In this document: positions 1 through 64,000 of the stretch, piece after piece
How positions within the stretch are numbered: position 1 is the stretch's first letter
Layout: each line of letters opens with the position of its first letter
Assembly (NCBI GenBank): GCA_001880285.1
Contig: CP016269.1
Span: forward strand, 1,250,501-1,314,500
Source of the DNA: Flavobacteriaceae bacterium UJ101
GTDB taxonomy: Bacteria; Bacteroidota; Bacteroidia; Flavobacteriales; UJ101
Direction: 5' to 3'
DNA length: 64,000 nt
Made by a program: the position numbers and the translations under genes
Notes under the pieces: generated by a model
Seen by the model: only the letters and a program-made list of their open reading frames with translations
Databases searched by the model: none
What the model was told of the DNA's origin: nothing

Positions 1-127
1 TACACTTATAAAATTTCGTAACTTATTGTTTTATAATATTATATCATATTGATTTTGTGTTAAAAATACACTTATTTCAAATTTTAAAAAAAGTTCAAAA
101 ACGTTCTAATAGCGCATAAAAAAGCCA

Positions 128-135
128 TACATTTG
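128..135 (+). promoter_or_regulatory. Putative -7 promoter element of pckA
   Basis: TACATTTG matches the Bacteroidota -7 consensus TAnnTTTG. It lies 29 nt upstream of the pckA ATG. The -33 region at 103-106 reads GTTC rather than TTG, with a 21-nt spacer, so only the -7 element is convincing. Seen in sequence; activity is inferred. Confidence 0.45.
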
Positions 136-164
136 TTATAAATTTAATCATAAAAAAATTAAAA

Positions 165-1754
165 ATGAGTAAGGTTAATCTTGCAGATTATGGTATTGAG
201 AATGCTACAATCAAGTATCAATTAACTTCTGATGAATTACACCAAGAAGTAATGGATAAAAAAATGGGAGTTGAATCAAGTCAAGGTGCAATCGTTATTA
301 AAACAGGTGAATTTACGGGTCGTTCACCTAAAGACAGATTCATTGTAAAAGATTCTGTTACAGAAGATTCCATTTGGTGGGATGGAGAAATTAATCTTCC
401 TTTTGATTCTGATAAATTTGATGCTTTATATAAACGTGTTACAGAATATCTTTCTGGGAAAGAATTATATGTTCGTGATGCTTATGCTTGTGCGGATCCT
501 AAATATAAATTAAATATCCGTATTATAAATGAATACCCTTGGTCTAATATGTTTGTTTATAACATGTTCTTAAGACCTACGGAACAAGAATTAGAAAACT
601 TTACTCCTGAGTGGAAAATCATCAACGCTCCAGGGTTTATGGCTGATCCAACAATAGACGGTACACGCCAACATAATTTTGCTATTTTAAACTTTTCAAA
701 AAAAATTGCTTTAGTCGGAGGAACAGGTTATACTGGAGAAATGAAAAAAGGAATTTTTTCTGCTTTAAACTTTATTTTGCCAAAAGAACGAAACGTATTT
801 CCAATGCACTGTTCTGCTAATGTTGGAAAAGATGGGGACACTGCAATCTTTTTTGGACTATCAGGAACTGGAAAAACAACTTTATCTGCCGATCCAAATC
901 GCCATTTAATTGGAGATGATGAGCATGGTTGGACTTCTGAAAATGGTGTTTTCAATTTTGAAGGTGGATGTTATGCTAAAGTAATTGATATCTCAGCTGA
1001 AAGTGAACCTGATATTTATGCAGCTATTCGTAAAGGAGCTATTTTAGAAAATGTTGTTTTCAAAGGAAACACGAATGAAGTAGATTATGAAGATGCTTCT
1101 ATTACCCAAAATACACGAGTATCTTACCCTATCGATTTTATACCAAATATTCAAAAGCCTTCATTTGCTAAGAATCCTAAGAATATTTTCTTTTTAACTT
1201 ATGATGCCTTTGGAGTATTGCCTCCCATCTCAAAGTTAACACCAGGTCAAGCCGCATATCATTTTATTTCTGGTTACACTTCAAAAGTAGCAGGAACTGA
1301 AGCAGGTGTTAATGAACCTCAAACTACATTTTCTGCATGCTTTGGTGCTCCATTTATGCCTTTACATCCAGCAGAATATGGGGCTATGTTAAGTAAAAAG
1401 ATAGAAGAATCAGGTGTAAACGTTTGGTTATTAAATACAGGATTAGTTGGTGGAGCTTACGGTGTTGGTAAACGTATGAGTTTAAAACATACTCGTGCAT
1501 TAATTACAGCTGCTTTAGAAGGAAAATTAGAACAAGTGAATTTTGATACACATAGAGTATTTGGAGTTCAAATACCACAAGAATGTCCTGGAGTTCCTGA
1601 TGATGTTTTAAACCCAAGAAATACTTGGTCTGATAAAGATGCTTATGATGCTCAAGCTAACTCGTTAGCTTCTAAATTTGAAGAAAATTTCAAACAATTT
1701 GAGAGTAATGCTAATCAAGATATTTTAGCGGGAGCTCCTAAAGTTATGGTTTAA
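165..1754 (+). CDS. pckA: Phosphoenolpyruvate carboxykinase (ATP)
   Basis: Cytoplasmic PEP carboxykinase (ATP-dependent family), which converts oxaloacetate and ATP to phosphoenolpyruvate and CO2, the first committed step of gluconeogenesis. The 529-residue length is normal for the family. The phosphate-binding P-loop GLSGTGKTT lies at residues 231-239, followed by the metal-binding LIGDDEHGW segment. An N-terminal region with TGRSPKDRF (substrate binding) is also present. The ATG start follows an AT-rich leader with a TAnnTTTG element. The gene is followed by a strong intrinsic terminator, so it is probably transcribed alone. Nothing is missing or broken. Family assignment is firm. Confidence 0.97.
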   Translation: MSKVNLADYGIENATIKYQLTSDELHQEVMDKKMGVESSQGAIVIKTGEFTGRSPKDRFIVKDSVTEDSIWWDGEINLPFDSDKFDALYKRVTEYLSGKELYVRDAYACADPKYKLNIRIINEYPWSNMFVYNMFLRPTEQELENFTPEWKIINAPGFMADPTIDGTRQHNFAILNFSKKIALVGGTGYTGEMKKGIFSALNFILPKERNVFPMHCSANVGKDGDTAIFFGLSGTGKTTLSADPNRHLIGDDEHGWTSENGVFNFEGGCYAKVIDISAESEPDIYAAIRKGAILENVVFKGNTNEVDYEDASITQNTRVSYPIDFIPNIQKPSFAKNPKNIFFLTYDAFGVLPPISKLTPGQAAYHFISGYTSKVAGTEAGVNEPQTTFSACFGAPFMPLHPAEYGAMLSKKIEESGVNVWLLNTGLVGGAYGVGKRMSLKHTRALITAALEGKLEQVNFDTHRVFGVQIPQECPGVPDDVLNPRNTWSDKDAYDAQANSLASKFEENFKQFESNANQDILAGAPKVMV

Positions 1755-1773
1755 TCAATTTTTATTATCATAC

Positions 1774-1802
1774 AAAATCCCGATTTTTCATCGGGATTTT
1801 TT
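1774..1802 (+). terminator. Intrinsic terminator of pckA
   Basis: A 10-bp perfect stem (AAAATCCCGA at 1774-1783 with TCGGGATTTT at 1791-1800), a 7-nt loop, and a T-rich tail. It lies 20 nt after the pckA stop codon and ends just before nth. Confidence 0.9.
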
Positions 1803-1814
1803 ATTTTTGTTGCT

Positions 1815-2474
1815 ATGACCAAGCAAGAAAAAGTACAATTTGTAATTGATGAATTGGAAAAATTATATCCTGAAACTCCAATTCCTTTAGATCACTACTC
1901 ACCTTACACCCTTTTATTAGCTGTTTTAATGTCTGCTCAAACAACAGACAAAAAAGTAAATGAAGTAACACCTGCTCTTTTTCAAAAAGCAGATACTCCT
2001 CATCTTATGATTCAGCTAAGTTGGGAAGAAATAAAAGAATACATCAAACAAATTGGCTTGTCAACTACCAAAGCAAAAAACATTCGTAAACTTTCTGAAA
2101 TTTTAATTAATCAACATAATGGTAACGTTCCTCAAACTTATGAGGAATTAGAAGCATTACCTGGTGTTGGACATAAAACAGCTTCCGTTGTCATGAGTCA
2201 AGCTTTTGGATTTCCAGCTTTTCCTGTTGATACACATATACATCGTTTAATGTGGCGCTGGGGGCTATCAAATGGGAAGGATGTAAAACAGACTGAAAAA
2301 GATGCTAAACGCCTCTTCCCTGAAGTCTTATGGAATAAACTGCACCTTCAAATCATCTACTATGGAAGAGAATATTCTCCTGCAAGAAACATGAAATTAA
2401 ACATAGATTTTATAACACAAACAATTGGAAGAAAAGAAGTTATACTTGACCCTTCTAAGAAAATATCTGTTTAA
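1815..2474 (+). CDS. nth: Endonuclease III-type DNA glycosylase lacking Fe-S cysteines
   Basis: Base-excision repair DNA glycosylase/AP lyase of the HhH-GPD family that removes oxidised pyrimidines. The helix-hairpin-helix LPGVGHKTA (residues 115-123) carries the catalytic lysine K121, and FPVDTHIHR carries the catalytic aspartate D139; both match E. coli K120 and D138. The 219-residue length is near normal. The oddity is at the C-terminus: E. coli Nth has a C-x6-C-x2-C-x5-C [4Fe-4S] loop, while here the corresponding YYGREYSPARN region has none, and the whole protein contains no cysteine. The enzyme must therefore fold without the cluster. ATG start; a TATTTTTG at 1802-1809 could be its own promoter -7 element, just after the pckA terminator. 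Confidence 0.92.
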   Translation: MTKQEKVQFVIDELEKLYPETPIPLDHYSPYTLLLAVLMSAQTTDKKVNEVTPALFQKADTPHLMIQLSWEEIKEYIKQIGLSTTKAKNIRKLSEILINQHNGNVPQTYEELEALPGVGHKTASVVMSQAFGFPAFPVDTHIHRLMWRWGLSNGKDVKQTEKDAKRLFPEVLWNKLHLQIIYYGREYSPARNMKLNIDFITQTIGRKEVILDPSKKISV

Positions 2475-2536
2475 ATAGTGTACTAAGCCTATTATTTAAA
2501 ACGCTTCTTTGAAAGTAATTTCATAGAATTCTTCTA

Positions 2537-2544
2537 TACATTTG
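2537..2544 (+). promoter_or_regulatory. Putative -7 element of the barrel-protein gene
   Basis: TACATTTG matches TAnnTTTG 38 nt before the ATG at 2582. The nearest TTTG (2508-2511) is 25 nt upstream, longer than the usual spacer, so support is limited. Confidence 0.35.
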
Positions 2545-2581
2545 AATTGTTATTATATATGACAATTTAAATAAACACAAC

Positions 2582-3136
2582 ATGAAAAAATTTTTATTGA
2601 GTGCAGTTTTAGTAACTGCAGGGTTGTTCATTTTCGGACAAGAAAAAGGAGCTTACTTTCAAAAGGGTAAAAAATTTATTGGAGGTTCTCTTCAATTTGA
2701 AAGAGCAGAAGATTCTAATAAAGACAAAACAACAAGTACTAAACTAATTCCTCAATTTGGATATTTTATTAAAAATGATGTTGCCATCGGATTAGGTGCT
2801 GGCTATCAACGTACCGAAATGGAAGCTGTTAATTCTGACTTCAAAAAATATACTTTAGATCCTTTTATTAGAAAATATTGGATTCCAAGTCAAAGATTAG
2901 GGCTTTTTGCTCAAGCAGATGCTAGTTTGGGTTGGGGGAAAGAAGAAAATGATGGAACTACCTTTGTATGGGGAATTAATGTAAGACCTGGTGTAACATA
3001 CTTTTTCTCTGACAAAATTGCATTCGATAGTACTTTGGGAAGACTAGGTTATAATGATAATGGAAACGATGCTAGAGACTATGGCATTGGACTAAGTCTT
3101 GAAGATGTTACTTTAGGATTTAGGTTTTTCTTTTAA
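2582..3136 (+). CDS. Outer-membrane beta-barrel protein
   Basis: A 184-residue exported protein. Residues 1-19 form a signal peptide (MKKFLLSAVLVTAGLFIFG followed by QEK). The rest alternates hydrophobic and polar residues in short strands with glycine/aspartate turns and ends in a phenylalanine-rich terminal strand (FRFFF), the usual signature of a small outer-membrane barrel (porin-like OMP_b-brl type). No enzymatic motif is visible. It has its own putative promoter and a terminator behind it, so it is likely monocistronic. Function unknown; the barrel call rests on sequence pattern only. Confidence 0.75.
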   Translation: MKKFLLSAVLVTAGLFIFGQEKGAYFQKGKKFIGGSLQFERAEDSNKDKTTSTKLIPQFGYFIKNDVAIGLGAGYQRTEMEAVNSDFKKYTLDPFIRKYWIPSQRLGLFAQADASLGWGKEENDGTTFVWGINVRPGVTYFFSDKIAFDSTLGRLGYNDNGNDARDYGIGLSLEDVTLGFRFFF

Positions 3137-3161
3137 ATCATTTTGTTATTCGTTATTTATG

Positions 3162-3191
3162 CAGGAATGTATTTATGCATTCCTGTTTTTT
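3162..3191 (+). terminator. Intrinsic terminator
   Basis: An 8-bp stem (CAGGAATG at 3162-3169 with CATTCCTG at 3178-3185), an 8-nt loop, and a tail of six T residues then ATT. It closes the barrel-protein gene ending at 3136. Confidence 0.85.
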
Positions 3192-3245
3192 ATTCTTATC
3201 TTTATAAATACAACCACACTTTTATAAATTTTAATAAAACATTCA

Positions 3246-3977
3246 ATGAAAACGGTTATTTACTTAATCTTTATAGGTTTAATTTCGATAAACCTAACAG
3301 GCCAACTAAACGATTCATTAAAATTATTAGGTCCTAAATATACTTTTTTCAGACACAACGTCATCATGTTTAATGAATACTTGGATATCAATGAAAAAGG
3401 GTATAATACTACCCAAATACGTTATAAAACACCGATAGGTAAAGGACATTGGAATGTAAGAGTAGATGTTCCTGTCGTTTCTGATGAATCTTCAGGAAAA
3501 AATGGGTTGGGAGACCTTTATGCTTCAGTTGCTTATATTCCATATATGACCAAAAAAATTGGTTACTGGATACGAGGTCGTGTTTTTGCCCCAACTGCTT
3601 CTTCAAGTGGATTAGGATATGGAAAATGGTTGTTTTCTCCTACCGTAGGTATTGGTAAAACCTTTAGCAAAAATTTCACATATTTGCTAAGTTACGAACA
3701 CCGATTTAGTTTTGCCGGTCAATCTGATCGAAGTGATTATCATAGGGGAATTATTGATACTTCTTTAATTTTTAGTCCTAAAAATTTTTGGTTTTCTTTT
3801 AATCCTAATCTATTTTTTGATTATGAAAACAATGTTCGAACATCGGCTTTTGCAGCTTTTGAAATTGGTAGACAACTCTCTACTGGATTTGATTTTTATA
3901 TTCGCCCTAGTTTTGGTATTGGTGATTACAGACCATATAATACTGGGTTTGAGTTTGGATTAGTAACCACATGGTAA
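3246..3977 (+). CDS. Exported beta-barrel-like protein of unknown function
   Basis: A 243-residue protein with an N-terminal signal peptide (about residues 1-19, ending ISINLTG before QLND). The mature part is rich in aromatic residues and glycine, with repeated short amphipathic strands (for example GDLYASVAYIPYMTK, YLLSYEHRFSFAG, FDFYIRPSFGIG) and a C-terminal strand ending in TTW. This is typical of an outer-membrane channel of the transporter-like kind found in Bacteroidota. I do not recognise a named family. It sits between two terminator/promoter boundaries and looks monocistronic. An outer-membrane location is inferred. Confidence 0.65.
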   Translation: MKTVIYLIFIGLISINLTGQLNDSLKLLGPKYTFFRHNVIMFNEYLDINEKGYNTTQIRYKTPIGKGHWNVRVDVPVVSDESSGKNGLGDLYASVAYIPYMTKKIGYWIRGRVFAPTASSSGLGYGKWLFSPTVGIGKTFSKNFTYLLSYEHRFSFAGQSDRSDYHRGIIDTSLIFSPKNFWFSFNPNLFFDYENNVRTSAFAAFEIGRQLSTGFDFYIRPSFGIGDYRPYNTGFEFGLVTTW

Positions 3978-4010
3978 AATCAATCATTTCTCCTTCTTAA
4001 CATTTTTTAG

Positions 4011-4018
4011 TATCTTTG
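4011..4018 (+). promoter_or_regulatory. Putative -7 element for GHMP kinase-UbiA unit
   Basis: TATCTTTG is a perfect TAnnTTTG match, 24 nt upstream of the chosen ATG at 4043. The predicted transcript start (about 4024) lies after the out-of-frame ATG at 4021, consistent with the downstream start. Confidence 0.5.
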
Positions 4019-4042
4019 CCATGTTAACATTAACAAAAATGT

Positions 4043-4966
4043 ATGCGAAATCCATTATTTTACGCTAAAGTTTTATTATTTGGAGAATACGGAATTATTG
4101 AAAATTCTAAAGGATTAACTATTCCACTTAATTTTTATAAAGGAACTTTAAAGTATGATAAAACCAATCAAAATGCCATTACTTCAAATGGTTATTTGGT
4201 AGATTTTGCAAGTTATTTAAATCAATTACAAAAAGAGCCTTCTTTTCCCAAATTTAACCTTACACAATTACATCAAGATTTGGAAAAAGGAATGTTTTTC
4301 GATTCTGATATTCCTCAAGGATATGGAGTTGGGAGTTCAGGAGCATTAGTTGCTGCGATCTACGATCAATATGTTATAAATAAAATCGATATTGAGAATA
4401 TTAATAAAGAAGAAATCAAACAATTAAAGCATATTTTTTCTAAAATGGAAAGTCATTTTCACGGAACAAGTTCTGGAATTGATCCTTTAATATGCTATTT
4501 GAATATTCCTTTATTAATTAATTCTAAAGATGATATTTCCACTATTGGTATTCCTAAAAGTAATGGAAAAGGAGCTGTTTTCTTATTAAATTCTGGAACT
4601 CCTGGAGAAACTGAACCAATGGTTAACATTTTCTTTGAAAAATTAAAAAATCAAGGGTTTCGCAAAACATTAAAACAAGAGTTTATAAAGTATAATGATG
4701 CTTGTATAGATGCATTTGTCAAAGGAGATAAACAACCTTTATTTAATAATTTAAAAGCATTATCTAGTTGGGCATTGATTCACTTTAGACCTATGATTCC
4801 TAAATCTATTTTAAAATTATGGGAACAAGGTTTGGAAACCAATTCCTATTATTTAAAGCTTTGTGGCTCTGGAGGAGGAGGTTATATATTAGGTTTTGCA
4901 GAGGATTATGAAAAGGCACAATCTTTATTAAAAAATTACCATCCAGAAATTGTCTATAGATTCTAA
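4043..4966 (+). CDS. GHMP-family kinase, probable mevalonate kinase
   Basis: Cytoplasmic small-molecule kinase of the GHMP superfamily (galactokinase, homoserine, mevalonate and phosphomevalonate kinases). The ATP-binding motif is PQGYGVGSSGALVAA at residues 91-105, and the third GHMP motif is LKLCGSGGGGY near residue 272. An N-terminal FGEYGII segment matches the substrate-side motif 1. The 307-residue length fits mevalonate kinase. The next gene, 11 nt on, is a UbiA prenyltransferase, which supports an isoprenoid role: Flavobacteria make isopentenyl diphosphate by the mevalonate pathway. The exact substrate (mevalonate or phosphomevalonate) cannot be fixed from sequence alone. Confidence 0.8.
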   Translation: MRNPLFYAKVLLFGEYGIIENSKGLTIPLNFYKGTLKYDKTNQNAITSNGYLVDFASYLNQLQKEPSFPKFNLTQLHQDLEKGMFFDSDIPQGYGVGSSGALVAAIYDQYVINKIDIENINKEEIKQLKHIFSKMESHFHGTSSGIDPLICYLNIPLLINSKDDISTIGIPKSNGKGAVFLLNSGTPGETEPMVNIFFEKLKNQGFRKTLKQEFIKYNDACIDAFVKGDKQPLFNNLKALSSWALIHFRPMIPKSILKLWEQGLETNSYYLKLCGSGGGGYILGFAEDYEKAQSLLKNYHPEIVYRF

Positions 4967-4977
4967 AACTGCTTATT

Positions 4978-5847
4978 TTGAGCTTTCCAAAACATATTCG
5001 TACTGCGATTAGTTTTATATCCAATGTTCGTTCATATAATATTACTGCTGTTTTTATTGCTCAATACTTATCAGCCCTTTTTATTTTTTCTAAAAACCCT
5101 ATTTTAACAACTTTAAAAGACTGGAATCTTCATTTTTTAGTTTTTGCAACAACTTTTAGTATTGCTGCAGGATATTTAATTAATAATTTTTATGATCAGG
5201 AACGTGATCGAATTAACAATCCTCTACGAACCCAACTAAACAAAGAAATTTCAACTGAGTTTCAACTTGTTAGTTATATATTTTTCAATTTTATTGGATT
5301 GACTCTTGCTGCACTGATCTCAGGTCGTGCTGTATTATTCTATATTTTCTATCAATTACTCATCTGGTTATATTCACACAAGCTAAATAAAATATTGTTT
5401 ATCAATAATTTATCCTATTCCATTTTATCTATATTCCCTGTTTTTGCTATATTTTTATATTATAAAAATTTTCAAACTTACCTTTTCATCCATGCGGGTT
5501 TTTTATTTTCCATTTTACTCATTTCTGATATTATCAAAGATTTACGTTCTGAAAAAGGTGATCTTATATTCAATTATAAAACATTACCCAATACTATAGG
5601 AGAAAAGAATACTAAAATCATTGTAACATTATTATCTTTTTTAAACCTATTTTTTTCTGTATGGATTTTATTGTATGAGAACATCGGGTATATGAAATAT
5701 TATTTTTATGCTAATATTTTTCTAATCATCTTAGCCATACTCTACCTCTACAAAGCAAAAAATCAGCAAGAATACTTCATTTCTCATCAAATTTTTAAAG
5801 GAATCATTATTTTAGGTATACTTTCTATTGTCTTGATCAAAATTTAA
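4978..5847 (+). CDS. UbiA-family prenyltransferase
   Basis: A 289-residue integral membrane protein with about eight hydrophobic segments. It carries the two aspartate-rich prenyl-diphosphate binding motifs of the UbiA family: NNFYDQERDRINNP (about residues 69-82) and SDIIKDLRSEKGD (about 182-194). Related Bacteroidota genes are annotated geranylgeranylglycerol-phosphate geranylgeranyltransferase. The true acceptor (polar lipid head, quinone ring or other) is not visible in the sequence. It starts with TTG at 4978, because no ATG lies before the first membrane segment; it is 11 nt downstream of the GHMP kinase, so the two probably form an operon. Confidence 0.85.
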   Translation: MSFPKHIRTAISFISNVRSYNITAVFIAQYLSALFIFSKNPILTTLKDWNLHFLVFATTFSIAAGYLINNFYDQERDRINNPLRTQLNKEISTEFQLVSYIFFNFIGLTLAALISGRAVLFYIFYQLLIWLYSHKLNKILFINNLSYSILSIFPVFAIFLYYKNFQTYLFIHAGFLFSILLISDIIKDLRSEKGDLIFNYKTLPNTIGEKNTKIIVTLLSFLNLFFSVWILLYENIGYMKYYFYANIFLIILAILYLYKAKNQQEYFISHQIFKGIIILGILSIVLIKI

Positions 5848-5851
5848 GTTT

Positions 5852-5859
5852 TACCTTTG
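5852..5859 (+). promoter_or_regulatory. Putative -7 element of the pseudouridine synthase gene
   Basis: TACCTTTG matches TAnnTTTG, 16 nt before the ATG at 5876. TTG at 5828-5830 gives a 21-nt spacer and TTG at 5833-5835 a 16-nt spacer. It overlaps the end of the UbiA gene region. Confidence 0.5.
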
Positions 5860-5875
5860 CAAAAAATAATACACA

Positions 5876-6721
5876 ATGGACAGAAGACCTTCTTCAAGAA
5901 AAAATGTTAAGAAAAAAGATGCTCCTAATAAAAATGAATCATTTAAAGGAAGCTTTAAACCGAAGAAAAGATTTATCCCTAAGAAAAAGAAAAATCAAGA
6001 AGGATCTGATGAAGGAGGTGTACGTCTAAATAAATATATTGCTCGTGCTGGACTAGCCTCTAGGCGGGAAGCTGATGAATTAATCAAAACAGGTATTGTA
6101 CAAGTTAACGGGAAGGTAGTTCAGGAAATGGGTTACAAAGTTCAACCTACTGATGTTGTTCGTTTTGATGGAAGAGAAATTAAAGCCGAAAAGAAGGTTT
6201 ACGTACTCTTAAACAAACCTAAAGGATTCATTACAACAACTCAAGATGAAAAGGGACGTAAAACTGTTATGGATTTAGTTTCAAATGCTTCTCCTTATCG
6301 CATTTATCCAGTAGGAAGATTAGATCGCCCTACAACGGGTGTTTTATTATTAACCAATGACGGGGATATGGCTAAAAAGCTAACACATCCCAAACATAAT
6401 GTAAAAAAGATCTACCATGTTACATTAGATAAAAACCTCTCTAAAGGAGATTTTCATAGTGTTTTAGAAGGTATTGAGCTAGATGAAGGTATTGCCATGG
6501 TTGATAAAATATCATACATCGATGGAAAAAAGAAAAATGAAATTGGTTTAGAAATTCACATAGGTTGGAATCGGGTAATTCGTAGAATTTTCGCAGAAAT
6601 AGGCTATGAAGTAATTAAATTAGACCGTGTATATTTTGCTGGATTAACTAAAAAAGGCGTAAAACGTGGCCATTGGAAAATTTTAACTGAGCAAGAAATT
6701 AATTATTTAAAGATGCTATAA
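5876..6721 (+). CDS. rRNA pseudouridine synthase, RsuA/RluB family
   Basis: Isomerises a uridine in rRNA to pseudouridine. Residues 1-45 are a lysine/arginine-rich tail, likely for RNA binding. An S4 RNA-binding domain follows at about 48-95 (VRLNKYIARAGLASRREADE). The catalytic domain has the RsuA/RluB/RluE/RluF signature GRLDRPTTGVL with catalytic aspartate D150. The 281-residue length with S4 domain is closest to RluB, which modifies 23S rRNA near position 2605, but RluF or RsuA specificity cannot be excluded. It is followed by a bidirectional terminator shared with the convergent histidine kinase gene. Confidence 0.9.
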   Translation: MDRRPSSRKNVKKKDAPNKNESFKGSFKPKKRFIPKKKKNQEGSDEGGVRLNKYIARAGLASRREADELIKTGIVQVNGKVVQEMGYKVQPTDVVRFDGREIKAEKKVYVLLNKPKGFITTTQDEKGRKTVMDLVSNASPYRIYPVGRLDRPTTGVLLLTNDGDMAKKLTHPKHNVKKIYHVTLDKNLSKGDFHSVLEGIELDEGIAMVDKISYIDGKKKNEIGLEIHIGWNRVIRRIFAEIGYEVIKLDRVYFAGLTKKGVKRGHWKILTEQEINYLKML

Positions 6722-6740
6722 ATAACTTTTTATATAAATT

Positions 6741-6775
6741 AAAGCCTTATCTAGAAAATATAGATAAGGCTTTTT
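6741..6775. terminator. Bidirectional intrinsic terminator
   Basis: A 13-bp perfect stem (AAAGCCTTATCTA at 6741-6753 with TAGATAAGGCTTT at 6761-6773) with a 7-nt loop between convergent genes. The T run serves the plus-strand gene and the A run on the other side can serve the minus-strand kinase. Confidence 0.9.
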
Positions 6776-6792
6776 AATATTACTAAATTACT

Positions 6793-7962
6793 TTATAACT
6801 CCACTTTATTAAAATAAAAAGTATAATGTGTGCCTTTTCCTTTTTCTGATTTCAACAGTATTTTAATACCATGAATATCTGCTATTTTTTTTACGATATA
6901 TAAGCCTAAACCCATACCTTCTTTTTGATTTGTCTTCTTTTTGTTTTCAATAAAAAATGGATCAAATACTTTTACTGTATTCGCAATACCTACACCATTA
7001 TCTTGAATTGAAACTTCATATTCTCCTTTTATTTCTTTGACCACTATTTTTATGATTGACTTTATTTCTTTTTTTGAATATTTAATAGCATTTTCAATTA
7101 TATTCTGAAAAAAAGAAACTAATAAAGTCTCATTTCCTAGGATATAAAATTGTTCATCACAATCAATCATTATTTCTACATCATTATCTAGAATATTTTT
7201 ATACAAATTATCCATCACTTGTTTCAATAAGCAAGAAAAATGAATTTTTGTGGATGTTTTACCCATATCAGATTTTTGAATTTCAAGTAATCCAGATATA
7301 ATATTCACCACATTATCAGATAAATTCTCAATTAAATCAACATTTTTTAATCCTTCTACGGTTAAGTTTTCATCTTCTTTAATAAAATTAGCTACATTCT
7401 TTATCGAACGCACTGGGCTTTTTAAATCATGTGCTACTATATAATGTAGCAATTCCATTTTTTCAATATAATATGCTAATTTCAAATTATATATTTCAAC
7501 TTCTATTTGCTTTGCTATTATAAGGGATAGTTTTTCTAATTTAATTTTTTGTTGTTTTGAAAACTTTATTTTTTCATGATGAAAAATAGAAAGTGTTCCT
7601 AAATTATATTGATCTCTCACTCTTATAGGTGTAGAAGCAAAAAAATTAAAATTATATTTCTTGAATAAAATTGATTCATGGTAATTATATGAAGTTTCCT
7701 TATTTACATCATCAATTGTAATTAATTTATCATTAGAAATAACAGAATTACATAAACTAGGATATCGTGGAACTTCCGTTAAATCTATCCCTATTTTTGA
7801 TTTAAATAAGACTTCATCTTCATCTACTATAGAAATTACAACGCATGAAACTCCATATATTTTTTGAATTACTTCAGCTAATAAATCAAAACTTCCATCA
7901 TTAAAAACACTTAATCTAGTATATTTTTTTAAAAAACTTAATCTTTCTTCTTCTTTCTTCAT
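6793..7962 (-). CDS. Cytoplasmic GAF-domain sensor histidine kinase
   Basis: A 389-residue two-component sensor kinase without transmembrane segments. A GAF-type sensor domain spans about residues 17-155. The HisKA dimerisation domain has the phosphorylated histidine in YIVAHDLKSP (H178). The HATPase domain shows the N box at N291 (IIENAIKYS), G1 as DNGVGI at 321-326 and G2 as GMGLGLYIVKK at 349-359. The family autophosphorylates and passes phosphate to a response regulator, but none is encoded nearby, so it is an orphan kinase. The ligand is unknown. Monocistronic, convergent with the pseudouridine synthase gene. Confidence 0.9.
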   Translation of the reverse strand: MKKEEERLSFLKKYTRLSVFNDGSFDLLAEVIQKIYGVSCVVISIVDEDEVLFKSKIGIDLTEVPRYPSLCNSVISNDKLITIDDVNKETSYNYHESILFKKYNFNFFASTPIRVRDQYNLGTLSIFHHEKIKFSKQQKIKLEKLSLIIAKQIEVEIYNLKLAYYIEKMELLHYIVAHDLKSPVRSIKNVANFIKEDENLTVEGLKNVDLIENLSDNVVNIISGLLEIQKSDMGKTSTKIHFSCLLKQVMDNLYKNILDNDVEIMIDCDEQFYILGNETLLVSFFQNIIENAIKYSKKEIKSIIKIVVKEIKGEYEVSIQDNGVGIANTVKVFDPFFIENKKKTNQKEGMGLGLYIVKKIADIHGIKILLKSEKGKGTHYTFYFNKVEL

Positions 7963-8048
7963 AAATTATAAACCCCTATTTTTTAAACAATTAAAGTTTT
8001 TTTTCATTAAATATACTCTATTTTTTAATTCCCCAAAAAAGTTTCAAT

Positions 8049-8075
8049 AAAAAACCACTCCTATTAGGAGTGGTT
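8049..8075 (-). terminator. Terminator of the ilv-leu operon
   Basis: On the minus strand an 11-bp stem (8053-8063 with 8065-8075, closing on a very tight loop) is followed by six T residues (8049-8054 read as A on the plus strand). It lies 27 nt after the leuB stop and marks the operon end. Confidence 0.85.
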
Positions 8076-8101
8076 CATACAACTTTTTTCAAATAACTAT
8101 A

Positions 8102-9169
8102 TTACGAATTTTTGATATAGTTCACAATCCATTCACCTACTTCAGAAGTAGTGTGTTTTTCACCATTTCCAGCTAAATCCACCGTTACAAAATTTTGTTT
8201 CAAACTTTCATTCACAGCTTCTTTAATCAAATTGGCTTCATCATTCAATTTAAAAGCATATTCAAACATCATTGCAGCAGATAATATTGTTCCTAGTGGA
8301 TTTGCAATATTTTGTCCTGCTGCTTGAGGATAAGAACCATGAATAGGCTCAAAAACAGAAGTGTGCACACCCACTGAGGCAGATGGCATCAAGCCCATAG
8401 AGCCTGAAATCACTGAAGCTTCGTCAGTCAAAATATCACCAAACATATTTTCTGTTACCATTACATCAAACCCTTCAGGCCAGGTAATAATACGCATAGC
8501 GGCAGCATCTACAAACAAATATTCTGTTTCTACTTCTGGAAACTCTTTCTCAATTTCTTGAGCTACTTCACGCCACAAACGAGAGGTTTCCATTACGTTA
8601 GCTTTATCTACTACACATAATTTTTTACGTCGTTTCATAGCATATTCATATGCTAAACGTACAATGCGTTCTACTTCTTCTTTTGAATAAATACAAACAT
8701 CATAAGCTACATTACCTTCTTCTTTTCTTCCTTTATCTCCAAAATAACTTCCTCCTGTTAGTTCACGAACACATACAAAATCGGCATTTTCAACTAATTC
8801 TTTCTTTAAAGGTGATTTATCTACCAAAGAAGGAAATACCGATGTGGGACGAATATTAGCATATAAACCCAAATCTTTTCGCATTTTCAATAAACCTTGC
8901 TCTGGACGTACTTTTGCAGAAGGATCATTATCAAACTTGGGATGACCAATGGCTCCAAAAAGCACCGCATCTGCTTGCATACACAACTCATGAGTTGATT
9001 TAGGATAAGGTTCTCCAACTTCATCAATGGCCGTGGCACCTACCAAGGCTTCTTGATAACTTAATTCGTGGCCAAACTTTTCAGCAATGACTTGAGTCAC
9101 TTTTAAGGCTTCTTGGGTTACTTCTGGGCCTATTCCATCGCCTGGAAGTACGGCTATGTTTAATTTCAT
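8102..9169 (-). CDS. leuB: 3-isopropylmalate dehydrogenase
   Basis: Oxidatively decarboxylates 3-isopropylmalate with NAD+, the third step of leucine synthesis. The 355-residue protein begins [17 protein letters not shown] and contains the family Mg2+/substrate motif [15 protein letters not shown] and the NAD-binding region [16 protein letters not shown]. All expected segments are intact. It is the last gene of the ilv-leu operon, separated from the preceding YwqK-like gene by 158 bp that contain a REP-like palindrome. If the paralogous synthase upstream makes citramalate, LeuB would also act on 3-methylmalate. Confidence 0.97.
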
Positions 9170-9228
9170 ATGGTTATTTTTTTATAATTCTACTTTTCAA
9201 AATGTATTAAGTATTGTAGCGGCATCCT

Positions 9229-9246
9229 CCCGAACTTGTTTCGGGG
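9229..9246. repeat. REP-like palindrome with AACTTGTTT core
   Basis: CCCGAACTTGTTTCGGGG forms a 6-bp stem around CTTGT. The same core, AACTTGATTT, occurs in the larger palindrome at 13636-13720, so the two are probably members of one dispersed intergenic family. Both lie inside the ilv-leu operon. Confidence 0.55.
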
Positions 9247-9327
9247 TAACGTCCTTAACTTACTATTTTTTAATCCAATTGAACATTTTTTTATTATTTA
9301 CTCGATACAATCACTTTGATAAAACCG

Positions 9328-9915
9328 TTATTCTTGTGTTTTCATAAAAGTACCTCGATAAGGTTTTCCATTTCGATACGTTCCCTCAGCCAATATATGT
9401 TGCATATTTTCATCTTCGTATATGATTTTCTTACGAAGTTGTCCCTTCTTATATTCACTCCAGACCGTAACCGTTCCCATACAATTGGATTTCTCTTCTA
9501 TAAACGTTCCTTCGTAAGGTTCTTCATCCCAATAAATTCCTTCGGCCTTAACGGAGCCATCTAAGGCATATTTTGTTGTCAGTTCATTTCCTTCCTTGTC
9601 GTATTTTGATATGGTTTGAATAGCAATTGGTTCTTCATTTTGATAAAAAAAATCAACAAATGTACCTCTTTGTAAATCAAAATCGAAATTACCTATTAAT
9701 TTTCCTGATTTAGCATAATATTCAATTATTTCAGCAGGACAATTTATATCTTTCATAGCCAATTCTCCTGTATTATAATAAGTTAGCTTCACTATCGTAT
9801 CAAAACAAACTCTACTTTGAACAAATTCCTGTCCATATAAAAAAGAGATACTATTCCAAATCATAAAAATTCCAATTCCTATTTTTTTTAGTATATCTTT
9901 TATCTCAGCATACAT
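9328..9915 (-). CDS. YwqK/MORN-like repeat protein of unknown function
   Basis: A 195-residue protein. Residues 1-28 contain a hydrophobic stretch (IGIGIFMIWNSISFLYG) that could be a signal peptide or membrane anchor. The rest contains short repeats of the kind seen in YwqK/MORN-variant proteins: GKLIGNFDF, EGIYWDEEPYEGTF and AEGTYRNGKPYRGTF. It starts 4 nt after the end of leuA2 and is therefore co-transcribed with the leucine genes, yet nothing links it to amino-acid synthesis. I infer an insertion into the operon. Function unknown. Confidence 0.7.
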   Translation of the reverse strand: MYAEIKDILKKIGIGIFMIWNSISFLYGQEFVQSRVCFDTIVKLTYYNTGELAMKDINCPAEIIEYYAKSGKLIGNFDFDLQRGTFVDFFYQNEEPIAIQTISKYDKEGNELTTKYALDGSVKAEGIYWDEEPYEGTFIEEKSNCMGTVTVWSEYKKGQLRKKIIYEDENMQHILAEGTYRNGKPYRGTFMKTQE

Positions 9916-9919
9916 GGCT

Positions 9920-11437
9920 TTAATTCTTAATTAAATTTAGCATTCTTTCTGTTGCTTTTAACGCCGATACCGTTTGATCTGAATCTAATCCTCTTGTTTT
10001 AAATTCACGTTCTCCTTTCCATGTAATAATCGTCTCACAAAGAGCATCCGTTTTTCCTCCAGGAGGTATTCGTACGGTATAATCTGTTAACTCAGGTAAA
10101 AGTATATTTAACTTTTTATAAATACCTTTCAAAGCATTCATAAAAGCATCATATTGTCCATCACCTTGTGCACTTCCCTCATAAGTTTTATCATCAATAA
10201 TAACTGATAAGGTTGCAGCCGGACGCATATTTTTTGAATGGGTTAACATATAATTTTCAATACTTACCCGTTTTTCAATAGCTTTATTATCTAAGACATC
10301 TGAAATAATATACGGCAAATCATCTGCTGTGATCATTTCTTTTTTATCACCTAAACTGATGATTTGCTGTGTTACTTTTTTCAGGTCTTCATTTGACAAT
10401 TTGATACCTAATTCTTGTAAATTTTTTTCAATATTGGCTTTCCCTGATGTTTTCCCTAATGCATATTTACGTTTACGCCCAAAACGTTCAGGCATTAAAT
10501 CATTAAAATACAAATTGTTTTTATTATCTCCATCTGCATGAATTCCAGCAGTTTGAGTAAACACATTTTCACCTACAACGGGTTTATTAACCGGGATTCT
10601 AAATCCAGAAAACGTTTCGACCAACTTTGAAACTTTAAATAAAGAACTTTCCTTAATTTGAGTTTCAACATCAGTATAGAAATCATTTAAAATAGCACAA
10701 GCACTTGCTAAAGGGGCATTTCCTGCACGTTCTCCCATTCCATTTATAGTTAAATGCAACCCATGAACACCTCCTTTAATTGCTCCCATCACATTGGCAA
10801 TACTCAAATCATAATCGTTATGAGCATGAAAATCAAAATGCAAAGAAGGATACATTACAGTTAATTCTTTTACAAAATCATACGATTCACAAGGTGTTAA
10901 AATCCCCAAGGTATCAGGTAATAAAACTCGTTTCACAGGCTGTCTTGTAAGAAAATCTATCATTTGCAAAACATATTCTTTCGAATGACGCATTCCATTA
11001 CTCCAATCTTCTAAATACACATTAGTTGAAACTCCTTTTTTCTGTGCATAAGCAATAACTTCTGCTATTTCTGAAAAATGCTGTTCGGGTGTTTTTTTTA
11101 ATTGATGTGTTAAATGATTTAAAGATCCTTTAGTTAAAAGATTCATCGTGATAGCTCCAGCTTCACCCATCCAATCAACTGAAGTCTTACCATCTACAAA
11201 GGTTAACACTTCTATTTTTTCTAAATGATTATTTTCTTTAGCCCAAGACGTAATCTTTTTAACTGCCTGAAATTCACCTTCTGAAACACGAGCTGAAGCA
11301 ATTTCCAATCGATCAACTTGTATTTCTTCTAATAATAGCTGTGCAATTGTTAATTTTTCAGCAGCTGAAAACGATACTCCGGAGGTTTGTTCCCCATCTC
11401 GAAGTGTCGTATCCATTATTTCAATTTTTCTTTTCAT
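9920..11437 (-). CDS. 2-isopropylmalate/citramalate synthase-family protein (LeuA2)
   Basis: A 505-residue acyl-transferring aldolase of the HMGL-like/LeuA superfamily, condensing acetyl-CoA with a 2-oxo acid. The TIM-barrel has [15 protein letters not shown] at the start and the metal-binding HAHNDYDLSIAN loop; a LeuA-type regulatory (allosteric) domain fills about residues 385-505. A second, more canonical LeuA is encoded at 13754-15286, so this enzyme may use a different 2-oxo acid: either 2-oxoisovalerate as LeuA or pyruvate as citramalate synthase. The pairing with leuB, leuC and leuD fits either. Substrate choice cannot be read with certainty from sequence. Confidence 0.85.
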   Translation of the reverse strand: MKRKIEIMDTTLRDGEQTSGVSFSAAEKLTIAQLLLEEIQVDRLEIASARVSEGEFQAVKKITSWAKENNHLEKIEVLTFVDGKTSVDWMGEAGAITMNLLTKGSLNHLTHQLKKTPEQHFSEIAEVIAYAQKKGVSTNVYLEDWSNGMRHSKEYVLQMIDFLTRQPVKRVLLPDTLGILTPCESYDFVKELTVMYPSLHFDFHAHNDYDLSIANVMGAIKGGVHGLHLTINGMGERAGNAPLASACAILNDFYTDVETQIKESSLFKVSKLVETFSGFRIPVNKPVVGENVFTQTAGIHADGDNKNNLYFNDLMPERFGRKRKYALGKTSGKANIEKNLQELGIKLSNEDLKKVTQQIISLGDKKEMITADDLPYIISDVLDNKAIEKRVSIENYMLTHSKNMRPAATLSVIIDDKTYEGSAQGDGQYDAFMNALKGIYKKLNILLPELTDYTVRIPPGGKTDALCETIITWKGEREFKTRGLDSDQTVSALKATERMLNLIKN

Positions 11438-11484
11438 ATTTTTTTAAGCTTTAAGCAATACGCTGTATGCTTTTTTTAAATATC

Positions 11485-12081
11485 TTAAAAAGGTCTTTTT
11501 ATTTCAAAATCAGCTATTTCTGTTTTCATGGCTTGTAAATAATCTATATCATCATAGCCATTTAACATATTTTCTTTTTTATAACTATTTATTTCAAAAG
11601 ATTCAGCCTCCCCAGTTGCTTTTAAAATCACTTTTTGTTCAGGTAGATTAACTTCAATTTCTGTTTTAGGATCTGCTTCAATTGCTCGAAATATTTTCTC
11701 TACAAATTCTTCTGAAACCTGAACAGGTAAAACTCCTACATTTAAACAATTTCCTTTGAAAATATCTGCAAAAAAGGAAGAGATAACACAACGGAAACCA
11801 TAATCATATACAGACCATGCTGCATGTTCTCGTGAAGATCCACTACCAAAGTTCTTTCCTCCTACTAATATCTTTCCTCCATAAATTGGATTATTTAAAA
11901 CAAAACTTTCTTTTGGAGTTCCATCTACATTATAACGCCAATCTCTAAAAAGATTATCTCCAAAGCCTTTACGTTCTGTTGCCTTTAAAAATCGTGCTGG
12001 TATAATTTGATCGGTATCCACATTCTCAATAGGAAGAGGTACTGCTGTACTAGTTAATATATTAAATTTATCGTATGCCAT
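11485..12081 (-). CDS. leuD: 3-isopropylmalate dehydratase small subunit
   Basis: The swivel domain of isopropylmalate isomerase, which pairs with LeuC to convert 2- to 3-isopropylmalate. The 198-residue sequence carries NVDTDQIIPARFLK and the GKNFGSGSSREHAAW substrate-binding motif typical of the aconitase small-subunit family. It is normal in length and intact. It sits between leuC and leuA2, with 108 bp before it and 47 bp after it. Confidence 0.96.
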   Translation of the reverse strand: MAYDKFNILTSTAVPLPIENVDTDQIIPARFLKATERKGFGDNLFRDWRYNVDGTPKESFVLNNPIYGGKILVGGKNFGSGSSREHAAWSVYDYGFRCVISSFFADIFKGNCLNVGVLPVQVSEEFVEKIFRAIEADPKTEIEVNLPEQKVILKATGEAESFEINSYKKENMLNGYDDIDYLQAMKTEIADFEIKRPF

Positions 12082-12189
12082 ATTTTTTTATTAAGAATTA
12101 AAATGTAGAGATGAAGGATTTCCTCAAATCACATTCGTAATTGTTTATTTTTTAAATTAATTCTTCTCTTAGAATTCTAAAATCTATAT

Positions 12190-13584
12190 TTATAAAAACT
12201 CCCTAGGATCCGTAACAACTCCAGTAATAGCAGCTGCAGCTGCAGTATATGGACTCGCCAACATTGTACGTGCGCCAGGCCCTTGACGTCCTTCAAAATT
12301 TCGATTAGATGTACTCACAGCATATTTTCCTGCTGGAATTTTATCATCATTCATTGCCAAACATGCAGAACAACCCGGTTGACGTAAAGCAAAACCTGCT
12401 TCTGTTAAAATATCTAATATTCCTTCCTCTTTAATCTGAGCTTCAACAATATGAGAACCTGGAACAATCCATGCGGTTACATTTTCTGCTTTTTTCTTTC
12501 CTTTCACAATAGATGCAAAAGCTCGAAAATCTTCAATTCGACCATTCGTACAACTTCCTACAAATACATAATCTACTTTTTTACCTGAGATTGGATCTGA
12601 TTCATTATACCCCATATAATCTAATGATTTTTTATAGGTTGCTTCATTTTCTTTTGCTTGAGAAACGGTCGGAATTTTCTGCGAGATTCCTATTCCCATA
12701 CCTGGATTTGTTCCATAGGTTATCATCGGCTCTATATTGGAAGCATCAAATGTATATTCTTTATCAAAAGTAGCTTCTTGATCTGTTTTTAATGTTTTCC
12801 AATACGCTACTAACTCTTCCCATTTTTCACCTTTAGGAGCTTGCTCTCTTCCTTTTATATAATCAAAAGTAGTTTGATCGGGAGCAATCATTCCACCACG
12901 TGCACCACTCTCAATACTCAGATTACATACTGTCATACGGCCTTCCATTGTCATATTTTCAAAAACCTCTCCTGCGTATTCAATAAAATGACCTGTACCA
13001 CCAGCGGTTGTTATTTGTGAAATAATGTACAATGCTACATCTTTTGGTGTAACACCATGACCCAATTTTCCATTTACCGTAATACGCATTTTTTTAGGTT
13101 TAGGCTGCATAATACATTGTGAGGAAAGTACCATCTCTACTTCAGAAGTACCTATTCCAAATGCAATAGCTCCAAAAGCTCCATGAGTAGATGTATGTGA
13201 ATCTCCACATACAATAGTCATACCCGGTAAGGTAATTCCATTTTCAGGTCCCACTACGTGAACAATTCCATTTTTCTCGTGTCCTAATCCCCAATGTGAT
13301 ATTCCATATTTATTTGAATTTTGTTCCAATGCTTTCAATTGATTGGCTGATAGTGGATCTTCAACTGGCAAATGTTGGTTAACAGTAGGTGTGTTATGAT
13401 CTGCTGTAGCAAATGTTCTATTGGGATACATCACACCAATCCCTCTATTTTCTAGTCCTAGAAAAGCTACAGGAGACGTAACTTCATGAATTAAATGACG
13501 ATCAATAAAAAGTACATCTGGTCCATCTTCAATGGATCGTACTATATGAGCGTCCCATACTTTATCAAATAGTGTTCTGTTCAT
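12190..13584 (-). CDS. leuC: 3-isopropylmalate dehydratase large subunit
   Basis: Catalytic large subunit of isopropylmalate isomerase, a [4Fe-4S] aconitase-family enzyme. The three cluster cysteines are in FVGSCTNGR and [11 protein letters not shown] (C-x2-C). The N-terminal [15 protein letters not shown] and the [13 protein letters not shown] motif are also family hallmarks. The 464 residues are the usual length. Together with LeuD it handles 2-isopropylmalate and, in organisms with citramalate synthase, citramalate. A 169-bp gap with a palindromic repeat separates it from leuA. Confidence 0.97.
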
Positions 13585-13635
13585 GTCTTTTTTTTAATAT
13601 TTTAGTATTTAGTAGGTTGGATTTTTGATATATTA

Positions 13636-13720
13636 TTTGTCATTCCAAACTTGATTTGGACTCTTATCTTATATAAAATATTACATTAATAAGATGTTGA
13701 ATCAAGTTCAACATGACAAA
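13636..13720. repeat. Long imperfect palindrome in leuA-leuC gap
   Basis: The arms TTTGTCATTCCAAACTTGAT and, in inverse complement, TTTGTCATGTTGAACTTGAT form an imperfect inverted repeat of about 85 bp. Each arm is itself a small palindrome around AACTTGATT. It shares a core with 9229-9246. The transcript would fold into a large cruciform-like hairpin inside the ilv-leu mRNA, which may affect stability or processing; that is inference. Confidence 0.65.
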
Positions 13721-13753
13721 AGATTACAATTACCAACCTTCATATTCTCAAAC

Positions 13754-15286
13754 TTATGCTTTATACAAAGCAATTTCTTCCTCTCTTTTTAAATGTCTTA
13801 TTGATTTATTAACAGCATCAATATAAGCTTTAACTGATGCTTCTACAATATCTGTACTGGCAGCAAATCCACGGCTTTTCTTACCATTTTTTACACTAAT
13901 ATGCACCTTACATAAATCTTCACTACCTTTTGTAACCCCTTGAATTAAAAATTCTTCAATATTCATTTCTTTTTGGATTACCTTTTTAATTGCTGTAATC
14001 GCTGCATCAACAGGTCCATTACCCGTCGCAGTCGTTTCAAATTTTTCACCTTCAATATCTAAATGAACAACAGCTGTTGGAATATTTGTTCCTGAAATAA
14101 CTTGTAGAAAATCCAATTTGATTTGATCTTCACTATTTAGTTCTTCTTCATCTATTAAAATCAACAAATCTTCATTAACTACTTCACGTTTTTGATCCGC
14201 CATTACAAGAAAATCTTGATAAATTTGATCAATTTTCTCACTATCAAAAGAAAAACCTAATACTTCTAAACGATGTTTGATTGCTGCACGTCCACTTCTT
14301 GCAGTCAAGACAATTGAACTTTCATCCACTCCAACATCTTTAGGATCCATAATTTCATAATTTTCACGATGTTTTAATACACCATCTTGATGGATTCCTG
14401 ATGAATGAGCAAAAGCATTACGCCCTACAATTGCTTTATTGGGTTGAACAGGCATATTCATCAAACCTGAAACCAACTTACTAATACTATTTAATTGTTC
14501 AGTAACAATGTTCGTTTGAAAAGGTAAATCCTGATGACAATGAATGGCCATAACCACTTCTTCTAATGAGGTGTTCCCTGCACGTTCACCAATCCCATTA
14601 ATAGTAACTTCCACTTGTCGTGCCCCATTCATTACACCTGCTAAAGTATTGGCTGTTGATAAACCTAAATCTTCATGACAATGCGTTGAAATGATGGCTT
14701 TATCGATATTAGGAACATTATTCATTAAGAAAGCTATTTTTTCTCCATATTGATGTGGTAAACAATAACCCGTCGTATCAGGAATATTGACTACTGTGGC
14801 TCCTGCCTTAATTACAGCTTCTACAACACGAGCTAAATTTTCTTTTTCAGTACGTCCTGCATCTTCAATATAAAATTCAACATCATCAATTAAGTTTCGA
14901 GCATACTTAGTTGCATTTACTCCTCTTTCTATAATTTTTTCTAACGTTGAATTAAATTTATACTTAATATGAAAATCTGATGCTCCAATCCCTGTATGAA
15001 TTCGTCCTTTTTTAGCAAATTTCAATGCTTGAGCTGCTACATCAATATCATTTTCTACAGCTCGAGTTAAGGCACAAATCGTAGGATTTGTCACAGCTTT
15101 TGATATTTCGATAACTGAATTAAAATCACCAGGACTTGATACAGGAAATCCTGCTTCAATAATATCAACTCCTAATGCTTCTAATCGCTTTGCTATTTCA
15201 ATTTTTTCAATCGTATTTAACTGACAACCCGGGACTTGTTCTCCATCTCGAAGTGTTGTATCAAATATATATAGTCTTTCGCTCAT
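13754..15286 (-). CDS. leuA: 2-isopropylmalate synthase
   Basis: Condenses acetyl-CoA with 2-oxoisovalerate, the first leucine-specific step. The 510-residue protein has the catalytic TIM barrel ([16 protein letters not shown] at the start and the metal-binding [12 protein letters not shown] loop) and the C-terminal leucine-feedback regulatory domain ending near 505 ([15 protein letters not shown]). It is the more canonical of two LeuA-type enzymes in this operon. It lies between ilvC and leuC. No threonine deaminase gene (ilvA) is present anywhere in the cluster. Confidence 0.95.
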
Positions 15287-15316
15287 TTGTCTTAACTTTT
15301 AATAGATTTCAGAGTT

Positions 15317-15361
15317 TAGAAATCAGTATTCTGTATTGATAATTTTGAATACTGATTTCTA
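15317..15361. repeat. 15-bp inverted repeat of the ACTGATTTC intergenic family
   Basis: TAGAAATCAGTATTC (15317-15331) and GAATACTGATTTCTA (15347-15361) are perfect inverse complements around a 15-nt spacer, between leuA and ilvC. Related degenerate copies (CTGAGTACTGATATC, CTGAGTACTAATTC read on the minus strand) occur in the ilvB-ilvN and ilvD-ilvB gaps. There is no T run on either side, so it does not look like an intrinsic terminator. Confidence 0.6.
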
Positions 15362-15377
15362 CTTTCTGTTCTCTTTT

Positions 15378-16439
<1,062 letters not shown>

Positions 16440-16461
16440 TCAAGTAATCTTTAAGAATGGA

Positions 16462-16983
16462 TTAATTGAATTCTTCTAATAGTTTTGATACATGCATCGG
16501 TTTTTTTGTAATCGCTACACAACCTGATCGAACAAATTGCAATACTCCAAAAGGTTGTAATTCCTGTAATAATTCTTCTGTTTCTTTTAAATGTCCTGTC
16601 TTTTCAATTACTACAAAATCTTTACTCACTGATATAATACTTGCATGACTTTGTCTTACAATAGATTCTAGCGATTTTTCTTGTTCATCTGCATTTTCTA
16701 AAGCAATTTTATATAATGCCACCTCTTGAAAAATTGTATCGGAGTGTTCATGATAAAAAGCTCTTATTACTTCTATTTGTTTCTCTAATTGTGAAATTAC
16801 TTTTTGAACTCGTTCTTCTTCGTCAAAAACAAGAATAGTGAACTTATGAACCTCTTTTATTTCTGATTTAGAAACCGTTAAACTTTCAATATTCATTTGC
16901 CTACGGGTAAAAATATTGGTGATTCGATTTAACAATCCGATTTGATGTTCTGTATAAACTGTTATAAAATATTTTCCTTGCAT
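16462..16983 (-). CDS. ilvN: Acetolactate synthase small (regulatory) subunit
   Basis: Regulatory partner of IlvB. The N-terminal ACT domain (YFITVYTEHQIGLLNRITNIF, about residues 5-80) binds valine for feedback inhibition, and a second ACT-like part follows to residue 173. The ratio of one large and one small subunit gene is normal. The gap to ilvB is 90 bp and contains degenerate repeats of the ACTGATTTC family. Confidence 0.92.
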   Translation of the reverse strand: MQGKYFITVYTEHQIGLLNRITNIFTRRQMNIESLTVSKSEIKEVHKFTILVFDEEERVQKVISQLEKQIEVIRAFYHEHSDTIFQEVALYKIALENADEQEKSLESIVRQSHASIISVSKDFVVIEKTGHLKETEELLQELQPFGVLQFVRSGCVAITKKPMHVSKLLEEFN

Positions 16984-17073
16984 TTTATTATTTTTAGATA
17001 TCAGTACTCAGATAATCTGTATTCAGAAACGATTATTTCTTGCTACTGACTTCTGGCTTCTTTTTTCTTATTT
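16984..17073. repeat. Degenerate short-period repeats between ilvB and ilvN
   Basis: Read on the minus strand the gap contains AGAAGCCAGAAGTCAGTAGC and CTGAATACAGATTATCTGAG, then TACTGATATC. These are imperfect reiterations of heptamer-like units (AGAAGTC, TGAATAC) with no coding capacity. They resemble the motif of the 15317-15361 inverted repeat. Confidence 0.5.
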
Positions 17074-18759
17074 TTAACTTAACCTTACTTCATCTACAGC
17101 TGCTCCAGTTGGCATCATAGGGAATACATTATCTTCTTTTTCAACCACTACTTCTAATAAATAGGATCCTTTAGAATTAAGAAATTCTTTAATGGCTTCT
17201 TGTAAATCTCCTCTTTGATTAATTGATTTCGCTTGAATTCCATAGGAATCTGCTAATTTGACTAAATCAGGGCTTTTCATATCGGTAAAAGAATAGCGTC
17301 TTTCAAAGAAAAGTTCTTGCCACTGACGTACCATTCCTAAAAACTGATTATTCAATACCAGAATTTTAATATCCAATTCTTCTTGTGCAATCGTTCCCAA
17401 TTCTTGAATATTCATTTGAAAACCACCATCACCCGAAATGGAGATAACTTGTCTTTTAGGAGCTCCTAATTTTGCTCCAATGGCAGAAGGCAACCCAAAT
17501 CCCATTGTCCCTAAACCACCTGACTGTACATTACTTTTATTGGAATCAAATTGAAAATAACGTGATGCTGCCATTTGGTGTTGTCCTACATCTACTGTTA
17601 AAATAGCACCTTCTTTTTTATTTTCATTAATCACCCTTATAACTTCACTCATTAGCATTCCTTCTGTAGAAGGATTCATATCATGCTGAATTACTTCTTC
17701 ATATTCTTCCTTTTGTAATTCTTTGAATCGAGCATACCATTCTGTATATTCTTTTTTCTTTATTTGTTTCGTGAACATCGGTAAAGATTCTTTACAATCT
17801 CCTACAACTGCTACATCTGCTTTAATAATTTTATCAATTTCTGCCGGATCTAATTCCAAGTGAATCACTTTGGCTTGTTTAGCATATTTTTCAACATTAC
17901 CTGTAACACGATCATCGAAACGCATTCCAATAGCAATTAAAACATCACACTCATTGGTTAGTAAATTAGGAGCATAATTTCCATGCATTCCCAACATTCC
18001 CATATTTTGAGGATGGTTGGTTGGAATATTTTGCACACCTAATAATGTCCAAGCTACAGGAATACCTGATTGTTCTACAAAATCCATAAACTCTTTTTCA
18101 GCATTTCCCAGTGTTACACCTTGACCAACAAGTATGTAAGGTTGCTTAGCTTCATTAATCAATTGTATTGCTTCATCTACTTTAGTAGTATCTACTTTTG
18201 GAAGTGCTTTATAACTACGAACTTTAGTACATTTTTCGTAAGAAAAATCTGCTTCAGAAAACTGGGCATCTTTTGTAATATCAATTACAACAGGCCCTGG
18301 ACGCCCACTTTTAGCTATATAAAAAGCTTTTGCAATAGCAGGTGCAATATCTTCCGCTTTGGTGACCTGAATATTCCATTTGGTTACCGGAGTAGAAATT
18401 CCAATAATATCCGTTTCTTGAAACGCATCGGTACCTAATAAATGTTTGGCTACTTGCCCTGTAATACAAACTAAAGGAGTACTATCAATCATAGCATCTG
18501 CCAAACCTGTAATCAAATTGGTTGCTCCTGGCCCCGAAGTTGCAAAACAGACTCCTACTTTATCTGAAACACGTGCATAACCTTGTGCCGCATGAATAGC
18601 ACCTTGTTCGTGCCTTGTTAAAACATGATTAATTTGATCTAGATAACCGTATAAACTATCATAAACGGGCATAATAGCTCCTCCTGGATAACCAAATATG
18701 GTATCTACATTTTCACTTAAAAGTGATTTTACAACTATTTCAGAACCTTGTAATTTCAT
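17074..18759 (-). CDS. ilvB: Acetolactate synthase large (catalytic) subunit
   Basis: Thiamine-diphosphate enzyme forming 2-acetolactate from two pyruvates, or 2-aceto-2-hydroxybutyrate. The 561-residue protein contains the N-terminal TPP-binding glutamate region (FGYPGGAIMPVYDSL), the central FAD-type domain, and the C-terminal TPP motif SGDGGFQMNIQELGT. All domains are intact. It follows ilvD at a 61-bp gap and precedes ilvN. This is the entry enzyme for valine and leucine synthesis. Confidence 0.97.
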   Translation of the reverse strand: MKLQGSEIVVKSLLSENVDTIFGYPGGAIMPVYDSLYGYLDQINHVLTRHEQGAIHAAQGYARVSDKVGVCFATSGPGATNLITGLADAMIDSTPLVCITGQVAKHLLGTDAFQETDIIGISTPVTKWNIQVTKAEDIAPAIAKAFYIAKSGRPGPVVIDITKDAQFSEADFSYEKCTKVRSYKALPKVDTTKVDEAIQLINEAKQPYILVGQGVTLGNAEKEFMDFVEQSGIPVAWTLLGVQNIPTNHPQNMGMLGMHGNYAPNLLTNECDVLIAIGMRFDDRVTGNVEKYAKQAKVIHLELDPAEIDKIIKADVAVVGDCKESLPMFTKQIKKKEYTEWYARFKELQKEEYEEVIQHDMNPSTEGMLMSEVIRVINENKKEGAILTVDVGQHQMAASRYFQFDSNKSNVQSGGLGTMGFGLPSAIGAKLGAPKRQVISISGDGGFQMNIQELGTIAQEELDIKILVLNNQFLGMVRQWQELFFERRYSFTDMKSPDLVKLADSYGIQAKSINQRGDLQEAIKEFLNSKGSYLLEVVVEKEDNVFPMMPTGAAVDEVRLS

Positions 18760-18820
18760 TCTTTTTAGTATTTTAGAATTAGTACTCAGACCTATTGTTC
18801 TTTAATTTTTTATTTTTACT

Positions 18821-20500
18821 TTAAAATTGATCGGTTACACACCCTTCAGAAGCGGAAGCTACTGTTTTTGCATATTTATATAAATAACCTGACGAAGCTT
18901 TCAAAGGTGGTTCAATCCAGCTCTCTTTTCTCTTTTCAATTTCTTCATTTGATAATTTTACATCAATACTATTATTTACCGCATCAATAGTAATTTCATC
19001 TCCATCTTCTAATAATCCTATAACACCTCCATTTTGTGCTTCAGGTGTTACGTGACCTACTACAAACCCATGTGAACCTCCTGAAAAGCGACCGTCCGTA
19101 ATCAATGCTACCTCTTTTCCAAGACCTTTACCCATAATAGCTGATGTTGGTTTTAACATTTCAGGCATACCTGGCCCTCCTTTAGGACCTACATATCGAA
19201 TTACAATTACATCACCTTTTTGAATTTTATCAGATAATATGGCTTTGTTAGCTTCTTCTTCGCTATTGTACACTTTTGCTGTTCCTTTAAATAATTCGCC
19301 TTCTTTTCCTGTAATTTTAGCAACCGCTCCTTCACTAGCTAAGTTTCCAAATAAAACACGTAAATGACCATCCTTTTTCAAAGGTTTCTCGACAGGTTTT
19401 ACCACTTCTTGCTCAAAATTAATTTCTGGAATTTCAGCTAAATTTTCTGCTAATGTCTTACCTGTAACCGTCATACATGAGCCATCTAGAAATCCTTGAT
19501 TTAATAGATATTTCATGACAGCTGGAGTTCCTCCAATTTTAAATATATCTTCCATTAAGAATTGTCCACTTGGCTTTAAATCGGCTAACAAAGGAACTTT
19601 TTTATTGATCTCCTGAAAATCTTCCATTTTTAAATCAATATTCCCTGTTCGTGCAACGGCTAATAAATGTAAAACCAAATTTGTTGAACCTCCTAGTGCA
19701 ACAGCTACTGTAATAGCATTCGTTAAAGAAGCTTTCGTAACAATAGTTGAAGGAAGAATATTCTGTTGTAATAAGTTTTCAATTGCGTGAGCAGCCTTTT
19801 CACATTCTTCTTCTTTTTCTTGACTTACTGCCGGTGATGATGATGAGTATGGCAACGCCATTCCCATTGCTTCTAAAGCTACAGCCATGGTATTCGCTGT
19901 ATACATTCCTCCACAAGCTCCTGGTCCAGGGCAAGCATTTTTTATAATTCCACGAAAATCTTCTTCTGAAATATTTCCTGCATTACGTTCTCCTAATGCT
20001 TCAAAAGAAGACACAATATTTAATTTTTCTCCATTATAACAACCTGATTTTATGGTTCCTCCATAAATCACTAATGAAGGACGGTTCAATCGTAATAAAG
20101 CCATTAAACAACCTGGCATATTCTTATCACAACCTGGAATGGCCACCACGGCATCATAATGTTGTGCACCTGTTAAGGCTTCAATACTGTCAGCTATAAT
20201 TTCACGAGAAGGTAATGAATAACGCATTCCTGCTGTTCCCATTGACATTCCATCACTTACACCAATGGTTGTAAACTGAAATCCTATTAGGTCTTTTTGT
20301 TGAACTGATTTTTTTACTTTTTTTCCTAAATCATCTAAATGCATATTACAAGGATTCCCTTCATACCAATTGCTTACAATTCCTACTTGAGGTTTTTGTA
20401 AATCTTCTTCTGTTAATCCAACAGCATGTAACATAGACTGTGCTGCTGGTAAGGTATCATCCTGTGTAATTTTTGAACTGTACGTATTCAGTTTTGACAT
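18821..20500 (-). CDS. ilvD: Dihydroxy-acid dehydratase
   Basis: Iron-sulfur enzyme that dehydrates dihydroxy acids to 2-oxoisovalerate and 2-oxo-3-methylvalerate, the last common step before transamination. The 559-residue sequence carries the cluster cysteine segments [14 protein letters not shown] and [16 protein letters not shown], and the C-terminal [12 protein letters not shown] motif. It is the first structural gene of the ilv-leu operon and lies 22 nt downstream of an intrinsic terminator preceded by a branched-chain leader peptide, so it should be under transcription attenuation. Confidence 0.97.
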
Positions 20501-20522
20501 TGTTAAATTAAATTTTTATTAT

Positions 20523-20548
20523 AAAAAAAACCTTCCATGTGGAAGGTC
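20523..20548 (-). terminator. Attenuator terminator of the ilv-leu operon
   Basis: On the minus strand, stem ACCTTCC (20547-20541) with GGAAGGT (20536-20530), loop ACAT, followed by a run of T (20530-20523). It lies between the leader peptide and ilvD, so it acts before the operon. A competing hairpin is possible: GTGGGA (20571-20566) can pair with TTCCAC (20544-20539), which includes most of the 5' arm of this terminator and part of its loop. Terminator structure is seen directly; regulation is inferred. Confidence 0.85.
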
Positions 20549-20565
20549 AAGTCAATATCATATCG

Positions 20566-20571
20566 TCCCAC
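20566..20571 (-). promoter_or_regulatory. Antiterminator strand upstream of the ilv attenuator
   Basis: GTGGGA starts 8 nt after the leader stop codon. A ribosome resting at that stop would cover it and let the terminator form. A ribosome stalled earlier at the Ile/Leu codons would leave it free to pair with TTCCAC (20544-20539; six pairs, one of them G-U) and prevent termination. Pairing is weak but positioned as expected. Confidence 0.5.
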
Positions 20572-20578
20572 TATTTTG

Positions 20579-20632
20579 TTATAATTGGCATAATAAAATA
20601 ATAATTGATAATATGACATTGTTTACTCTCAT
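20579..20632 (-). CDS. Branched-chain leader peptide (ilv-leu attenuator)
   Basis: A 17-residue ORF, MRVNNVILSIIILLCQL, followed by TAA, on the minus strand 132 nt upstream of ilvD. Ten residues are Val (2), Ile (4) or Leu (4), including an uninterrupted Ile-Ile-Ile-Leu-Leu run. The products of the operon are exactly these amino acids. The stop lies 31 nt upstream of an intrinsic terminator with a plausible antiterminator strand. Together these are the parts of a classical ribosome-mediated attenuator. ATG start; no clear Shine-Dalgarno, as is normal in Bacteroidota. It is too short for standard gene finders. Not likely to arise by chance at this place; expression is inferred. Confidence 0.8.
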   Translation of the reverse strand: MRVNNVILSIIILLCQL

Positions 20633-20638
20633 CGAATG

Positions 20639-20646
20639 CTAATGTA
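20639..20646 (-). promoter_or_regulatory. Possible -7 element of the ilv-leu operon
   Basis: TACATTAG on the minus strand differs from TAnnTTTG at one position. It would start transcription almost at the leader ATG. The nearest TTG (20674-20672) gives a 25-nt spacer, which is long. The real start could instead be further upstream near 20680. Low confidence. Confidence 0.3.
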
Positions 20647-20800
20647 GAAAAGGTTTTTGGAAAAATCCTATCAAAAATTTAAAAAAGTGTAATTTTTACA
20701 ATATTTTTATAAAAAACAATAATTATTATAAAATATTTCAAAAAAACATAGTTCTTTTAAAATTATCAATAATTGTAAAAAATACAATTACTTACTAACA

Positions 20801-20832
20801 AAAAAGATACTACTGTACAGTAGTATCTTTTT
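20801..20832. terminator. Bidirectional intrinsic terminator behind the S46 peptidase
   Basis: A perfect palindrome, with AAAAAGATACTACTGT paired with its complement ending TATCTTTTT, flanked by A and T runs. It serves the minus-strand peptidase gene ending at 20854. The rest of the 20633-20850 gap is AT-rich, with a minor inverted repeat (AATTGTAAAAAATACAATT near 20771-20789) and no gene that I can support. Confidence 0.85.
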
Positions 20833-20853
20833 TGTTATTTTTTAAATCATATT

Positions 20854-23007
20854 TTATTTGACGATTGTCATTTCGTCTATTAAATTTTGGGCACCTGCAT
20901 ATTTATCGATAATAAACAATACATAACGTATATCTACAATGATTGTACGTTGTAAGTTATCTTCGAATAAAATATCACCACTTAATGCTTCTGAATTTCC
21001 ATCAAATGCAGAACCAATTAAAGCTCCTTTACCATTGATTACTGGAGATCCTGAATTTCCTCCTGTAATATCATTATCGGTTAAAAAACAAACAGGTAAA
21101 TAACCTTCTGGTGCAGCATATTGTCCATAATCTTTTTTGTTATACAAATCAATTAATTTCTCCGGAAGATCAAACTCTAAGTCTCCTTTCTTATACTTAG
21201 CCATTGCTCCTTTTAGAGTTGTATAATAGTTTTCTGAAGCATCATTAGGACGATCGGCTCTTCTTGGTAACGTTCTTACTGTTCCATAAGTCAATCGCAT
21301 CGTTGAATTAGCATCTGGATAAAACACCTTATCAACTTGAGACTCACGAAGTGCTTTTGTATACAAACGTTCAGCTTTTGCTAATACTTCTTCGTTTTCT
21401 TTTGTTTTTTCAAAACTTGCTCTATAATCTTTTACAATATTTTGTGTGAATTGTAATAACGGATCACTTCCTAAACTCACTAAATTTCCTGTTTTTAGTG
21501 CTTCTTTTATTTTCTCTTTATCAAAGAAAATGGATGTTTTTTCTAAATCATCTGTAAACTTACTAAAGTCTCCATTGTATTTCTGACTCAACTCTTTTAT
21601 ATAAGACGATTGTAGTTTAGCAGGAACCTTATCCATATAAGTAGACAATACAGAAGCTATAATATCTTTTTCTACTTCTGGATAAATAGTTTCATATTTT
21701 TCATCAATTTTCTTAGCAAATTTATCAAAAGATGTTGCTCTTTCCTCTTCAGATAACATTCCGTATTCTTCAAACACTTCTCCTAATGTAAATGGCATTG
21801 TAGCTAAATCACTACCTCTTAAAACCATCATAGAATGATAAAAAGGTCTATAGTAGTCTCCTGAAGAAGCATAATATTTATCTAATAATGGAAATATCTG
21901 CTCATATTCAGCTCTTCTTTTTTTCTTTTTCTTAATCCACTTTTGTAAATCTTTTTCTATTTTTTGTTTATTGGCAACGGTATTGTTTTTCTCTAATGAT
22001 TCAATCATTCCAATACGGTTTTTCCAATAATTAGCCAATCTAGAATATTTAGAAGCATAAGCAATTTTGATTGCTGGATCTGCATCCATATGTTTTTTCA
22101 TTCCATCCATAGCGGATTTTGAAGCATCAATCCATGCAGGGAATTCATCATTAATAGACTCCTCAATTCCTTGTGATGTTTTATAACGATTGGTTACTCC
22201 TGGGAATCCTAAAATCATCGCAAAATCACCTGGCTCAATACCTTCTAAACTAATAGGCAAATGATGTTTTGGTTTTAAAGGGACATTATCTTTAGAGTAT
22301 GCAGCAGGATTTCCATCTTTATCTCCATATACTCTAAAAATTGAGAAATCACCTGTATGACGTGGCCATTCCCAGTTATCAGTATCACCTCCATATTTCC
22401 CTATAGAAGAAGGTGGTGCTCCAACTAAACGAACATCATCATACTGAATATAGCGAAACATATAAAATTCATTTCCTTTAAAGAAAGATTTTGTTTCCAC
22501 AATATATTTTCCATTTTCTGAATATTCTTCTTCAATTGCTTTCTTTTCTGCTTCAATAATTTCTTGACGTTTTTCTTGTGTCATAGAACCATCTAACTTG
22601 GATTGAATGCGATTAGTCATATCTTCCATTCGATCTAAGAAACGAACATTCAAATCTTTTGGTTTTAGTTCCTCATCTTTTTTATATGCCCAAAAACCAT
22701 CTTTTAAATAATCATGTTCAGGAGTTGAAAGCTCTGCAATAGCTTCATAACCACAATGGTGATTGGTTAATACTAATCCTTCTTTTGAAATGATTTCTGC
22801 CGTACATCCTTGATTAAAATGGACAATAGCATCTTTTAAACTAGAATTATTAACACTATAAATTTCTTCAGGAGTTAATTGTAACCCCTTTTCTTTCATG
22901 TCTTGGTAGTTTAAACGCTCTATCAACATTAAAAGCCACATTCCTTCGTCAGCCCATACAAACATGGAACTAAATAAAAACGAAAATGCTAATACTATTT
23001 TCTTCAT
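20854..23007 (-). CDS. S46-family dipeptidyl peptidase, DPP7-like
   Basis: Periplasmic serine dipeptidyl peptidase that releases dipeptides from oligopeptides for amino-acid nutrition. A signal peptide covers residues 1-19. The catalytic triad is visible: H84 in LTNHHCGYEA, D220 in WPRHTGDFS, and S652 in TGGNSGSPV. The residue 18 positions after the serine decides specificity in Porphyromonas enzymes: arginine in DPP11 (acidic P1) and glycine in DPP7 (hydrophobic P1). Here it is G670 in AFDGNSEAL, so DPP7-type specificity is predicted. The 717-residue length is normal. It is transcribed alone, with a terminator behind it. Confidence 0.92.
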   Translation of the reverse strand: MKKIVLAFSFLFSSMFVWADEGMWLLMLIERLNYQDMKEKGLQLTPEEIYSVNNSSLKDAIVHFNQGCTAEIISKEGLVLTNHHCGYEAIAELSTPEHDYLKDGFWAYKKDEELKPKDLNVRFLDRMEDMTNRIQSKLDGSMTQEKRQEIIEAEKKAIEEEYSENGKYIVETKSFFKGNEFYMFRYIQYDDVRLVGAPPSSIGKYGGDTDNWEWPRHTGDFSIFRVYGDKDGNPAAYSKDNVPLKPKHHLPISLEGIEPGDFAMILGFPGVTNRYKTSQGIEESINDEFPAWIDASKSAMDGMKKHMDADPAIKIAYASKYSRLANYWKNRIGMIESLEKNNTVANKQKIEKDLQKWIKKKKKRRAEYEQIFPLLDKYYASSGDYYRPFYHSMMVLRGSDLATMPFTLGEVFEEYGMLSEEERATSFDKFAKKIDEKYETIYPEVEKDIIASVLSTYMDKVPAKLQSSYIKELSQKYNGDFSKFTDDLEKTSIFFDKEKIKEALKTGNLVSLGSDPLLQFTQNIVKDYRASFEKTKENEEVLAKAERLYTKALRESQVDKVFYPDANSTMRLTYGTVRTLPRRADRPNDASENYYTTLKGAMAKYKKGDLEFDLPEKLIDLYNKKDYGQYAAPEGYLPVCFLTDNDITGGNSGSPVINGKGALIGSAFDGNSEALSGDILFEDNLQRTIIVDIRYVLFIIDKYAGAQNLIDEMTIVK

Positions 23008-23157
23008 ATTTATTTGTAAAAATTATTTAATGAACTGTGAAGTTACGAGATTATTCGCGATCCTCAAAAGACTAATTAGAAAATATCATTTCATACTACT
23101 TATACGATATTTTGTAGTTTTTCATATTCAATATTTTATTTATAAAATATTTATCAT

Positions 23158-23165
23158 TATTTTTG
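23158..23165 (+). promoter_or_regulatory. Putative -7 element of the leucine-rich lipoprotein gene
   Basis: TATTTTTG matches TAnnTTTG, 25 nt upstream of the ATG at 23191. No TTG lies at the right distance, so support is partial. Confidence 0.35.
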
Positions 23166-23190
23166 TTAAAATTTATTAATTTAAATACTC

Positions 23191-24705
23191 ATGAAAAAGT
23201 TATTCTACTTATTTTTAGGTATTCTTTTCTTAGCTAGTTGCTCAGAAGATGATCAAAATAATACCAATACCTTACAAGAAGTATCTTTTGGTATAATCAA
23301 AAACAATCAGTCCAATAACTCGAATGGAGAAATTCTTATCCCTTCTAAAGTTATTATCACACTAAAAGATGTTACTGCTGATACTTTGATTTTCAATAAA
23401 AAAATATTAGACCTTTTTGATTTTAATGGCCAATATCTTACACAAAATGTAACGTTAAATGTAGGACCATATTCTATTGAAGAATACTTTGTTACAGACA
23501 AAGATAATAAAGTTATTTATGCTTCACCTAAAGAAAATAGTGAATTAGCTCAATATGTAAACAATCCTCTACCACTTTCTTTTAATGTGAACCTTGACCA
23601 GGTAACACAAGTGCTACCTGAAGTTTTAACTGTTGAAAGTACCACTGCTGAACAATTTGGATATGCTACTTTTGGTTTTAATATTATAGAAAAACCCAAT
23701 CAATTTAGTTTAGTTGCTTTTGATGAAAACAATGAAATTACTACTGTTAATTTAACGATTAAGTCTAATGAAGAAGAACTTTTCAATCAAGATTTAGAAG
23801 CTAAAACCAATTTGATAGATATTAATTCTGATTATGACTCTTTCCAATTAATCATTTCTAAAGAAGGATACGAAACTCAAACTTTTAATTATACTATTGA
23901 GGAATTAAAAAAAGTTATTGATGAGAATAATTTAAAAATATATTTGAAAACCTCTTCTCAATCAAAAGAAAAAATACACGAAGGAGATGTTATCTTATCA
24001 TCCATTGAAGAATATAATGAATTTGTTTCTCAAAGCTATACTGGAATAATTGGTAATTTAGAAATAATAAATCACCACGTAAAATCAGCTTCTCTTAAAG
24101 AACTTAAAACGATTACTTCTATAAGTGGAAATTTAACCATTTCTAACGCTACAGGCATCATAGATCTAAAAGGATTTAAAAATCTAACCTCTATTGGTGG
24201 AGATTTATATATTTCACAAAGTGCAGATCTTATTAATTTAGAAGGGCTAAATAATATTAGTTCTATTAATACAATATTTTTAGAAAGTAATCATTCCCTC
24301 ACAAGTATAGATGCTTTAAAAAATATCACCTTAATTAAAACAGAATTATATATTCAGTATCATCCAAATCTATTAAGTTTAGAAGGACTAAACAATGTTA
24401 CTTCTATTGGATCATATCTATGGATTTTAAACAATGAAAATCTTACGAGCTTAACAGCTTTAAGCAATCTTACATCTATTGGAATAGAATTAGTCATTTC
24501 TGATAATAAAAACCTTACTAGCTTAGAAGGGTTAAACAATATTAATTTTGTTGAAAGAATAGGGATTACTGAAAATACTAACTTAATAGACTTCTGCTCA
24601 ATTTACGAGCTAATAACAAGTGAGACTTTATATATTTTTGATGTTTATAATAATTCTTACAACCCAACAAAAGAAGATATATTAAACGGTAACTGTAGTC
24701 AATAA
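23191..24705 (+). CDS. Leucine-rich-repeat surface lipoprotein
   Basis: A 504-residue lipoprotein. The lipobox is LASC with C17 as the lipidated cysteine. Residues about 30-250 are an extended beta-rich region with no family I recognise. Residues about 290-480 contain about seven imperfect repeats of roughly 23 residues with the pattern LTSIGGDLYIS...NLEGLNNISSI, resembling receptor-L/leucine-rich repeats that form a solenoid for protein binding. It is probably on the cell surface or periplasmic side of the outer membrane. It abuts the convergent radA with one base between, so no terminator fits. Function unknown. Confidence 0.75.
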   Translation: MKKLFYLFLGILFLASCSEDDQNNTNTLQEVSFGIIKNNQSNNSNGEILIPSKVIITLKDVTADTLIFNKKILDLFDFNGQYLTQNVTLNVGPYSIEEYFVTDKDNKVIYASPKENSELAQYVNNPLPLSFNVNLDQVTQVLPEVLTVESTTAEQFGYATFGFNIIEKPNQFSLVAFDENNEITTVNLTIKSNEEELFNQDLEAKTNLIDINSDYDSFQLIISKEGYETQTFNYTIEELKKVIDENNLKIYLKTSSQSKEKIHEGDVILSSIEEYNEFVSQSYTGIIGNLEIINHHVKSASLKELKTITSISGNLTISNATGIIDLKGFKNLTSIGGDLYISQSADLINLEGLNNISSINTIFLESNHSLTSIDALKNITLIKTELYIQYHPNLLSLEGLNNVTSIGSYLWILNNENLTSLTALSNLTSIGIELVISDNKNLTSLEGLNNINFVERIGITENTNLIDFCSIYELITSETLYIFDVYNNSYNPTKEDILNGNCSQ

Positions 24706-24706
24706 C

Positions 24707-26077
24707 CTACTTCCGAAACAAAAAGAAATACACTTCTGATATTTTAGAAACGGGCACAACTCTTATTCCAAGGTTGTGCTCTTTGGTTTGATTGTATTTC
24801 GAAATAAAAATCATTTCAAAACCCAATTTATCAGCTTCTTGAATACGTTTTTCAATACGACTTACCGGACGAATTTCTCCACTTAAACCTACTTCAGCTG
24901 CAAAACAATATTTCTCTGAAATAGCTACATCTTCATTAGAAGACAAAATAGCTACCACAACACCTAAATCAATAGAAGGATCGTCTACTTTAATTCCTCC
25001 TGTCACGTTAAGAAATACATCTTTCACTCCTAAACGAAAACCCGCTCGCTTTTCTAAAACCGCTAATAACATGTTAAGACGTTTCGTATCGAAACCGGTA
25101 GCAGAACGTTGTGGAGTACCGTAAACTGCTGTACTTACCAAAGCTTGTACCTCAATCATCATAGGACGCGTCCCTTCCATCGTTGCAATAATAGCACTTC
25201 CACTTAAATCTTCATCCTTTTTACTAATCAACATTTCTGAAGGATTCGAAACTTGGCGTAAACCATTTCCATACATTTCGTAAATACCAATCTCAGCAGT
25301 CGAGCCAAAACGATTTTTATTGGCTCGTAAAATACGGTAAACATGGTTACGATCTCCTTCAAATTGCAATACCACATCCACCATATGTTCTAAAATTTTA
25401 GGACCTGCAATAGCACCATCTTTGGTAATATGACCAATTATAAAAACGGGTGTATTGGTTTCCTTTGCAAAACGCATCAATTCATTGGTACATTCTCGTA
25501 TTTGAGAAATACTTCCTGCTGAAGATTCTATATAATTTGAATGAAGTGTTTGCACCGAATCAATCACTAACAAATTGGGCTGTACTTCTTTTACTTGTTT
25601 AAAGATTTTTTGTGTATTGGTTTCTGTCAACAAAAAACATTCTTGATTGGCTATCCCAATACGATCGGCGCGCATTTTAATTTGATTTGAACTTTCTTCT
25701 CCCGAAACATACAAAGTTTTAACTCCTTGCATTGATAAAGCCAGTTGTAATAATAAAGTAGATTTACCAATTCCAGGCTCTCCTCCCATTAAAATCATAG
25801 AACCAGGAACGATACCTCCACCTAAAACATTATCTAACTCTTCATTCTGTGTTCGAATACGATGTTCCTTTTTTAAATTAACATCAATAATATTAATAGA
25901 ATGATTCATTTGCCCAGCCGGTGACATAGACTCTTTCCATTCTTGCTTTTTTTCTCCTTTATCAACGACTTCTTCAACAATGGTATTCCACTTTTTGCAT
26001 GTAGAACATTGTCCCATCCATTGTGAATGCTGTGCTCCACAATTTTGACAATAGTATATTTTTTTTGTTTTTGCCAT
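24707..26077 (-). CDS. radA: DNA repair protein RadA (Sms)
   Basis: RecA-like ATPase helping branch migration during recombination. The zinc finger C10, C13, C24, C27 (YYCQNCGAQHSQWMGQCSTC) starts the protein; the Walker A GGEPGIGKST is at 98-107; the RadA-specific KNRFG motif is present near residue 254; the C-terminal third is Lon-like. The 456-residue length is normal. It lies one base downstream of an SPFH-domain lipoprotein gene and presumably shares its transcript. Confidence 0.95.
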   Translation of the reverse strand: MAKTKKIYYCQNCGAQHSQWMGQCSTCKKWNTIVEEVVDKGEKKQEWKESMSPAGQMNHSINIIDVNLKKEHRIRTQNEELDNVLGGGIVPGSMILMGGEPGIGKSTLLLQLALSMQGVKTLYVSGEESSNQIKMRADRIGIANQECFLLTETNTQKIFKQVKEVQPNLLVIDSVQTLHSNYIESSAGSISQIRECTNELMRFAKETNTPVFIIGHITKDGAIAGPKILEHMVDVVLQFEGDRNHVYRILRANKNRFGSTAEIGIYEMYGNGLRQVSNPSEMLISKKDEDLSGSAIIATMEGTRPMMIEVQALVSTAVYGTPQRSATGFDTKRLNMLLAVLEKRAGFRLGVKDVFLNVTGGIKVDDPSIDLGVVVAILSSNEDVAISEKYCFAAEVGLSGEIRPVSRIEKRIQEADKLGFEMIFISKYNQTKEHNLGIRVVPVSKISEVYFFLFRK

Positions 26078-26078
26078 A

Positions 26079-26888
26079 TTAATTACTTCCTCCTAACCCT
26101 CTAATCACAGGGACTTCAGAAAAGACATTATTATTCCCAAATTCTCCATTCCAACGCTCTATCGCTTTTTCTTGAATTTCTAATTCTTTTAATTTAAGCA
26201 TTTTGGGCTGCGACATGATATCTTTGGTTTTAGCATCATATTGTGCTGCTTCATAATTCCCTTTAGCTTCAGCAATAATAGCGGCTGCTAGATTTTCTTT
26301 TTCAACTTTCTTCTTTTCTGCCAAAAGGTTTTGTTCTTCTTGAACTTGCTTTGCTGTAATGGCTTTATTAATTGCTTCAGGTAAATTCACATCACGAATA
26401 ATAATATCATCACACTGAATATAGTTTACTTTAAAAGCTTGATCTAAAATCGATTTCACTTCTTTTTCAACAGCATCTCTTTTAGAAGAAACCAATTCTT
26501 GTGCTGTATACTTTCCAATTACATTTTTTAGAGCTCCTTCAAATACAGGCTTGATATAGGTTTGCTCATAATCTTGTCCCTTTTCTAAGTGTAAATAACC
26601 TATTTTATTAGGAATTACTCTATGAAATACAGAGGCTGTTATACCAACACTCATATTATTTACATCTAATAAACTGGCTTTAATATCAGTAGTATGTTGT
26701 CTACAATCATAGGTTATCATATCATTCCATAACCATGAAACTCCTATATCTACTCCTTCAGGATATACAATGGAAGGATCTAAACCTCCTGAATAAGGTT
26801 TGTACACAACTCCTTTATATCCATTTTCTACTTCTGTACAGGAAGTTAAAATAATTATTCCAACTACACTTAAAAGAAACTTTTTCAT
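26079..26888 (-). CDS. SPFH/prohibitin-family lipoprotein
   Basis: A 269-residue protein with a lipobox (LTSC, C17) and a Band-7/prohibitin (SPFH) domain of about residues 22-220; a coiled coil of charged residues (AKQVQEEQNLLAEKKKVEKE, about 178-197) follows. Family members form ring-like scaffolds in the membrane. The unusual point is lipid anchoring in place of the usual transmembrane helix. It is preceded by a 29-residue membrane microprotein ending 8 nt upstream, and radA follows one base later. Cell role is unknown. Confidence 0.85.
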   Translation of the reverse strand: MKKFLLSVVGIIILTSCTEVENGYKGVVYKPYSGGLDPSIVYPEGVDIGVSWLWNDMITYDCRQHTTDIKASLLDVNNMSVGITASVFHRVIPNKIGYLHLEKGQDYEQTYIKPVFEGALKNVIGKYTAQELVSSKRDAVEKEVKSILDQAFKVNYIQCDDIIIRDVNLPEAINKAITAKQVQEEQNLLAEKKKVEKENLAAAIIAEAKGNYEAAQYDAKTKDIMSQPKMLKLKELEIQEKAIERWNGEFGNNNVFSEVPVIRGLGGSN

Positions 26889-26896
26889 ATTGAGTT

Positions 26897-26986
26897 TTAT
26901 TTTTTTCTTTTTTTAAAATACATATAAGTTACCCAAAAAACATAAACAACTATTGCTATCGTTAAAAACGAAACTAGTGCTTTCAT
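26897..26986 (-). CDS. 29-residue single-pass membrane microprotein
   Basis: ATG at 26986 to TAA at 26897. The protein has one hydrophobic helix, LVSFLTIAIVVYVFWVTYMY, then a basic KKRKK tail, giving an inside-positive C-terminus. It ends 8 nt before the SPFH lipoprotein ATG and has a TAnnTTTG element (27015-27008) 21 nt upstream of its start. A helix plus basic tail in a 29-codon ORF placed as the first cistron of a unit is unlikely to be accidental, but there is no homology evidence here. A role as an SPFH partner is a guess. Confidence 0.55.
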   Translation of the reverse strand: MKALVSFLTIAIVVYVFWVTYMYFKKRKK

Positions 26987-27007
26987 AACGCTAAAATTAT
27001 ATCATAA

Positions 27008-27015
27008 CAAATTTA
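27008..27015 (-). promoter_or_regulatory. Putative -7 element of the microprotein-SPFH-radA unit
   Basis: TAAATTTG on the minus strand is a perfect TAnnTTTG match 21 nt upstream of the microprotein ATG. No TTG is found at the expected distance. Confidence 0.45.
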
Positions 27016-27172
27016 CTAAAATTTAATGGATTTGTATTTACCTTCTCTCTTCAAACTCTACACTTTATACGACAAGAATTTCGTAAGTATATCTTTTTCA
27101 AATAAAAAGTGATTTATTTTATCTTCACTTATTCACAACATAAACTGTAACTTAAAAGTAAATCGTATTTAT

Positions 27173-27180
27173 TAAATTTG
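27173..27180 (+). promoter_or_regulatory. Putative -7 element of the dus gene
   Basis: TAAATTTG matches TAnnTTTG 16 nt before the TTG start at 27197. This gives a very short leader and supports the TTG start. Confidence 0.5.
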
Positions 27181-27196
27181 CATAAAATATTTAAGT

Positions 27197-28171
27197 TTGG
27201 CAAAAATAGGTAACATAGATTTAGGTGAATTCCCTTTATTATTAGCTCCCATGGAGGATGTGAGTGATCCACCCTTTAGAAGATTATGTAAAGAGCACGG
27301 GGCTGATGTAATGTATACTGAATTTATTTCAGTTGAAGGTTTAATTCGAGATGCACGAAAAAGTGTAAAAAAACTCGATATTTTTGAATATGAAAAGCCC
27401 ATTGGTATTCAAATTTTTGGTGCTAATTTAGATTCTATGATTGAAGCTACTGACATTGTAACAGAAGCTCAACCTGACATTTTAGATATTAATTTTGGTT
27501 GTCCTGTAAAAAAAGTAGTAGGTAAAGGTGCTGGAGCAGGTATTTTAAAAGATATTGACAAAATGGTTCGTTTAACCAAAGCCGTTGTAGATCGAACTCA
27601 TCTGCCTGTAACAGTAAAAACACGTTTAGGTTGGGATCATGATTCTATTAAAATAGTGGAAGTTGCTGAACGCTTACAAGATGTAGGTATCGCCGCACTA
27701 TCTATCCACGGTAGAACGCGTTCTCAAATGTATAAAGGTGAAGCCGATTGGACTTTAATTAGAGAAGCAAAGCAAAACCCTCGAATACACATTCCTATCT
27801 TTGGAAATGGAGATGTAGATTCTCCTGAAAAAGCAAAGCTCATGCGTGATGAATACGGTTTAGATGGAGCTATGATCGGGCGTGCAGCTATTGGTTACCC
27901 TTGGATATTTGATGAAATTAAACATTATTTTAAAACTGGGGAGCATTTAAACCCTCCAACGATAAAAGAACGTGTAGAAGCTGCTAAAAAACATTTAACT
28001 TGGTCTGTAGAATGGAAAGGAGAACGTACGGGCATTGTTGAAACTAGACGTCATTATACCAACTATTTTAGAGGGATTCCTTATTTCAAAGAATATAAAA
28101 ACAAATTGGTTACAACGGATGAACTTGATGTTTTATTTGAAACATTAGAAACCATTTCAGAAAAGTTTTAA
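27197..28171 (+). CDS. tRNA-dihydrouridine synthase (DusB-like)
   Basis: FMN enzyme that reduces uridine in the tRNA D-loop to dihydrouridine, using NADPH. The 324-residue TIM barrel begins with the flavin-binding LLLAPMEDVSDPPFR; the active-site motif INFGCPVKKVVGKGAG carries the catalytic cysteine C102; the family PIFGNGDV and GAMIGRAAIG phosphate-binding loops are present. It starts with TTG at 27197, as no ATG precedes the conserved N-terminus. Motifs are closest to DusB, but A/C types cannot be excluded. It is single-gene, ended by a terminator shared with the convergent NlpC gene. Confidence 0.93.
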   Translation: MAKIGNIDLGEFPLLLAPMEDVSDPPFRRLCKEHGADVMYTEFISVEGLIRDARKSVKKLDIFEYEKPIGIQIFGANLDSMIEATDIVTEAQPDILDINFGCPVKKVVGKGAGAGILKDIDKMVRLTKAVVDRTHLPVTVKTRLGWDHDSIKIVEVAERLQDVGIAALSIHGRTRSQMYKGEADWTLIREAKQNPRIHIPIFGNGDVDSPEKAKLMRDEYGLDGAMIGRAAIGYPWIFDEIKHYFKTGEHLNPPTIKERVEAAKKHLTWSVEWKGERTGIVETRRHYTNYFRGIPYFKEYKNKLVTTDELDVLFETLETISEKF

Positions 28172-28193
28172 TTACTTCACCATATATAAAAAC

Positions 28194-28227
28194 AAAAAGG
28201 ATCTATAATTATTATAGATCCTTTTTT
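28194..28227. terminator. Bidirectional intrinsic terminator
   Basis: Near-perfect stem AAAAAGGATCTATAAT with ATTATAGATCCTTTTT (28194-28209 and 28211-28226) between convergent dus and NlpC genes. Confidence 0.9.
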
Positions 28228-28249
28228 CAATATTTTATATTGTAATTTA

Positions 28250-28930
28250 TTATCCTCTTGAATTAATAATTCTCCTTGCTTGTAAATAACGTTTACTCCA
28301 ATAAGAGTTACTTAATTTAGAAACCGTTACACCTTTTGAAGATGAAGCATGTATAAAGGAGCTATTATTACCATCAGGTGTAATAATAATTCCTACGTGA
28401 GAGACTCTTCCTCCTCCTTGTGTTGCAAAAAACACCAAATCTCCTTTTTCTAATTGTGACTTAGAAACATAATGTCCTTTTTTGGCTTGATCTCTAGAAA
28501 CACGAGGTAATGAAATATCATGGGGTCCAAATGATTTTTGGACAAAAGCTGAACAGTCGATTCCACTTCTCGACATTCCTCCATAACGATAAGGTGTTCC
28601 CAAATAGGTTCTTGCAGTTGATAAAATTTGATCAGCTTTTATGTTAGCACTTGTTGTGGCTCTGTTTTTAACATCTAAAGATGCATTTCTTTCTAAAGTT
28701 TTATTAGCTATCGAAGTATCTTCTATTACTTCAATAGGTTTATAAGGTATAAATTCTTCCTTTTTTTCTACTTCATGATTATTCTGATATGTTCTTGATT
28801 TTACTACAGCTTCTGGAATATTTGATGCAGTTCCTTTTGTATTTTGAACATAATAATTAGGAACACAACTGGTTACCATTATAAATACTGTAAAAAAAAG
28901 AATATTTTTACCTATTTTAATAATACTCAT
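28250..28930 (-). CDS. NlpC/P60-family cell-wall hydrolase lipoprotein
   Basis: A 226-residue lipoprotein with lipobox VTSC (C22). The linker of residues 23-100 is followed by the NlpC/P60 peptidase domain with nucleophile C126 (RSGIDCSAF), H178 (RVSHVGII) and H194 (SFIHASSS), the catalytic cysteine-histidine-polar triad. These enzymes cut gamma-D-glutamyl-diaminopimelate bonds of peptidoglycan peptides. The single hydrolase domain is typical of a Spr/NlpC-type murein endopeptidase. It is transcribed alone. Confidence 0.92.
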   Translation of the reverse strand: MSIIKIGKNILFFTVFIMVTSCVPNYYVQNTKGTASNIPEAVVKSRTYQNNHEVEKKEEFIPYKPIEVIEDTSIANKTLERNASLDVKNRATTSANIKADQILSTARTYLGTPYRYGGMSRSGIDCSAFVQKSFGPHDISLPRVSRDQAKKGHYVSKSQLEKGDLVFFATQGGGRVSHVGIIITPDGNNSSFIHASSSKGVTVSKLSNSYWSKRYLQARRIINSRG

Positions 28931-29018
28931 AAAATTACTGATAATTAGCGTTTTATTTATAAAATATATAAACGCAAAATTAATACAAATATTTTAAATC
29001 GAAAAAAATAAAAAAACG

Positions 29019-29049
29019 TTTGTGCTATATCAAAAATGTATTATATTTG
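29019..29049 (+). promoter_or_regulatory. Bacteroidota-type promoter of the tRNA-Glu-rpsT region
   Basis: TTTG (29019-29022), a 19-nt spacer, then TATATTTG (29042-29049). This matches the known TTTG-N19-TAnnTTTG consensus exactly. The predicted start (about 29055) lies 22 nt before tRNA-Glu. Confidence 0.85.
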
Positions 29050-29076
29050 CAACCGCTAAAATAGCGAAATTATTTT

Positions 29077-29148
29077 GGCCCGTTCGTCTATCGGCTAGGA
29101 CGCCAGGTTTTCATCCTGGTAAGAGGGGTTCGATTCCCCTACGGGCTA
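29077..29148 (+). tRNA. tRNA-Glu (TTC), first copy
   Basis: The 72-nt sequence folds as a cloverleaf: acceptor GGCCCGT paired with ACGGGCT (first pair G-U), anticodon stem CCAGG/CCTGG with loop TTTTCAT, anticodon TTC, and T-loop GTTCGATTC. CCA is not encoded (the next bases are CT). Identical to the copy at 29453. Confidence 0.96.
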
Positions 29149-29184
29149 CTAAATAAATTATTTAATTTATTAAAATTTAAAATT

Positions 29185-29436
29185 ATGGCAAATCATAAGT
29201 CAGCTTTAAAAAGAATCAGACAATCTGAAACAAGACGTTTAAGAAATCGTTTTTATCATAAATCGACTCGTACGGCTATTAAAAAGTTAAGAGAAGAGGA
29301 AGATAAGAAATCTGCTGAAGAGCAATTTCCTAAAGTTGTTTCTATGATTGATCGTTTAGCTAAAAAGAACATTATTCACAAGAATAAAGCTTCTAACTTA
29401 AAAAGTAAATTAGCTAAGAAAGTAGCGGCATTATAA
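29185..29436 (+). CDS. rpsT: 30S ribosomal protein S20
   Basis: An 83-residue, strongly basic protein starting [21 protein letters not shown], the standard N-terminus of S20, which binds 16S rRNA during early 30S assembly. The length is normal. It lies between two identical tRNA-Glu genes and is probably on the same transcript, with tRNA processing separating the pieces. Confidence 0.98.
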
Positions 29437-29452
29437 TATTTATTATATAATT

Positions 29453-29524
29453 GGCCCGTTCGTCTATCGGCTAGGACGCCAGGTTTTCATCCTGGTAAGA
29501 GGGGTTCGATTCCCCTACGGGCTA
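29453..29524 (+). tRNA. tRNA-Glu (TTC), second copy
   Basis: All 72 bases are the same as the copy at 29077-29148. Here CCA follows at 29525-29527, so this copy encodes its 3' end. A terminator follows directly. Confidence 0.96.
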
Positions 29525-29530
29525 CCATTT

Positions 29531-29561
29531 AGCTTCTCTATTTGTTTAGAGGAGCTTTTTT
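29531..29561 (+). terminator. Intrinsic terminator after the tRNA-Glu-rpsT-tRNA-Glu unit
   Basis: Stem AGCTTCTCTA (29531-29540) with TAGAGGAGCT (29547-29556), one G-T wobble, 6-nt loop and a T run. Confidence 0.85.
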
Positions 29562-29636
29562 ATCTTCCTAAAATCTTTAGACATTCAAAAACAAATTAAG
29601 ATAAGTCGGTAATATCCTGAAATATGTGGAACTACA

Positions 29637-30584
29637 TTAAGAGTAGTTATAAAGCTGTTTAATTTTATCTACAATTGTTTTGGCTAATTTAAACTTACTT
29701 TCTTGTGTCCAACCTGCAATATGAGGTGTTAATAACACATTCTCTGCTTCAATTAAATATTGAAGAGCTTCGGGCATCACTCCTTCAAAAAGATTCTCAA
29801 AAGAACTCTTTTCATACTCTAATACATCTAAACCTGCTGCAATCACTTTTCCCGACTGTAAGGCTTTTACTAAATCTTCTGTTACAACCGATTTACCTCT
29901 TGCTGTATTAATTAAGTAAAAATTCTTTTTAAAAGATTGAATAAAGTCATGATGAATCATCTTCGTTGTCAATTCTGTTTCTGGCGTGTGTAAACTTAGA
30001 ATATCCGTTTTTTCAAATAATGTTTCCAAATCCACCTGCTTTGCATGCTGATCTCCTACATTTTCTTTAATATCATAACAGATCACTTCACAATCAAACC
30101 CTTGTAGCCTTCTTGCAAAAGCTTTCCCCATATTTCCATACCCAATTAAACCTACGGTTTTACCCATAATTTCATGACCACGATTCCCTTCACGAATCCA
30201 TTTACCACTACGCACTTCTTCATCAGCACGATTCAAATAATTCATTAAAGACAACAACATTCCAACAGCATGTTCTCCAACGGCATCTCTATTCCCTTCA
30301 GGTGCTGAAATTAAACGAATTCCTTTTGATTGAGCATAATCACAATCAATATTTTCTAAACCAGCTCCTACCCTTGCTATAAATTCTAAATTAGCCGCGT
30401 AATCTAAAAAAGTTTGATCAATTGAAAAACGACTTCGAATCACAAACCCATGATAATTCACTATTTTATTCTCCACTTCTGACTTTGATGAAGTATAATC
30501 TTCATGGACTTCAAAGTTCAATTCTAATAATGTTTCTTTGATATAATCGTGATTGGTATCAAGGAGTAATATTTTTTTTCGCAT
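29637..30584 (-). CDS. D-isomer-specific 2-hydroxyacid dehydrogenase
   Basis: NAD-dependent oxidoreductase of the family including phosphoglycerate and lactate dehydrogenases. The 315 residues have the Rossmann loop VGLIGYGNMGKAFARR, the catalytic arginine in INTARGKSVV, and the catalytic histidine in LTPHIAGWTQES. There is no C-terminal ACT domain, so it differs from long SerA. The substrate is unclear; phosphoglycerate or hydroxypyruvate are possible. It follows mgtE by 17 nt and is probably in that operon. Confidence 0.88.
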   Translation of the reverse strand: MRKKILLLDTNHDYIKETLLELNFEVHEDYTSSKSEVENKIVNYHGFVIRSRFSIDQTFLDYAANLEFIARVGAGLENIDCDYAQSKGIRLISAPEGNRDAVGEHAVGMLLSLMNYLNRADEEVRSGKWIREGNRGHEIMGKTVGLIGYGNMGKAFARRLQGFDCEVICYDIKENVGDQHAKQVDLETLFEKTDILSLHTPETELTTKMIHHDFIQSFKKNFYLINTARGKSVVTEDLVKALQSGKVIAAGLDVLEYEKSSFENLFEGVMPEALQYLIEAENVLLTPHIAGWTQESKFKLAKTIVDKIKQLYNYS

Positions 30585-30601
30585 ACCTTTTGAATTGATA
30601 A

Positions 30602-31960
30602 TTAAAATCCTAAAACCATTTTTGCAATTAAGAAATACAATAGAATACCTAAAATATCATTACTCGTTGTAATAAAAGGTCCTGTAGCTAATGCAGGATC
30701 TATTCCTCTATTATGTAAAACAATGGGCACAAGGGTTCCAATAAAACCTGCCAAAATAATAACAGACATTAATGAAATCGCAATAGTTAAACTGGTTAAC
30801 CAATGAAAGCCTATAATACCCCCAAACAAAATAACCAATCCTGATAAAACAAATCCATTTACTAAACTCAATCCAAATTCTTTTAACAACCGATCAGAAA
30901 GTTTCCCTTTTAAATCATCATTTGCAATAGCCTGAACAATAATAGCAGAAGATTGTACTCCTACATTCCCTGCCATAGCAGCAATCAAAGGAGTAAAAAA
31001 GAAAAGTTCAGGAAAACGTGCTAAAGCTTCATCAAATCCACCCATGATTCGTGCACTTGCTAACCCTCCAAAAAGTCCTAAAACCAACCAAGGTAAACGT
31101 GCTTTAGTAAGTTTCCAAATCGTATCATCTGAATCCACATCTTGCGAAATACCTGATGCTAATTGGTAATCTTTTTCCGCTTCCTCTTTAATTACATCTA
31201 CTACATCATCAATTGAAATACGTCCTACTAAACGATTCATCTCATCTACAACTGGAATTTCATACAAATCGTATTTACTCATTACATTGGCTACTTCAAC
31301 ATCTGAATCTTTAACTGAAACAAAACGAATATTATCTCGATAGATTTCTTCAACTTTTGTACGTGTTGATGTAGTTAATAATTTTTTCAGAGAGAGGGTT
31401 CCTAACAAAATATCATGGACATCTACAACATAAATTGTATTGACTTGTTCTAATTCTTCAGCCTGTTTACGCATTTCTTTCACACAGGTTAAAACATTCC
31501 AATCTTGATTAACCTTTATGAGCTCTTTCCCCATTAAACCTCCAGCTGTATCCTCATCATAACGTAATAATTCTACAATATCCTTGGCTTGTTCAACATC
31601 GTCTAACTCTGCAATAACCTCTTCTTTTTGCTCTTCAGGAAGTTCTGCAATAATATCTGCTGCATCATCAGAATCAATTTCTTTAATTACCGATTCTGCA
31701 ATTTCTTTAGAGGTTAGTTTTTGAAGAATTTTTTTTCGATCATCATCATCTATTTCAATAAAAATATCAGAGGACAAATCATTATCTAAAATATCTAAAA
31801 CATATGCTTCATCTTCTAATTCAAAATCATCTAATATTTCCGCTATATCAGCAGGGTGCATATCAGAAAAGGCCTCAATAATCGCTTTATTGTTGCGTTT
31901 TTTGATGTTTTGTAGAAGATTTTCTATAAATTCTGGCGATATGTTTTTTACATCACTCAT
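30602..31960 (-). CDS. mgtE: Magnesium transporter MgtE
   Basis: Inner-membrane Mg2+ channel. The 452 residues have an N-terminal MgtE superhelical domain rich in acidic residues (about 1-135, EEIAEIL-type helices), two CBS domains (about 135-260) that sense cytosolic Mg2+, and about five membrane helices from 287 onward (PWLVLGLFGGLASARIM, MAGNVGVQSSAII, IVLHNRGIDPALATGPF). The GNVGVQSSA and ATGPF motifs line the pore in known structures. It follows rsmA by 36 nt. Confidence 0.95.
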   Translation of the reverse strand: MSDVKNISPEFIENLLQNIKKRNNKAIIEAFSDMHPADIAEILDDFELEDEAYVLDILDNDLSSDIFIEIDDDDRKKILQKLTSKEIAESVIKEIDSDDAADIIAELPEEQKEEVIAELDDVEQAKDIVELLRYDEDTAGGLMGKELIKVNQDWNVLTCVKEMRKQAEELEQVNTIYVVDVHDILLGTLSLKKLLTTSTRTKVEEIYRDNIRFVSVKDSDVEVANVMSKYDLYEIPVVDEMNRLVGRISIDDVVDVIKEEAEKDYQLASGISQDVDSDDTIWKLTKARLPWLVLGLFGGLASARIMGGFDEALARFPELFFFTPLIAAMAGNVGVQSSAIIVQAIANDDLKGKLSDRLLKEFGLSLVNGFVLSGLVILFGGIIGFHWLTSLTIAISLMSVIILAGFIGTLVPIVLHNRGIDPALATGPFITTSNDILGILLYFLIAKMVLGF

Positions 31961-31996
31961 AATAATTTAATTCGAAAGTTGTTAAAGTAAAATATA

Positions 31997-32773
31997 TTAA
32001 CTTCTTTCTTTTTCAAACAACTTAGTCAACTCAACAAAATCTTGAACTGATAATTGTTCAGGACGCAAGGTAAGAAATTTATGTTCTTTTAACGAATCTG
32101 GAATCCCTAAACCTTTCAAAGAATTTCGAATGGTTTTTCTTCGCTGATTAAACCCTGCTTTTACAATCGTTTTAAATAATTGATCATCACAACCCAACGG
32201 TTCTTCTTTACGAACCATTCGCATAACACCCGATTTTACTTTTGGTGGTGGATTAAATACATTTTCATGCACTGTAAACAAATATTCTACATCATAATAA
32301 GCTTGAACTAAAACGGATAAAACACCGTATGTTTTATTACCATGCTTAGCTGCAGCTCTTTCTGCAACTTCTTTTTGAAACATTCCAGCAAACTCAGGAA
32401 TAAAGGCTCTATTTTCAATTGTTTTAAATAAAATCTGAGAGGAAATATTATAGGGAAAGTTTCCAACTACAGCAAAAGACTCTTTAAAATACGCTTGTAA
32501 ATCTAATTTTAAGAAATCCCCTTCTATAATTCGTTCTTTTAACACAGGGTAATGTTCTTGTAAATAGACTACCGATTCTTTATCAATTTCAACCACATAA
32601 GTTTCTACTTCTTCTTTTCTTAACAAAAACTGAGTCAAAACCCCCATGCCAGGGCCTATTTCCAACACCTTTTGATATCCTTTAAATTGTAAAGCTTCAG
32701 CTGTTTTTTGAGCAATACTTTCATCAATCAAAAAATGCTGTCCAAGATGCTTTTTTGCTTTTACCTTACTCAT
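31997..32773 (-). CDS. rsmA: 16S rRNA (adenine1518/1519-N6)-dimethyltransferase
   Basis: KsgA/RsmA dimethylates two adenines in helix 45 of 16S rRNA. The 258-residue enzyme has the N-terminal [11 protein letters not shown], the SAM motif [12 protein letters not shown], and the catalytic [12 protein letters not shown] (motif IV N-F-P-Y). The C-terminal helical domain is complete. It lies 3 nt downstream of a DUF4286 gene and 36 nt upstream of mgtE. Confidence 0.97.
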
Positions 32774-32776
32774 ATT

Positions 32777-33094
32777 CTAAAAATTAAAATCTACAGATAG
32801 ATTTTTCAATATACTTTCAAAAATTAATACTTTATCTGTAAATATCTTTCGAGCTTCTTCCTTTAAAATAGGCAATCGTTTGATTTCAAACTGTGAAAAA
32901 GCAGGATGATTTTTTATATACAATTGTAAAGTAAAAGTATGACCTGAATTATGTTGTGAAAGCACTTCAAAAGCCTCTAATTTTTCATGGAATTGTGCTT
33001 TCTGAATCTCTAAAACAAAGACCTCTTCAAACCATATTTTCCAATTTTCTAAGACTTCAGGCTCTATATTAAATGTGATATTGTAAACATACAT
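32777..33094 (-). CDS. DUF4286-family protein
   Basis: A 105-residue cytoplasmic protein with an alpha-beta ferredoxin-like pattern (MYVYNITFNIEP, then a helix WKIWFEEVFVLEIQ). It matches what is known as DUF4286, a Bacteroidota family of unknown function often found next to rsmA. Here it is the first gene of the DUF4286-rsmA-mgtE-dehydrogenase unit, with 3 nt to rsmA, and carries a TATCTTTG promoter element upstream. Function unknown. Confidence 0.82.
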   Translation of the reverse strand: MYVYNITFNIEPEVLENWKIWFEEVFVLEIQKAQFHEKLEAFEVLSQHNSGHTFTLQLYIKNHPAFSQFEIKRLPILKEEARKIFTDKVLIFESILKNLSVDFNF

Positions 33095-33108
33095 GAATCT
33101 CTTTTTAA

Positions 33109-33116
33109 CAAAGATA
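33109..33116 (-). promoter_or_regulatory. Putative -7 element of the DUF4286-rsmA-mgtE operon
   Basis: TATCTTTG on the minus strand matches TAnnTTTG, 14 nt before the DUF4286 ATG. No -33 TTG is at the expected distance. Confidence 0.45.
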
Positions 33117-33145
33117 CGATTTTACACTCAATTTATACCTTAGCC

Positions 33146-33952
33146 CTATTTTTTAACCCCCCAAATCCTTTCAGGTAAGGTTTCATCTAATACAAAAGGA
33201 TTATCATTTCCTTGGTAATACTTAATTGCATTGTTTCGATCTAATTCTTCTTGAGAAACAGGGTCCTGTTTATGCCATCGTATCAAATCTTTTTCCATTT
33301 TCTTAAAAAAGGCTTCATCAGCAATTCCTTTATAAATTGTGTAAAAATACATTACAGCTCTCGCTATATCTCCTTTAACTGACTCACGAGGTTCAAATTT
33401 GTAAGGTGCTGACTCACTATAATCCTCTATATTTCTTTGTGGAATTGAATTTGAAATTGTGGATTGAGAAAACCATTGTTCTGTTTTTTCATCATCTATC
33501 TCAGTAAATCGAAAGTTTCTTCGAGTAGCGTTCACATTTTCTTTACAAGGAAATAAGTGGTGCATATCGCTTTTCATTGGCAATTCCCTAGCTCCTTTAC
33601 TTTGCGGATAAACATGTTCACAATTTACTCCCTGATCATAAGCTTGATCAATAAGATTTCCATATGTATTAATTTTAATCGTGTATTGTGTGTAAATCGT
33701 TTTCAATTCATTCGCATCATTTAAATCAATATCTCCGTACATTAAACGACGTGCTTTTGCATACGAATATGATTCTTGCACTTGAAAATCTTTTTTTAAA
33801 AGTATTAATAAAGAATCACCTATAACCCCCTGATATAAAAATCCCTTCGGAAGCTCCTCAACGGATTCAACACTAGCTGTATCTCGCTCATTCTTACATC
33901 CTATAGTACTCAATGTAATCCCTAAAATAATAAACCCTATCACTTTTTTCAT
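33146..33952 (-). CDS. Secreted endonuclease I family lipoprotein
   Basis: A 268-residue secreted nuclease of the endonuclease I (EndA, beta-beta-alpha metal) family, which makes double-strand breaks in DNA without sequence preference. Residues 1-18 are a signal peptide ending in a lipobox-like TIGC (C19). The catalytic region has NCEHVYPQSKGARELPMKSD and HHLFPCKENVNATRRNFRF, which hold the histidine and asparagine metal ligands. It is likely displayed on the outer face of the outer membrane. It has its own promoter element (33957-33964). Possible role: digesting extracellular DNA for nutrients. Confidence 0.85.
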   Translation of the reverse strand: MKKVIGFIILGITLSTIGCKNERDTASVESVEELPKGFLYQGVIGDSLLILLKKDFQVQESYSYAKARRLMYGDIDLNDANELKTIYTQYTIKINTYGNLIDQAYDQGVNCEHVYPQSKGARELPMKSDMHHLFPCKENVNATRRNFRFTEIDDEKTEQWFSQSTISNSIPQRNIEDYSESAPYKFEPRESVKGDIARAVMYFYTIYKGIADEAFFKKMEKDLIRWHKQDPVSQEELDRNNAIKYYQGNDNPFVLDETLPERIWGVKK

Positions 33953-33956
33953 AGTG

Positions 33957-33964
33957 ACAAAGAT
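33957..33964 (-). promoter_or_regulatory. Putative -7 element of the endonuclease I gene
   Basis: TATCTTTG on the minus strand is a perfect TAnnTTTG match 4 nt before the ATG, implying a near-leaderless transcript. A TTG at 33982-33980 gives a short 15-nt spacer. Confidence 0.45.
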
Positions 33965-34173
33965 ACAACTCTATAGAAAACAATTTCATAAAAGACCTAT
34001 AAGCTAAAATATTTTAATTTCATTAATTAATGATGTTTAATATAATGAAAATCAATTAGTTCTTAATATAAAAAAGAATACTTTAACATTCCTTAACATA
34101 GAATTTTAAAGAAAATTGGGATGCTATTTTTAAAAAAAAATTGCATCTTGCATAGGTAAAAACTTCTGAGCAA

Positions 34174-35175
34174 ATGGACACAAACCAACCCATAGATATT
34201 TCGGCTTTGAGCCAAAAAATTCAACAAGAAAGTCAGTCTGTTGATCGATTAATTCACGAGATTAACAAGGTAATTGTTGGGCAAAACTATATGGTTCAAC
34301 GTTTAATGATCGGATTATTAGGAAATGGTCACATTTTATTAGAAGGAGTACCAGGGCTTGCCAAAACATTAGCTATTAATACATTATCAAAAGCAGTTGA
34401 TGGAAGTTTTTCAAGAGTTCAATTCACACCGGATTTACTCCCAGCAGATGTTGTAGGTACCATTATTTACAATATAAAAGAAAATAATTTTTCTGTAAAA
34501 AAAGGACCTGTATTTGCTAATTTTGTATTGGCCGATGAGATTAACCGTGCACCTGCAAAGGTTCAATCAGCTTTATTAGAAGCCATGCAAGAGCGTCAAA
34601 TTACCATTGGAGAGGAAACTTTTAAATTAGACGAACCTTTTCTAGTAATGGCTACTCAAAACCCCGTAGAGCAAGAGGGAACCTACCCTTTACCAGAAGC
34701 CCAAATGGATCGTTTTATGCTTAAATGTGTAATCAGTTATCCTAATTTAGAAGATGAACGTACCATTATGCGTATGAGCTTAAAAGATGATTTTGGTAAA
34801 GTGGAACCTGTAGTCTCATTACAAGACATTATCAATGCGCGAGAAATGGTTAAAATGATCTATATGGATGAAAAAATAGAGCAATACATCTTAGATATTA
34901 TTTTTGCAACTCGTTTTCCAGAAAAATATGGTTTAGAAAATTTGAAACCCTTAATTTCTTTTGGTTCTTCTCCTCGAGGAAGCATCAACTTAGCTACTGC
35001 TGCTAAAGTTCACGCATTTTTAATGAAACGCGCTTTTGTTATTCCTGAAGATATTCGTGCGATAGTAAACGATGTATTGCGCCATAGAATTGGAATTACT
35101 TATGAGGCAGAAGCCGAAAACATGACTACTGACGATATTATTAATCAAATCATTAACACCGTACAAGTTCCTTAA
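34174..35175 (+). CDS. MoxR-type AAA+ ATPase of the Bat operon
   Basis: A 333-residue AAA+ chaperone-like ATPase. Walker A is GVPGLAKT at residues 58-65; Walker B is VLADEINRAPAKVQS, with sensor TQNPVEQEGTYPLPEAQMDRF. MoxR proteins act with VWA proteins such as BatA and BatB downstream, probably to assemble or activate them at the inner membrane. It begins the moxR-DUF58-bat operon. The next gene starts 31 nt later. Bat genes were first linked to oxygen tolerance in Bacteroides. Confidence 0.92.
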   Translation: MDTNQPIDISALSQKIQQESQSVDRLIHEINKVIVGQNYMVQRLMIGLLGNGHILLEGVPGLAKTLAINTLSKAVDGSFSRVQFTPDLLPADVVGTIIYNIKENNFSVKKGPVFANFVLADEINRAPAKVQSALLEAMQERQITIGEETFKLDEPFLVMATQNPVEQEGTYPLPEAQMDRFMLKCVISYPNLEDERTIMRMSLKDDFGKVEPVVSLQDIINAREMVKMIYMDEKIEQYILDIIFATRFPEKYGLENLKPLISFGSSPRGSINLATAAKVHAFLMKRAFVIPEDIRAIVNDVLRHRIGITYEAEAENMTTDDIINQIINTVQVP

Positions 35176-35206
35176 TTTTATTATTCTAAACGACTAAACC
35201 AACATC

Positions 35207-36073
35207 TTGGACGCTAAAGAGATTATAAAAAAAGTACGAAAGATTGAAATCAAAACCCGAAAATTGAGTAATCATATTTTCTCGGGAGAATATCATTCTG
35301 CTTTTAAAGGACGAGGAATGACATTTTCAGAAGTACGTCCTTATCAATTTGGTGATGATGTACGAACCATCGACTGGAATAAAACGGCTCAGTTTAATGA
35401 ACCTTATGTAAAAATATTTGAAGAAGAACGAGAACTCACCTTAATGCTCATGGTTGACATTAGTCAATCGGTATTCTTCGGTACTCGCAAACAGTTAAAG
35501 AGAGAAACGATCACAGAAATAGCCGCTACATTAGCTTTTGCTGCTATTCAAAACAACGATAAAGTAGGTTTATTACTCTTCAGCAATGAAATTGAACTCT
35601 ATATCCCTCCTAAAAAAGGACGATCACATGTTTTACGAATCATTCGAGAACTTATCGAATTCAAGCCAAGTGAAACACAAACAGACTTAGTAAAAGCTTT
35701 TCAATTTTTAGGAGGTATTTTAAAACGCCATGCTATCCTTTTTACACTTTCTGATTTCACCGATTTGAATTACAAAAAAGCTTTGGATGTTGTAGCAAGA
35801 AAACATGATGTGACGGGAATTCGAATTTATGACAAAAAAGAACAAAGCATCCCAAATATTGGATTGGTTTATATGCAAGATATGGAAACAGGAAAGATTA
35901 AAGCAGTCAATACCTCTTCCAAAAAAGTACGTTTAGAATATGCTAAATATTATCAAAAGCGTTATCATTATTTTGTAAATAGTTTTACCAAAGCAGGTGC
36001 TGGTACTTTAAATTTACAATCGGACGAAGATTATGTAAAAAAATTAATGGGTTATTTTAAACGTCACGCTTAA
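35207..36073 (+). CDS. DUF58-family protein of the Bat operon
   Basis: A 288-residue protein with the DUF58 signature RGMTFSEVRPYQFGDDVRTIDW near residues 34-55. It has a VWA-like fold, with DISQSVFFG near the MIDAS position, and is usually cytoplasmic or membrane-associated. It is always found next to MoxR in Bat loci. The start is TTG at 35207, 31 nt after moxR; no in-frame ATG precedes the conserved N-terminus. It ends with a stop immediately followed by the next ATG. Exact role unknown. Confidence 0.9.
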   Translation: MDAKEIIKKVRKIEIKTRKLSNHIFSGEYHSAFKGRGMTFSEVRPYQFGDDVRTIDWNKTAQFNEPYVKIFEEERELTLMLMVDISQSVFFGTRKQLKRETITEIAATLAFAAIQNNDKVGLLLFSNEIELYIPPKKGRSHVLRIIRELIEFKPSETQTDLVKAFQFLGGILKRHAILFTLSDFTDLNYKKALDVVARKHDVTGIRIYDKKEQSIPNIGLVYMQDMETGKIKAVNTSSKKVRLEYAKYYQKRYHYFVNSFTKAGAGTLNLQSDEDYVKKLMGYFKRHA

Positions 36074-37546
36074 ATGAGATCAGTTGTTTTATATATAGCA
36101 CTCTTTGTTTCTTCTTGGCTTACGAGTCAAATAGAACCTACGATCCATTCTGACGAACAAAAAGTGGCAGAACCTTTCACCATTACTTACGAGGTTTCTA
36201 ACAATTCTTCTTGGACATTACCAACCCTAAAAAAACGGGATATTATTCAAAAAAACTTAGAAATTGTTAATGTAAAATTAGATACTCTTTCAGAAAAGAT
36301 TCAACTTAATTTACAATTGATTGCTTTTGATTCGGGTATTTATACTATTCCTTCTTATCGATTTAAAAAAGGTTCTCAAGAAATTCGTTCTTTTGAAAAA
36401 GATATACATGTTTCGAGAGTTAAAGTGAATACACTTCAGAAACCTATCTATGATATCAAACCCATCAAGGAAATTTCTTTAACATTTAATGACTACTTCA
36501 ATAAATATCGTTGGATTTTAATTGGAATTTTAATCGCTCTTATTATTGCAATTCTAAGTTTTCTCATCTATTGGTTTATTAAAAGTAAACCTTTTGCAAA
36601 AAAAGAAGAACCTGAAATTCCACCAGGAGAGGAAGCTTTATCTGCTTTATCCAATCTAAAAGAACAACAAATTTGGAAAGAAGATGCTAAAGTTCATTAT
36701 TCAAAACTCACCGATGTTTTAAGACATTATTTTGAAAGAAAACTACACTTTGATGCACCTGAATCTACTTCAGATGAAATTTTAAGTGAAATACAACCTC
36801 AACTCGAAGAAATAGAATATAAAAAGCTACGCAACTTACTCTACGAAGCTGATTTAGTTAAATTTGCAAAATCTTCTCCAGAAGAGTCTAAACATTTACT
36901 TTATTTAGATGATTCTGTACAATTAGTTCAATCATTAGAGGAAAAAATTGTTGAAGAGACTGAAGAAGAGGAAGAAGAAGCTTTAGCTCCCATTGAAATC
37001 AAAAAAACCTATTTTGAGTTCTTAGGGAATCTTCAAAAAGAAATACCAAAAGGAGATTTTGCTCTCTGGTGGAAAATAGATTCCGAGGATCATTTTACAA
37101 ATTCTATTTCTCAAAAAGTCTGGGATTCATTCTATCAAAATGAATTAGCTTTTTACCCTTATATTTTAGGTGTTATCTTGTACGAAAAGGGATTAAATAA
37201 TGAAAGAAAAGCAGTACTATTCCCAGAATCAGAACAACAATTCGTTTTAGAAAATGAGACAGTTGGTACTTTTGTTATTTCTATTTCAAAAGAAAAAGGG
37301 TTCACCATTTTAATGAATACTCAGACGACATCCAACGAACAACGTAATGCATTTTTAATAGAATTTATAACAAATACTCGAGAATTTATAACAAATGAAA
37401 TAACACCTCCCAAACAAAAAGAATATAAAAGTAAGTCTTATGGTGATCAAGCTAAAGATTGGTATCTTTTTATAAGGGGAATGGTTATTAAGTCAGAGAA
37501 AAAAGGAAAAGAAATAAATAGAATTGCAGGAAAGAAATTAGAATAA
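36074..37546 (+). CDS. 490-residue Bat-operon membrane protein with C-terminal extension
   Basis: The start ATG directly follows the previous stop. Residues 1-18 look like a signal peptide; about 20-125 is periplasmic and beta-rich; one transmembrane helix spans 147-169; the part at 180-290 resembles the cytosolic DUF4381-type helical region expected here in Bat loci. After an acidic linker (EETEEEEEEA, 294-303) there is an extra segment of about 185 residues (306-490), ending in a lysine-rich tail, that I do not recognise. Whether this extension is common to relatives is not visible here. Function unknown. Confidence 0.7.
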   Translation: MRSVVLYIALFVSSWLTSQIEPTIHSDEQKVAEPFTITYEVSNNSSWTLPTLKKRDIIQKNLEIVNVKLDTLSEKIQLNLQLIAFDSGIYTIPSYRFKKGSQEIRSFEKDIHVSRVKVNTLQKPIYDIKPIKEISLTFNDYFNKYRWILIGILIALIIAILSFLIYWFIKSKPFAKKEEPEIPPGEEALSALSNLKEQQIWKEDAKVHYSKLTDVLRHYFERKLHFDAPESTSDEILSEIQPQLEEIEYKKLRNLLYEADLVKFAKSSPEESKHLLYLDDSVQLVQSLEEKIVEETEEEEEEALAPIEIKKTYFEFLGNLQKEIPKGDFALWWKIDSEDHFTNSISQKVWDSFYQNELAFYPYILGVILYEKGLNNERKAVLFPESEQQFVLENETVGTFVISISKEKGFTILMNTQTTSNEQRNAFLIEFITNTREFITNEITPPKQKEYKSKSYGDQAKDWYLFIRGMVIKSEKKGKEINRIAGKKLE

Positions 37547-37577
37547 TTATAAAAGAAAAAAGAGTAAAAATTTTATA

Positions 37578-37609
37578 GTGAAAAATTAAAAGTGAAAAGC
37601 TAAAAATAG
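37578..37609. repeat. GTGAAAA-type degenerate repeat before batA
   Basis: AGTGAAAAATTAAAAGTGAA then AAGCTAAAAATAG: repeated units of the form (A)GTGAAAA(G). A related element, AGTGAAAAGCGAAAAAAC, occurs at 43650-43667. The 108-bp gap between the 490-aa protein and batA holds this and no gene. Confidence 0.4.
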
Positions 37610-37654
37610 TTGAAACGTACTAATATCTAACCTACCAATAATCTGTAAAGAATA

Positions 37655-38623
37655 GTGAAATTATTAGAAAACATAGAATTTGAATCACCTTGGATGCTCC
37701 TATTACTAGGAATACTTCCACTATTGATCTTTTGGTTCTTTTTTAATCGAAAAGAAGGTGCTATACTTCGTATGCCTTCTATCGAACCTGTATCTAATTC
37801 TTTTAATTTAATTGAAAAACTACGTCCTCTTCTTTATATTTTACGCTTATTAGCCATTACTTCGTTAATTATTGCTCTAGCACGTCCAAGAGCTGTAAAC
37901 GAAGTAAGAAAAGTGAATTCAAATAAAGGGGTTGATATTATCATGGCAGTAGATGTTTCGGGAAGTATGGAAGATACTGATCTTTCACCCTCTCGTATTG
38001 GAGCATTAAAAAAAGTAGCAACTAAATTTGCTAATGAACGAAAATTAGATCGTATTGGATTGGTTGCTTATGCTGGAGAAGCTTTTACCAAAGTTCCTTT
38101 AACCACTGATCGTACTATATTAATTCAAGCCATTAAAGAACTTGATACTCGAGAATTATCAGGTGGTACAGCTATTGGAAATGGGTTAGGAACAGCCGTT
38201 AATCACTTAAAAGATAGTAAGGCAAAAAGTAAAATCATCATTCTATTAACAGATGGAGTAAATAATGATGGATTTGTTGACCCTATTATTGCCTCTGAAA
38301 TTGCAGCTGATAATAATATTAAAGTCTACACCATTGGTATTGGGAGTAATCAAAGAAGTACCCTTTTCGGTTTAGGAGGCGGGTTAGATGAAAAACTTCT
38401 TAAACAAATTGCTAAAAATACTGGAGGATTCTATTTCAGAGCTACAAGTAGTACAAGTCTATCCACTATTTATGATGAAATTAACCAATTGGAAAAATCT
38501 GAAATAAAGGATATAAAATATTATACTTATCAAGAGTTTTTTAAAACCTTTTTATTGTATTCCTTTATTTTCATTGTGATTGAAATTATTTTAAGATTAA
38601 CCTTTTATAGAAGTTTTATTTAG
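37655..38623 (+). CDS. batA: BatA, VWA-domain membrane protein
   Basis: A 322-residue inner-membrane protein with N-terminal membrane helices (PWMLLLLGILPLLIFWFFF; LLYILRLLAITSLIIALA), a periplasmic von Willebrand A domain and a C-terminal helix near 300-318. The MIDAS metal site is DVSGSM with D100, S102 and S104. It starts with GTG at 37655. BatA and BatB are thought to act with MoxR in a membrane stress-tolerance complex. It abuts batB without a gap. Confidence 0.92.
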   Translation: MKLLENIEFESPWMLLLLGILPLLIFWFFFNRKEGAILRMPSIEPVSNSFNLIEKLRPLLYILRLLAITSLIIALARPRAVNEVRKVNSNKGVDIIMAVDVSGSMEDTDLSPSRIGALKKVATKFANERKLDRIGLVAYAGEAFTKVPLTTDRTILIQAIKELDTRELSGGTAIGNGLGTAVNHLKDSKAKSKIIILLTDGVNNDGFVDPIIASEIAADNNIKVYTIGIGSNQRSTLFGLGGGLDEKLLKQIAKNTGGFYFRATSSTSLSTIYDEINQLEKSEIKDIKYYTYQEFFKTFLLYSFIFIVIEIILRLTFYRSFI

Positions 38624-39649
38624 ATGTTTGAATGGGATGAGATACAATATTTATGGTTAATTATACCGGTTATCATTTTACTAGCCGGATATTTCTTACT
38701 TTCTTTCTGGAAGAAACGTAAGCAAAAAGAATTTGCTGATTCACATCTATTTCAACACATCGTTCAAAATAAATCTCCTTTTAAATATTGGCTTAAATCC
38801 TTTTTAATTCTAACTTCTCTATGTTTTCTAATCATTGCTATTATAGGCCCTCAAAAAAGTGGTGAAGTTCAGCAAATGAAACGAGAAGGAATTGATATTG
38901 TATTTGCATTAGATGTATCGAGAAGTATGGATGCAGAAGACGTTTCTCCAAGTCGTCTAATTAAATCAAAAAAAATTATAAAAGAACTGATGGGTGAGTT
39001 AGCTGGAGATCGTATTGGATTGGTTGCCTATGCTGGAACCGCTCATAAAATGATGTCTTTAACAGAAGATTATACTTCTTTACAGATTTTGTTAAATGGT
39101 ATTAATTCTAATATGTTAAGTATACAAGGAACTTCTTTAGCTAGTGCCATCAATCAATCGGTAGATTTATTTCAAAAAGATTCTCCTGGTGACCGGGCTA
39201 TTGTTATCATCTCGGACGGAGAAGATCATGAGGAAGACATTGATGAAGCTATTGATCGTGCAAAAGATGCCAATATTAATATCATTACGGTTGGAATTGG
39301 AACCACAAGTGGAGGACCAATCCCTGTTTTTCAAGGTGGAAGAAAGATAGGTTACAAAAGACAACGCGGTGAAACTATTACAACCAAATTAAATGAATCG
39401 GCACTTAAAAATATTGCACAAGACGCCAACGGCACTTACATTCATTCTAATTCAAACAAAACCATTATACAGGATATTAAACAAGCTTTTTTACATTATA
39501 AAAGAGTTCAAAAAGGAAGTACGGATTACACGAATTATCGTTTGTATTATCAATATTTTGCATGTATCGCTTTAATTTTAATACTTATAGATAGTTTACT
39601 ATTTAATAGAAAAACCCACTGGATTCAAAAACTAATCTCAAAAAAATGA
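38624..39649 (+). CDS. batB: BatB, VWA-domain membrane protein
   Basis: Paralogue of BatA, 341 residues. Two N-terminal membrane helices (YLWLIIPVIILLAGYFLLSF; FLILTSLCFLIIAIIG) precede a VWA domain with MIDAS DVSRSM (D97, S99, S101) and a C-terminal helix. BatA and BatB share a GDRIGLVAYAG-like core segment (DRIGLVAYAGEAF in BatA, DRIGLVAYAGTAH here), evidence of duplication. It starts at the base after batA and its stop overlaps batC by 4 nt (ATGA). Confidence 0.92.
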   Translation: MFEWDEIQYLWLIIPVIILLAGYFLLSFWKKRKQKEFADSHLFQHIVQNKSPFKYWLKSFLILTSLCFLIIAIIGPQKSGEVQQMKREGIDIVFALDVSRSMDAEDVSPSRLIKSKKIIKELMGELAGDRIGLVAYAGTAHKMMSLTEDYTSLQILLNGINSNMLSIQGTSLASAINQSVDLFQKDSPGDRAIVIISDGEDHEEDIDEAIDRAKDANINIITVGIGTTSGGPIPVFQGGRKIGYKRQRGETITTKLNESALKNIAQDANGTYIHSNSNKTIIQDIKQAFLHYKRVQKGSTDYTNYRLYYQYFACIALILILIDSLLFNRKTHWIQKLISKK

Positions 39650-40518
39650 GGTATTGTATTATTATCATATCATTTTTAATGTTTTATTCATGTAATGAAA
39701 ATTATGTGGTAAAAGATCATATAATCAATGGAAATACAGATTATCGTAAACGTGATTTTGAAAATGCTATTACGGATTATAAGAAGGCTTTATTTTTAGA
39801 TGGATCTGACACAATTGCTAATCATAACATAGGAAATGGGTTTTACAGAATTAAAGAATTTGAAGAAGCTATCCATTATTATAAAATGGTAGATTCTTTA
39901 GGAATTTATTCAAAAACCAAAGCTGAAGCAAAGCATAATGAAGGAAATGCTTATATCAAATCTCAAAAATTTGAGGATGCCTTGGAAGCTTACAAAGAAG
40001 CTTTAAGAAATAATCCTAATGACCAAGAAACACAATATAATTTAAATGTTGCTTTAGAAAAAATCAAACAAAAGGAAGAAAAAGAAAAACGTCAACAACA
40101 AAAAGAACAACAGCAGAAAAAACAACAACAAAACCAACAAAAACAGAACCAGCAACAAAAGCAAAAACAACAAGAAAAAAACAAACAATCTTCTGAAAAT
40201 CAGAAGCAACAACAGCAGCAACAAAAAAATCAATCTCAAAATAAAAAAGAGGAACAAAAAGATAAAGAATCACAATCTAAACCTCAATCAGATCAGAAGA
40301 AAAAAGAAGAACAATCTAAAGATCAAACACCTTCTCAACCTCAAAATTCCACTCAAAAACAAGAACGAGGAGAAAAAACTGATTTAAGTATTTCTAAAGA
40401 ACAAGTAGAAGCTATTTTACGTGCTCTTGAAAATGAGGAAAAAGCTATTCAAAGAAAAATGCTTAACAAAGATAAAAGAAAGCAAAACGCAACTAAAAAA
40501 ATGGAAAAAGACTGGTAA
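39646..40518 (+). CDS. batC: BatC, TPR lipoprotein with Q/K-rich tail
   Basis: A 290-residue protein with lipobox-like FYSC (C16) and about three TPR motifs (residues 25-140, ending NPNDQETQYNLNVALEKI). From about residue 140 to 245 it is made almost wholly of Gln, Lys, Glu, Asn and Ser, encoded by CAA/AAA-rich codons; this low-complexity tract may be flexible or aggregation-prone. The C-terminal 40 residues are helical. TPRs suggest protein binding, likely to BatA or BatB. Its start overlaps the batB stop. Confidence 0.85.
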   Translation: MRYCIIIISFLMFYSCNENYVVKDHIINGNTDYRKRDFENAITDYKKALFLDGSDTIANHNIGNGFYRIKEFEEAIHYYKMVDSLGIYSKTKAEAKHNEGNAYIKSQKFEDALEAYKEALRNNPNDQETQYNLNVALEKIKQKEEKEKRQQQKEQQQKKQQQNQQKQNQQQKQKQQEKNKQSSENQKQQQQQQKNQSQNKKEEQKDKESQSKPQSDQKKKEEQSKDQTPSQPQNSTQKQERGEKTDLSISKEQVEAILRALENEEKAIQRKMLNKDKRKQNATKKMEKDW

Positions 40519-40519
40519 A

Positions 40520-42319
40520 ATGAAGCGTTTTATTCTACATATTATTATTTTCATTCTCATTTCTTTTAATTTTACACTAAAAGGACAAGTTTCTTTTGAT
40601 GCTATTTTAGAACAAAAAGAAGTTTCCATCAATCAACTCTTCTCCATAACTTTTCAATTAAAACTCGATAATAGAACGTATGAAATAGATGATATTCATT
40701 ACCCTGATTTTTCCAGTTTTGATTTAGTAGGAAACTCGAATTCTACACAATCTAATTTAAAAAGTTCAACTATTTCAAAAACATTCACCTTTAGGGCTTT
40801 AAAAAAAGGTACTTTCAAAATTGAAGAGGCAAGCATAACCGTTGATGGAAAAATTTACAAAACAAAAACTACTCAAATTAAAATAACAGGTAAATCCAAC
40901 CAACCAAAAACATCTAAAAAACAAAACATTCCACAAAGAGGAGAGGTCTTAACCAATGAAACATCTAAAAACACCAAATTATTGGTTACAGCAAGTAATT
41001 TATCTCCTTACGCTGGTGAACAAGTCCTAATCAGTCTTCATATTTTATCAAAAGACTATAATGTATTGCATCGTATTCGTGAGTCAAAAGCCAATCGATT
41101 TAAAAATTTCACCGCTATTGATTACCCTGTAAAAAGAACAGCAATTCAAGAAGAAAATTACCAAGGTTCTTTATTCTACTCACAATTGATCACTCAAAAG
41201 ATCATTGTGCCTCAACAAGTTGGTAAAATTTCTTTAGAACCTTTCCAATTGGAGTTTCCATTTTTAATTAAAACCAATCAACGGGACTTTTTTGGAAGAC
41301 CTGTGAATCAATATATTTGGGTTAAATTAGATTCTAATGAATTAATTTTTAATGTTAAACCTCTACCTAGCACAGGGAAACCGTCTAATTTTAGTGGTGC
41401 AGTGGGTAATTTTAATCTCAATGTATTTTCAAATAAAAACAATATCAATGCTGGAGAATCTGTTGAATTTGATGTAGAAATATCAGGAAAAGGGGATTTT
41501 AAAATGGTTACGATCCCAAAATTATCTTTACCAGACGAATTAGAAGTTTATGAACCTAACACTCGTGAATCCATAACTTTAACCAAAGAAGGGCATAAAG
41601 GAAAAATTTCTAAAAATTATGTTGTAGTTCCTCAATACAAAGGAAATTATGAAATTCCTACTTTAGAATTTTCCTATTTTAATCCTACTACCGGAAAATA
41701 CGAAACTAAAACTTCACAAAAAACTACTTTAAATGTTATTAATGGGCCAGAGAAACCCATTCAAGATCAAACTGATAGCATAACAAAAAAGCAGAGTGAA
41801 ATTAATTCTTCACCTACAACAAACACCCAAGATGAATTATTTTTACGTCCTTTAAAACAAACGTTAACATCCTATAATCCTATTCTTTCTCCAATAACCA
41901 TTTGGATGATTATTATTGGTTCAGTGCTCTTTGTACCTTTGTTGTTTGGATTCTTAGCCCTCCTAAAAAAACAAAAAAAGAATCATAAAACATCAAAACC
42001 AAAAGAATCTTCTAAAAAACACTTGGCGAATGCTAAAAAGCATTTAGCTCGTAACGAATCATTATTTTTTTATGATGCAATAGAAAAAACCATTTATTAT
42101 ACACTTTCTGAACGTTTAAACATTACTACTTCTAATTATAATTTATCTACAATTAAAACACTTTTACAAGAACAATCTATTTCAGAAGAAAAAATAAATC
42201 AAGTTGAAGAAATACTCAATGCATGTTCTTTCCAAAAATATGCACCTACTAATTCAACTCATTCGATGGAAACTATTTATCAAAAAACCATTCATTTTAT
42301 TAATACTTTAAAGAATTGA
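40520..42319 (+). CDS. batD: BatD, oxygen-tolerance-type membrane protein
   Basis: The open frame runs back to 40421, but the best start is the ATG at 40520, 1 nt after the batC stop: it begins a clean signal peptide (MKRFILHIIIFILISFNFTL). This gives 599 residues. A long periplasmic region of several immunoglobulin-like beta domains (about 25-440) carries the BatD domain; one membrane helix lies near 458-482 (ITIWMIIIGSVLFVPLLFG); a cytosolic tail of about 110 residues follows. BatD proteins are part of the Bat complex. Role in detail unknown. Confidence 0.9.
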   Translation: MKRFILHIIIFILISFNFTLKGQVSFDAILEQKEVSINQLFSITFQLKLDNRTYEIDDIHYPDFSSFDLVGNSNSTQSNLKSSTISKTFTFRALKKGTFKIEEASITVDGKIYKTKTTQIKITGKSNQPKTSKKQNIPQRGEVLTNETSKNTKLLVTASNLSPYAGEQVLISLHILSKDYNVLHRIRESKANRFKNFTAIDYPVKRTAIQEENYQGSLFYSQLITQKIIVPQQVGKISLEPFQLEFPFLIKTNQRDFFGRPVNQYIWVKLDSNELIFNVKPLPSTGKPSNFSGAVGNFNLNVFSNKNNINAGESVEFDVEISGKGDFKMVTIPKLSLPDELEVYEPNTRESITLTKEGHKGKISKNYVVVPQYKGNYEIPTLEFSYFNPTTGKYETKTSQKTTLNVINGPEKPIQDQTDSITKKQSEINSSPTTNTQDELFLRPLKQTLTSYNPILSPITIWMIIIGSVLFVPLLFGFLALLKKQKKNHKTSKPKESSKKHLANAKKHLARNESLFFYDAIEKTIYYTLSERLNITTSNYNLSTIKTLLQEQSISEEKINQVEEILNACSFQKYAPTNSTHSMETIYQKTIHFINTLKN

Positions 42320-43053
42320 TGAAAAAATATCTTTTTATATGGATTATAGTATTTTCTTTTATAGCTCTAAAAGCTACTGAAACAAAAGATGTTACATCTA
42401 TTTTTCAAAAAGCCAATCAATTACAACAAAATAATCAATTTAAAGAAGCTTTACAGCTTTATCAAGAAATTGAGGTATCTAATATTCAATCTGATGCTCT
42501 TTTTTATAATATGGGTAATGCTTATTATCATCTTAAACAATGGGGTTTTGCACGTGCTTATTTTGAAAAAGCATTAGCATTAGACCCAACTAATCAAGAT
42601 ATTATCGTTAATTTAAATCTAACATTAAAAGAAATAGAAGGTCCTAATTTTCAAAGATTAAATCCTTCTGACAACCCTGTCAATTTATTTACACAATATC
42701 ATTGGCTTTTATTAATTATGTTGTTCACTTTTATTTTAGTTGTATTATTTCTATTTTTTAAATTTATTTCAAATAAAAAATTAAAAAATATAATTTTAAT
42801 CCTTTCTATTTTAAATGGTTTCTTTTTAGTCTTTTCTCTAATTGGGTATTCATCTTATTTTTTTGAAGAGCAAGAAGCTATTATTATAAAAGATTCCAAA
42901 GCACATGAAAACCCAATCGAAAAAAGTGATGTATTGAAAGTTCTTACTTCTGGAAAAAAAATAATGGTTTTAGAAAAAATTGATGACTGGACTCAAATAC
43001 AAGAAGGGAATAATATTTTTTGGATTAAATCAGATGATCTTATTGAATTATAA
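42319..43053 (+). CDS. batE: BatE, TPR and SH3-like membrane protein
   Basis: The ATG at 42319 overlaps the batD stop by one base (TGATG); the TTG at 42316 is a less likely start. The 244-residue protein has a signal peptide (1-19), two TPR repeats (about 25-100: FYNMGNAYYHLKQWGFARAY), two membrane helices (about 128-150 and 157-180) and a C-terminal SH3-like domain (185-244). The order matches BatE of related loci. It is the last bat gene; the RNA methyltransferase gene follows 20 nt on. Confidence 0.88.
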   Translation: MKKYLFIWIIVFSFIALKATETKDVTSIFQKANQLQQNNQFKEALQLYQEIEVSNIQSDALFYNMGNAYYHLKQWGFARAYFEKALALDPTNQDIIVNLNLTLKEIEGPNFQRLNPSDNPVNLFTQYHWLLLIMLFTFILVVLFLFFKFISNKKLKNIILILSILNGFFLVFSLIGYSSYFFEEQEAIIIKDSKAHENPIEKSDVLKVLTSGKKIMVLEKIDDWTQIQEGNNIFWIKSDDLIEL

Positions 43054-43073
43054 CACGATCAATTTTATATTTT

Positions 43074-43568
43074 ATGACTCAATTTCGTCAATTAGAACAT
43101 CATGAAGTGCAAAACTTCACGACCAGTAAAGAAATCATCCTATTTATAGAGCCTATTTCGTCTCCTGAAAATATAGGAGGTATTTTTCGTATTGCAGAAG
43201 CAATGGGAGTTCAGAAAATTTACTGGAAAAATGTTCTTTTAGATTTATCTAATAAAAAAATCACTAAAATTTCTCGAAATACAAACCAAAAAATACTTTA
43301 TCAAAACGTTACAGATTATTCTATTTTAAATGAATTACAAAAACAAGGATTTCAAATTTCAGCTTTAGAATTAACCACACATGCTCAAAACATTCATCAT
43401 TCTACTTTTCCTAACAAATTGGTTTTAATTATTGGAAATGAAGCTCATGGTGTATCTAAAGAAGCTTTAGCACTTTGTGACTCTACTTATTTCATCCCTA
43501 TGTATGGAGAAAACTCTTCTATGAATTTAGTCGTATCTTTGGGAATTGCGTTGAATTCTATTGTTTAG
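43074..43568 (+). CDS. SpoU/TrmH-family RNA 2'-O-methyltransferase
   Basis: A 164-residue SPOUT enzyme that methylates a ribose in tRNA or rRNA using SAM. Motif 1 is EPISSPENIGGIFRIAEAMG (with N and R), motif 2 is LVLIIGNEAHGVS, and motif 3 is IPMYGENSSMNLVVSLGIAL, the trefoil-knot SAM site. Without the N-terminal domain of TrmL or TrmH the target RNA cannot be told. It is 20 nt after batE and may be on the same transcript. Confidence 0.87.
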   Translation: MTQFRQLEHHEVQNFTTSKEIILFIEPISSPENIGGIFRIAEAMGVQKIYWKNVLLDLSNKKITKISRNTNQKILYQNVTDYSILNELQKQGFQISALELTTHAQNIHHSTFPNKLVLIIGNEAHGVSKEALALCDSTYFIPMYGENSSMNLVVSLGIALNSIV

Positions 43569-43649
43569 TAAATAATGAAATTTTAAGATTAGAAAAAAGA
43601 GAAAAAGAGCAAAGAATAAAGAAATAGAATGTCAATAAAGCTATCCCTA

Positions 43650-43667
43650 AGTGAAAAGCGAAAAAAC
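43650..43667. repeat. GTGAAAA-type degenerate repeat
   Basis: AGTGAAAAGCGAAAAAAC shares the unit of 37578-37609. The 43569-43782 gap around it is AT-rich and holds no gene that I can support. Confidence 0.35.
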
Positions 43668-43782
43668 TGTTATAATCAATATAAATACTATTTTTATAAC
43701 TCAAAACCCACTAGAGGTTAAAAAATAAAACAATCAAAAATCTTTACTTTTTTCTTTCATCAAACTCTCCATATACTACATA

Positions 43783-45006
43783 CTACATCAACATATTTTG
43801 AGCAAATTTTACCGCTTTGATCAATTCATCAACCTCTTCTTTTGTATTATAAACCGCAAATGATGCTCTAACTGTCCCTGTGATACCATAATGTTGCATA
43901 ATAGGTTGTGCACAGTGATGTCCAGTACGAACTGCTATTCCAAATTTATCTAAAATGGAACCAACATCTGAAGGATGAACTCCTTCTATTTTTAAGTTAA
44001 ATGACACAGCTCCAGCACGTTTAACATTTTTCGCATAAACTTCAACTGTTTCTATTTTAGATAATTCTTCACTAGCATAAATAAGCAATTCATCTTCATG
44101 CTTTTGAATATTTTCGATCCCTACTTCCTGCATCCAATCGATCGCAGTACCCAAAACAATAGCACCTTCTATATGAGGTGTCCCTGCTTCTAAACGAAAA
44201 GGTAATTCAGCATAGGTTGTTTTTTCAAATGTTACCTCTTTAATCATTTCTCCACCACCTTGCCATGGAGCTAATTGATCTAAAATTTCTTCTCTACCAT
44301 ATAAAATACCAATTCCAGTAGGTGCATACATTTTATGACCTGAAAAAGTATAAAAATCACATCCTAAGTCTTGTACATCAACTTTTGAATGAGGAACTGC
44401 CTGAGCTCCATCTACTAAGACATAGGCTCCTACTTTTTTTGCTTTTGCTATAATTTCTTTAATAGGATTGATTACTCCAAAAGCATTTGAAACTTGATTA
44501 AAAGCTACCCATTTCGTTTTTGAAGATAATACTTCATCTATTTTTGAAACATCTAGACCTCCATTCTCATCAATTGGAATGGTCTTTAAAATGGCTCCTG
44601 TTTTTTGACAGAGCATTTGCCAAGGCACTATATTCGCATGATGTTCTAAACCTGAAATTAAAATCTCATCCCCTTCTGAAACTAAATGTGAGATTCCATT
44701 AGCCACGATATTGATACTTTCTGTTGTTCCTTTAGTGAAAATAACTTCATTAGATTTTTCAGCATTTATAAAATGTTGAACTTTTGCTCTTGCCTGCTCC
44801 ATCTGGTCCGTTGCCAACTGACTCAATGTATGAATTCCTCTATGTACATTTGAATTTACTGTAGAATAATAGGTTACAATAGCATCCAATACTTTTTGGG
44901 GTTTTTGAGAGCTAGCCCCGTTATCTAAATAAACTAGAGATTTCCCATTAACTTTCTCTTTTAGAATAGGAAATTGTTTTCGAATATCATCTATATTAAA
45001 GCTCAT
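43783..45006 (-). CDS. sufS: SufS-type cysteine desulfurase
   Basis: PLP enzyme that takes sulfur from cysteine for Fe-S cluster assembly. From the ATG at 45006 it is 407 residues. The PLP lysine is K225 in TFSGHKMYAPTG, and the persulfide cysteine is C365 in RTGHHCAQPIMQHYG. The open frame could start at TTG (45030), but a TAnnTTTG promoter element at 45028-45035 overlaps that codon and an AGGA precedes the ATG, so 45006 is chosen. No sufB, sufC, sufD or iscU is nearby. Group II desulfurase. Confidence 0.94.
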   Translation of the reverse strand: MSFNIDDIRKQFPILKEKVNGKSLVYLDNGASSQKPQKVLDAIVTYYSTVNSNVHRGIHTLSQLATDQMEQARAKVQHFINAEKSNEVIFTKGTTESINIVANGISHLVSEGDEILISGLEHHANIVPWQMLCQKTGAILKTIPIDENGGLDVSKIDEVLSSKTKWVAFNQVSNAFGVINPIKEIIAKAKKVGAYVLVDGAQAVPHSKVDVQDLGCDFYTFSGHKMYAPTGIGILYGREEILDQLAPWQGGGEMIKEVTFEKTTYAELPFRLEAGTPHIEGAIVLGTAIDWMQEVGIENIQKHEDELLIYASEELSKIETVEVYAKNVKRAGAVSFNLKIEGVHPSDVGSILDKFGIAVRTGHHCAQPIMQHYGITGTVRASFAVYNTKEEVDELIKAVKFAQNMLM

Positions 45007-45027
45007 ATGGTTCCTTTTAAGTGTATT

Positions 45028-45035
45028 CAAATTTA
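45028..45035 (-). promoter_or_regulatory. Putative -7 element of sufS
   Basis: TAAATTTG on the minus strand matches TAnnTTTG, 21 nt before the ATG at 45006. It overlaps the alternative TTG start, which argues against that start. Confidence 0.5.
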
Positions 45036-45095
45036 GAAAAAATTAAAATAAAGCCCTATGAGAAATAAAAAAAAGAATTATTTTTAAAAAAAGCT

Positions 45096-45125
45096 TTTGA
45101 GATTTTAAAAGATATCCTATATTTG
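45096..45125 (+). promoter_or_regulatory. Bacteroidota-type promoter of tRNA-Phe
   Basis: TTTG (45096-45099), 18-nt spacer, TATATTTG (45118-45125). Consensus -33 and -7 elements directly upstream of the tRNA. Confidence 0.8.
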
Positions 45126-45143
45126 CCATCGCAAAACACAGTT

Positions 45144-45216
45144 GGTGCCTTAGCTCAGTTGGTAGAGCAATGGACTGAAAATCCATGTGTCCCTGGTTCG
45201 ATTCCTGGAGGCACCA
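45144..45216 (+). tRNA. tRNA-Phe (GAA)
   Basis: A 73-nt cloverleaf: acceptor GGTGCCT with AGGCACC, D-arm AGCTCAGTTGGTAGAGC, anticodon stem ATGGA/TCCAT around loop CTGAAAA (anticodon GAA), and T-arm GTTCGATTC. CCA is not encoded. It has its own promoter and a terminator right behind. Confidence 0.97.
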
Positions 45217-45220
45217 CAAG

Positions 45221-45254
45221 TAAAACCCTTGATTACTCAAGGGTTTTATTATTT
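45221..45254 (+). terminator. Intrinsic terminator of tRNA-Phe
   Basis: A 12-bp perfect stem (TAAAACCCTTGA at 45221-45232 with TCAAGGGTTTTA at 45237-45248), 4-nt loop and a T-rich tail. It starts 5 nt after the tRNA. Confidence 0.9.
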
Positions 45255-45275
45255 TATCAATCTAAGTTAATAGTT

Positions 45276-46130
45276 CTATTTTAATTCTTTCAATAAAGTA
45301 TTAGCAGCTAATTTTCCTAAACTATCAGATGCTAAAGGACTTGCTCCTGTAATTAACTTTCGATCTATACAAACGGTTTTATCTGACTTTGTATTCACAA
45401 TATTAGCTCCTAAACTTTTTAATTTCTCACTTAATCCCCAAGGCATTTGTCCTGGTAAATAACCAATCATAGGTGTTTTTTTATCTACAGCATCAGGAAA
45501 TACGGCCATTTTGTATCCTTCATAAAGAAATTTTTGTCCATCTAATGTAGTACTTAAAAATGAACCAGGACCATGGCAAATCGATATTGTATATAAATCA
45601 TTTTTATGAACCTCATTCAATATTTTCCCAACATTTCTATCTTCTGGAATTCCTAACATAGCTCCATGACCTCCTGGTACAAATACTGCTGCATAAGAAT
45701 CAATATTAGTTAAAAAAGTATCGGTATAGCTTTGTAAGTTTTTTGGGTTCTCAAAATTTGATTCTAATTCTTTATAAATTGATTGTACATATTCATCCTT
45801 ATTAGGGAAAGCCCACATTTCAAAAACTACTGGCTTTCCTGTCGGTGTAGCAATTTCAAAATCAAAGCCAGCATTTTTAAGATGCAACATTGGTACAAGA
45901 GCTTCTATTGGATGATTTCCTGTAGAAAACATTTTACCATTTTGCATAGTCATATTTTTTTGTTCGGTGAATATCACCAGTATCTTTGACTTTTTCCCTT
46001 GGTATTTGTCATATAAAGGGTTCTTAAAATCTGTTTTATCAACTGTTGCTAATTTTAATGCAACCTTTGATGGGCTATAAGATCCATCTGACTCTAACTT
46101 TGGAGCAATACCTAATATTTTCTTTATCAT
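45276..46130 (-). CDS. hchA: HchA/Hsp31-type glyoxalase III/chaperone
   Basis: DJ-1/PfpI-superfamily protein of 284 residues, close to E. coli Hsp31 (283). The nucleophile is C185 in TISICHGPGS, at the same number as in E. coli, with E76 in STGNHPIEALVP and the FEMWAFPNKDE segment. Hsp31 proteins act as glutathione-independent glyoxalase for methylglyoxal and as holding chaperone. The gene follows the nitroreductase gene by only 2 nt; both probably form a stress-response operon controlled by the palindrome at 46766-46815. Confidence 0.9.
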   Translation of the reverse strand: MIKKILGIAPKLESDGSYSPSKVALKLATVDKTDFKNPLYDKYQGKKSKILVIFTEQKNMTMQNGKMFSTGNHPIEALVPMLHLKNAGFDFEIATPTGKPVVFEMWAFPNKDEYVQSIYKELESNFENPKNLQSYTDTFLTNIDSYAAVFVPGGHGAMLGIPEDRNVGKILNEVHKNDLYTISICHGPGSFLSTTLDGQKFLYEGYKMAVFPDAVDKKTPMIGYLPGQMPWGLSEKLKSLGANIVNTKSDKTVCIDRKLITGASPLASDSLGKLAANTLLKELK

Positions 46131-46132
46131 TT

Positions 46133-46765
46133 TTAATCTATTTTAGTGATTAATTTTTCCATAGGCTTTCTCACCTTAACTAAATCAACCAACCAATCCT
46201 TTTCAGCATCTTTATAACCTAATGGTAATAATAATGTACTTCTCAATCCTTTTTCACGAAGTCCTAAAATTTTATCTACTGAATTTGGGTCAAAACCTTC
46301 CATAGGAGTACTATCTACTCCTTCATATACTGCTTGCGTCATAGCTGCCATCAAAGCAATATATGTTTGGCGTGCAGCATGTTCAAAATTTAATTCTGCA
46401 TCACGCTTTGGATAATTTTCCAATAACATTTTACGGTAGTTTTCCCATCCTTCATTTTTAAAACCACGAATTTCATTCGTTAAATCAAACATATAATTGA
46501 TTCTATCTGCTGTATAATTATCCCATGCAGCAAACACTAACAAATGAGAACAATCGGTTACTTGTGATTGATTCCAAGCAACTTCTTTTATTTGTTCTTT
46601 AATTTCCTTATTCGTGATAACAAAAACTTCAAACGGTTGTAATCCACTTGATGTAGGAGCTAATCTAATCGCTTCTAAAATAGCATTTATTTTCTCTTCT
46701 GGAACAATTTGTCCATTCATTGCCTTCGCAGCATAGCGTTCATTCAATTTCTCTAAAAAACTCAT
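46133..46765 (-). CDS. Nitroreductase-family NAD(P)H oxidoreductase
   Basis: A 210-residue FMN-dependent enzyme of the NfsB-like nitroreductase family (RYAAKAMNGQ and APTSSGLQPFEVFVI at the N-terminus, typical FMN-binding positions). Such enzymes reduce quinones or nitro compounds in electrophile stress. The gene is immediately behind a palindromic operator/promoter and is followed by hchA. Substrate unknown. Confidence 0.9.
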   Translation of the reverse strand: MSFLEKLNERYAAKAMNGQIVPEEKINAILEAIRLAPTSSGLQPFEVFVITNKEIKEQIKEVAWNQSQVTDCSHLLVFAAWDNYTADRINYMFDLTNEIRGFKNEGWENYRKMLLENYPKRDAELNFEHAARQTYIALMAAMTQAVYEGVDSTPMEGFDPNSVDKILGLREKGLRSTLLLPLGYKDAEKDWLVDLVKVRKPMEKLITKID

Positions 46766-46815
46766 AGTAACTAATTTTAATATTACAAAATTTTAATATT
46801 ACAAAATTAGTTACT
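46766..46815 (-). promoter_or_regulatory. Palindromic operator and promoter of the nitroreductase-hchA operon
   Basis: A 13-bp perfect inverted repeat (AGTAACTAATTTT at 46766-46778 and AAAATTAGTTACT at 46803-46815) encloses two abutting copies of TTTTAATATTACAAAA (46775-46790, 46791-46806). The far arm contains, on the minus strand, the -7 element TAATTTTG (46809-46802), so a bound repressor would block the start region. The ATG is directly adjacent. This fits a MarR- or HxlR-type redox regulator, inferred from operon content. Confidence 0.6.
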
Positions 46816-46874
46816 CTTTTATTCTTAAAAATTGATATATGGTAAGAAATTGTTTATTAAACAAATAACACTAT

Positions 46875-49382
46875 CTACCTCTTCCCTGGAGAAAAATCAT
46901 CAGGTGCATTCTGAGGCTGATTAACAGTTCCTTCTCCTCCTGTATCATTCCAAATATCCCATTCAGAAAAAGAATACGAAGTATTTCCCTTGATGATGGT
47001 TATTTTACGGTTTGCTCTACCATCCTCAAATTCATGATTTGTACCCGAACCATCTTCCCCTATCACTCCAAAAATATCCACTGAGGTTCCATCTGAAGCT
47101 TCTAAAACAATTTGATCATCTCCATTACTATCAACCGACCCTTTCCCTTTACCATCTTGATCAGGTACAAAACCATACACCTTTTCAAACTCCACAGCAT
47201 CTTTTGCAATAACAAAGGTATTTTCAGAACCTATTTCTCCTTCTAAATTTAATGTTCCCGAAGCTGTTACTTCAGTATTATCATTGGTATAACGTTTTAA
47301 TTTCCATCCTTCTAAATTAATTGAAACTGCATTGGAATTATATAACTCCACAAATCGAGCATTAGAATTATTGTTTGGATCTCCTATCTCTGAAATAAAA
47401 ACACCTTCTGTAATCAACTCATCTTTATCAATTGGACCTACATAATTTGAAAAAACAGGTTCACTATTTTCTTTTCCATCATTTGCTATTACTTTTACTG
47501 ATAAGTATTTTCCTACATCTTCAGAAACTATTTTATACCTATCTACTATCTCCTCAAAAATTATTTCAGTATTCTCTCCTACTTCATTGTTTCCTCTATA
47601 CCATTGGTATGTAAATGTTAACGAATCTCCATCTTCATCCGAAGAGTTTTCTGTATTCGCATATAATGTCTGGTCTATTTTTATTTCTCCTTCAATCAAA
47701 ACAGAAGCTATAGGAGGATGATTTGTAGGCTCTTCTTTTTCAGGTTCTCCCGGAGACATATCGTTTGTACTTACTGGCTTTTTGATAAGCCATTCATTTA
47801 AAAACCATTGTTCATTGGCTTGCTTAATGTTCTCTTTTCGAATAGCTTTCCCATCTGTATATTCCCAATCTTCACCTGTTCCATCATCTCCAATTACGCC
47901 ATAAATATCAACTGTATTCTCTTCAAAAACCAATTCATAAACATCATCTCCATTACCTGTAACTTTAGTTGAAAACAATGTAGCCATTGGAGCATTAGGA
48001 TAGGCTTCTATATAATCTATTTCATTATTAGCTATTACAAAATACGATTGTGGTTTCACTATTCCTGATAGTGTTATATTTTCTGGTTTTGTTTTTCCAT
48101 TTTTATAAATATTTAATTTCCAATCAGATAAATCAACAGGTTTAGTACCTGCATTATATAACTCTACAAATCGAGCTCTCACATTATCTTTAGGGTCGGC
48201 TATTTCTGAAAATAGGAGGCTATAAATAGGTTTAGGTTCAATTTTAATATTAGTCAAGTTCAGTAATGTAGTCGGTCCTGGTTGATTTTCTCCATCAGAA
48301 GCATCACTTCTATATACAAATGCAATAACTGCTTTTTCTTTTATAAATGACAAATCGATTGGTTCTGATTTAATAAAATTAGGTGTATCAGCACCATCTG
48401 TATCAGATTGGCGAGGAATTTCTAATTCAATCCAAGATGCAATTTCGTAATTAGTTCCATTAAAATCATTTGAATAATAAATACTCAATACTTTTCCATT
48501 ATCATACTGATCTTGCGTTTCAAATGTTAAGATTTCATTTTCCTGAAGATCAAAATCAAATCGAGGTGTTATTAAAAATACTGTGTTTTTTTCTTTTGTA
48601 TTATAACCACTTATACGAATTGAAGCATCATCATAAGCGTCCCATTTTAAGGAACCTGTTATATCTTTTTGTATCAAATTTCCTTTAGATAAGCTTCCTC
48701 CAGCAAATAAATAGGGGAGCTCTTTATCAACCAATTTTGGTAATGGCTCTTTTTCTTCTTCAACTTTTTTCCCAATCACAATATCATCCAATTGCAAAGT
48801 TGTTGAAATAGAACTTTCACTTTGATACACAAAAGCAACTACACCTTTTCCATTAAAATCTCCTAAACTTATATTACCTGACCACTCAAATAGATTATCA
48901 TAAACTCCTGCATTATTAATTAGCTTTGCTATGGCTTCTTGTCCAATTTCAGTCCATACATAATCTGTTGGACACTTTTTACCATCATAGTCATTCGAAA
49001 AATAAATATGCAATGGGTTTCCGTTTTGATAAGCATCGGCTAGCTTAAAAGAAAATACTTTTTCTGTCATTTGATCCATATTTAAAGTAGAGGAAATCAA
49101 CCATGTTTTAATACTTATTGGAGTATTGTTCTCCCTAAAAGCACTTAAGCTCATAAAATAATTTCCATTTTGTCTTTCCAGCTCCCAATAACGTTCTGAG
49201 GATTCAATTCTTTGAACCCATCTTGTTGATTCATTCTCAAAATCTTCTACAAAAGGAATTTCTACTTCCATAATGGAAATTTCAGAGCATACAATGGGTA
49301 CTATTTCTGGAGTATCATATTCATCCTCTTTCATACAAGTAATGAATAATATTACAAAGATGATCAAATTATACTTTTTCAT
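46875..49382 (-). CDS. Lamin-tail-domain surface lipoprotein
   Basis: An 835-residue protein with a lipobox-like FITC (C16). Two related segments near the N-terminus (about 40-210 and 225-390; both with SxDxxDGxN-like and VFYxYRS/VAFVYQS patterns) look like a jelly-roll carbohydrate- or anchor-type domain. Two lamin-tail domains follow at about 395-515 (FSEIADPKDNVRARFVELYN) and about 670-790 (FISEIGDPNNNSNARFVELY). Lamin-tail domains occur in bacterial extracellular nucleases and phosphatases. It follows a TonB-dependent receptor by 24 nt, so it may be its surface partner. Confidence 0.8.
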   Translation of the reverse strand: MKKYNLIIFVILFITCMKEDEYDTPEIVPIVCSEISIMEVEIPFVEDFENESTRWVQRIESSERYWELERQNGNYFMSLSAFRENNTPISIKTWLISSTLNMDQMTEKVFSFKLADAYQNGNPLHIYFSNDYDGKKCPTDYVWTEIGQEAIAKLINNAGVYDNLFEWSGNISLGDFNGKGVVAFVYQSESSISTTLQLDDIVIGKKVEEEKEPLPKLVDKELPYLFAGGSLSKGNLIQKDITGSLKWDAYDDASIRISGYNTKEKNTVFLITPRFDFDLQENEILTFETQDQYDNGKVLSIYYSNDFNGTNYEIASWIELEIPRQSDTDGADTPNFIKSEPIDLSFIKEKAVIAFVYRSDASDGENQPGPTTLLNLTNIKIEPKPIYSLLFSEIADPKDNVRARFVELYNAGTKPVDLSDWKLNIYKNGKTKPENITLSGIVKPQSYFVIANNEIDYIEAYPNAPMATLFSTKVTGNGDDVYELVFEENTVDIYGVIGDDGTGEDWEYTDGKAIRKENIKQANEQWFLNEWLIKKPVSTNDMSPGEPEKEEPTNHPPIASVLIEGEIKIDQTLYANTENSSDEDGDSLTFTYQWYRGNNEVGENTEIIFEEIVDRYKIVSEDVGKYLSVKVIANDGKENSEPVFSNYVGPIDKDELITEGVFISEIGDPNNNSNARFVELYNSNAVSINLEGWKLKRYTNDNTEVTASGTLNLEGEIGSENTFVIAKDAVEFEKVYGFVPDQDGKGKGSVDSNGDDQIVLEASDGTSVDIFGVIGEDGSGTNHEFEDGRANRKITIIKGNTSYSFSEWDIWNDTGGEGTVNQPQNAPDDFSPGKR

Positions 49383-49406
49383 TTGTTTATTTTTATATGT
49401 TAGATT

Positions 49407-52190
49407 TTAAAATTTATAAATGATATTAGCAAAAAAGGATATTCCTTGTTGGTACCAATAACGGTTTCCCCATTTAGGATTTTCTTGTTGGCTTTCTTTA
49501 AAAGCTTTATCATAAGACCCTAAATAGCCTTGTTCGAAACCTCCTGTTTTAATTTGAGTATTATTCAATACGTTATTTACATTTAAAGAGGCTAAAATTC
49601 CATTCTTCTGAATTCTCCATGATTTACCAATTGAAAAATTCATAAAAAATACACTTGAAAATCGTTCTTGACGTAATAACGCATCAATATTTGATTGAGT
49701 ATTAGGTGGGGCTGAAACAATAAAAGATTCGCTATGTTTTCCAGGATTTAAACTTACATAGTTATGTGATAATACATTTCCATTTAAACTTAGCCACCAA
49801 TAATGAGGTGAACGATACTCTAAGCCTACATTATAAGCTCTTTGTGGGGTTCCCGGGACTTTATAGCCATCATAATAGGCTTTTTTTAACAATTCATTCT
49901 CCAAAAGCACTCCGTCACGATAGGTTATCACACTAGGGTTATTGGTATAAGTAAATTGTCCTATTGATAATGCTCCTTTTGCTTTCAAGGTGGATGACAT
50001 CGCATATTCTATTCCTAATTCGACACCTAGATGACGTGTATTCATATTATAAAGCGATTGATATAAAAACCCTGTTGCTTCTCCATCATCGTCCAAATAA
50101 TAATTTTGAATAGAAGTTTGATCTTTCATTTCTGTCCAGTAAGTGGATAACTTTGTTTTTAATTTCTTTCCTTGGTGGATATAATTAAAATCTCCTGATA
50201 CAATACGACTACTTTTAATGGATTCCGGAACAGTATTTAAATAGCGAATATTGACAAAAGCGTCATTTATATAAGGGGCTACCTTTTGATACAACGTATT
50301 GAGTCTAAAAAAGTGTTTTCCATTCATCTTATATAAAATACTGGCTTTTATACCAAAATCATCAAATGTATATTTCTTACTTCCTCCTAATGATTCATTT
50401 AGATTATACTCATTTTGATAGTTTCCTTTTCTCCAAAAAGTAGTTTTTGTATAATCAACTCCTAATTCATAATCAAATTGGTTATAGGAAAAACGCCACA
50501 AACCATATGTATTCATTTTATGTTGAAACAAATCGTAATTATAATGAAATGTTTCACCTACATTAATCTTTTCATTTTTTTCTAACACATTAAAATGATA
50601 TCCTTTAAAAAAATCACGATTCTCAATTGGTAATCCGCCTAACAGATCATTCATACGTCGATAATTTTTTGAATGAGTATTTTGATAGGAAAGCGTTCCA
50701 TTAAAAATTATATGATTGGATAATGGGGTTTGAAAATGAGTGCTTGCATTAAAGATTCGATCATCACTTACATCTTCTACTAAGAAATAAGCAGCTCCTA
50801 AACCTGCCACACTATTCCAATAATTGGTTTGGTATAGAAAATCCCAATTAATTTGACGGTTGATTACAGGACCTGCATATCGATCTGTATTATCCCAACT
50901 AATTTTATCATAGTCTTTGCGGTCAGTAGAGTTAAAGTAACTAGGTAAATAACGGTAATAAATTGGGGAAGGACTTGCTACAAAATTATAATTGGTTTTT
51001 GGATTAAAATGTGTAGGATCATTTAAAAATTCCAAATAACCTGTCTGGGTTAATTGATCATCTCCTCGATCTAATCGTGTATAACTGTTTTTTCCATACT
51101 GATACGAAATTGTAGTTTGGATTTTAGTATTTTCTAATGGTTTCCAATTATGAGAAAGCATCCAAATAGGCTCATATGTTTCACGAATTCTTTCCACCCG
51201 TTGTTTCCCATCTTGCCAACCCCAATAAGCATTGTAATGAATTCCTTCTAAATCGTAAACTTCTTGTGTATTAGGAGAATTCCCTGAACGACGATAAGGA
51301 GCCCCAAAAGTTGTCAAACTTAGGCTATGCTGATCGTTAAATTGTTTTTCAGCTCCTAAAAAATAAGCCCAGGCATCATAAAAAGTTCCATCGATTACAC
51401 CTTCTTCAGCCCATCTTCTAGAGCCAGATGCAATAAAAGCCCAACCATTTGGTTTCACTCCCGTAGCATAAGTTGCCATTAAACGTTGGGTATAGGAATA
51501 ATTGGTTAAAGCAAAAGACATTCTTCCTCCTTTTGCAAAATCAGAAGCTCGAACAGAAAAATGGGTCACACCTGCAGTTGAACCTAGTGTTTTTTCAGAA
51601 GGATTTAAACCGTATTTCAATTCATCAGGATAACGTGTTATATCATTCAGCCCACCCCAATTACGCCAAAGAGGTTTTCCATTTTGTGCTTTATTCATCA
51701 TAACACCATTGATCAGAACTTTGTTTTTATCAGTATCGTATCCTCGTGGTCTAAAGAAAAATCCTCCCCACTGAAATGCTGCGGTTTGTTGAAAAATATC
51801 AGGGGAAGCTTGTAAAAAAGCTATTGAAGCATCATTTCCTCCTTCTGAATCTAACTCAAGATCTTCTAAAAGAATAACTTCTTCTAAACTATTTTCTAAT
51901 CTAAAAGGTTCTAATTGAATATCTTCTTTTACATCAATGGAGTAAATAAAAATTTCATAGCCAGTAGCTGAAATTAAAATCGTGTAAAAACCTTTTTCAA
52001 CTTCTGTAAAACTAAAGTAACCTTGCTTATTGCTTTTGGTAGAAAAAGAAGTTCCATTTAAAATAATTTTTGCTTGAGATATTACTTTATCATTTTTATC
52101 TACAACTTTTCCTTCTATCTTATACTGAGCAAAACTTATGGATGAAACACCCATTAAAATGATTATAACGTAGGTTTTTAAAATAGCCAT
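49407..52190 (-). CDS. TonB-dependent outer-membrane receptor
   Basis: A 927-residue receptor. Residues 1-21 are a signal peptide; about 22-95 is a carboxypeptidase-regulatory-like domain (YKIEGKVVDKNDKVISQAKI); about 115-220 is the plug; the rest is a 22-strand type barrel ending in IYKF. It imports a substrate with energy from TonB. The adjacent lamin-tail lipoprotein (24 nt downstream) and the divergent EEP nuclease gene suggest nucleic-acid-derived or phosphate-containing ligands. There is no SusD gene next to it, so it is not a canonical SusCD pair. Confidence 0.9.
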   Translation of the reverse strand: MAILKTYVIIILMGVSSISFAQYKIEGKVVDKNDKVISQAKIILNGTSFSTKSNKQGYFSFTEVEKGFYTILISATGYEIFIYSIDVKEDIQLEPFRLENSLEEVILLEDLELDSEGGNDASIAFLQASPDIFQQTAAFQWGGFFFRPRGYDTDKNKVLINGVMMNKAQNGKPLWRNWGGLNDITRYPDELKYGLNPSEKTLGSTAGVTHFSVRASDFAKGGRMSFALTNYSYTQRLMATYATGVKPNGWAFIASGSRRWAEEGVIDGTFYDAWAYFLGAEKQFNDQHSLSLTTFGAPYRRSGNSPNTQEVYDLEGIHYNAYWGWQDGKQRVERIRETYEPIWMLSHNWKPLENTKIQTTISYQYGKNSYTRLDRGDDQLTQTGYLEFLNDPTHFNPKTNYNFVASPSPIYYRYLPSYFNSTDRKDYDKISWDNTDRYAGPVINRQINWDFLYQTNYWNSVAGLGAAYFLVEDVSDDRIFNASTHFQTPLSNHIIFNGTLSYQNTHSKNYRRMNDLLGGLPIENRDFFKGYHFNVLEKNEKINVGETFHYNYDLFQHKMNTYGLWRFSYNQFDYELGVDYTKTTFWRKGNYQNEYNLNESLGGSKKYTFDDFGIKASILYKMNGKHFFRLNTLYQKVAPYINDAFVNIRYLNTVPESIKSSRIVSGDFNYIHQGKKLKTKLSTYWTEMKDQTSIQNYYLDDDGEATGFLYQSLYNMNTRHLGVELGIEYAMSSTLKAKGALSIGQFTYTNNPSVITYRDGVLLENELLKKAYYDGYKVPGTPQRAYNVGLEYRSPHYWWLSLNGNVLSHNYVSLNPGKHSESFIVSAPPNTQSNIDALLRQERFSSVFFMNFSIGKSWRIQKNGILASLNVNNVLNNTQIKTGGFEQGYLGSYDKAFKESQQENPKWGNRYWYQQGISFFANIIYKF

Positions 52191-52282
52191 TTCATTTAGT
52201 TATTAAGTATTAGATGTTTTTACTATATTTATAACACCTAAAAAATTAGTTAGACTCTAATTTACTAATAAAAATTTAAACT

Positions 52283-53461
52283 ATGAAACGAAAACTTTTT
52301 TTAATACTATTACTATTTCAAATAATACCTTCACACGCTCAAAAATCTTATAAAATAGTAACCATTGCTTTCTATAATGTTGAGAACCTATTTGATACTA
52401 TTCCTTCTGTTGGAATTATTGATGGGACAAAACATTATTTAGAAAAAGATTATCATATAAGCGTACCTCAAAATAGTATAAAGGCTTTAACCACAGAAAA
52501 AAATACAAAACCATTAACTTATAAAAATTTAGAAGGAAGAAAAGTTCGTCAAAATTTAATCTTAACTGAAGAATATACTCCTGAAGGTAAAAACAATTGG
52601 GATTACAAAAAATATCATAAAAAATTGGACCATATTTCAAAAGTCATTCATGAAATTGGTATTAAAAAAGTTAAAGAACCTCCTGTAATTGTTGGATTAG
52701 CTGAATTGGAAAATGAACATGTTTTACAAGATCTTATAAACCATCCTACTTTAAAACCTTTTTCTTATGAAATGGTACATTTCAATTCTTTTGACGCTCG
52801 CGGAATTGATGTTGGATTCATTTATCAAAAAAATAAATTTGTTCTTGAAAAAGCACATCCTTACCCTGTAATTATTTATAATGACAAAAAACATCGTGTT
52901 TATACTCGTGATATTGTAAAAGTTTCAGGATATTTGGATGGAGAAAAAATGCATTTTATTGTTAATCATTGGCCTTCAAAAAGAGGTGGTGAAAGAGCAA
53001 GTGAATACAAACGAATTCAAGCTGCAAAAACTTGTCTTTCTATCATTCAAGATATTCAAAAAAAAGAACCTCATGCTAAAATTATAGTTATGGGAGATTT
53101 TAATGATAGCCCATTACATAAAAGCATTCAAACTTTAAAAACAGTTGGAAAGAAAGATCTTCTAACACCACAATCACTTTATAATCCCATGGAAATTATT
53201 TCACAAAAAGGAAGAGGAACTGCTGCTTATCAAGATGGATGGGAAACTTTAGATCAATTTATGATTACACCTTCACTTTTAAATGATCATTACCGTTCTT
53301 ATACTTTATATCAAACCCATATTTTTAAACCTCCCTACTTAATTCAACAATCAGGACAATACAAAGGTTACCCATTTAGAACGTATACTTTTGGTAAATA
53401 TTTAGGAGGCTACTCCGATCATTTCCCTATATACCTCTATTTAATTAAAGAATACAAATGA
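52283..53461 (+). CDS. Secreted endonuclease/exonuclease/phosphatase family protein
   Basis: A 392-residue enzyme of the EEP (DNase I-like) superfamily, metal-dependent phosphodiesterase. Residues 1-20 are a signal peptide (ending HAQKS). Active-site motifs: FYNVENLFDT, VGLAELENEHVLQDL (Glu metal ligand), IVMGDFNDSPLHKSI (Asp and Asn) and GGYSDHFPIYL (catalytic His). It is divergent from the TonB-receptor gene by 92 bp. Nuclease or nucleotide phosphatase activity is likely, and with the receptor and lamin-tail protein it may break down extracellular nucleic acid. Confidence 0.88.
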   Translation: MKRKLFLILLLFQIIPSHAQKSYKIVTIAFYNVENLFDTIPSVGIIDGTKHYLEKDYHISVPQNSIKALTTEKNTKPLTYKNLEGRKVRQNLILTEEYTPEGKNNWDYKKYHKKLDHISKVIHEIGIKKVKEPPVIVGLAELENEHVLQDLINHPTLKPFSYEMVHFNSFDARGIDVGFIYQKNKFVLEKAHPYPVIIYNDKKHRVYTRDIVKVSGYLDGEKMHFIVNHWPSKRGGERASEYKRIQAAKTCLSIIQDIQKKEPHAKIIVMGDFNDSPLHKSIQTLKTVGKKDLLTPQSLYNPMEIISQKGRGTAAYQDGWETLDQFMITPSLLNDHYRSYTLYQTHIFKPPYLIQQSGQYKGYPFRTYTFGKYLGGYSDHFPIYLYLIKEYK

Positions 53462-53539
53462 TGAATATTTTTTAAAAATAATAATCAGAAATTAGTAGTC
53501 TCAAATTGGAAAAAAGCATATTATTTAATAAATAAAGCT

Positions 53540-53911
53540 CTATTGACCTATTTCTTCTACCCGATTGACAAAATATTTTGTATCACCTAAAAAGAAAATT
53601 TTAAAATACTTTTCTTCATAATATAGTTTTACTTTTTTCCCTTTATCAACTGCTGTTTCTATGTCTTTAATTACCTGGTCATCTTTCACGGAAAAGTTCC
53701 ATATAATGGATGTTTCTCCTGTTCCTTCGTCTACAAATCCTCCTGTGTTCATTTGACCTTCATTCGTTTTAAAAATAAAACCTTTTTCTGTCATTTTCAT
53801 AACGGTTCCAGCACGATATCCTGAGCTATAGCTTCCGAACACAAAAAAACACCCTAAAAGGATAAAAATAACAAGCAAAAACCCTAATATACTAAATAAT
53901 ACTTTTTTCAT
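53540..53911 (-). CDS. Small membrane-anchored protein of unknown function
   Basis: A 123-residue protein with one N-terminal membrane helix (VLFSILGFLLVIFILLGCFF, about residues 4-23), then a soluble beta-rich domain (AGTVMKMTEKGFIFKTNEGQ ... KKVKLYYEEKY ... DTKYFVNRVEE). It has no enzymatic motif. Similar Bacteroidota proteins carry misleading names such as 6-phosphogluconate dehydrogenase; nothing here supports that. It lies on the strand opposite the EEP gene, 78 bp from its end. Function unknown. Confidence 0.75.
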   Translation of the reverse strand: MKKVLFSILGFLLVIFILLGCFFVFGSYSSGYRAGTVMKMTEKGFIFKTNEGQMNTGGFVDEGTGETSIIWNFSVKDDQVIKDIETAVDKGKKVKLYYEEKYFKIFFLGDTKYFVNRVEEIGQ

Positions 53912-53961
53912 CTTAGTTAATTTATAAAGTAAAATTATGAAAAATTTGTGATTATCATAAT

Positions 53962-53996
53962 AAAAAACCTTGTCAAGGTTTTAACCATGACAAGGT
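53962..53996 (-). terminator. Intrinsic terminator of the barrel-protein gene
   Basis: ACCTTGTCA (53967-53975) pairs with TGACAAGGT (53988-53996); on the minus strand the stem is followed by six T (53962-53967). It ends the gene at 54025. Confidence 0.85.
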
Positions 53997-54024
53997 ACAT
54001 TTTATAATCATTATCTATTTTATA

Positions 54025-54540
54025 TTACTTAAAGCGTAAGTTATACGTAGCACCTACTCCAACACTTTGAATGTCTGATCCATCGTTAAATGTTCGTTGG
54101 TAAAATCCAAAAACATTCCAATCATGGTTATGATATCCTACATGTGGATTGATATACATACCTCCTGTTAAATCACTTACATTAGTAACAAAACTATATC
54201 CTCCATCAATACCAGCATAAATTCCTGAACTTTTTGGATAATATCGTACAAAAGCAGCTACTGGAATGGTTCCAAAATCATCTACATTATCTTTTCCAAA
54301 GTAATGATTATAACCTGTAGCAATACCCATACCTACATTTGAAGTCACCATATTTTGAGCTCTTAAATCGGCTCCTAAACGAAAACTGGAATCATCGCTA
54401 ATATCTCCAACTGGAAAACCAGCAGTTAGTCCTGCTTTAAACCATGAATTTTTTTTGTTGATATTAATATTCTCAACCTTCTGTGCAGAAAGACTTCCTA
54501 TTGTGAAAGTCATAACGGCTAATAAAACTAATTTTTTCAT
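54025..54540 (-). CDS. Small outer-membrane beta-barrel protein
   Basis: A 171-residue exported protein: signal peptide 1-19 (MKKLVLLAVMTFTIGSLSAQ), then about 8 amphipathic strands with turns (for example FKAGLTAGFPVGDI, FVRYYPKSSGIYAGIDGGY), ending in the strand VGVGATYNLRFK. This is an OmpA/OmpW-like barrel with no periplasmic domain. Function unknown. It is single, with a terminator behind it. Confidence 0.75.
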   Translation of the reverse strand: MKKLVLLAVMTFTIGSLSAQKVENININKKNSWFKAGLTAGFPVGDISDDSSFRLGADLRAQNMVTSNVGMGIATGYNHYFGKDNVDDFGTIPVAAFVRYYPKSSGIYAGIDGGYSFVTNVSDLTGGMYINPHVGYHNHDWNVFGFYQRTFNDGSDIQSVGVGATYNLRFK

Positions 54541-54591
54541 AATTAATTGTTTTTACATGGGTATTCTATTCAAATGATGTGCCAAGAACTT

Positions 54592-55518
54592 TTAAAAAGG
54601 GTTAATTTGTCCTTCTTGTATTTTTAAACAACTGTAAATAAAGCGATTAATTGGAACTGAAAAATTTGATTTTGAAGCTAATCGAACGACTTCTCCTGTT
54701 AAAAAGTCAATTTCAGAAGGTTTTTTATCATAAAAATCACGTTGCATAGAGGAAGTCGCTTCGTAAGGAAAACCATCAATCATTTTCATTGTTTTTTCTA
54801 CTAAATTTTCAGGTAAATTCACTTTATTGATAACTCCAAGATCTGTTATTTCTTGTAATAAGTTAATTAACAACTCGCGTGTTTCTTTATTCTCTCGAAT
54901 TTCACCATATGTGGCTCTAGCAATAGTAGTTAATCCTCCCGAACAAATAAATATAAATTTCTGCCATTTGTCAGAAAGAATATCTTCAGAACGTTTGTAC
55001 GTAATTTCGGAAGCTTTTATCACAGTTTCTAAACGATCTAAAAATGAGATGTTTTGATGAAAAGAATTTCCAAAAACCATGGTAGGTTCATATCCAAAAT
55101 GATTAATAATACCATAATCTTCTATTTTACTAAAAATTTTAACCAAACCGTGTACTATATTTTTTTCAGCACTATATTCTGATAATTGATTTTCAGCTGT
55201 AATACCATTTAATAAAGGAATTATAATGGTTTCATCATGAATTACAGAAGATAATTGTTTAGCAATTTCTTCCACTTGATTCGATTTTGTACAAACAAAA
55301 ACAATATCTACTTCTTCTACTTCTGAAATGGTCTGCACAACTTTTACTTTTGGAAGAAGAAAAGAACCGTTTATACTTTTCACATAAAGTCCTTTTTCTT
55401 TAATTGCCTCAAAATGTTTTCCCCTTGCAACAAAGGTTACATCAAAATTGGCTTGAGCCATTTTACCTCCAAAATAACCTCCCACACCTCCTGTGCCTAT
55501 AATTAAAATTCGTTCCAT
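54592..55518 (-). CDS. panE: 2-dehydropantoate 2-reductase
   Basis: NADPH-dependent ketopantoate reductase of pantothenate/CoA synthesis, 308 residues. The N-terminal Rossmann motif is ILIIGTGGVGGYFGGKMAQA; the substrate lysine lies in SDKWQKFIFICSGG; the C-terminal region has EATSSMQRDFYDKKPSEIDF, a KPA reductase hallmark. In IlvC-containing organisms IlvC can do this reaction weakly, so panE is not always needed. It has no close operon partner. Confidence 0.92.
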   Translation of the reverse strand: MERILIIGTGGVGGYFGGKMAQANFDVTFVARGKHFEAIKEKGLYVKSINGSFLLPKVKVVQTISEVEEVDIVFVCTKSNQVEEIAKQLSSVIHDETIIIPLLNGITAENQLSEYSAEKNIVHGLVKIFSKIEDYGIINHFGYEPTMVFGNSFHQNISFLDRLETVIKASEITYKRSEDILSDKWQKFIFICSGGLTTIARATYGEIRENKETRELLINLLQEITDLGVINKVNLPENLVEKTMKMIDGFPYEATSSMQRDFYDKKPSEIDFLTGEVVRLASKSNFSVPINRFIYSCLKIQEGQINPF

Positions 55519-55533
55519 AAGCCCTAAATATAA

Positions 55534-55566
55534 TAAAAAACTACCTCAAAATACATTTGAGATAGT
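55534..55566 (-). terminator. Intrinsic terminator between the LysM gene and panE
   Basis: ACTACCTCAAA (55540-55550) pairs with TTTGAGATAGT (55556-55566), one wobble, with a T run on the minus strand (55540-55534). It is 16 nt before the panE start. It is the second terminator after the LysM gene; a TATATTTG promoter-like element lies between the two. Confidence 0.8.
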
Positions 55567-55619
55567 CTTCTAATATTTATATAAAAGTAGCTTTCTAATT
55601 TTTTAAATTATTTAGACTA

Positions 55620-55627
55620 CAAATATA
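55620..55627 (-). promoter_or_regulatory. Isolated -7-like element before a terminator (possible small RNA)
   Basis: TATATTTG on the minus strand matches TAnnTTTG; a transcript starting near 55614 would end at the terminator 55534-55566, giving about 80 nt without an ORF. No TTG -33 is found. It may be a small RNA or just chance. Confidence 0.25.
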
Positions 55628-55641
55628 ATTGCCATTTATCT

Positions 55642-55669
55642 AAAAAGAAATACCATATTTATGGTATTT
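55642..55669 (-). terminator. Terminator at the end of the LysM gene
   Basis: AAATACCATA (55648-55657) pairs with TATGGTATTT (55660-55669), 2-nt gap; minus-strand tail is C then T5. It overlaps the stop codon of the LysM gene by one base. Confidence 0.6.
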
Positions 55670-57462
55670 TAATAACGAATTATAAATAATCCTTTATTAA
55701 CATAACCTCCTTTTTCTACTTTTTCTAATTGAATTTTATTAAATAATCCTTCTTGAATTGTCTTTGGATTTTTAAACTCATTATTTAAAATCATATAATA
55801 AGTCCAATCAAATCCTGCAGAAGAATATTTATCTGGAAAAGCTTCATTTTCTCTTTTATAATCGTACTTCGTTTTATATACGTTATATTTATTATCATTA
55901 AAATAATTTGGAATTACAGCTAATAACCCTAAATCGGTTAGCATACTATTCCCTAAAAAGGCATTATTCAACCCTTTCCCTTTAACATAAGAAGCATTAT
56001 AACCTACAGCAAAAGTCTTAATATTTCGATCTTGAACTCTAGCTTCGTACATTTTTTCTAATGCAGCTTTTGCTATTGATGCATTCATTGTATTTAATAC
56101 AATAGAAGATTTTTCAGGCATTTTAGCAAAATCATATTCTTTTATTGAAGTAATTTGCTCAATATAAGAATTGGTAAATTGTTTTCCTAAATCAGTACGA
56201 AGACTAGGATTATCATTTCCAATTACAAAAATACTATCAAATTGATTTCGAACTCTTATTTTATTACTTAAGCCTTCTACTAAAGCTTCTTGCGTTAAGT
56301 TTGCTTTAATTAAGTTTTCACGATTGGCTACATTAACACTTCGTGAGAAAGGAGAAATCACCTTAATTTTTTTACTTTTCACATGATCTGCCATCCAGTG
56401 AACATTATCGGATCGTAAAGGCCCGATAATTAAATCTACTTCATCAAAATTAATTTTTTTAGCAATGGCTTGCGTTTCACTTAAAGCTCCCTTATTATCA
56501 AATGTTTTTGCTTTAATTTTCTTTCCTTTATTTGCTAATGAATCAAGTGCAAATAATGATCCCATATAAAATTCAGTTGTCATAAAGCTACGCTTTTTAG
56601 AGAGCTCATAATCTTCTGAATTAAATGGTAAAATATAAATTACATTTAAATAATCTTTTGTTTTTATAACTTCCTCTGGATCTTCTTCAATGGATTTAAC
56701 AGGTATTTTTAGTTTCATTCCTGCTTTTAAACCATTTTTCAAATCAGGATTGTGTTTTAATAAGTCATCTAACGAAATATTGTATTTACGAATGATACTA
56801 AAAATAGTTTCTCCTTTTTTTACTTTGTGTATTGTAAAACCATCTTCTACAGCTGGGAAATATATTTTTTGACCTATTTTTAAACCATTTACTAACACAG
56901 GGTTATATGTTTTCAAGGTAGCCTCATCTGTATTAAATCGTTTTGCAAGAGAATAAAACGTATCGCCTTTTACAACGGTATAATAATTTTTTGTACTAAC
57001 AACTGAAGTTGAAGATTGGCTCTCAGGAATTACATCCTTTGTTTCATTTGTTTTCTCTACATTTAAAATTTGATCAACTTTCAAATTTTCTGCAGTCAAA
57101 CCATCATTAAGACGTATCAATTCATCTGTTGAAATTCCTAACTTCTTACTAATGGCGTATAAAGTATCACCTTTTTGAACACGGTATTGATTTGAAGTTG
57201 CTTTTGGAGCTTCAGGGGATTTTGTATATACTATTTTCCCTTCTTTAGAAGCTTTTCCTTCTGATGAAACCATAATTTCGGCTCCTTCTTTTAATCCACT
57301 TTGTTCTAAGCCTGGATTCATTTCATAGAGTGTGTCTATTGAAACCTTATGTATTTTTGATATATTATATAAGGTATCTCCAGATTTTACTTTATATACT
57401 TGCTGTGCATAAAGTAAATGGGTCAACATCAGTAAACTAAAAATCAATAAAGATTTTTTCAT
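55669..57462 (-). CDS. LysM and periplasmic-binding-domain fusion protein
   Basis: From the ATG at 57462 it is 597 residues: signal peptide (1-19, MKKSLLIFSLLMLTHLLYA), four LysM peptidoglycan-binding domains at about 22-65, 92-135, 160-203 and 211-254 (for example YRVQKGDTLYAISKKLGIST), then a type-I periplasmic-binding-protein-like domain (about 270-597, with DLIIGPLRSDNVHWMAD). The open frame extends to 57501, but a TATATTTG promoter element lies at 57488-57495, inside that extension, so the start is downstream (57462, or 57474). A cell-wall-bound sensor or binding protein is inferred; ligand unknown. Confidence 0.85.
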   Translation of the reverse strand: MKKSLLIFSLLMLTHLLYAQQVYKVKSGDTLYNISKIHKVSIDTLYEMNPGLEQSGLKEGAEIMVSSEGKASKEGKIVYTKSPEAPKATSNQYRVQKGDTLYAISKKLGISTDELIRLNDGLTAENLKVDQILNVEKTNETKDVIPESQSSTSVVSTKNYYTVVKGDTFYSLAKRFNTDEATLKTYNPVLVNGLKIGQKIYFPAVEDGFTIHKVKKGETIFSIIRKYNISLDDLLKHNPDLKNGLKAGMKLKIPVKSIEEDPEEVIKTKDYLNVIYILPFNSEDYELSKKRSFMTTEFYMGSLFALDSLANKGKKIKAKTFDNKGALSETQAIAKKINFDEVDLIIGPLRSDNVHWMADHVKSKKIKVISPFSRSVNVANRENLIKANLTQEALVEGLSNKIRVRNQFDSIFVIGNDNPSLRTDLGKQFTNSYIEQITSIKEYDFAKMPEKSSIVLNTMNASIAKAALEKMYEARVQDRNIKTFAVGYNASYVKGKGLNNAFLGNSMLTDLGLLAVIPNYFNDNKYNVYKTKYDYKRENEAFPDKYSSAGFDWTYYMILNNEFKNPKTIQEGLFNKIQLEKVEKGGYVNKGLFIIRY

Positions 57463-57487
57463 AATCAGATTCATGTAATTTTCGATG

Positions 57488-57495
57488 CAAATATA
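57488..57495 (-). promoter_or_regulatory. -7 element of the LysM gene, deciding its start
   Basis: TATATTTG on the minus strand is a perfect TAnnTTTG match, 13-25 nt before the two candidate ATGs. It is in the 48-bp gap behind bshC. It rules out the upstream ATG at 57501. Confidence 0.55.
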
Positions 57496-57510
57496 ACACA
57501 TTAAATCGAT

Positions 57511-59100
57511 TTAAAAAGTTAGGATAACAAACTCATCCTCAAATGGATTCAAATGAGTTTTCACCTCCTTTATAAAAGTAATATCTGTATCTATAATAAT
57601 CTCAGAAAAGTTCACAACACGCTCTTGAATTTTCCCTTTAGGATGAATTTTAAAGTATAAATTTTCTATACTTTCTTTTTGTTCTTCAAATTTTCTTTTC
57701 TCTGCTTTAAGTAACCTCTTCTCTAGTATTCTAATTGACTTACTAACCTTTGCCTCATGTGCTTCAACCGCACTTAAAAAACTTTTGTCTGTTTCTTTTG
57801 CAATTGTTTTTAATTGAGAAAACTCATCTTCAAAAACCTTAAAATAGCGCTCAAAGCTCAAATCAATTTCTGTATTTTTTCGAACTAAATCTTCAAATAA
57901 TAGAGCAGGACTTGAGAAAATATCTTGTAGTGTTAAATTTTTCTTAATTATTTTTTCACGTACTGATTTTCCCAAAACTAAAACAGAATTACGTAATTTC
58001 AATATAGGAAAAGGAATCTTTTGAGAATTAAAAAAAGATTTCAATTCTAACCAATATGCTATTTCACCTCCTCCACCAATATAGGCTACATTGGGAAGAA
58101 TAACTTCTTGATACAAAGGTCTTAACAAAACATTTGGACTAAAATTTTGAGGATTCTGATCTAATTCTGTTAACAATTCCTCTTTTGAAAATCGTAATGA
58201 TGTATTGTTTATTATAAATTCATTGTCTTCAAAAATAATACGTTCTCTTCCTCCTTTAAATAAATAGAACAAGTTAATTTCACGAGGATTTACTTGTATT
58301 TTATACCCCAACGCTCTTAAATCATCAATTGACTTAGAAACTTTATTAAAGGCGGTTTGTTGAACCAATTCTTCTTGAACGTATGGTTTGAATAAAGTTT
58401 TTAATTTTGGATCATCACCATCAATAATAATTAAACCATATTCTTCAAACAACTCATTTACTAAAATACGTGTAGCATATGCTAAAGAATTGGTTTCCAA
58501 ATAGGTTTCTCTAAACAAACTCAACAAATAGGTTTTCTTTTTACTATTGGGAAGTATAATTTCAAGTGTTTTAAAAACCTCATTCATTCCTTTTAAATCA
58601 AAACGTCCAACAGCTCCTGTTTGATCAGAATTCCAACGAATCACTTTTTCTTTATAATTAAAATGATTGATTTCTTCAAAATCATGATCCTCAGTTGCCA
58701 TCCAATAAACAGGCACAAATTTTTTGTCAGATGAAAATCGATTCATTTCCTCAGCCAAATTAATCACACATACTATTTTATAAATAAAATATAATGGTCC
58801 TGTAAATAAGTTTAATTGATGTCCTGTTGTAATAGTAAACGTATTTTCCTCCTTTAAAGCATGAAGATTCTTTGAAACATTTTGATGAATTTTAAACCCT
58901 TCATATTGTTTTACCAAACATTCATACAAAACAGTTCTATTTTGATACGATTGACTCTTTAATTCGGCTTGTTTTAAAAAATTTTCACGAGTAGGGTATT
59001 GTCCATAAAAAGACTTTAAAGCTTCTTCTTGAGCTATATAATCTAACATCAACTTTGAAAAAGCTTGTGTTTCTTTAAATGATACTGTTTCCTTTGTCAT
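57511..59100 (-). CDS. bshC: Bacillithiol synthase (cysteine-adding enzyme BshC)
   Basis: Final enzyme of bacillithiol biosynthesis: it joins cysteine to GlcN-malate. The 529-residue sequence shows the BshC hallmarks TTGHQLNLFTGPLYFIYK, VYWMATEDHDFEEI and the C-terminal coiled-coil region (about 400-480). BshA and BshB are not in the window. Bacillithiol is known in Bacteroidota. It has a TACATTTG element right in front of its ATG. Confidence 0.93.
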   Translation of the reverse strand: MTKETVSFKETQAFSKLMLDYIAQEEALKSFYGQYPTRENFLKQAELKSQSYQNRTVLYECLVKQYEGFKIHQNVSKNLHALKEENTFTITTGHQLNLFTGPLYFIYKIVCVINLAEEMNRFSSDKKFVPVYWMATEDHDFEEINHFNYKEKVIRWNSDQTGAVGRFDLKGMNEVFKTLEIILPNSKKKTYLLSLFRETYLETNSLAYATRILVNELFEEYGLIIIDGDDPKLKTLFKPYVQEELVQQTAFNKVSKSIDDLRALGYKIQVNPREINLFYLFKGGRERIIFEDNEFIINNTSLRFSKEELLTELDQNPQNFSPNVLLRPLYQEVILPNVAYIGGGGEIAYWLELKSFFNSQKIPFPILKLRNSVLVLGKSVREKIIKKNLTLQDIFSSPALLFEDLVRKNTEIDLSFERYFKVFEDEFSQLKTIAKETDKSFLSAVEAHEAKVSKSIRILEKRLLKAEKRKFEEQKESIENLYFKIHPKGKIQERVVNFSEIIIDTDITFIKEVKTHLNPFEDEFVILTF

Positions 59101-59104
59101 AAAA

Positions 59105-59112
59105 CAAATGTA
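59105..59112 (-). promoter_or_regulatory. Putative -7 element of bshC
   Basis: TACATTTG on the minus strand, 4 nt before the bshC ATG, implying a near-leaderless mRNA. The -33 region has no TTG. Confidence 0.45.
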
Positions 59113-59217
59113 AGGAAGAATTTAGAATTGAAGAAGAGTTGCCTTTTAAAGTAGAAGTATTCCGTATATCTGTAGAGGTATTTTACAAATCATTCTAAAA
59201 ATATATACTGGAAAAAT

Positions 59218-59877
59218 TCAAATGATCACTCCATCTTTCATAACCAATTTGCGATCCGTTAAGTCTGCTAACTTTTCATTATGTGTAACAATAACAAAGG
59301 TTTGTTTAAACTGATCCCGTAAATCAAAAAATAACTGATGTAAATCATCTGCATTTTTAGAATCTAAATTTCCTGAAGGTTCATCAGCAAAAATTACTTT
59401 GGGTTTATTAATTAGAGCTCTTGCGATAGCTACACGTTGTTGTTCTCCACCAGAAAGTTCTGTAGGTTTATGTAATTTTCGATGGGAAACACCCAAATAG
59501 TCTAATAATTCTAAAGCATCCTTCTCTAATTGTCTTTTACTTTTCCCAGCAATCATACCTGGTAAACATACATTCTCTAACGCATTAAATTCAGGTAATA
59601 ATTGATGAAATTGAAAAATAAAACCAATATTTTCATTACGAAATTTAGCTAATTTCTTCTCTGACAAATTTGTAACCTCTGTTTGATCAATTATAATAGA
59701 TTCTTGAAAATCCTTTGAAGGGCGATCCAATGTCCCTAAGATTTGTAAAAGCGTTGTTTTCCCTGCACCAGAACTTCCTACAATGGATACTACTTCACTT
59801 TTTTTTATTTCCAAATCTACACCTTTCAAAACATGAAGATCATTAAAATACTTATGAATATTTTTAGCTAAAATCAT
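59218..59877 (-). CDS. LolD/MacB-type ABC transporter ATP-binding protein
   Basis: A 219-residue ABC ATPase. Walker [10 protein letters not shown] (about residues 33-41), the Q-loop [12 protein letters not shown], signature [15 protein letters not shown] and Walker [12 protein letters not shown]. The sequence is of the LolD/MacB/FtsE class, which powers lipoprotein release or membrane extrusion. LolD fits the length, but no permease (LolC/E) lies next to it, so the partner must be elsewhere. It is single-gene on the minus strand. Confidence 0.88.
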
Positions 59878-59910
59878 TATATTTATTTCTATAAAAATGC
59901 AAGATACTTA

Positions 59911-59944
59911 ATAGTCATTAGTAATTAATGATTCGTAATTAGTA
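59911..59944. repeat. Degenerate AATTAGT/ATTCGTA repeat
   Basis: ATAGTCATTAGTAATTAATG then ATTCGTAATTAGTA: short imperfect units. A related stretch (TTTCTTATTTCTAATTCCTA at about 60081-60100) lies nearer sucC. The 286-bp gap upstream of sucC otherwise holds AT-rich sequence and no gene. Confidence 0.4.
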
Positions 59945-60163
59945 TTTTTATAAAATATAATCTAATAAAATGATTATAAGCATATTATATATTTGCTTTA
60001 ACGATAGGATTATCATTTGCAAAAAAACATTTATATCACTGATTTACAACACATTAAATAATTAGTCATAAAAATCATAATTTCTTATTTCTAATTCCTA
60101 ATTATTTTATTGTATCTTCATCCTTTAAAATTTAAATTCAATAAGAAATTATTACATAGAATC

Positions 60164-61354
60164 ATGAATTTACACGAATATCAAGGTAAAGAAATTCTTA
60201 ATTCATTTGGAGTAAGAATACAAAGAGGAATTGTGGCTGACACTGCTGAAGGAGCTGTTGAAGCAGCTAAAAAATTATCTGAAGAAACGGGAACTTCTTG
60301 GTGGGTAATCAAGGCACAAGTTCATGCAGGAGGCCGTGGAAAAGGTGGTGGTGTAAAATTAGCTAAATCTTTAGAAGAAGTTAAGACAATTGCAGACCAA
60401 ATCTTAGGAATGTATTTAGTAACACCTCAAACTTCTGCTGAAGGAAAACTAGTTAACCAAGTATTAATCGCTGAAGATGTTTATTATCCTGGAGAATCTG
60501 AAACAGATGAATATTATATGTCTATCCTATTAAATCGTACTACAGGAAGAAATATGATTATGTATTCTACTGAAGGAGGAATGGATATTGAAACCGTAGC
60601 AGAGGAAACACCTCATTTAATCTTCACAGAAGATATTGATCCAAAAGTAGGCATTATGCCTTTTCAAGCACGTAAAGTTGCTTTTAACTTAGGATTAAGT
60701 GGTACTGCTTTTAAAGAAATGACCAAATTTGTTACAGCATTATATACTGCATATGTTAAATCTGATTCTTCTTTATTTGAGATTAACCCAGTATTAAAAA
60801 CTTCCGATAATCTAATTATGGCAGTTGATGCAAAAGTTACTTTAGACGACAATTCATTATTCCGTCATAAAGATTACGCTACATTACGTGATACTAGAGA
60901 AGAGGATGCAACAGAAGTTGAAGCAGGAGAAGCTGGTTTAAACTTTGTTAAATTAGATGGTAATGTAGGATGTATGGTTAACGGAGCTGGTTTAGCAATG
61001 TCAACTATGGATATTATCAAATTATCTGGAGGTAGTCCTGCAAACTTCTTAGATGTAGGAGGTACTGCAGATGCTGAGCGTGTTGAAAAAGCATTCCGTA
61101 TCATTTTACGTGATGAAAATGTAAAAGCCATTCTAGTGAATATTTTTGGAGGTATTGTACGTTGTGACCGTGTAGCACAAGGGGTTATTGATGCTTATAA
61201 AAACATGGGAGATGCAATTCAAGTTCCTATTATTGTACGTTTACAAGGAACCAATGCCGAAATTGCTAAAAAGATGATTGATGAAAGTGGTTTAAAAGTA
61301 CTTTCTGCTATCACTTTACAAGAAGCAGCAGATCGAGTAAAAGAGGTCGTTTAA
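60164..61354 (+). CDS. sucC: Succinyl-CoA synthetase beta subunit
   Basis: ADP-forming succinate-CoA ligase, beta chain, a TCA-cycle enzyme that makes ATP from succinyl-CoA together with SucD. The start is the ATG at 60164: MNLHEYQGKEILNSFGV is the conserved N-terminus, and the open frame back to 60110 has no support. The 396 residues hold an ATP-grasp domain (KAQVHAGGRGKGGGVK) and the C-terminal CoA-ligase domain (NIFGGIVRCD, FLDVGGTADAERVEKA). sucD is not next to it in this window. A long terminator follows. Confidence 0.97.
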   Translation: MNLHEYQGKEILNSFGVRIQRGIVADTAEGAVEAAKKLSEETGTSWWVIKAQVHAGGRGKGGGVKLAKSLEEVKTIADQILGMYLVTPQTSAEGKLVNQVLIAEDVYYPGESETDEYYMSILLNRTTGRNMIMYSTEGGMDIETVAEETPHLIFTEDIDPKVGIMPFQARKVAFNLGLSGTAFKEMTKFVTALYTAYVKSDSSLFEINPVLKTSDNLIMAVDAKVTLDDNSLFRHKDYATLRDTREEDATEVEAGEAGLNFVKLDGNVGCMVNGAGLAMSTMDIIKLSGGSPANFLDVGGTADAERVEKAFRIILRDENVKAILVNIFGGIVRCDRVAQGVIDAYKNMGDAIQVPIIVRLQGTNAEIAKKMIDESGLKVLSAITLQEAADRVKEVV

Positions 61355-61376
61355 CGATCTTTTAAAAAATATTGTT

Positions 61377-61426
61377 AAGGCCTAAATGTTACATTTTTAT
61401 TTCATTAGTGTACGTTTAGGCCTTTT
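61377..61426 (+). terminator. Intrinsic terminator of sucC
   Basis: AAGGCCTAAA (61377-61386) pairs with TTTAGGCCTT (61415-61424), with a long AT-rich loop and a T4 tail. It lies 22 nt after the sucC stop. Confidence 0.8.
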
Positions 61427-61498
61427 CTATGCTACATTTCCTTACTTAAACGTTTTAGTACTGATATAAATCATTGGTGTAACTTATACATTAAAGCC

Positions 61499-61528
61499 TT
61501 GTTTTTTCCTTAATTTTTGTTAAATTTG
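61499..61528 (+). promoter_or_regulatory. Bacteroidota-type promoter of the SusC-like receptor gene
   Basis: TTG (61499-61501), a 19-nt spacer and TAAATTTG (61521-61528) match the consensus. The predicted start near 61534 leaves a leader of about 36 nt. Confidence 0.8.
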
Positions 61529-61569
61529 ATACCAAACATACTGTTTAACATAATTAAAACTACTTATAA

Positions 61570-64000
61570 ATGGGAAAAACGAAACAATTACTCACCATTT
61601 GTGCTGTGCTATTTGGATTTTTAGCAATAAATGCACAAATGATTGTGAAAGGAACCGTTGTCGATGACATGGGAGATCCTTTACCAGAAGCTGATGTTTA
61701 TGTAAAAGGATTTGAAGATGCAGGAACAACAACTGATCTTGACGGTAATTACGAACTCACCGTAACCGCAGATCAAGCAACAAATGGAAATGTAACCATT
61801 ATATCTTCTTTTATCGGTTTAGATGAAAAAGAGGATACCATTGCCTATACAGAAGGAAGCTCACAAAATCTAGCTATTAATTTTGGAGCCACTTCTATTG
61901 ATGAAGTAACCGTTGTAGCTCAGATTGGATATGGATCTGCTGCTGAAGAAGATTTAACCGGTGCTGTTGCTTTGGTTACAACGGAAGATATGAATCAAGG
62001 CCCTATTGTAAATGCACAACAACTCATTCAAGGAAAAGTACCTGGAGTAAACATCACTTCTTCAGGAGGTGCTCCGGGAGCAGGTTCTACTATCAGAATT
62101 CGTGGAACAGGTTCTCTAAGTTTAAACAGCGAACCTTTAATTGTTATTGATGGAGTTCCAATTGATTCAGGTTCAATTGGTGGAGCACGAAATGTATTGA
62201 ATACTATCAATCCAAATGATATTGAAACCTTTTCTGTATTAAAAGATGCTTCGGCTACAGCTATTTATGGTTCTCGTTCTGCGAATGGAGTTATCATTAT
62301 TACTACCAAAAAAGGAAAAAAGGGAAAAGTAAAATGGAATATTGCATCCAATGTATCCATGTCTGACCCTATTAGAAAAGTGGACATGTTAAATTCTGAT
62401 CAATACCGAACAGTTGTAAATAATACAGGAGACAATGCTGCTATAGGTCTTTTAGGAACTGGGAATACTAACTGGCAGAATCAGGTATTTGATCAGGCAT
62501 GGAGCCATGACACCAATATTAGTGCCCGTGGAGCTGCTTTTGATGGACGTTTACCTTTTAGAACTTCTGTCGGATATACGGAGCAAAATGGTATTTTAAT
62601 TGGAGATCAATTAAGAAGAACGACAGGAAGTGTTAGCTTAACGCCTTCTTTCTTAGATAATCACTTAAAGGTTGAAGTAAATGCCAAAGGTTCCTATACT
62701 GAAAACAAATTTGCAGATACTGGTGCTATAGGATCAGCTATTGGTTTCGACCCAACTCAAAATGTTTACAATGCAGACGGTTCTTATTTCAACTGGGCTG
62801 ATTCTAATGGGACTATTTATCCACTAGCTGTTCAAAATCCAGTTATGCTATTAAATGAGAAAACAGATCGTTCTGAAGTACGCCGTTTTATTGGAAATGC
62901 TAAAGTAGATTATAAATTACACTTTTTACCCGATTTAACAGCTACTGTTAATCTTGGTATTGATGAAACCAATGCTCACGGCAGAAAATATAATAAATCT
63001 GGTTTAATTTTCACAAATGCAGATCAAACTGGTTATAGAGAAACCTATCGAAACGTTCGTACTAACCGTTTATTTGATGCTTACCTGACCTATGATAAAA
63101 AATTTGGTGACAATCATAAATTAGATGCGATGATCGGACATTCCTATCAGGTATTCGATCAAAATGATAAAAACGATAATTATAGCCAAATTTTCAGTGA
63201 CGGTTCTTCTGTTTACAATGGAACTGACGAAATATATAGAAACACACTACTTTCTTATTTTGGTCGTGTAAATTATGCATTTAAAGGGAAATATTTAGTA
63301 ACCGCTACTTTAAGAGCAGATGCTTCTTCTAAATTAAACCCAGATGATCGTTGGGGTTATTTCCCTTCCGTTGCCTTAGCTTGGAATCTTCATAAAGAAA
63401 ATTTCTTAGCAGAATCCAATACCATTAACAATTTAAAACTTCGTTTAGGTTGGGGGCAAATTGGGAACATTAGTGGTTTAGAAGATTACCAATATTTAAC
63501 ACGTTACCGTGCTTCAGAAAATGGCCAAGCTTATTACCAATTTGGAGACGAGTTCACGTCTACTTATCGACCTGATCCATTTAACGAAGATCTAAAATGG
63601 GAAGTAGGAGAAACTTTTAATGCAGGAATTGATTATGGTTTATTTAATGACCGTATTAGTGGTTCCTTAGATGGTTATTACAAAAAGACAAAAGATTTAA
63701 TAGCATATGTAAATGTAGATCCTTTTACCAATTTTGGAAGTCGATTACAAAAGAATATTGGAGATATGGAAAATTATGGTGTTGAATTAAATTTAAATGT
63801 TGTACCGATTCAAAAGCAAGATTTTGAATGGTCTATTGGATATAATTTAAGTTACAATCATAATGAAATTACTAAATTGAGTACCGATCAATTAGTAGGA
63901 GGCATCTCAGGAGGTACAGGAAATAATGTACAAATCCAAAGAGAAGGAGAATCTGCCTATTCATTTTATACCTATGAACAAGTATATGATGAAAATGGAC
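61570..64000 (+). CDS. SusC/RagA-type TonB-dependent receptor (partial, runs off the end)
   Basis: The frame from the ATG at 61570 is open to the last base: about 810 codons, no stop. Residues 1-22 are a signal peptide (MGKTKQLLTICAVLFGFLAI then NAQ). Residues about 24-108 form a carboxypeptidase-regulatory-like domain (VKGTVVDDMGDPLPEADVYV). The plug follows, with a SusC-type TonB-box-like region (SIDEVTVVAQIGYG), IRIRGTGSLSLNSEPLIVID and the SusC/RagA signature SATAIYGSRSANGVIIITT. Barrel strands then continue to the end. SusC channels import glycans or peptides with a SusD lipoprotein, which would be expected just beyond the window. Substrate unknown. Confidence 0.95.
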   Translation, partial: MGKTKQLLTICAVLFGFLAINAQMIVKGTVVDDMGDPLPEADVYVKGFEDAGTTTDLDGNYELTVTADQATNGNVTIISSFIGLDEKEDTIAYTEGSSQNLAINFGATSIDEVTVVAQIGYGSAAEEDLTGAVALVTTEDMNQGPIVNAQQLIQGKVPGVNITSSGGAPGAGSTIRIRGTGSLSLNSEPLIVIDGVPIDSGSIGGARNVLNTINPNDIETFSVLKDASATAIYGSRSANGVIIITTKKGKKGKVKWNIASNVSMSDPIRKVDMLNSDQYRTVVNNTGDNAAIGLLGTGNTNWQNQVFDQAWSHDTNISARGAAFDGRLPFRTSVGYTEQNGILIGDQLRRTTGSVSLTPSFLDNHLKVEVNAKGSYTENKFADTGAIGSAIGFDPTQNVYNADGSYFNWADSNGTIYPLAVQNPVMLLNEKTDRSEVRRFIGNAKVDYKLHFLPDLTATVNLGIDETNAHGRKYNKSGLIFTNADQTGYRETYRNVRTNRLFDAYLTYDKKFGDNHKLDAMIGHSYQVFDQNDKNDNYSQIFSDGSSVYNGTDEIYRNTLLSYFGRVNYAFKGKYLVTATLRADASSKLNPDDRWGYFPSVALAWNLHKENFLAESNTINNLKLRLGWGQIGNISGLEDYQYLTRYRASENGQAYYQFGDEFTSTYRPDPFNEDLKWEVGETFNAGIDYGLFNDRISGSLDGYYKKTKDLIAYVNVDPFTNFGSRLQKNIGDMENYGVELNLNVVPIQKQDFEWSIGYNLSYNHNEITKLSTDQLVGGISGGTGNNVQIQREGESAYSFYTYEQVYDENG

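Follow-up and report, generated by a model that had tools for sequence, protein, structure and literature searches.

The region directly upstream of ilvD in Flavobacteriaceae bacterium UJ101 is very probably a ribosome-mediated transcription attenuator of the ilv-leu operon. It is located on the minus strand of the 64,000-nucleotide stretch of DNA that was analyzed (contig CP016269.1, positions 1,250,501 to 1,314,500; hereafter the window), and is composed of a short leader ORF and three alternative helices, 1:2, 2:3, and 3:4, the last of which is an intrinsic terminator in front of the first structural gene. Both the 2:3 and the 1:2 pairings co-vary among related genomes. The positions of all features are summarized in Table 1.

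Table 1. Features of the ilv-leu leader region, the operon and its upstream neighbor in the window, and further amino acid leaders of the UJ101 genome.
Feature	Position	Strand	Basis or remark
Leader ORF MRVNNVILSIIILLCQL and its stop	20632-20579	-	Sequence; equivalents at ilv operon head in relatives
Regulatory codons GTC ATA TTA TCA ATT ATT ATT TTA TTA	Codons 6-14 of leader ORF	-	
Segment 1, portion of leader coding region pairing with segment 2	20621-20589	-	Holds Ile and Leu codons
Segment 2, 3' side of 1:2 hairpin, contains GTGGGACGATAT including GTGGGA	20583-20553	-	
GTGGGA, antiterminator (2:3) core	20571-20566	-	Starts 8 nt 3' of leader stop
TTCCAC, antiterminator partner within segment 3 (terminator 5' arm and two loop bases)	20544-20539	-	
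Intrinsic terminator 3:4, GACCTTCC-ACAT-GGAAGGTT (3' arm GGAAGG)	Stem-loop 20548-20529	-	
Terminator T run (T8; TTTTTTTT)	Ends 20523; whole terminator 20548-20523	-	
TACATTAG, possible -7 box of leader promoter	20646-20639	-	Position; imperfect TAnnTTTG match
ilvD, dihydroxy-acid dehydratase, first structural gene	18821-20500	-	TIGR00110, 752 bits, cut-off 618
ilvB, acetolactate synthase large subunit	17074-18759	-	TIGR00118
ilvN, acetolactate synthase small subunit	16462-16983	-	TIGR00119
ilvC, ketol-acid reductoisomerase	15378-16400	-	TIGR00465
leuA, 2-isopropylmalate synthase	13754-15286	-	TIGR00973
leuC, isopropylmalate dehydratase large subunit	12190-13584	-	TIGR00170
leuD, isopropylmalate dehydratase small subunit	11485-12081	-	TIGR00171
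Probable (R)-citramalate synthase cimA	9920-11437	-	Best model NF042433, 679 bits, below cut-off 950
ORF X, 195 aa, between cimA-like gene and leuB	9328-9915	-	Possible signal peptide
Probable leuB, 3-isopropylmalate dehydrogenase	8102-9169	-	Reading of translation
Upstream Dpp7-like peptidase gene	20854-23007	-	
Peptidase gene terminator AAGATACTACT-GTAC-AGTAGTATCTT TTTTG	20829-20804	-	Separates peptidase from leader unit
His leader MNINRLHHHPHYKNFTEVSE and terminator before hisG	ORF genome 2014916-2014978; L189:1417-1535	+	Same genome
Phe/Tyr leader MNWNTYTNFYFYFFFKD and terminator before pheA	ORF genome 704637-704690; L233:4637-4751	+	
Short Trp leader MNFWWNTY and terminator before trpE	ORF genome 157918-157944; L191:1419-1497	+	

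Leader ORF, terminator, and antiterminator

Direct reading of the sequence confirmed to the base what the initial annotation had described, namely a 17-codon ORF rich in Ile, Leu, and Val, the GTGGGA motif, a terminator, and their spacing to ilvD. The ORF reads ATG AGA GTA AAC AAT GTC ATA TTA TCA ATT ATT ATT TTA TTA TGC CAA TTA TAA, and 10 of its 17 residues are Val (two), Ile (four), or Leu (four). The terminator begins about 30 nt 3' of the leader stop, and the ATG of ilvD, at 20500, follows 22 nt past the T run. The suggested pairing between GTGGGA and TTCCAC is present as a GUGGGA:UUCCAC duplex, is mutually exclusive with the terminator, and shows compensatory change in relatives; the best duplex of GTGGGA with the 5' arm of the terminator has an energy of -8.0 kcal/mol. 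As a hairpin the antiterminator of the window reaches -5.9 kcal/mol compared with -10.9 kcal/mol for the terminator, and the antiterminator must therefore form first and win kinetically. An out-of-frame ORF that runs from a second ATG (20619) through the terminator was dropped as a candidate, as the frame rich in Ile, Leu, and Val accounts for the conservation.

The protector hairpin 1:2

Two competing folds had been proposed for the leader in the initial annotation, and both are supported by relatives, but a third helix, formed between the leader coding region and segment 2, was missed. The region 20640-20549 folds with an energy of -20.9 kcal/mol (z -3.38), which was equalled by 2 of 200 shuffled sequences; in this fold, the partner of the GTGGGA segment is the stretch containing the regulatory Ile codons. 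Folding of whole leaders from 56 loci gave a mean z of -2.0, with 24 loci below -2, and when coding and downstream segments were swapped between loci none of 20,000 permutations was as good as the real combination, relatedness being only partly corrected for. In an alignment of 13 sequences of relatives (family f5), compensatory changes were observed at two pairs in the 1:2 helix and at two pairs in the terminator. A three-segment design that lacks the 1:2 helix, derived from a motif-only test (mean z -0.17), was overturned by the whole-leader folding. The strength of the 1:2 hairpin thus argues for the full classical scheme of 1:2, 2:3, and 3:4 helices, in which an untranslated leader should terminate as well.

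The codon usage of the leaders differs from that of the structural gene, with GTC making up 47% of the leader Val codons versus 18% in ilvD, and ATT 80% of the leader Ile codons versus 59% in ilvD. GTC ATT is able to pair with a GATGGC/AATGGT-like segment, and a double duty of these codons in coding and in 1:2 pairing may explain the bias.

Conservation across Flavobacteriales

The GTDB genus and family of UJ101 are represented by the genome of the window alone. In a search at the level of the order, ilvD-like matches were obtained in 145 genomes, and the 5' regions of 74 of these were compared together with that of the window. Of the 75 Flavobacteriales loci, 59 have an ilv operon that is headed by a leader ORF rich in Ile, Leu, and Val followed by a terminator. 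Leader, terminator, and antiterminator, and with them the attenuator reading of the initial annotation, are all supported by relatives, including compensatory change between the antiterminator segment and the terminator arm. If ilvE comes before ilvD, the module is located ahead of ilvE, and the loci first scored as lacking a module mostly have this arrangement, with ilvE directly before ilvD. No recognizable module was detected at the place examined in 16 of the 75 loci; in five of these leuB lies directly before ilvD, while in most of the others ilvD comes first. Examples of leader peptides from relatives are MQISIIITSVVVVNVIHTSASGML, MYQLLSVIIIVIIIPLRL, MNNSIIIIVISVIIGFRW, and MKNQILNIIPVIIIVIISQRLGMVY. 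As the leader ORFs of relatives were chosen by their content of Ile, Leu, and Val, this content is not independent evidence, while position and pairing are. Similar leaders were identified in several further families of Bacteroidia.

The 5' arm of the terminator varies by clade (CCTTCC, CCTGTATCA, CCCTCTCAC, CCATTCTC, CCATCCTC, and CCTTTCTC), CCTTCC being common to the window and many Flavobacteriaceae, and the stop-proximal segments vary in step with it (GGGAATGGT, TTGATATAG, GTGAGAaGG, GAGnGATGG, GAGGTGG, and GAGTCAGGC). The counterparts of the segment 2 motif of the window are GGGAATGGTAT, TTGATATAG, GTGAGAaGG, or GAGnGATGG. When the two sides of the 2:3 pairing were swapped among 25 non-redundant loci, mean energies were -11.5 kcal/mol for the own and -7.8 kcal/mol for swapped partners, and none of 20,000 permutations equalled the real pairing, with relatedness among the 25 loci only partly corrected for. 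When the 25 terminators were ranked as partners for the segment of the window, the terminator of the window came first. In 57 of 58 loci, the start of the most favorable antiterminator duplex falls within -21 to +6 relative to the leader stop, with the window the most 3' (+6), and the motif itself starts at -33 to 0 in other leaders and at +6 in the window.

These spacings also bear on whether the short ORF acts chiefly on the translation of ilvD, through reinitiation or coupling, rather than on termination. Reinitiation can be helped by leader genes that lie near a start codon, and in Bacteroidetes their distances peak at 11-14 bp (PMC4833913). In the window, the leader stop is 78 nt away from ilvD, with a strong terminator in between, the corresponding distance is about 80 to about 300 nt in relatives where ilvD comes first, and the conserved pairing targets the terminator. 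We therefore consider such a role very unlikely compared with attenuation.

Independently of the attenuator, a second conserved element was observed between the attenuator and ilvD in the ilvD 5' regions of L111, L112, L115-L117, L121, L125-L127, L148, L150, L167, and L169. It consists roughly of TTGRAYATSATA, followed after 15-25 nt by CTGNTAATCAG or ATTCAG; it is also present at loci that have no attenuator, and is absent from the window.

Other leaders in UJ101 and tandem modules in relatives

Leader-terminator pairs were also identified before hisG, pheA, and trpE of UJ101 (Table 1). The antiterminators of the hisG and pheA leaders lie near the leader stop, with energies of -12.3 and -8.7 kcal/mol, respectively, while the trpE leader has a weak candidate antiterminator of -5.5 kcal/mol. 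The pheA gene (prephenate dehydratase) was named from a reading of its translation. Upstream of thrA and ilvE in this genome, no convincing combination of leader and terminator was identified.

The window carries one module only. In at least 16 genomes of relatives, two complete Ile/Val leader-terminator modules are located in series before ilvE, about 120-145 nt apart (L249-L258 and L260-L267). The carriers are Chryseobacterium-like genomes and some Flavobacteriaceae, names that were guessed from sequence and context. One example has MNFTNQKNIIVISIIAVVISNSKETAF and a terminator, followed by MYQLLSVIIIVIIIPLRL and a terminator, and at L255 the two modules are near-identical duplicates (MKTNSNIIIISIIIRSFE and MKTNMNIIIISIIIRSFE).

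Chance expectation and Rfam search

When the 130 nt preceding the terminator were dinucleotide-shuffled 5000 times, an ORF with at least 10 Ile, Leu, or Val residues making up at least 58% of its length was obtained once, and a terminator of equal score was obtained in none of 3000 shuffles. Under a weaker criterion (at least six such residues, at least 50%), an ORF was found in 84 of the 5000 shuffles. In 464 kb of the UJ101 genome, 35 premature-terminator-like sites lie directly before a gene, and an ORF with at least 50% Ile, Leu, and Val occurs at four of these. Such frequencies lend something to the idea of a leaky constitutive terminator that is preceded by a fortuitous AT-rich ORF and involves no translational regulation, but the other three ORFs are 3' ends of ordinary upstream coding genes. 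Neither the conservation in front of the first ilv operon gene with a co-varying antiterminator, nor the amino acid-matched leaders before the his, phe, and trp genes, would be expected from a leaky terminator, and we regard this explanation as highly improbable. Richness in Ile, Leu, and Val alone is moderately unusual and is weak evidence in an AT-rich genome; it is the position before ilvD and the conservation that count.

A structured 5' region with a terminator could also belong to a riboswitch, such as a T-box, that binds a metabolite or a tRNA and to which the ORF would be incidental. The Rfam covariance search of the locus revealed no T-box, known amino acid leader, or riboswitch, as its six matches (best E 0.23) all fell far short of the gathering score, and what is conserved is the ORF, its stop codon, and the adjoining pairing, not an aptamer. 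A riboswitch is thus the least probable of the alternatives considered, with only a slight chance of being correct.

Operon and transcription unit

The operon has the order ilvDBNC-leuACD-cimA-X-leuB, with all genes on the minus strand. Its gene content allows the operon to provide Val, Leu, and, through the citramalate synthase-like gene and citramalate, also Ile; codons for all three of these end products occur in the leader. Since the upstream peptidase gene has its own terminator, the leader is probably the beginning of a separate transcript. About half of the relatives have a perfect TAnnTTTG box 24-29 nt upstream of the leader start codon; in the window only TACATTAG was found, a poor match that lies 6 nt before the leader ATG, and the leader could therefore be nearly without a 5' UTR, which is uncertain.

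Proposed mechanism

From this anatomy we infer that the leader ORF is translated, that ribosomes stall within it, and that the resulting read-through is a physiological response to starvation. RNA polymerase would transcribe the short leader while a ribosome translates MRVNNVILSIIILLCQL. With charged Ile, Leu, and Val tRNAs plentiful, the ribosome would reach the stop codon and block segment 2 with its GTGGGA motif, so that segments 3 and 4 would form the terminator and transcription would end before ilvD. If one of these tRNAs is scarce, the ribosome would stall at the Val, Ile, or Leu codons and open hairpin 1:2; the freed segment 2 would then pair with segment 3, no terminator would form, and the ilv-leu operon would be read. 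In an untranslated leader, hairpin 1:2 would hold segment 2 and the terminator would form.

The last Leu codon and the motif are 10 nt apart, a geometry fitting stalling, and the motif starts 6-7 nt past the stop. The initial annotation had the ribosome at the stop codon cover GTGGGA. The masking may be only partial, as the segment lies farther 3' of the stop in the window than in other leaders.

Relation to known attenuators and significance

Amino acid operons of enteric bacteria (ilvGMEDA, leuABCD, hisG, pheA, and trpE of Escherichia coli/Salmonella) are textbook examples of ribosome-mediated attenuators. The leader of UJ101 resembles the enteric scheme, as generally known, in having a leader peptide rich in the end products, 1:2, 2:3, and 3:4 helices, and a terminator before the first gene. 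It differs in having no sequence relation to the enteric attenuators by Rfam, in serving one Ile/Val/Leu operon with all three kinds of codon in one 17-residue peptide, and in the flavobacterial TAnnTTTG-type promoters. The kind of mechanism is thus already known, while its predicted occurrence here is well supported by comparison.

The initial annotation fairly stated that such leaders are not known to be routinely annotated in Flavobacteriales, although the transcriptome of Flavobacterium psychrophilum, which belongs to the same order as UJ101, already pointed strongly to leader-peptide attenuation in front of amino acid biosynthesis operons (PMC9723704). Those putative attenuators are known from transcript mapping (PMC9723704); the passages of that report that describe them name no operon, peptide, or helix, and ilv may be among them. 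Short ORFs reminiscent of leader peptides were also reported in a transcript map of B. thetaiotaomicron (PMC7366714), and our search of the literature on leader-peptide attenuators in Bacteroidetes/Bacteroidota found nothing more specific than these two studies. In another phylum, a uORF upstream of the ilvBNC operon of Corynebacterium, with the ilvB-II motif, regulates operon expression, a likeness drawn at the level of the abstract (PMC10272879). The leader region of mgtCBR in Salmonella contains tandem attenuators with a pair of short ORFs (PMC3641672); in the tandem modules of the relatives described above, both ORFs have Ile/Val codons and both modules have their own terminators. Our literature search found no tandem attenuators for branched-chain amino acid operons.

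As judged from genome comparison, the predicted attenuator is widespread in a phylum where such control is hardly documented, and it seems likely that in much of Bacteroidia the ilv operon is under the standing control of a ribosome-mediated attenuator, which has been duplicated into serial modules in several lineages. Four amino acid gene sets of UJ101 (ilv-leu, his, phe, and trp) have amino acid-matched leaders, and the genes for the leader peptides are small, lack annotation, and escape automated gene finders. The leader of the window offers a model of amino acid control that is testable at the level of single bases, in a phylum where the regulation of biosynthetic operons is little known, and the tandem Ile/Val attenuators are a natural setting for asking what two in series gain over one. 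If this reading is correct, the single module of the window would be one member of a Bacteroidia family of ilv attenuators that has no Rfam entry, and the serial Ile/Val modules could act as a two-step gate.
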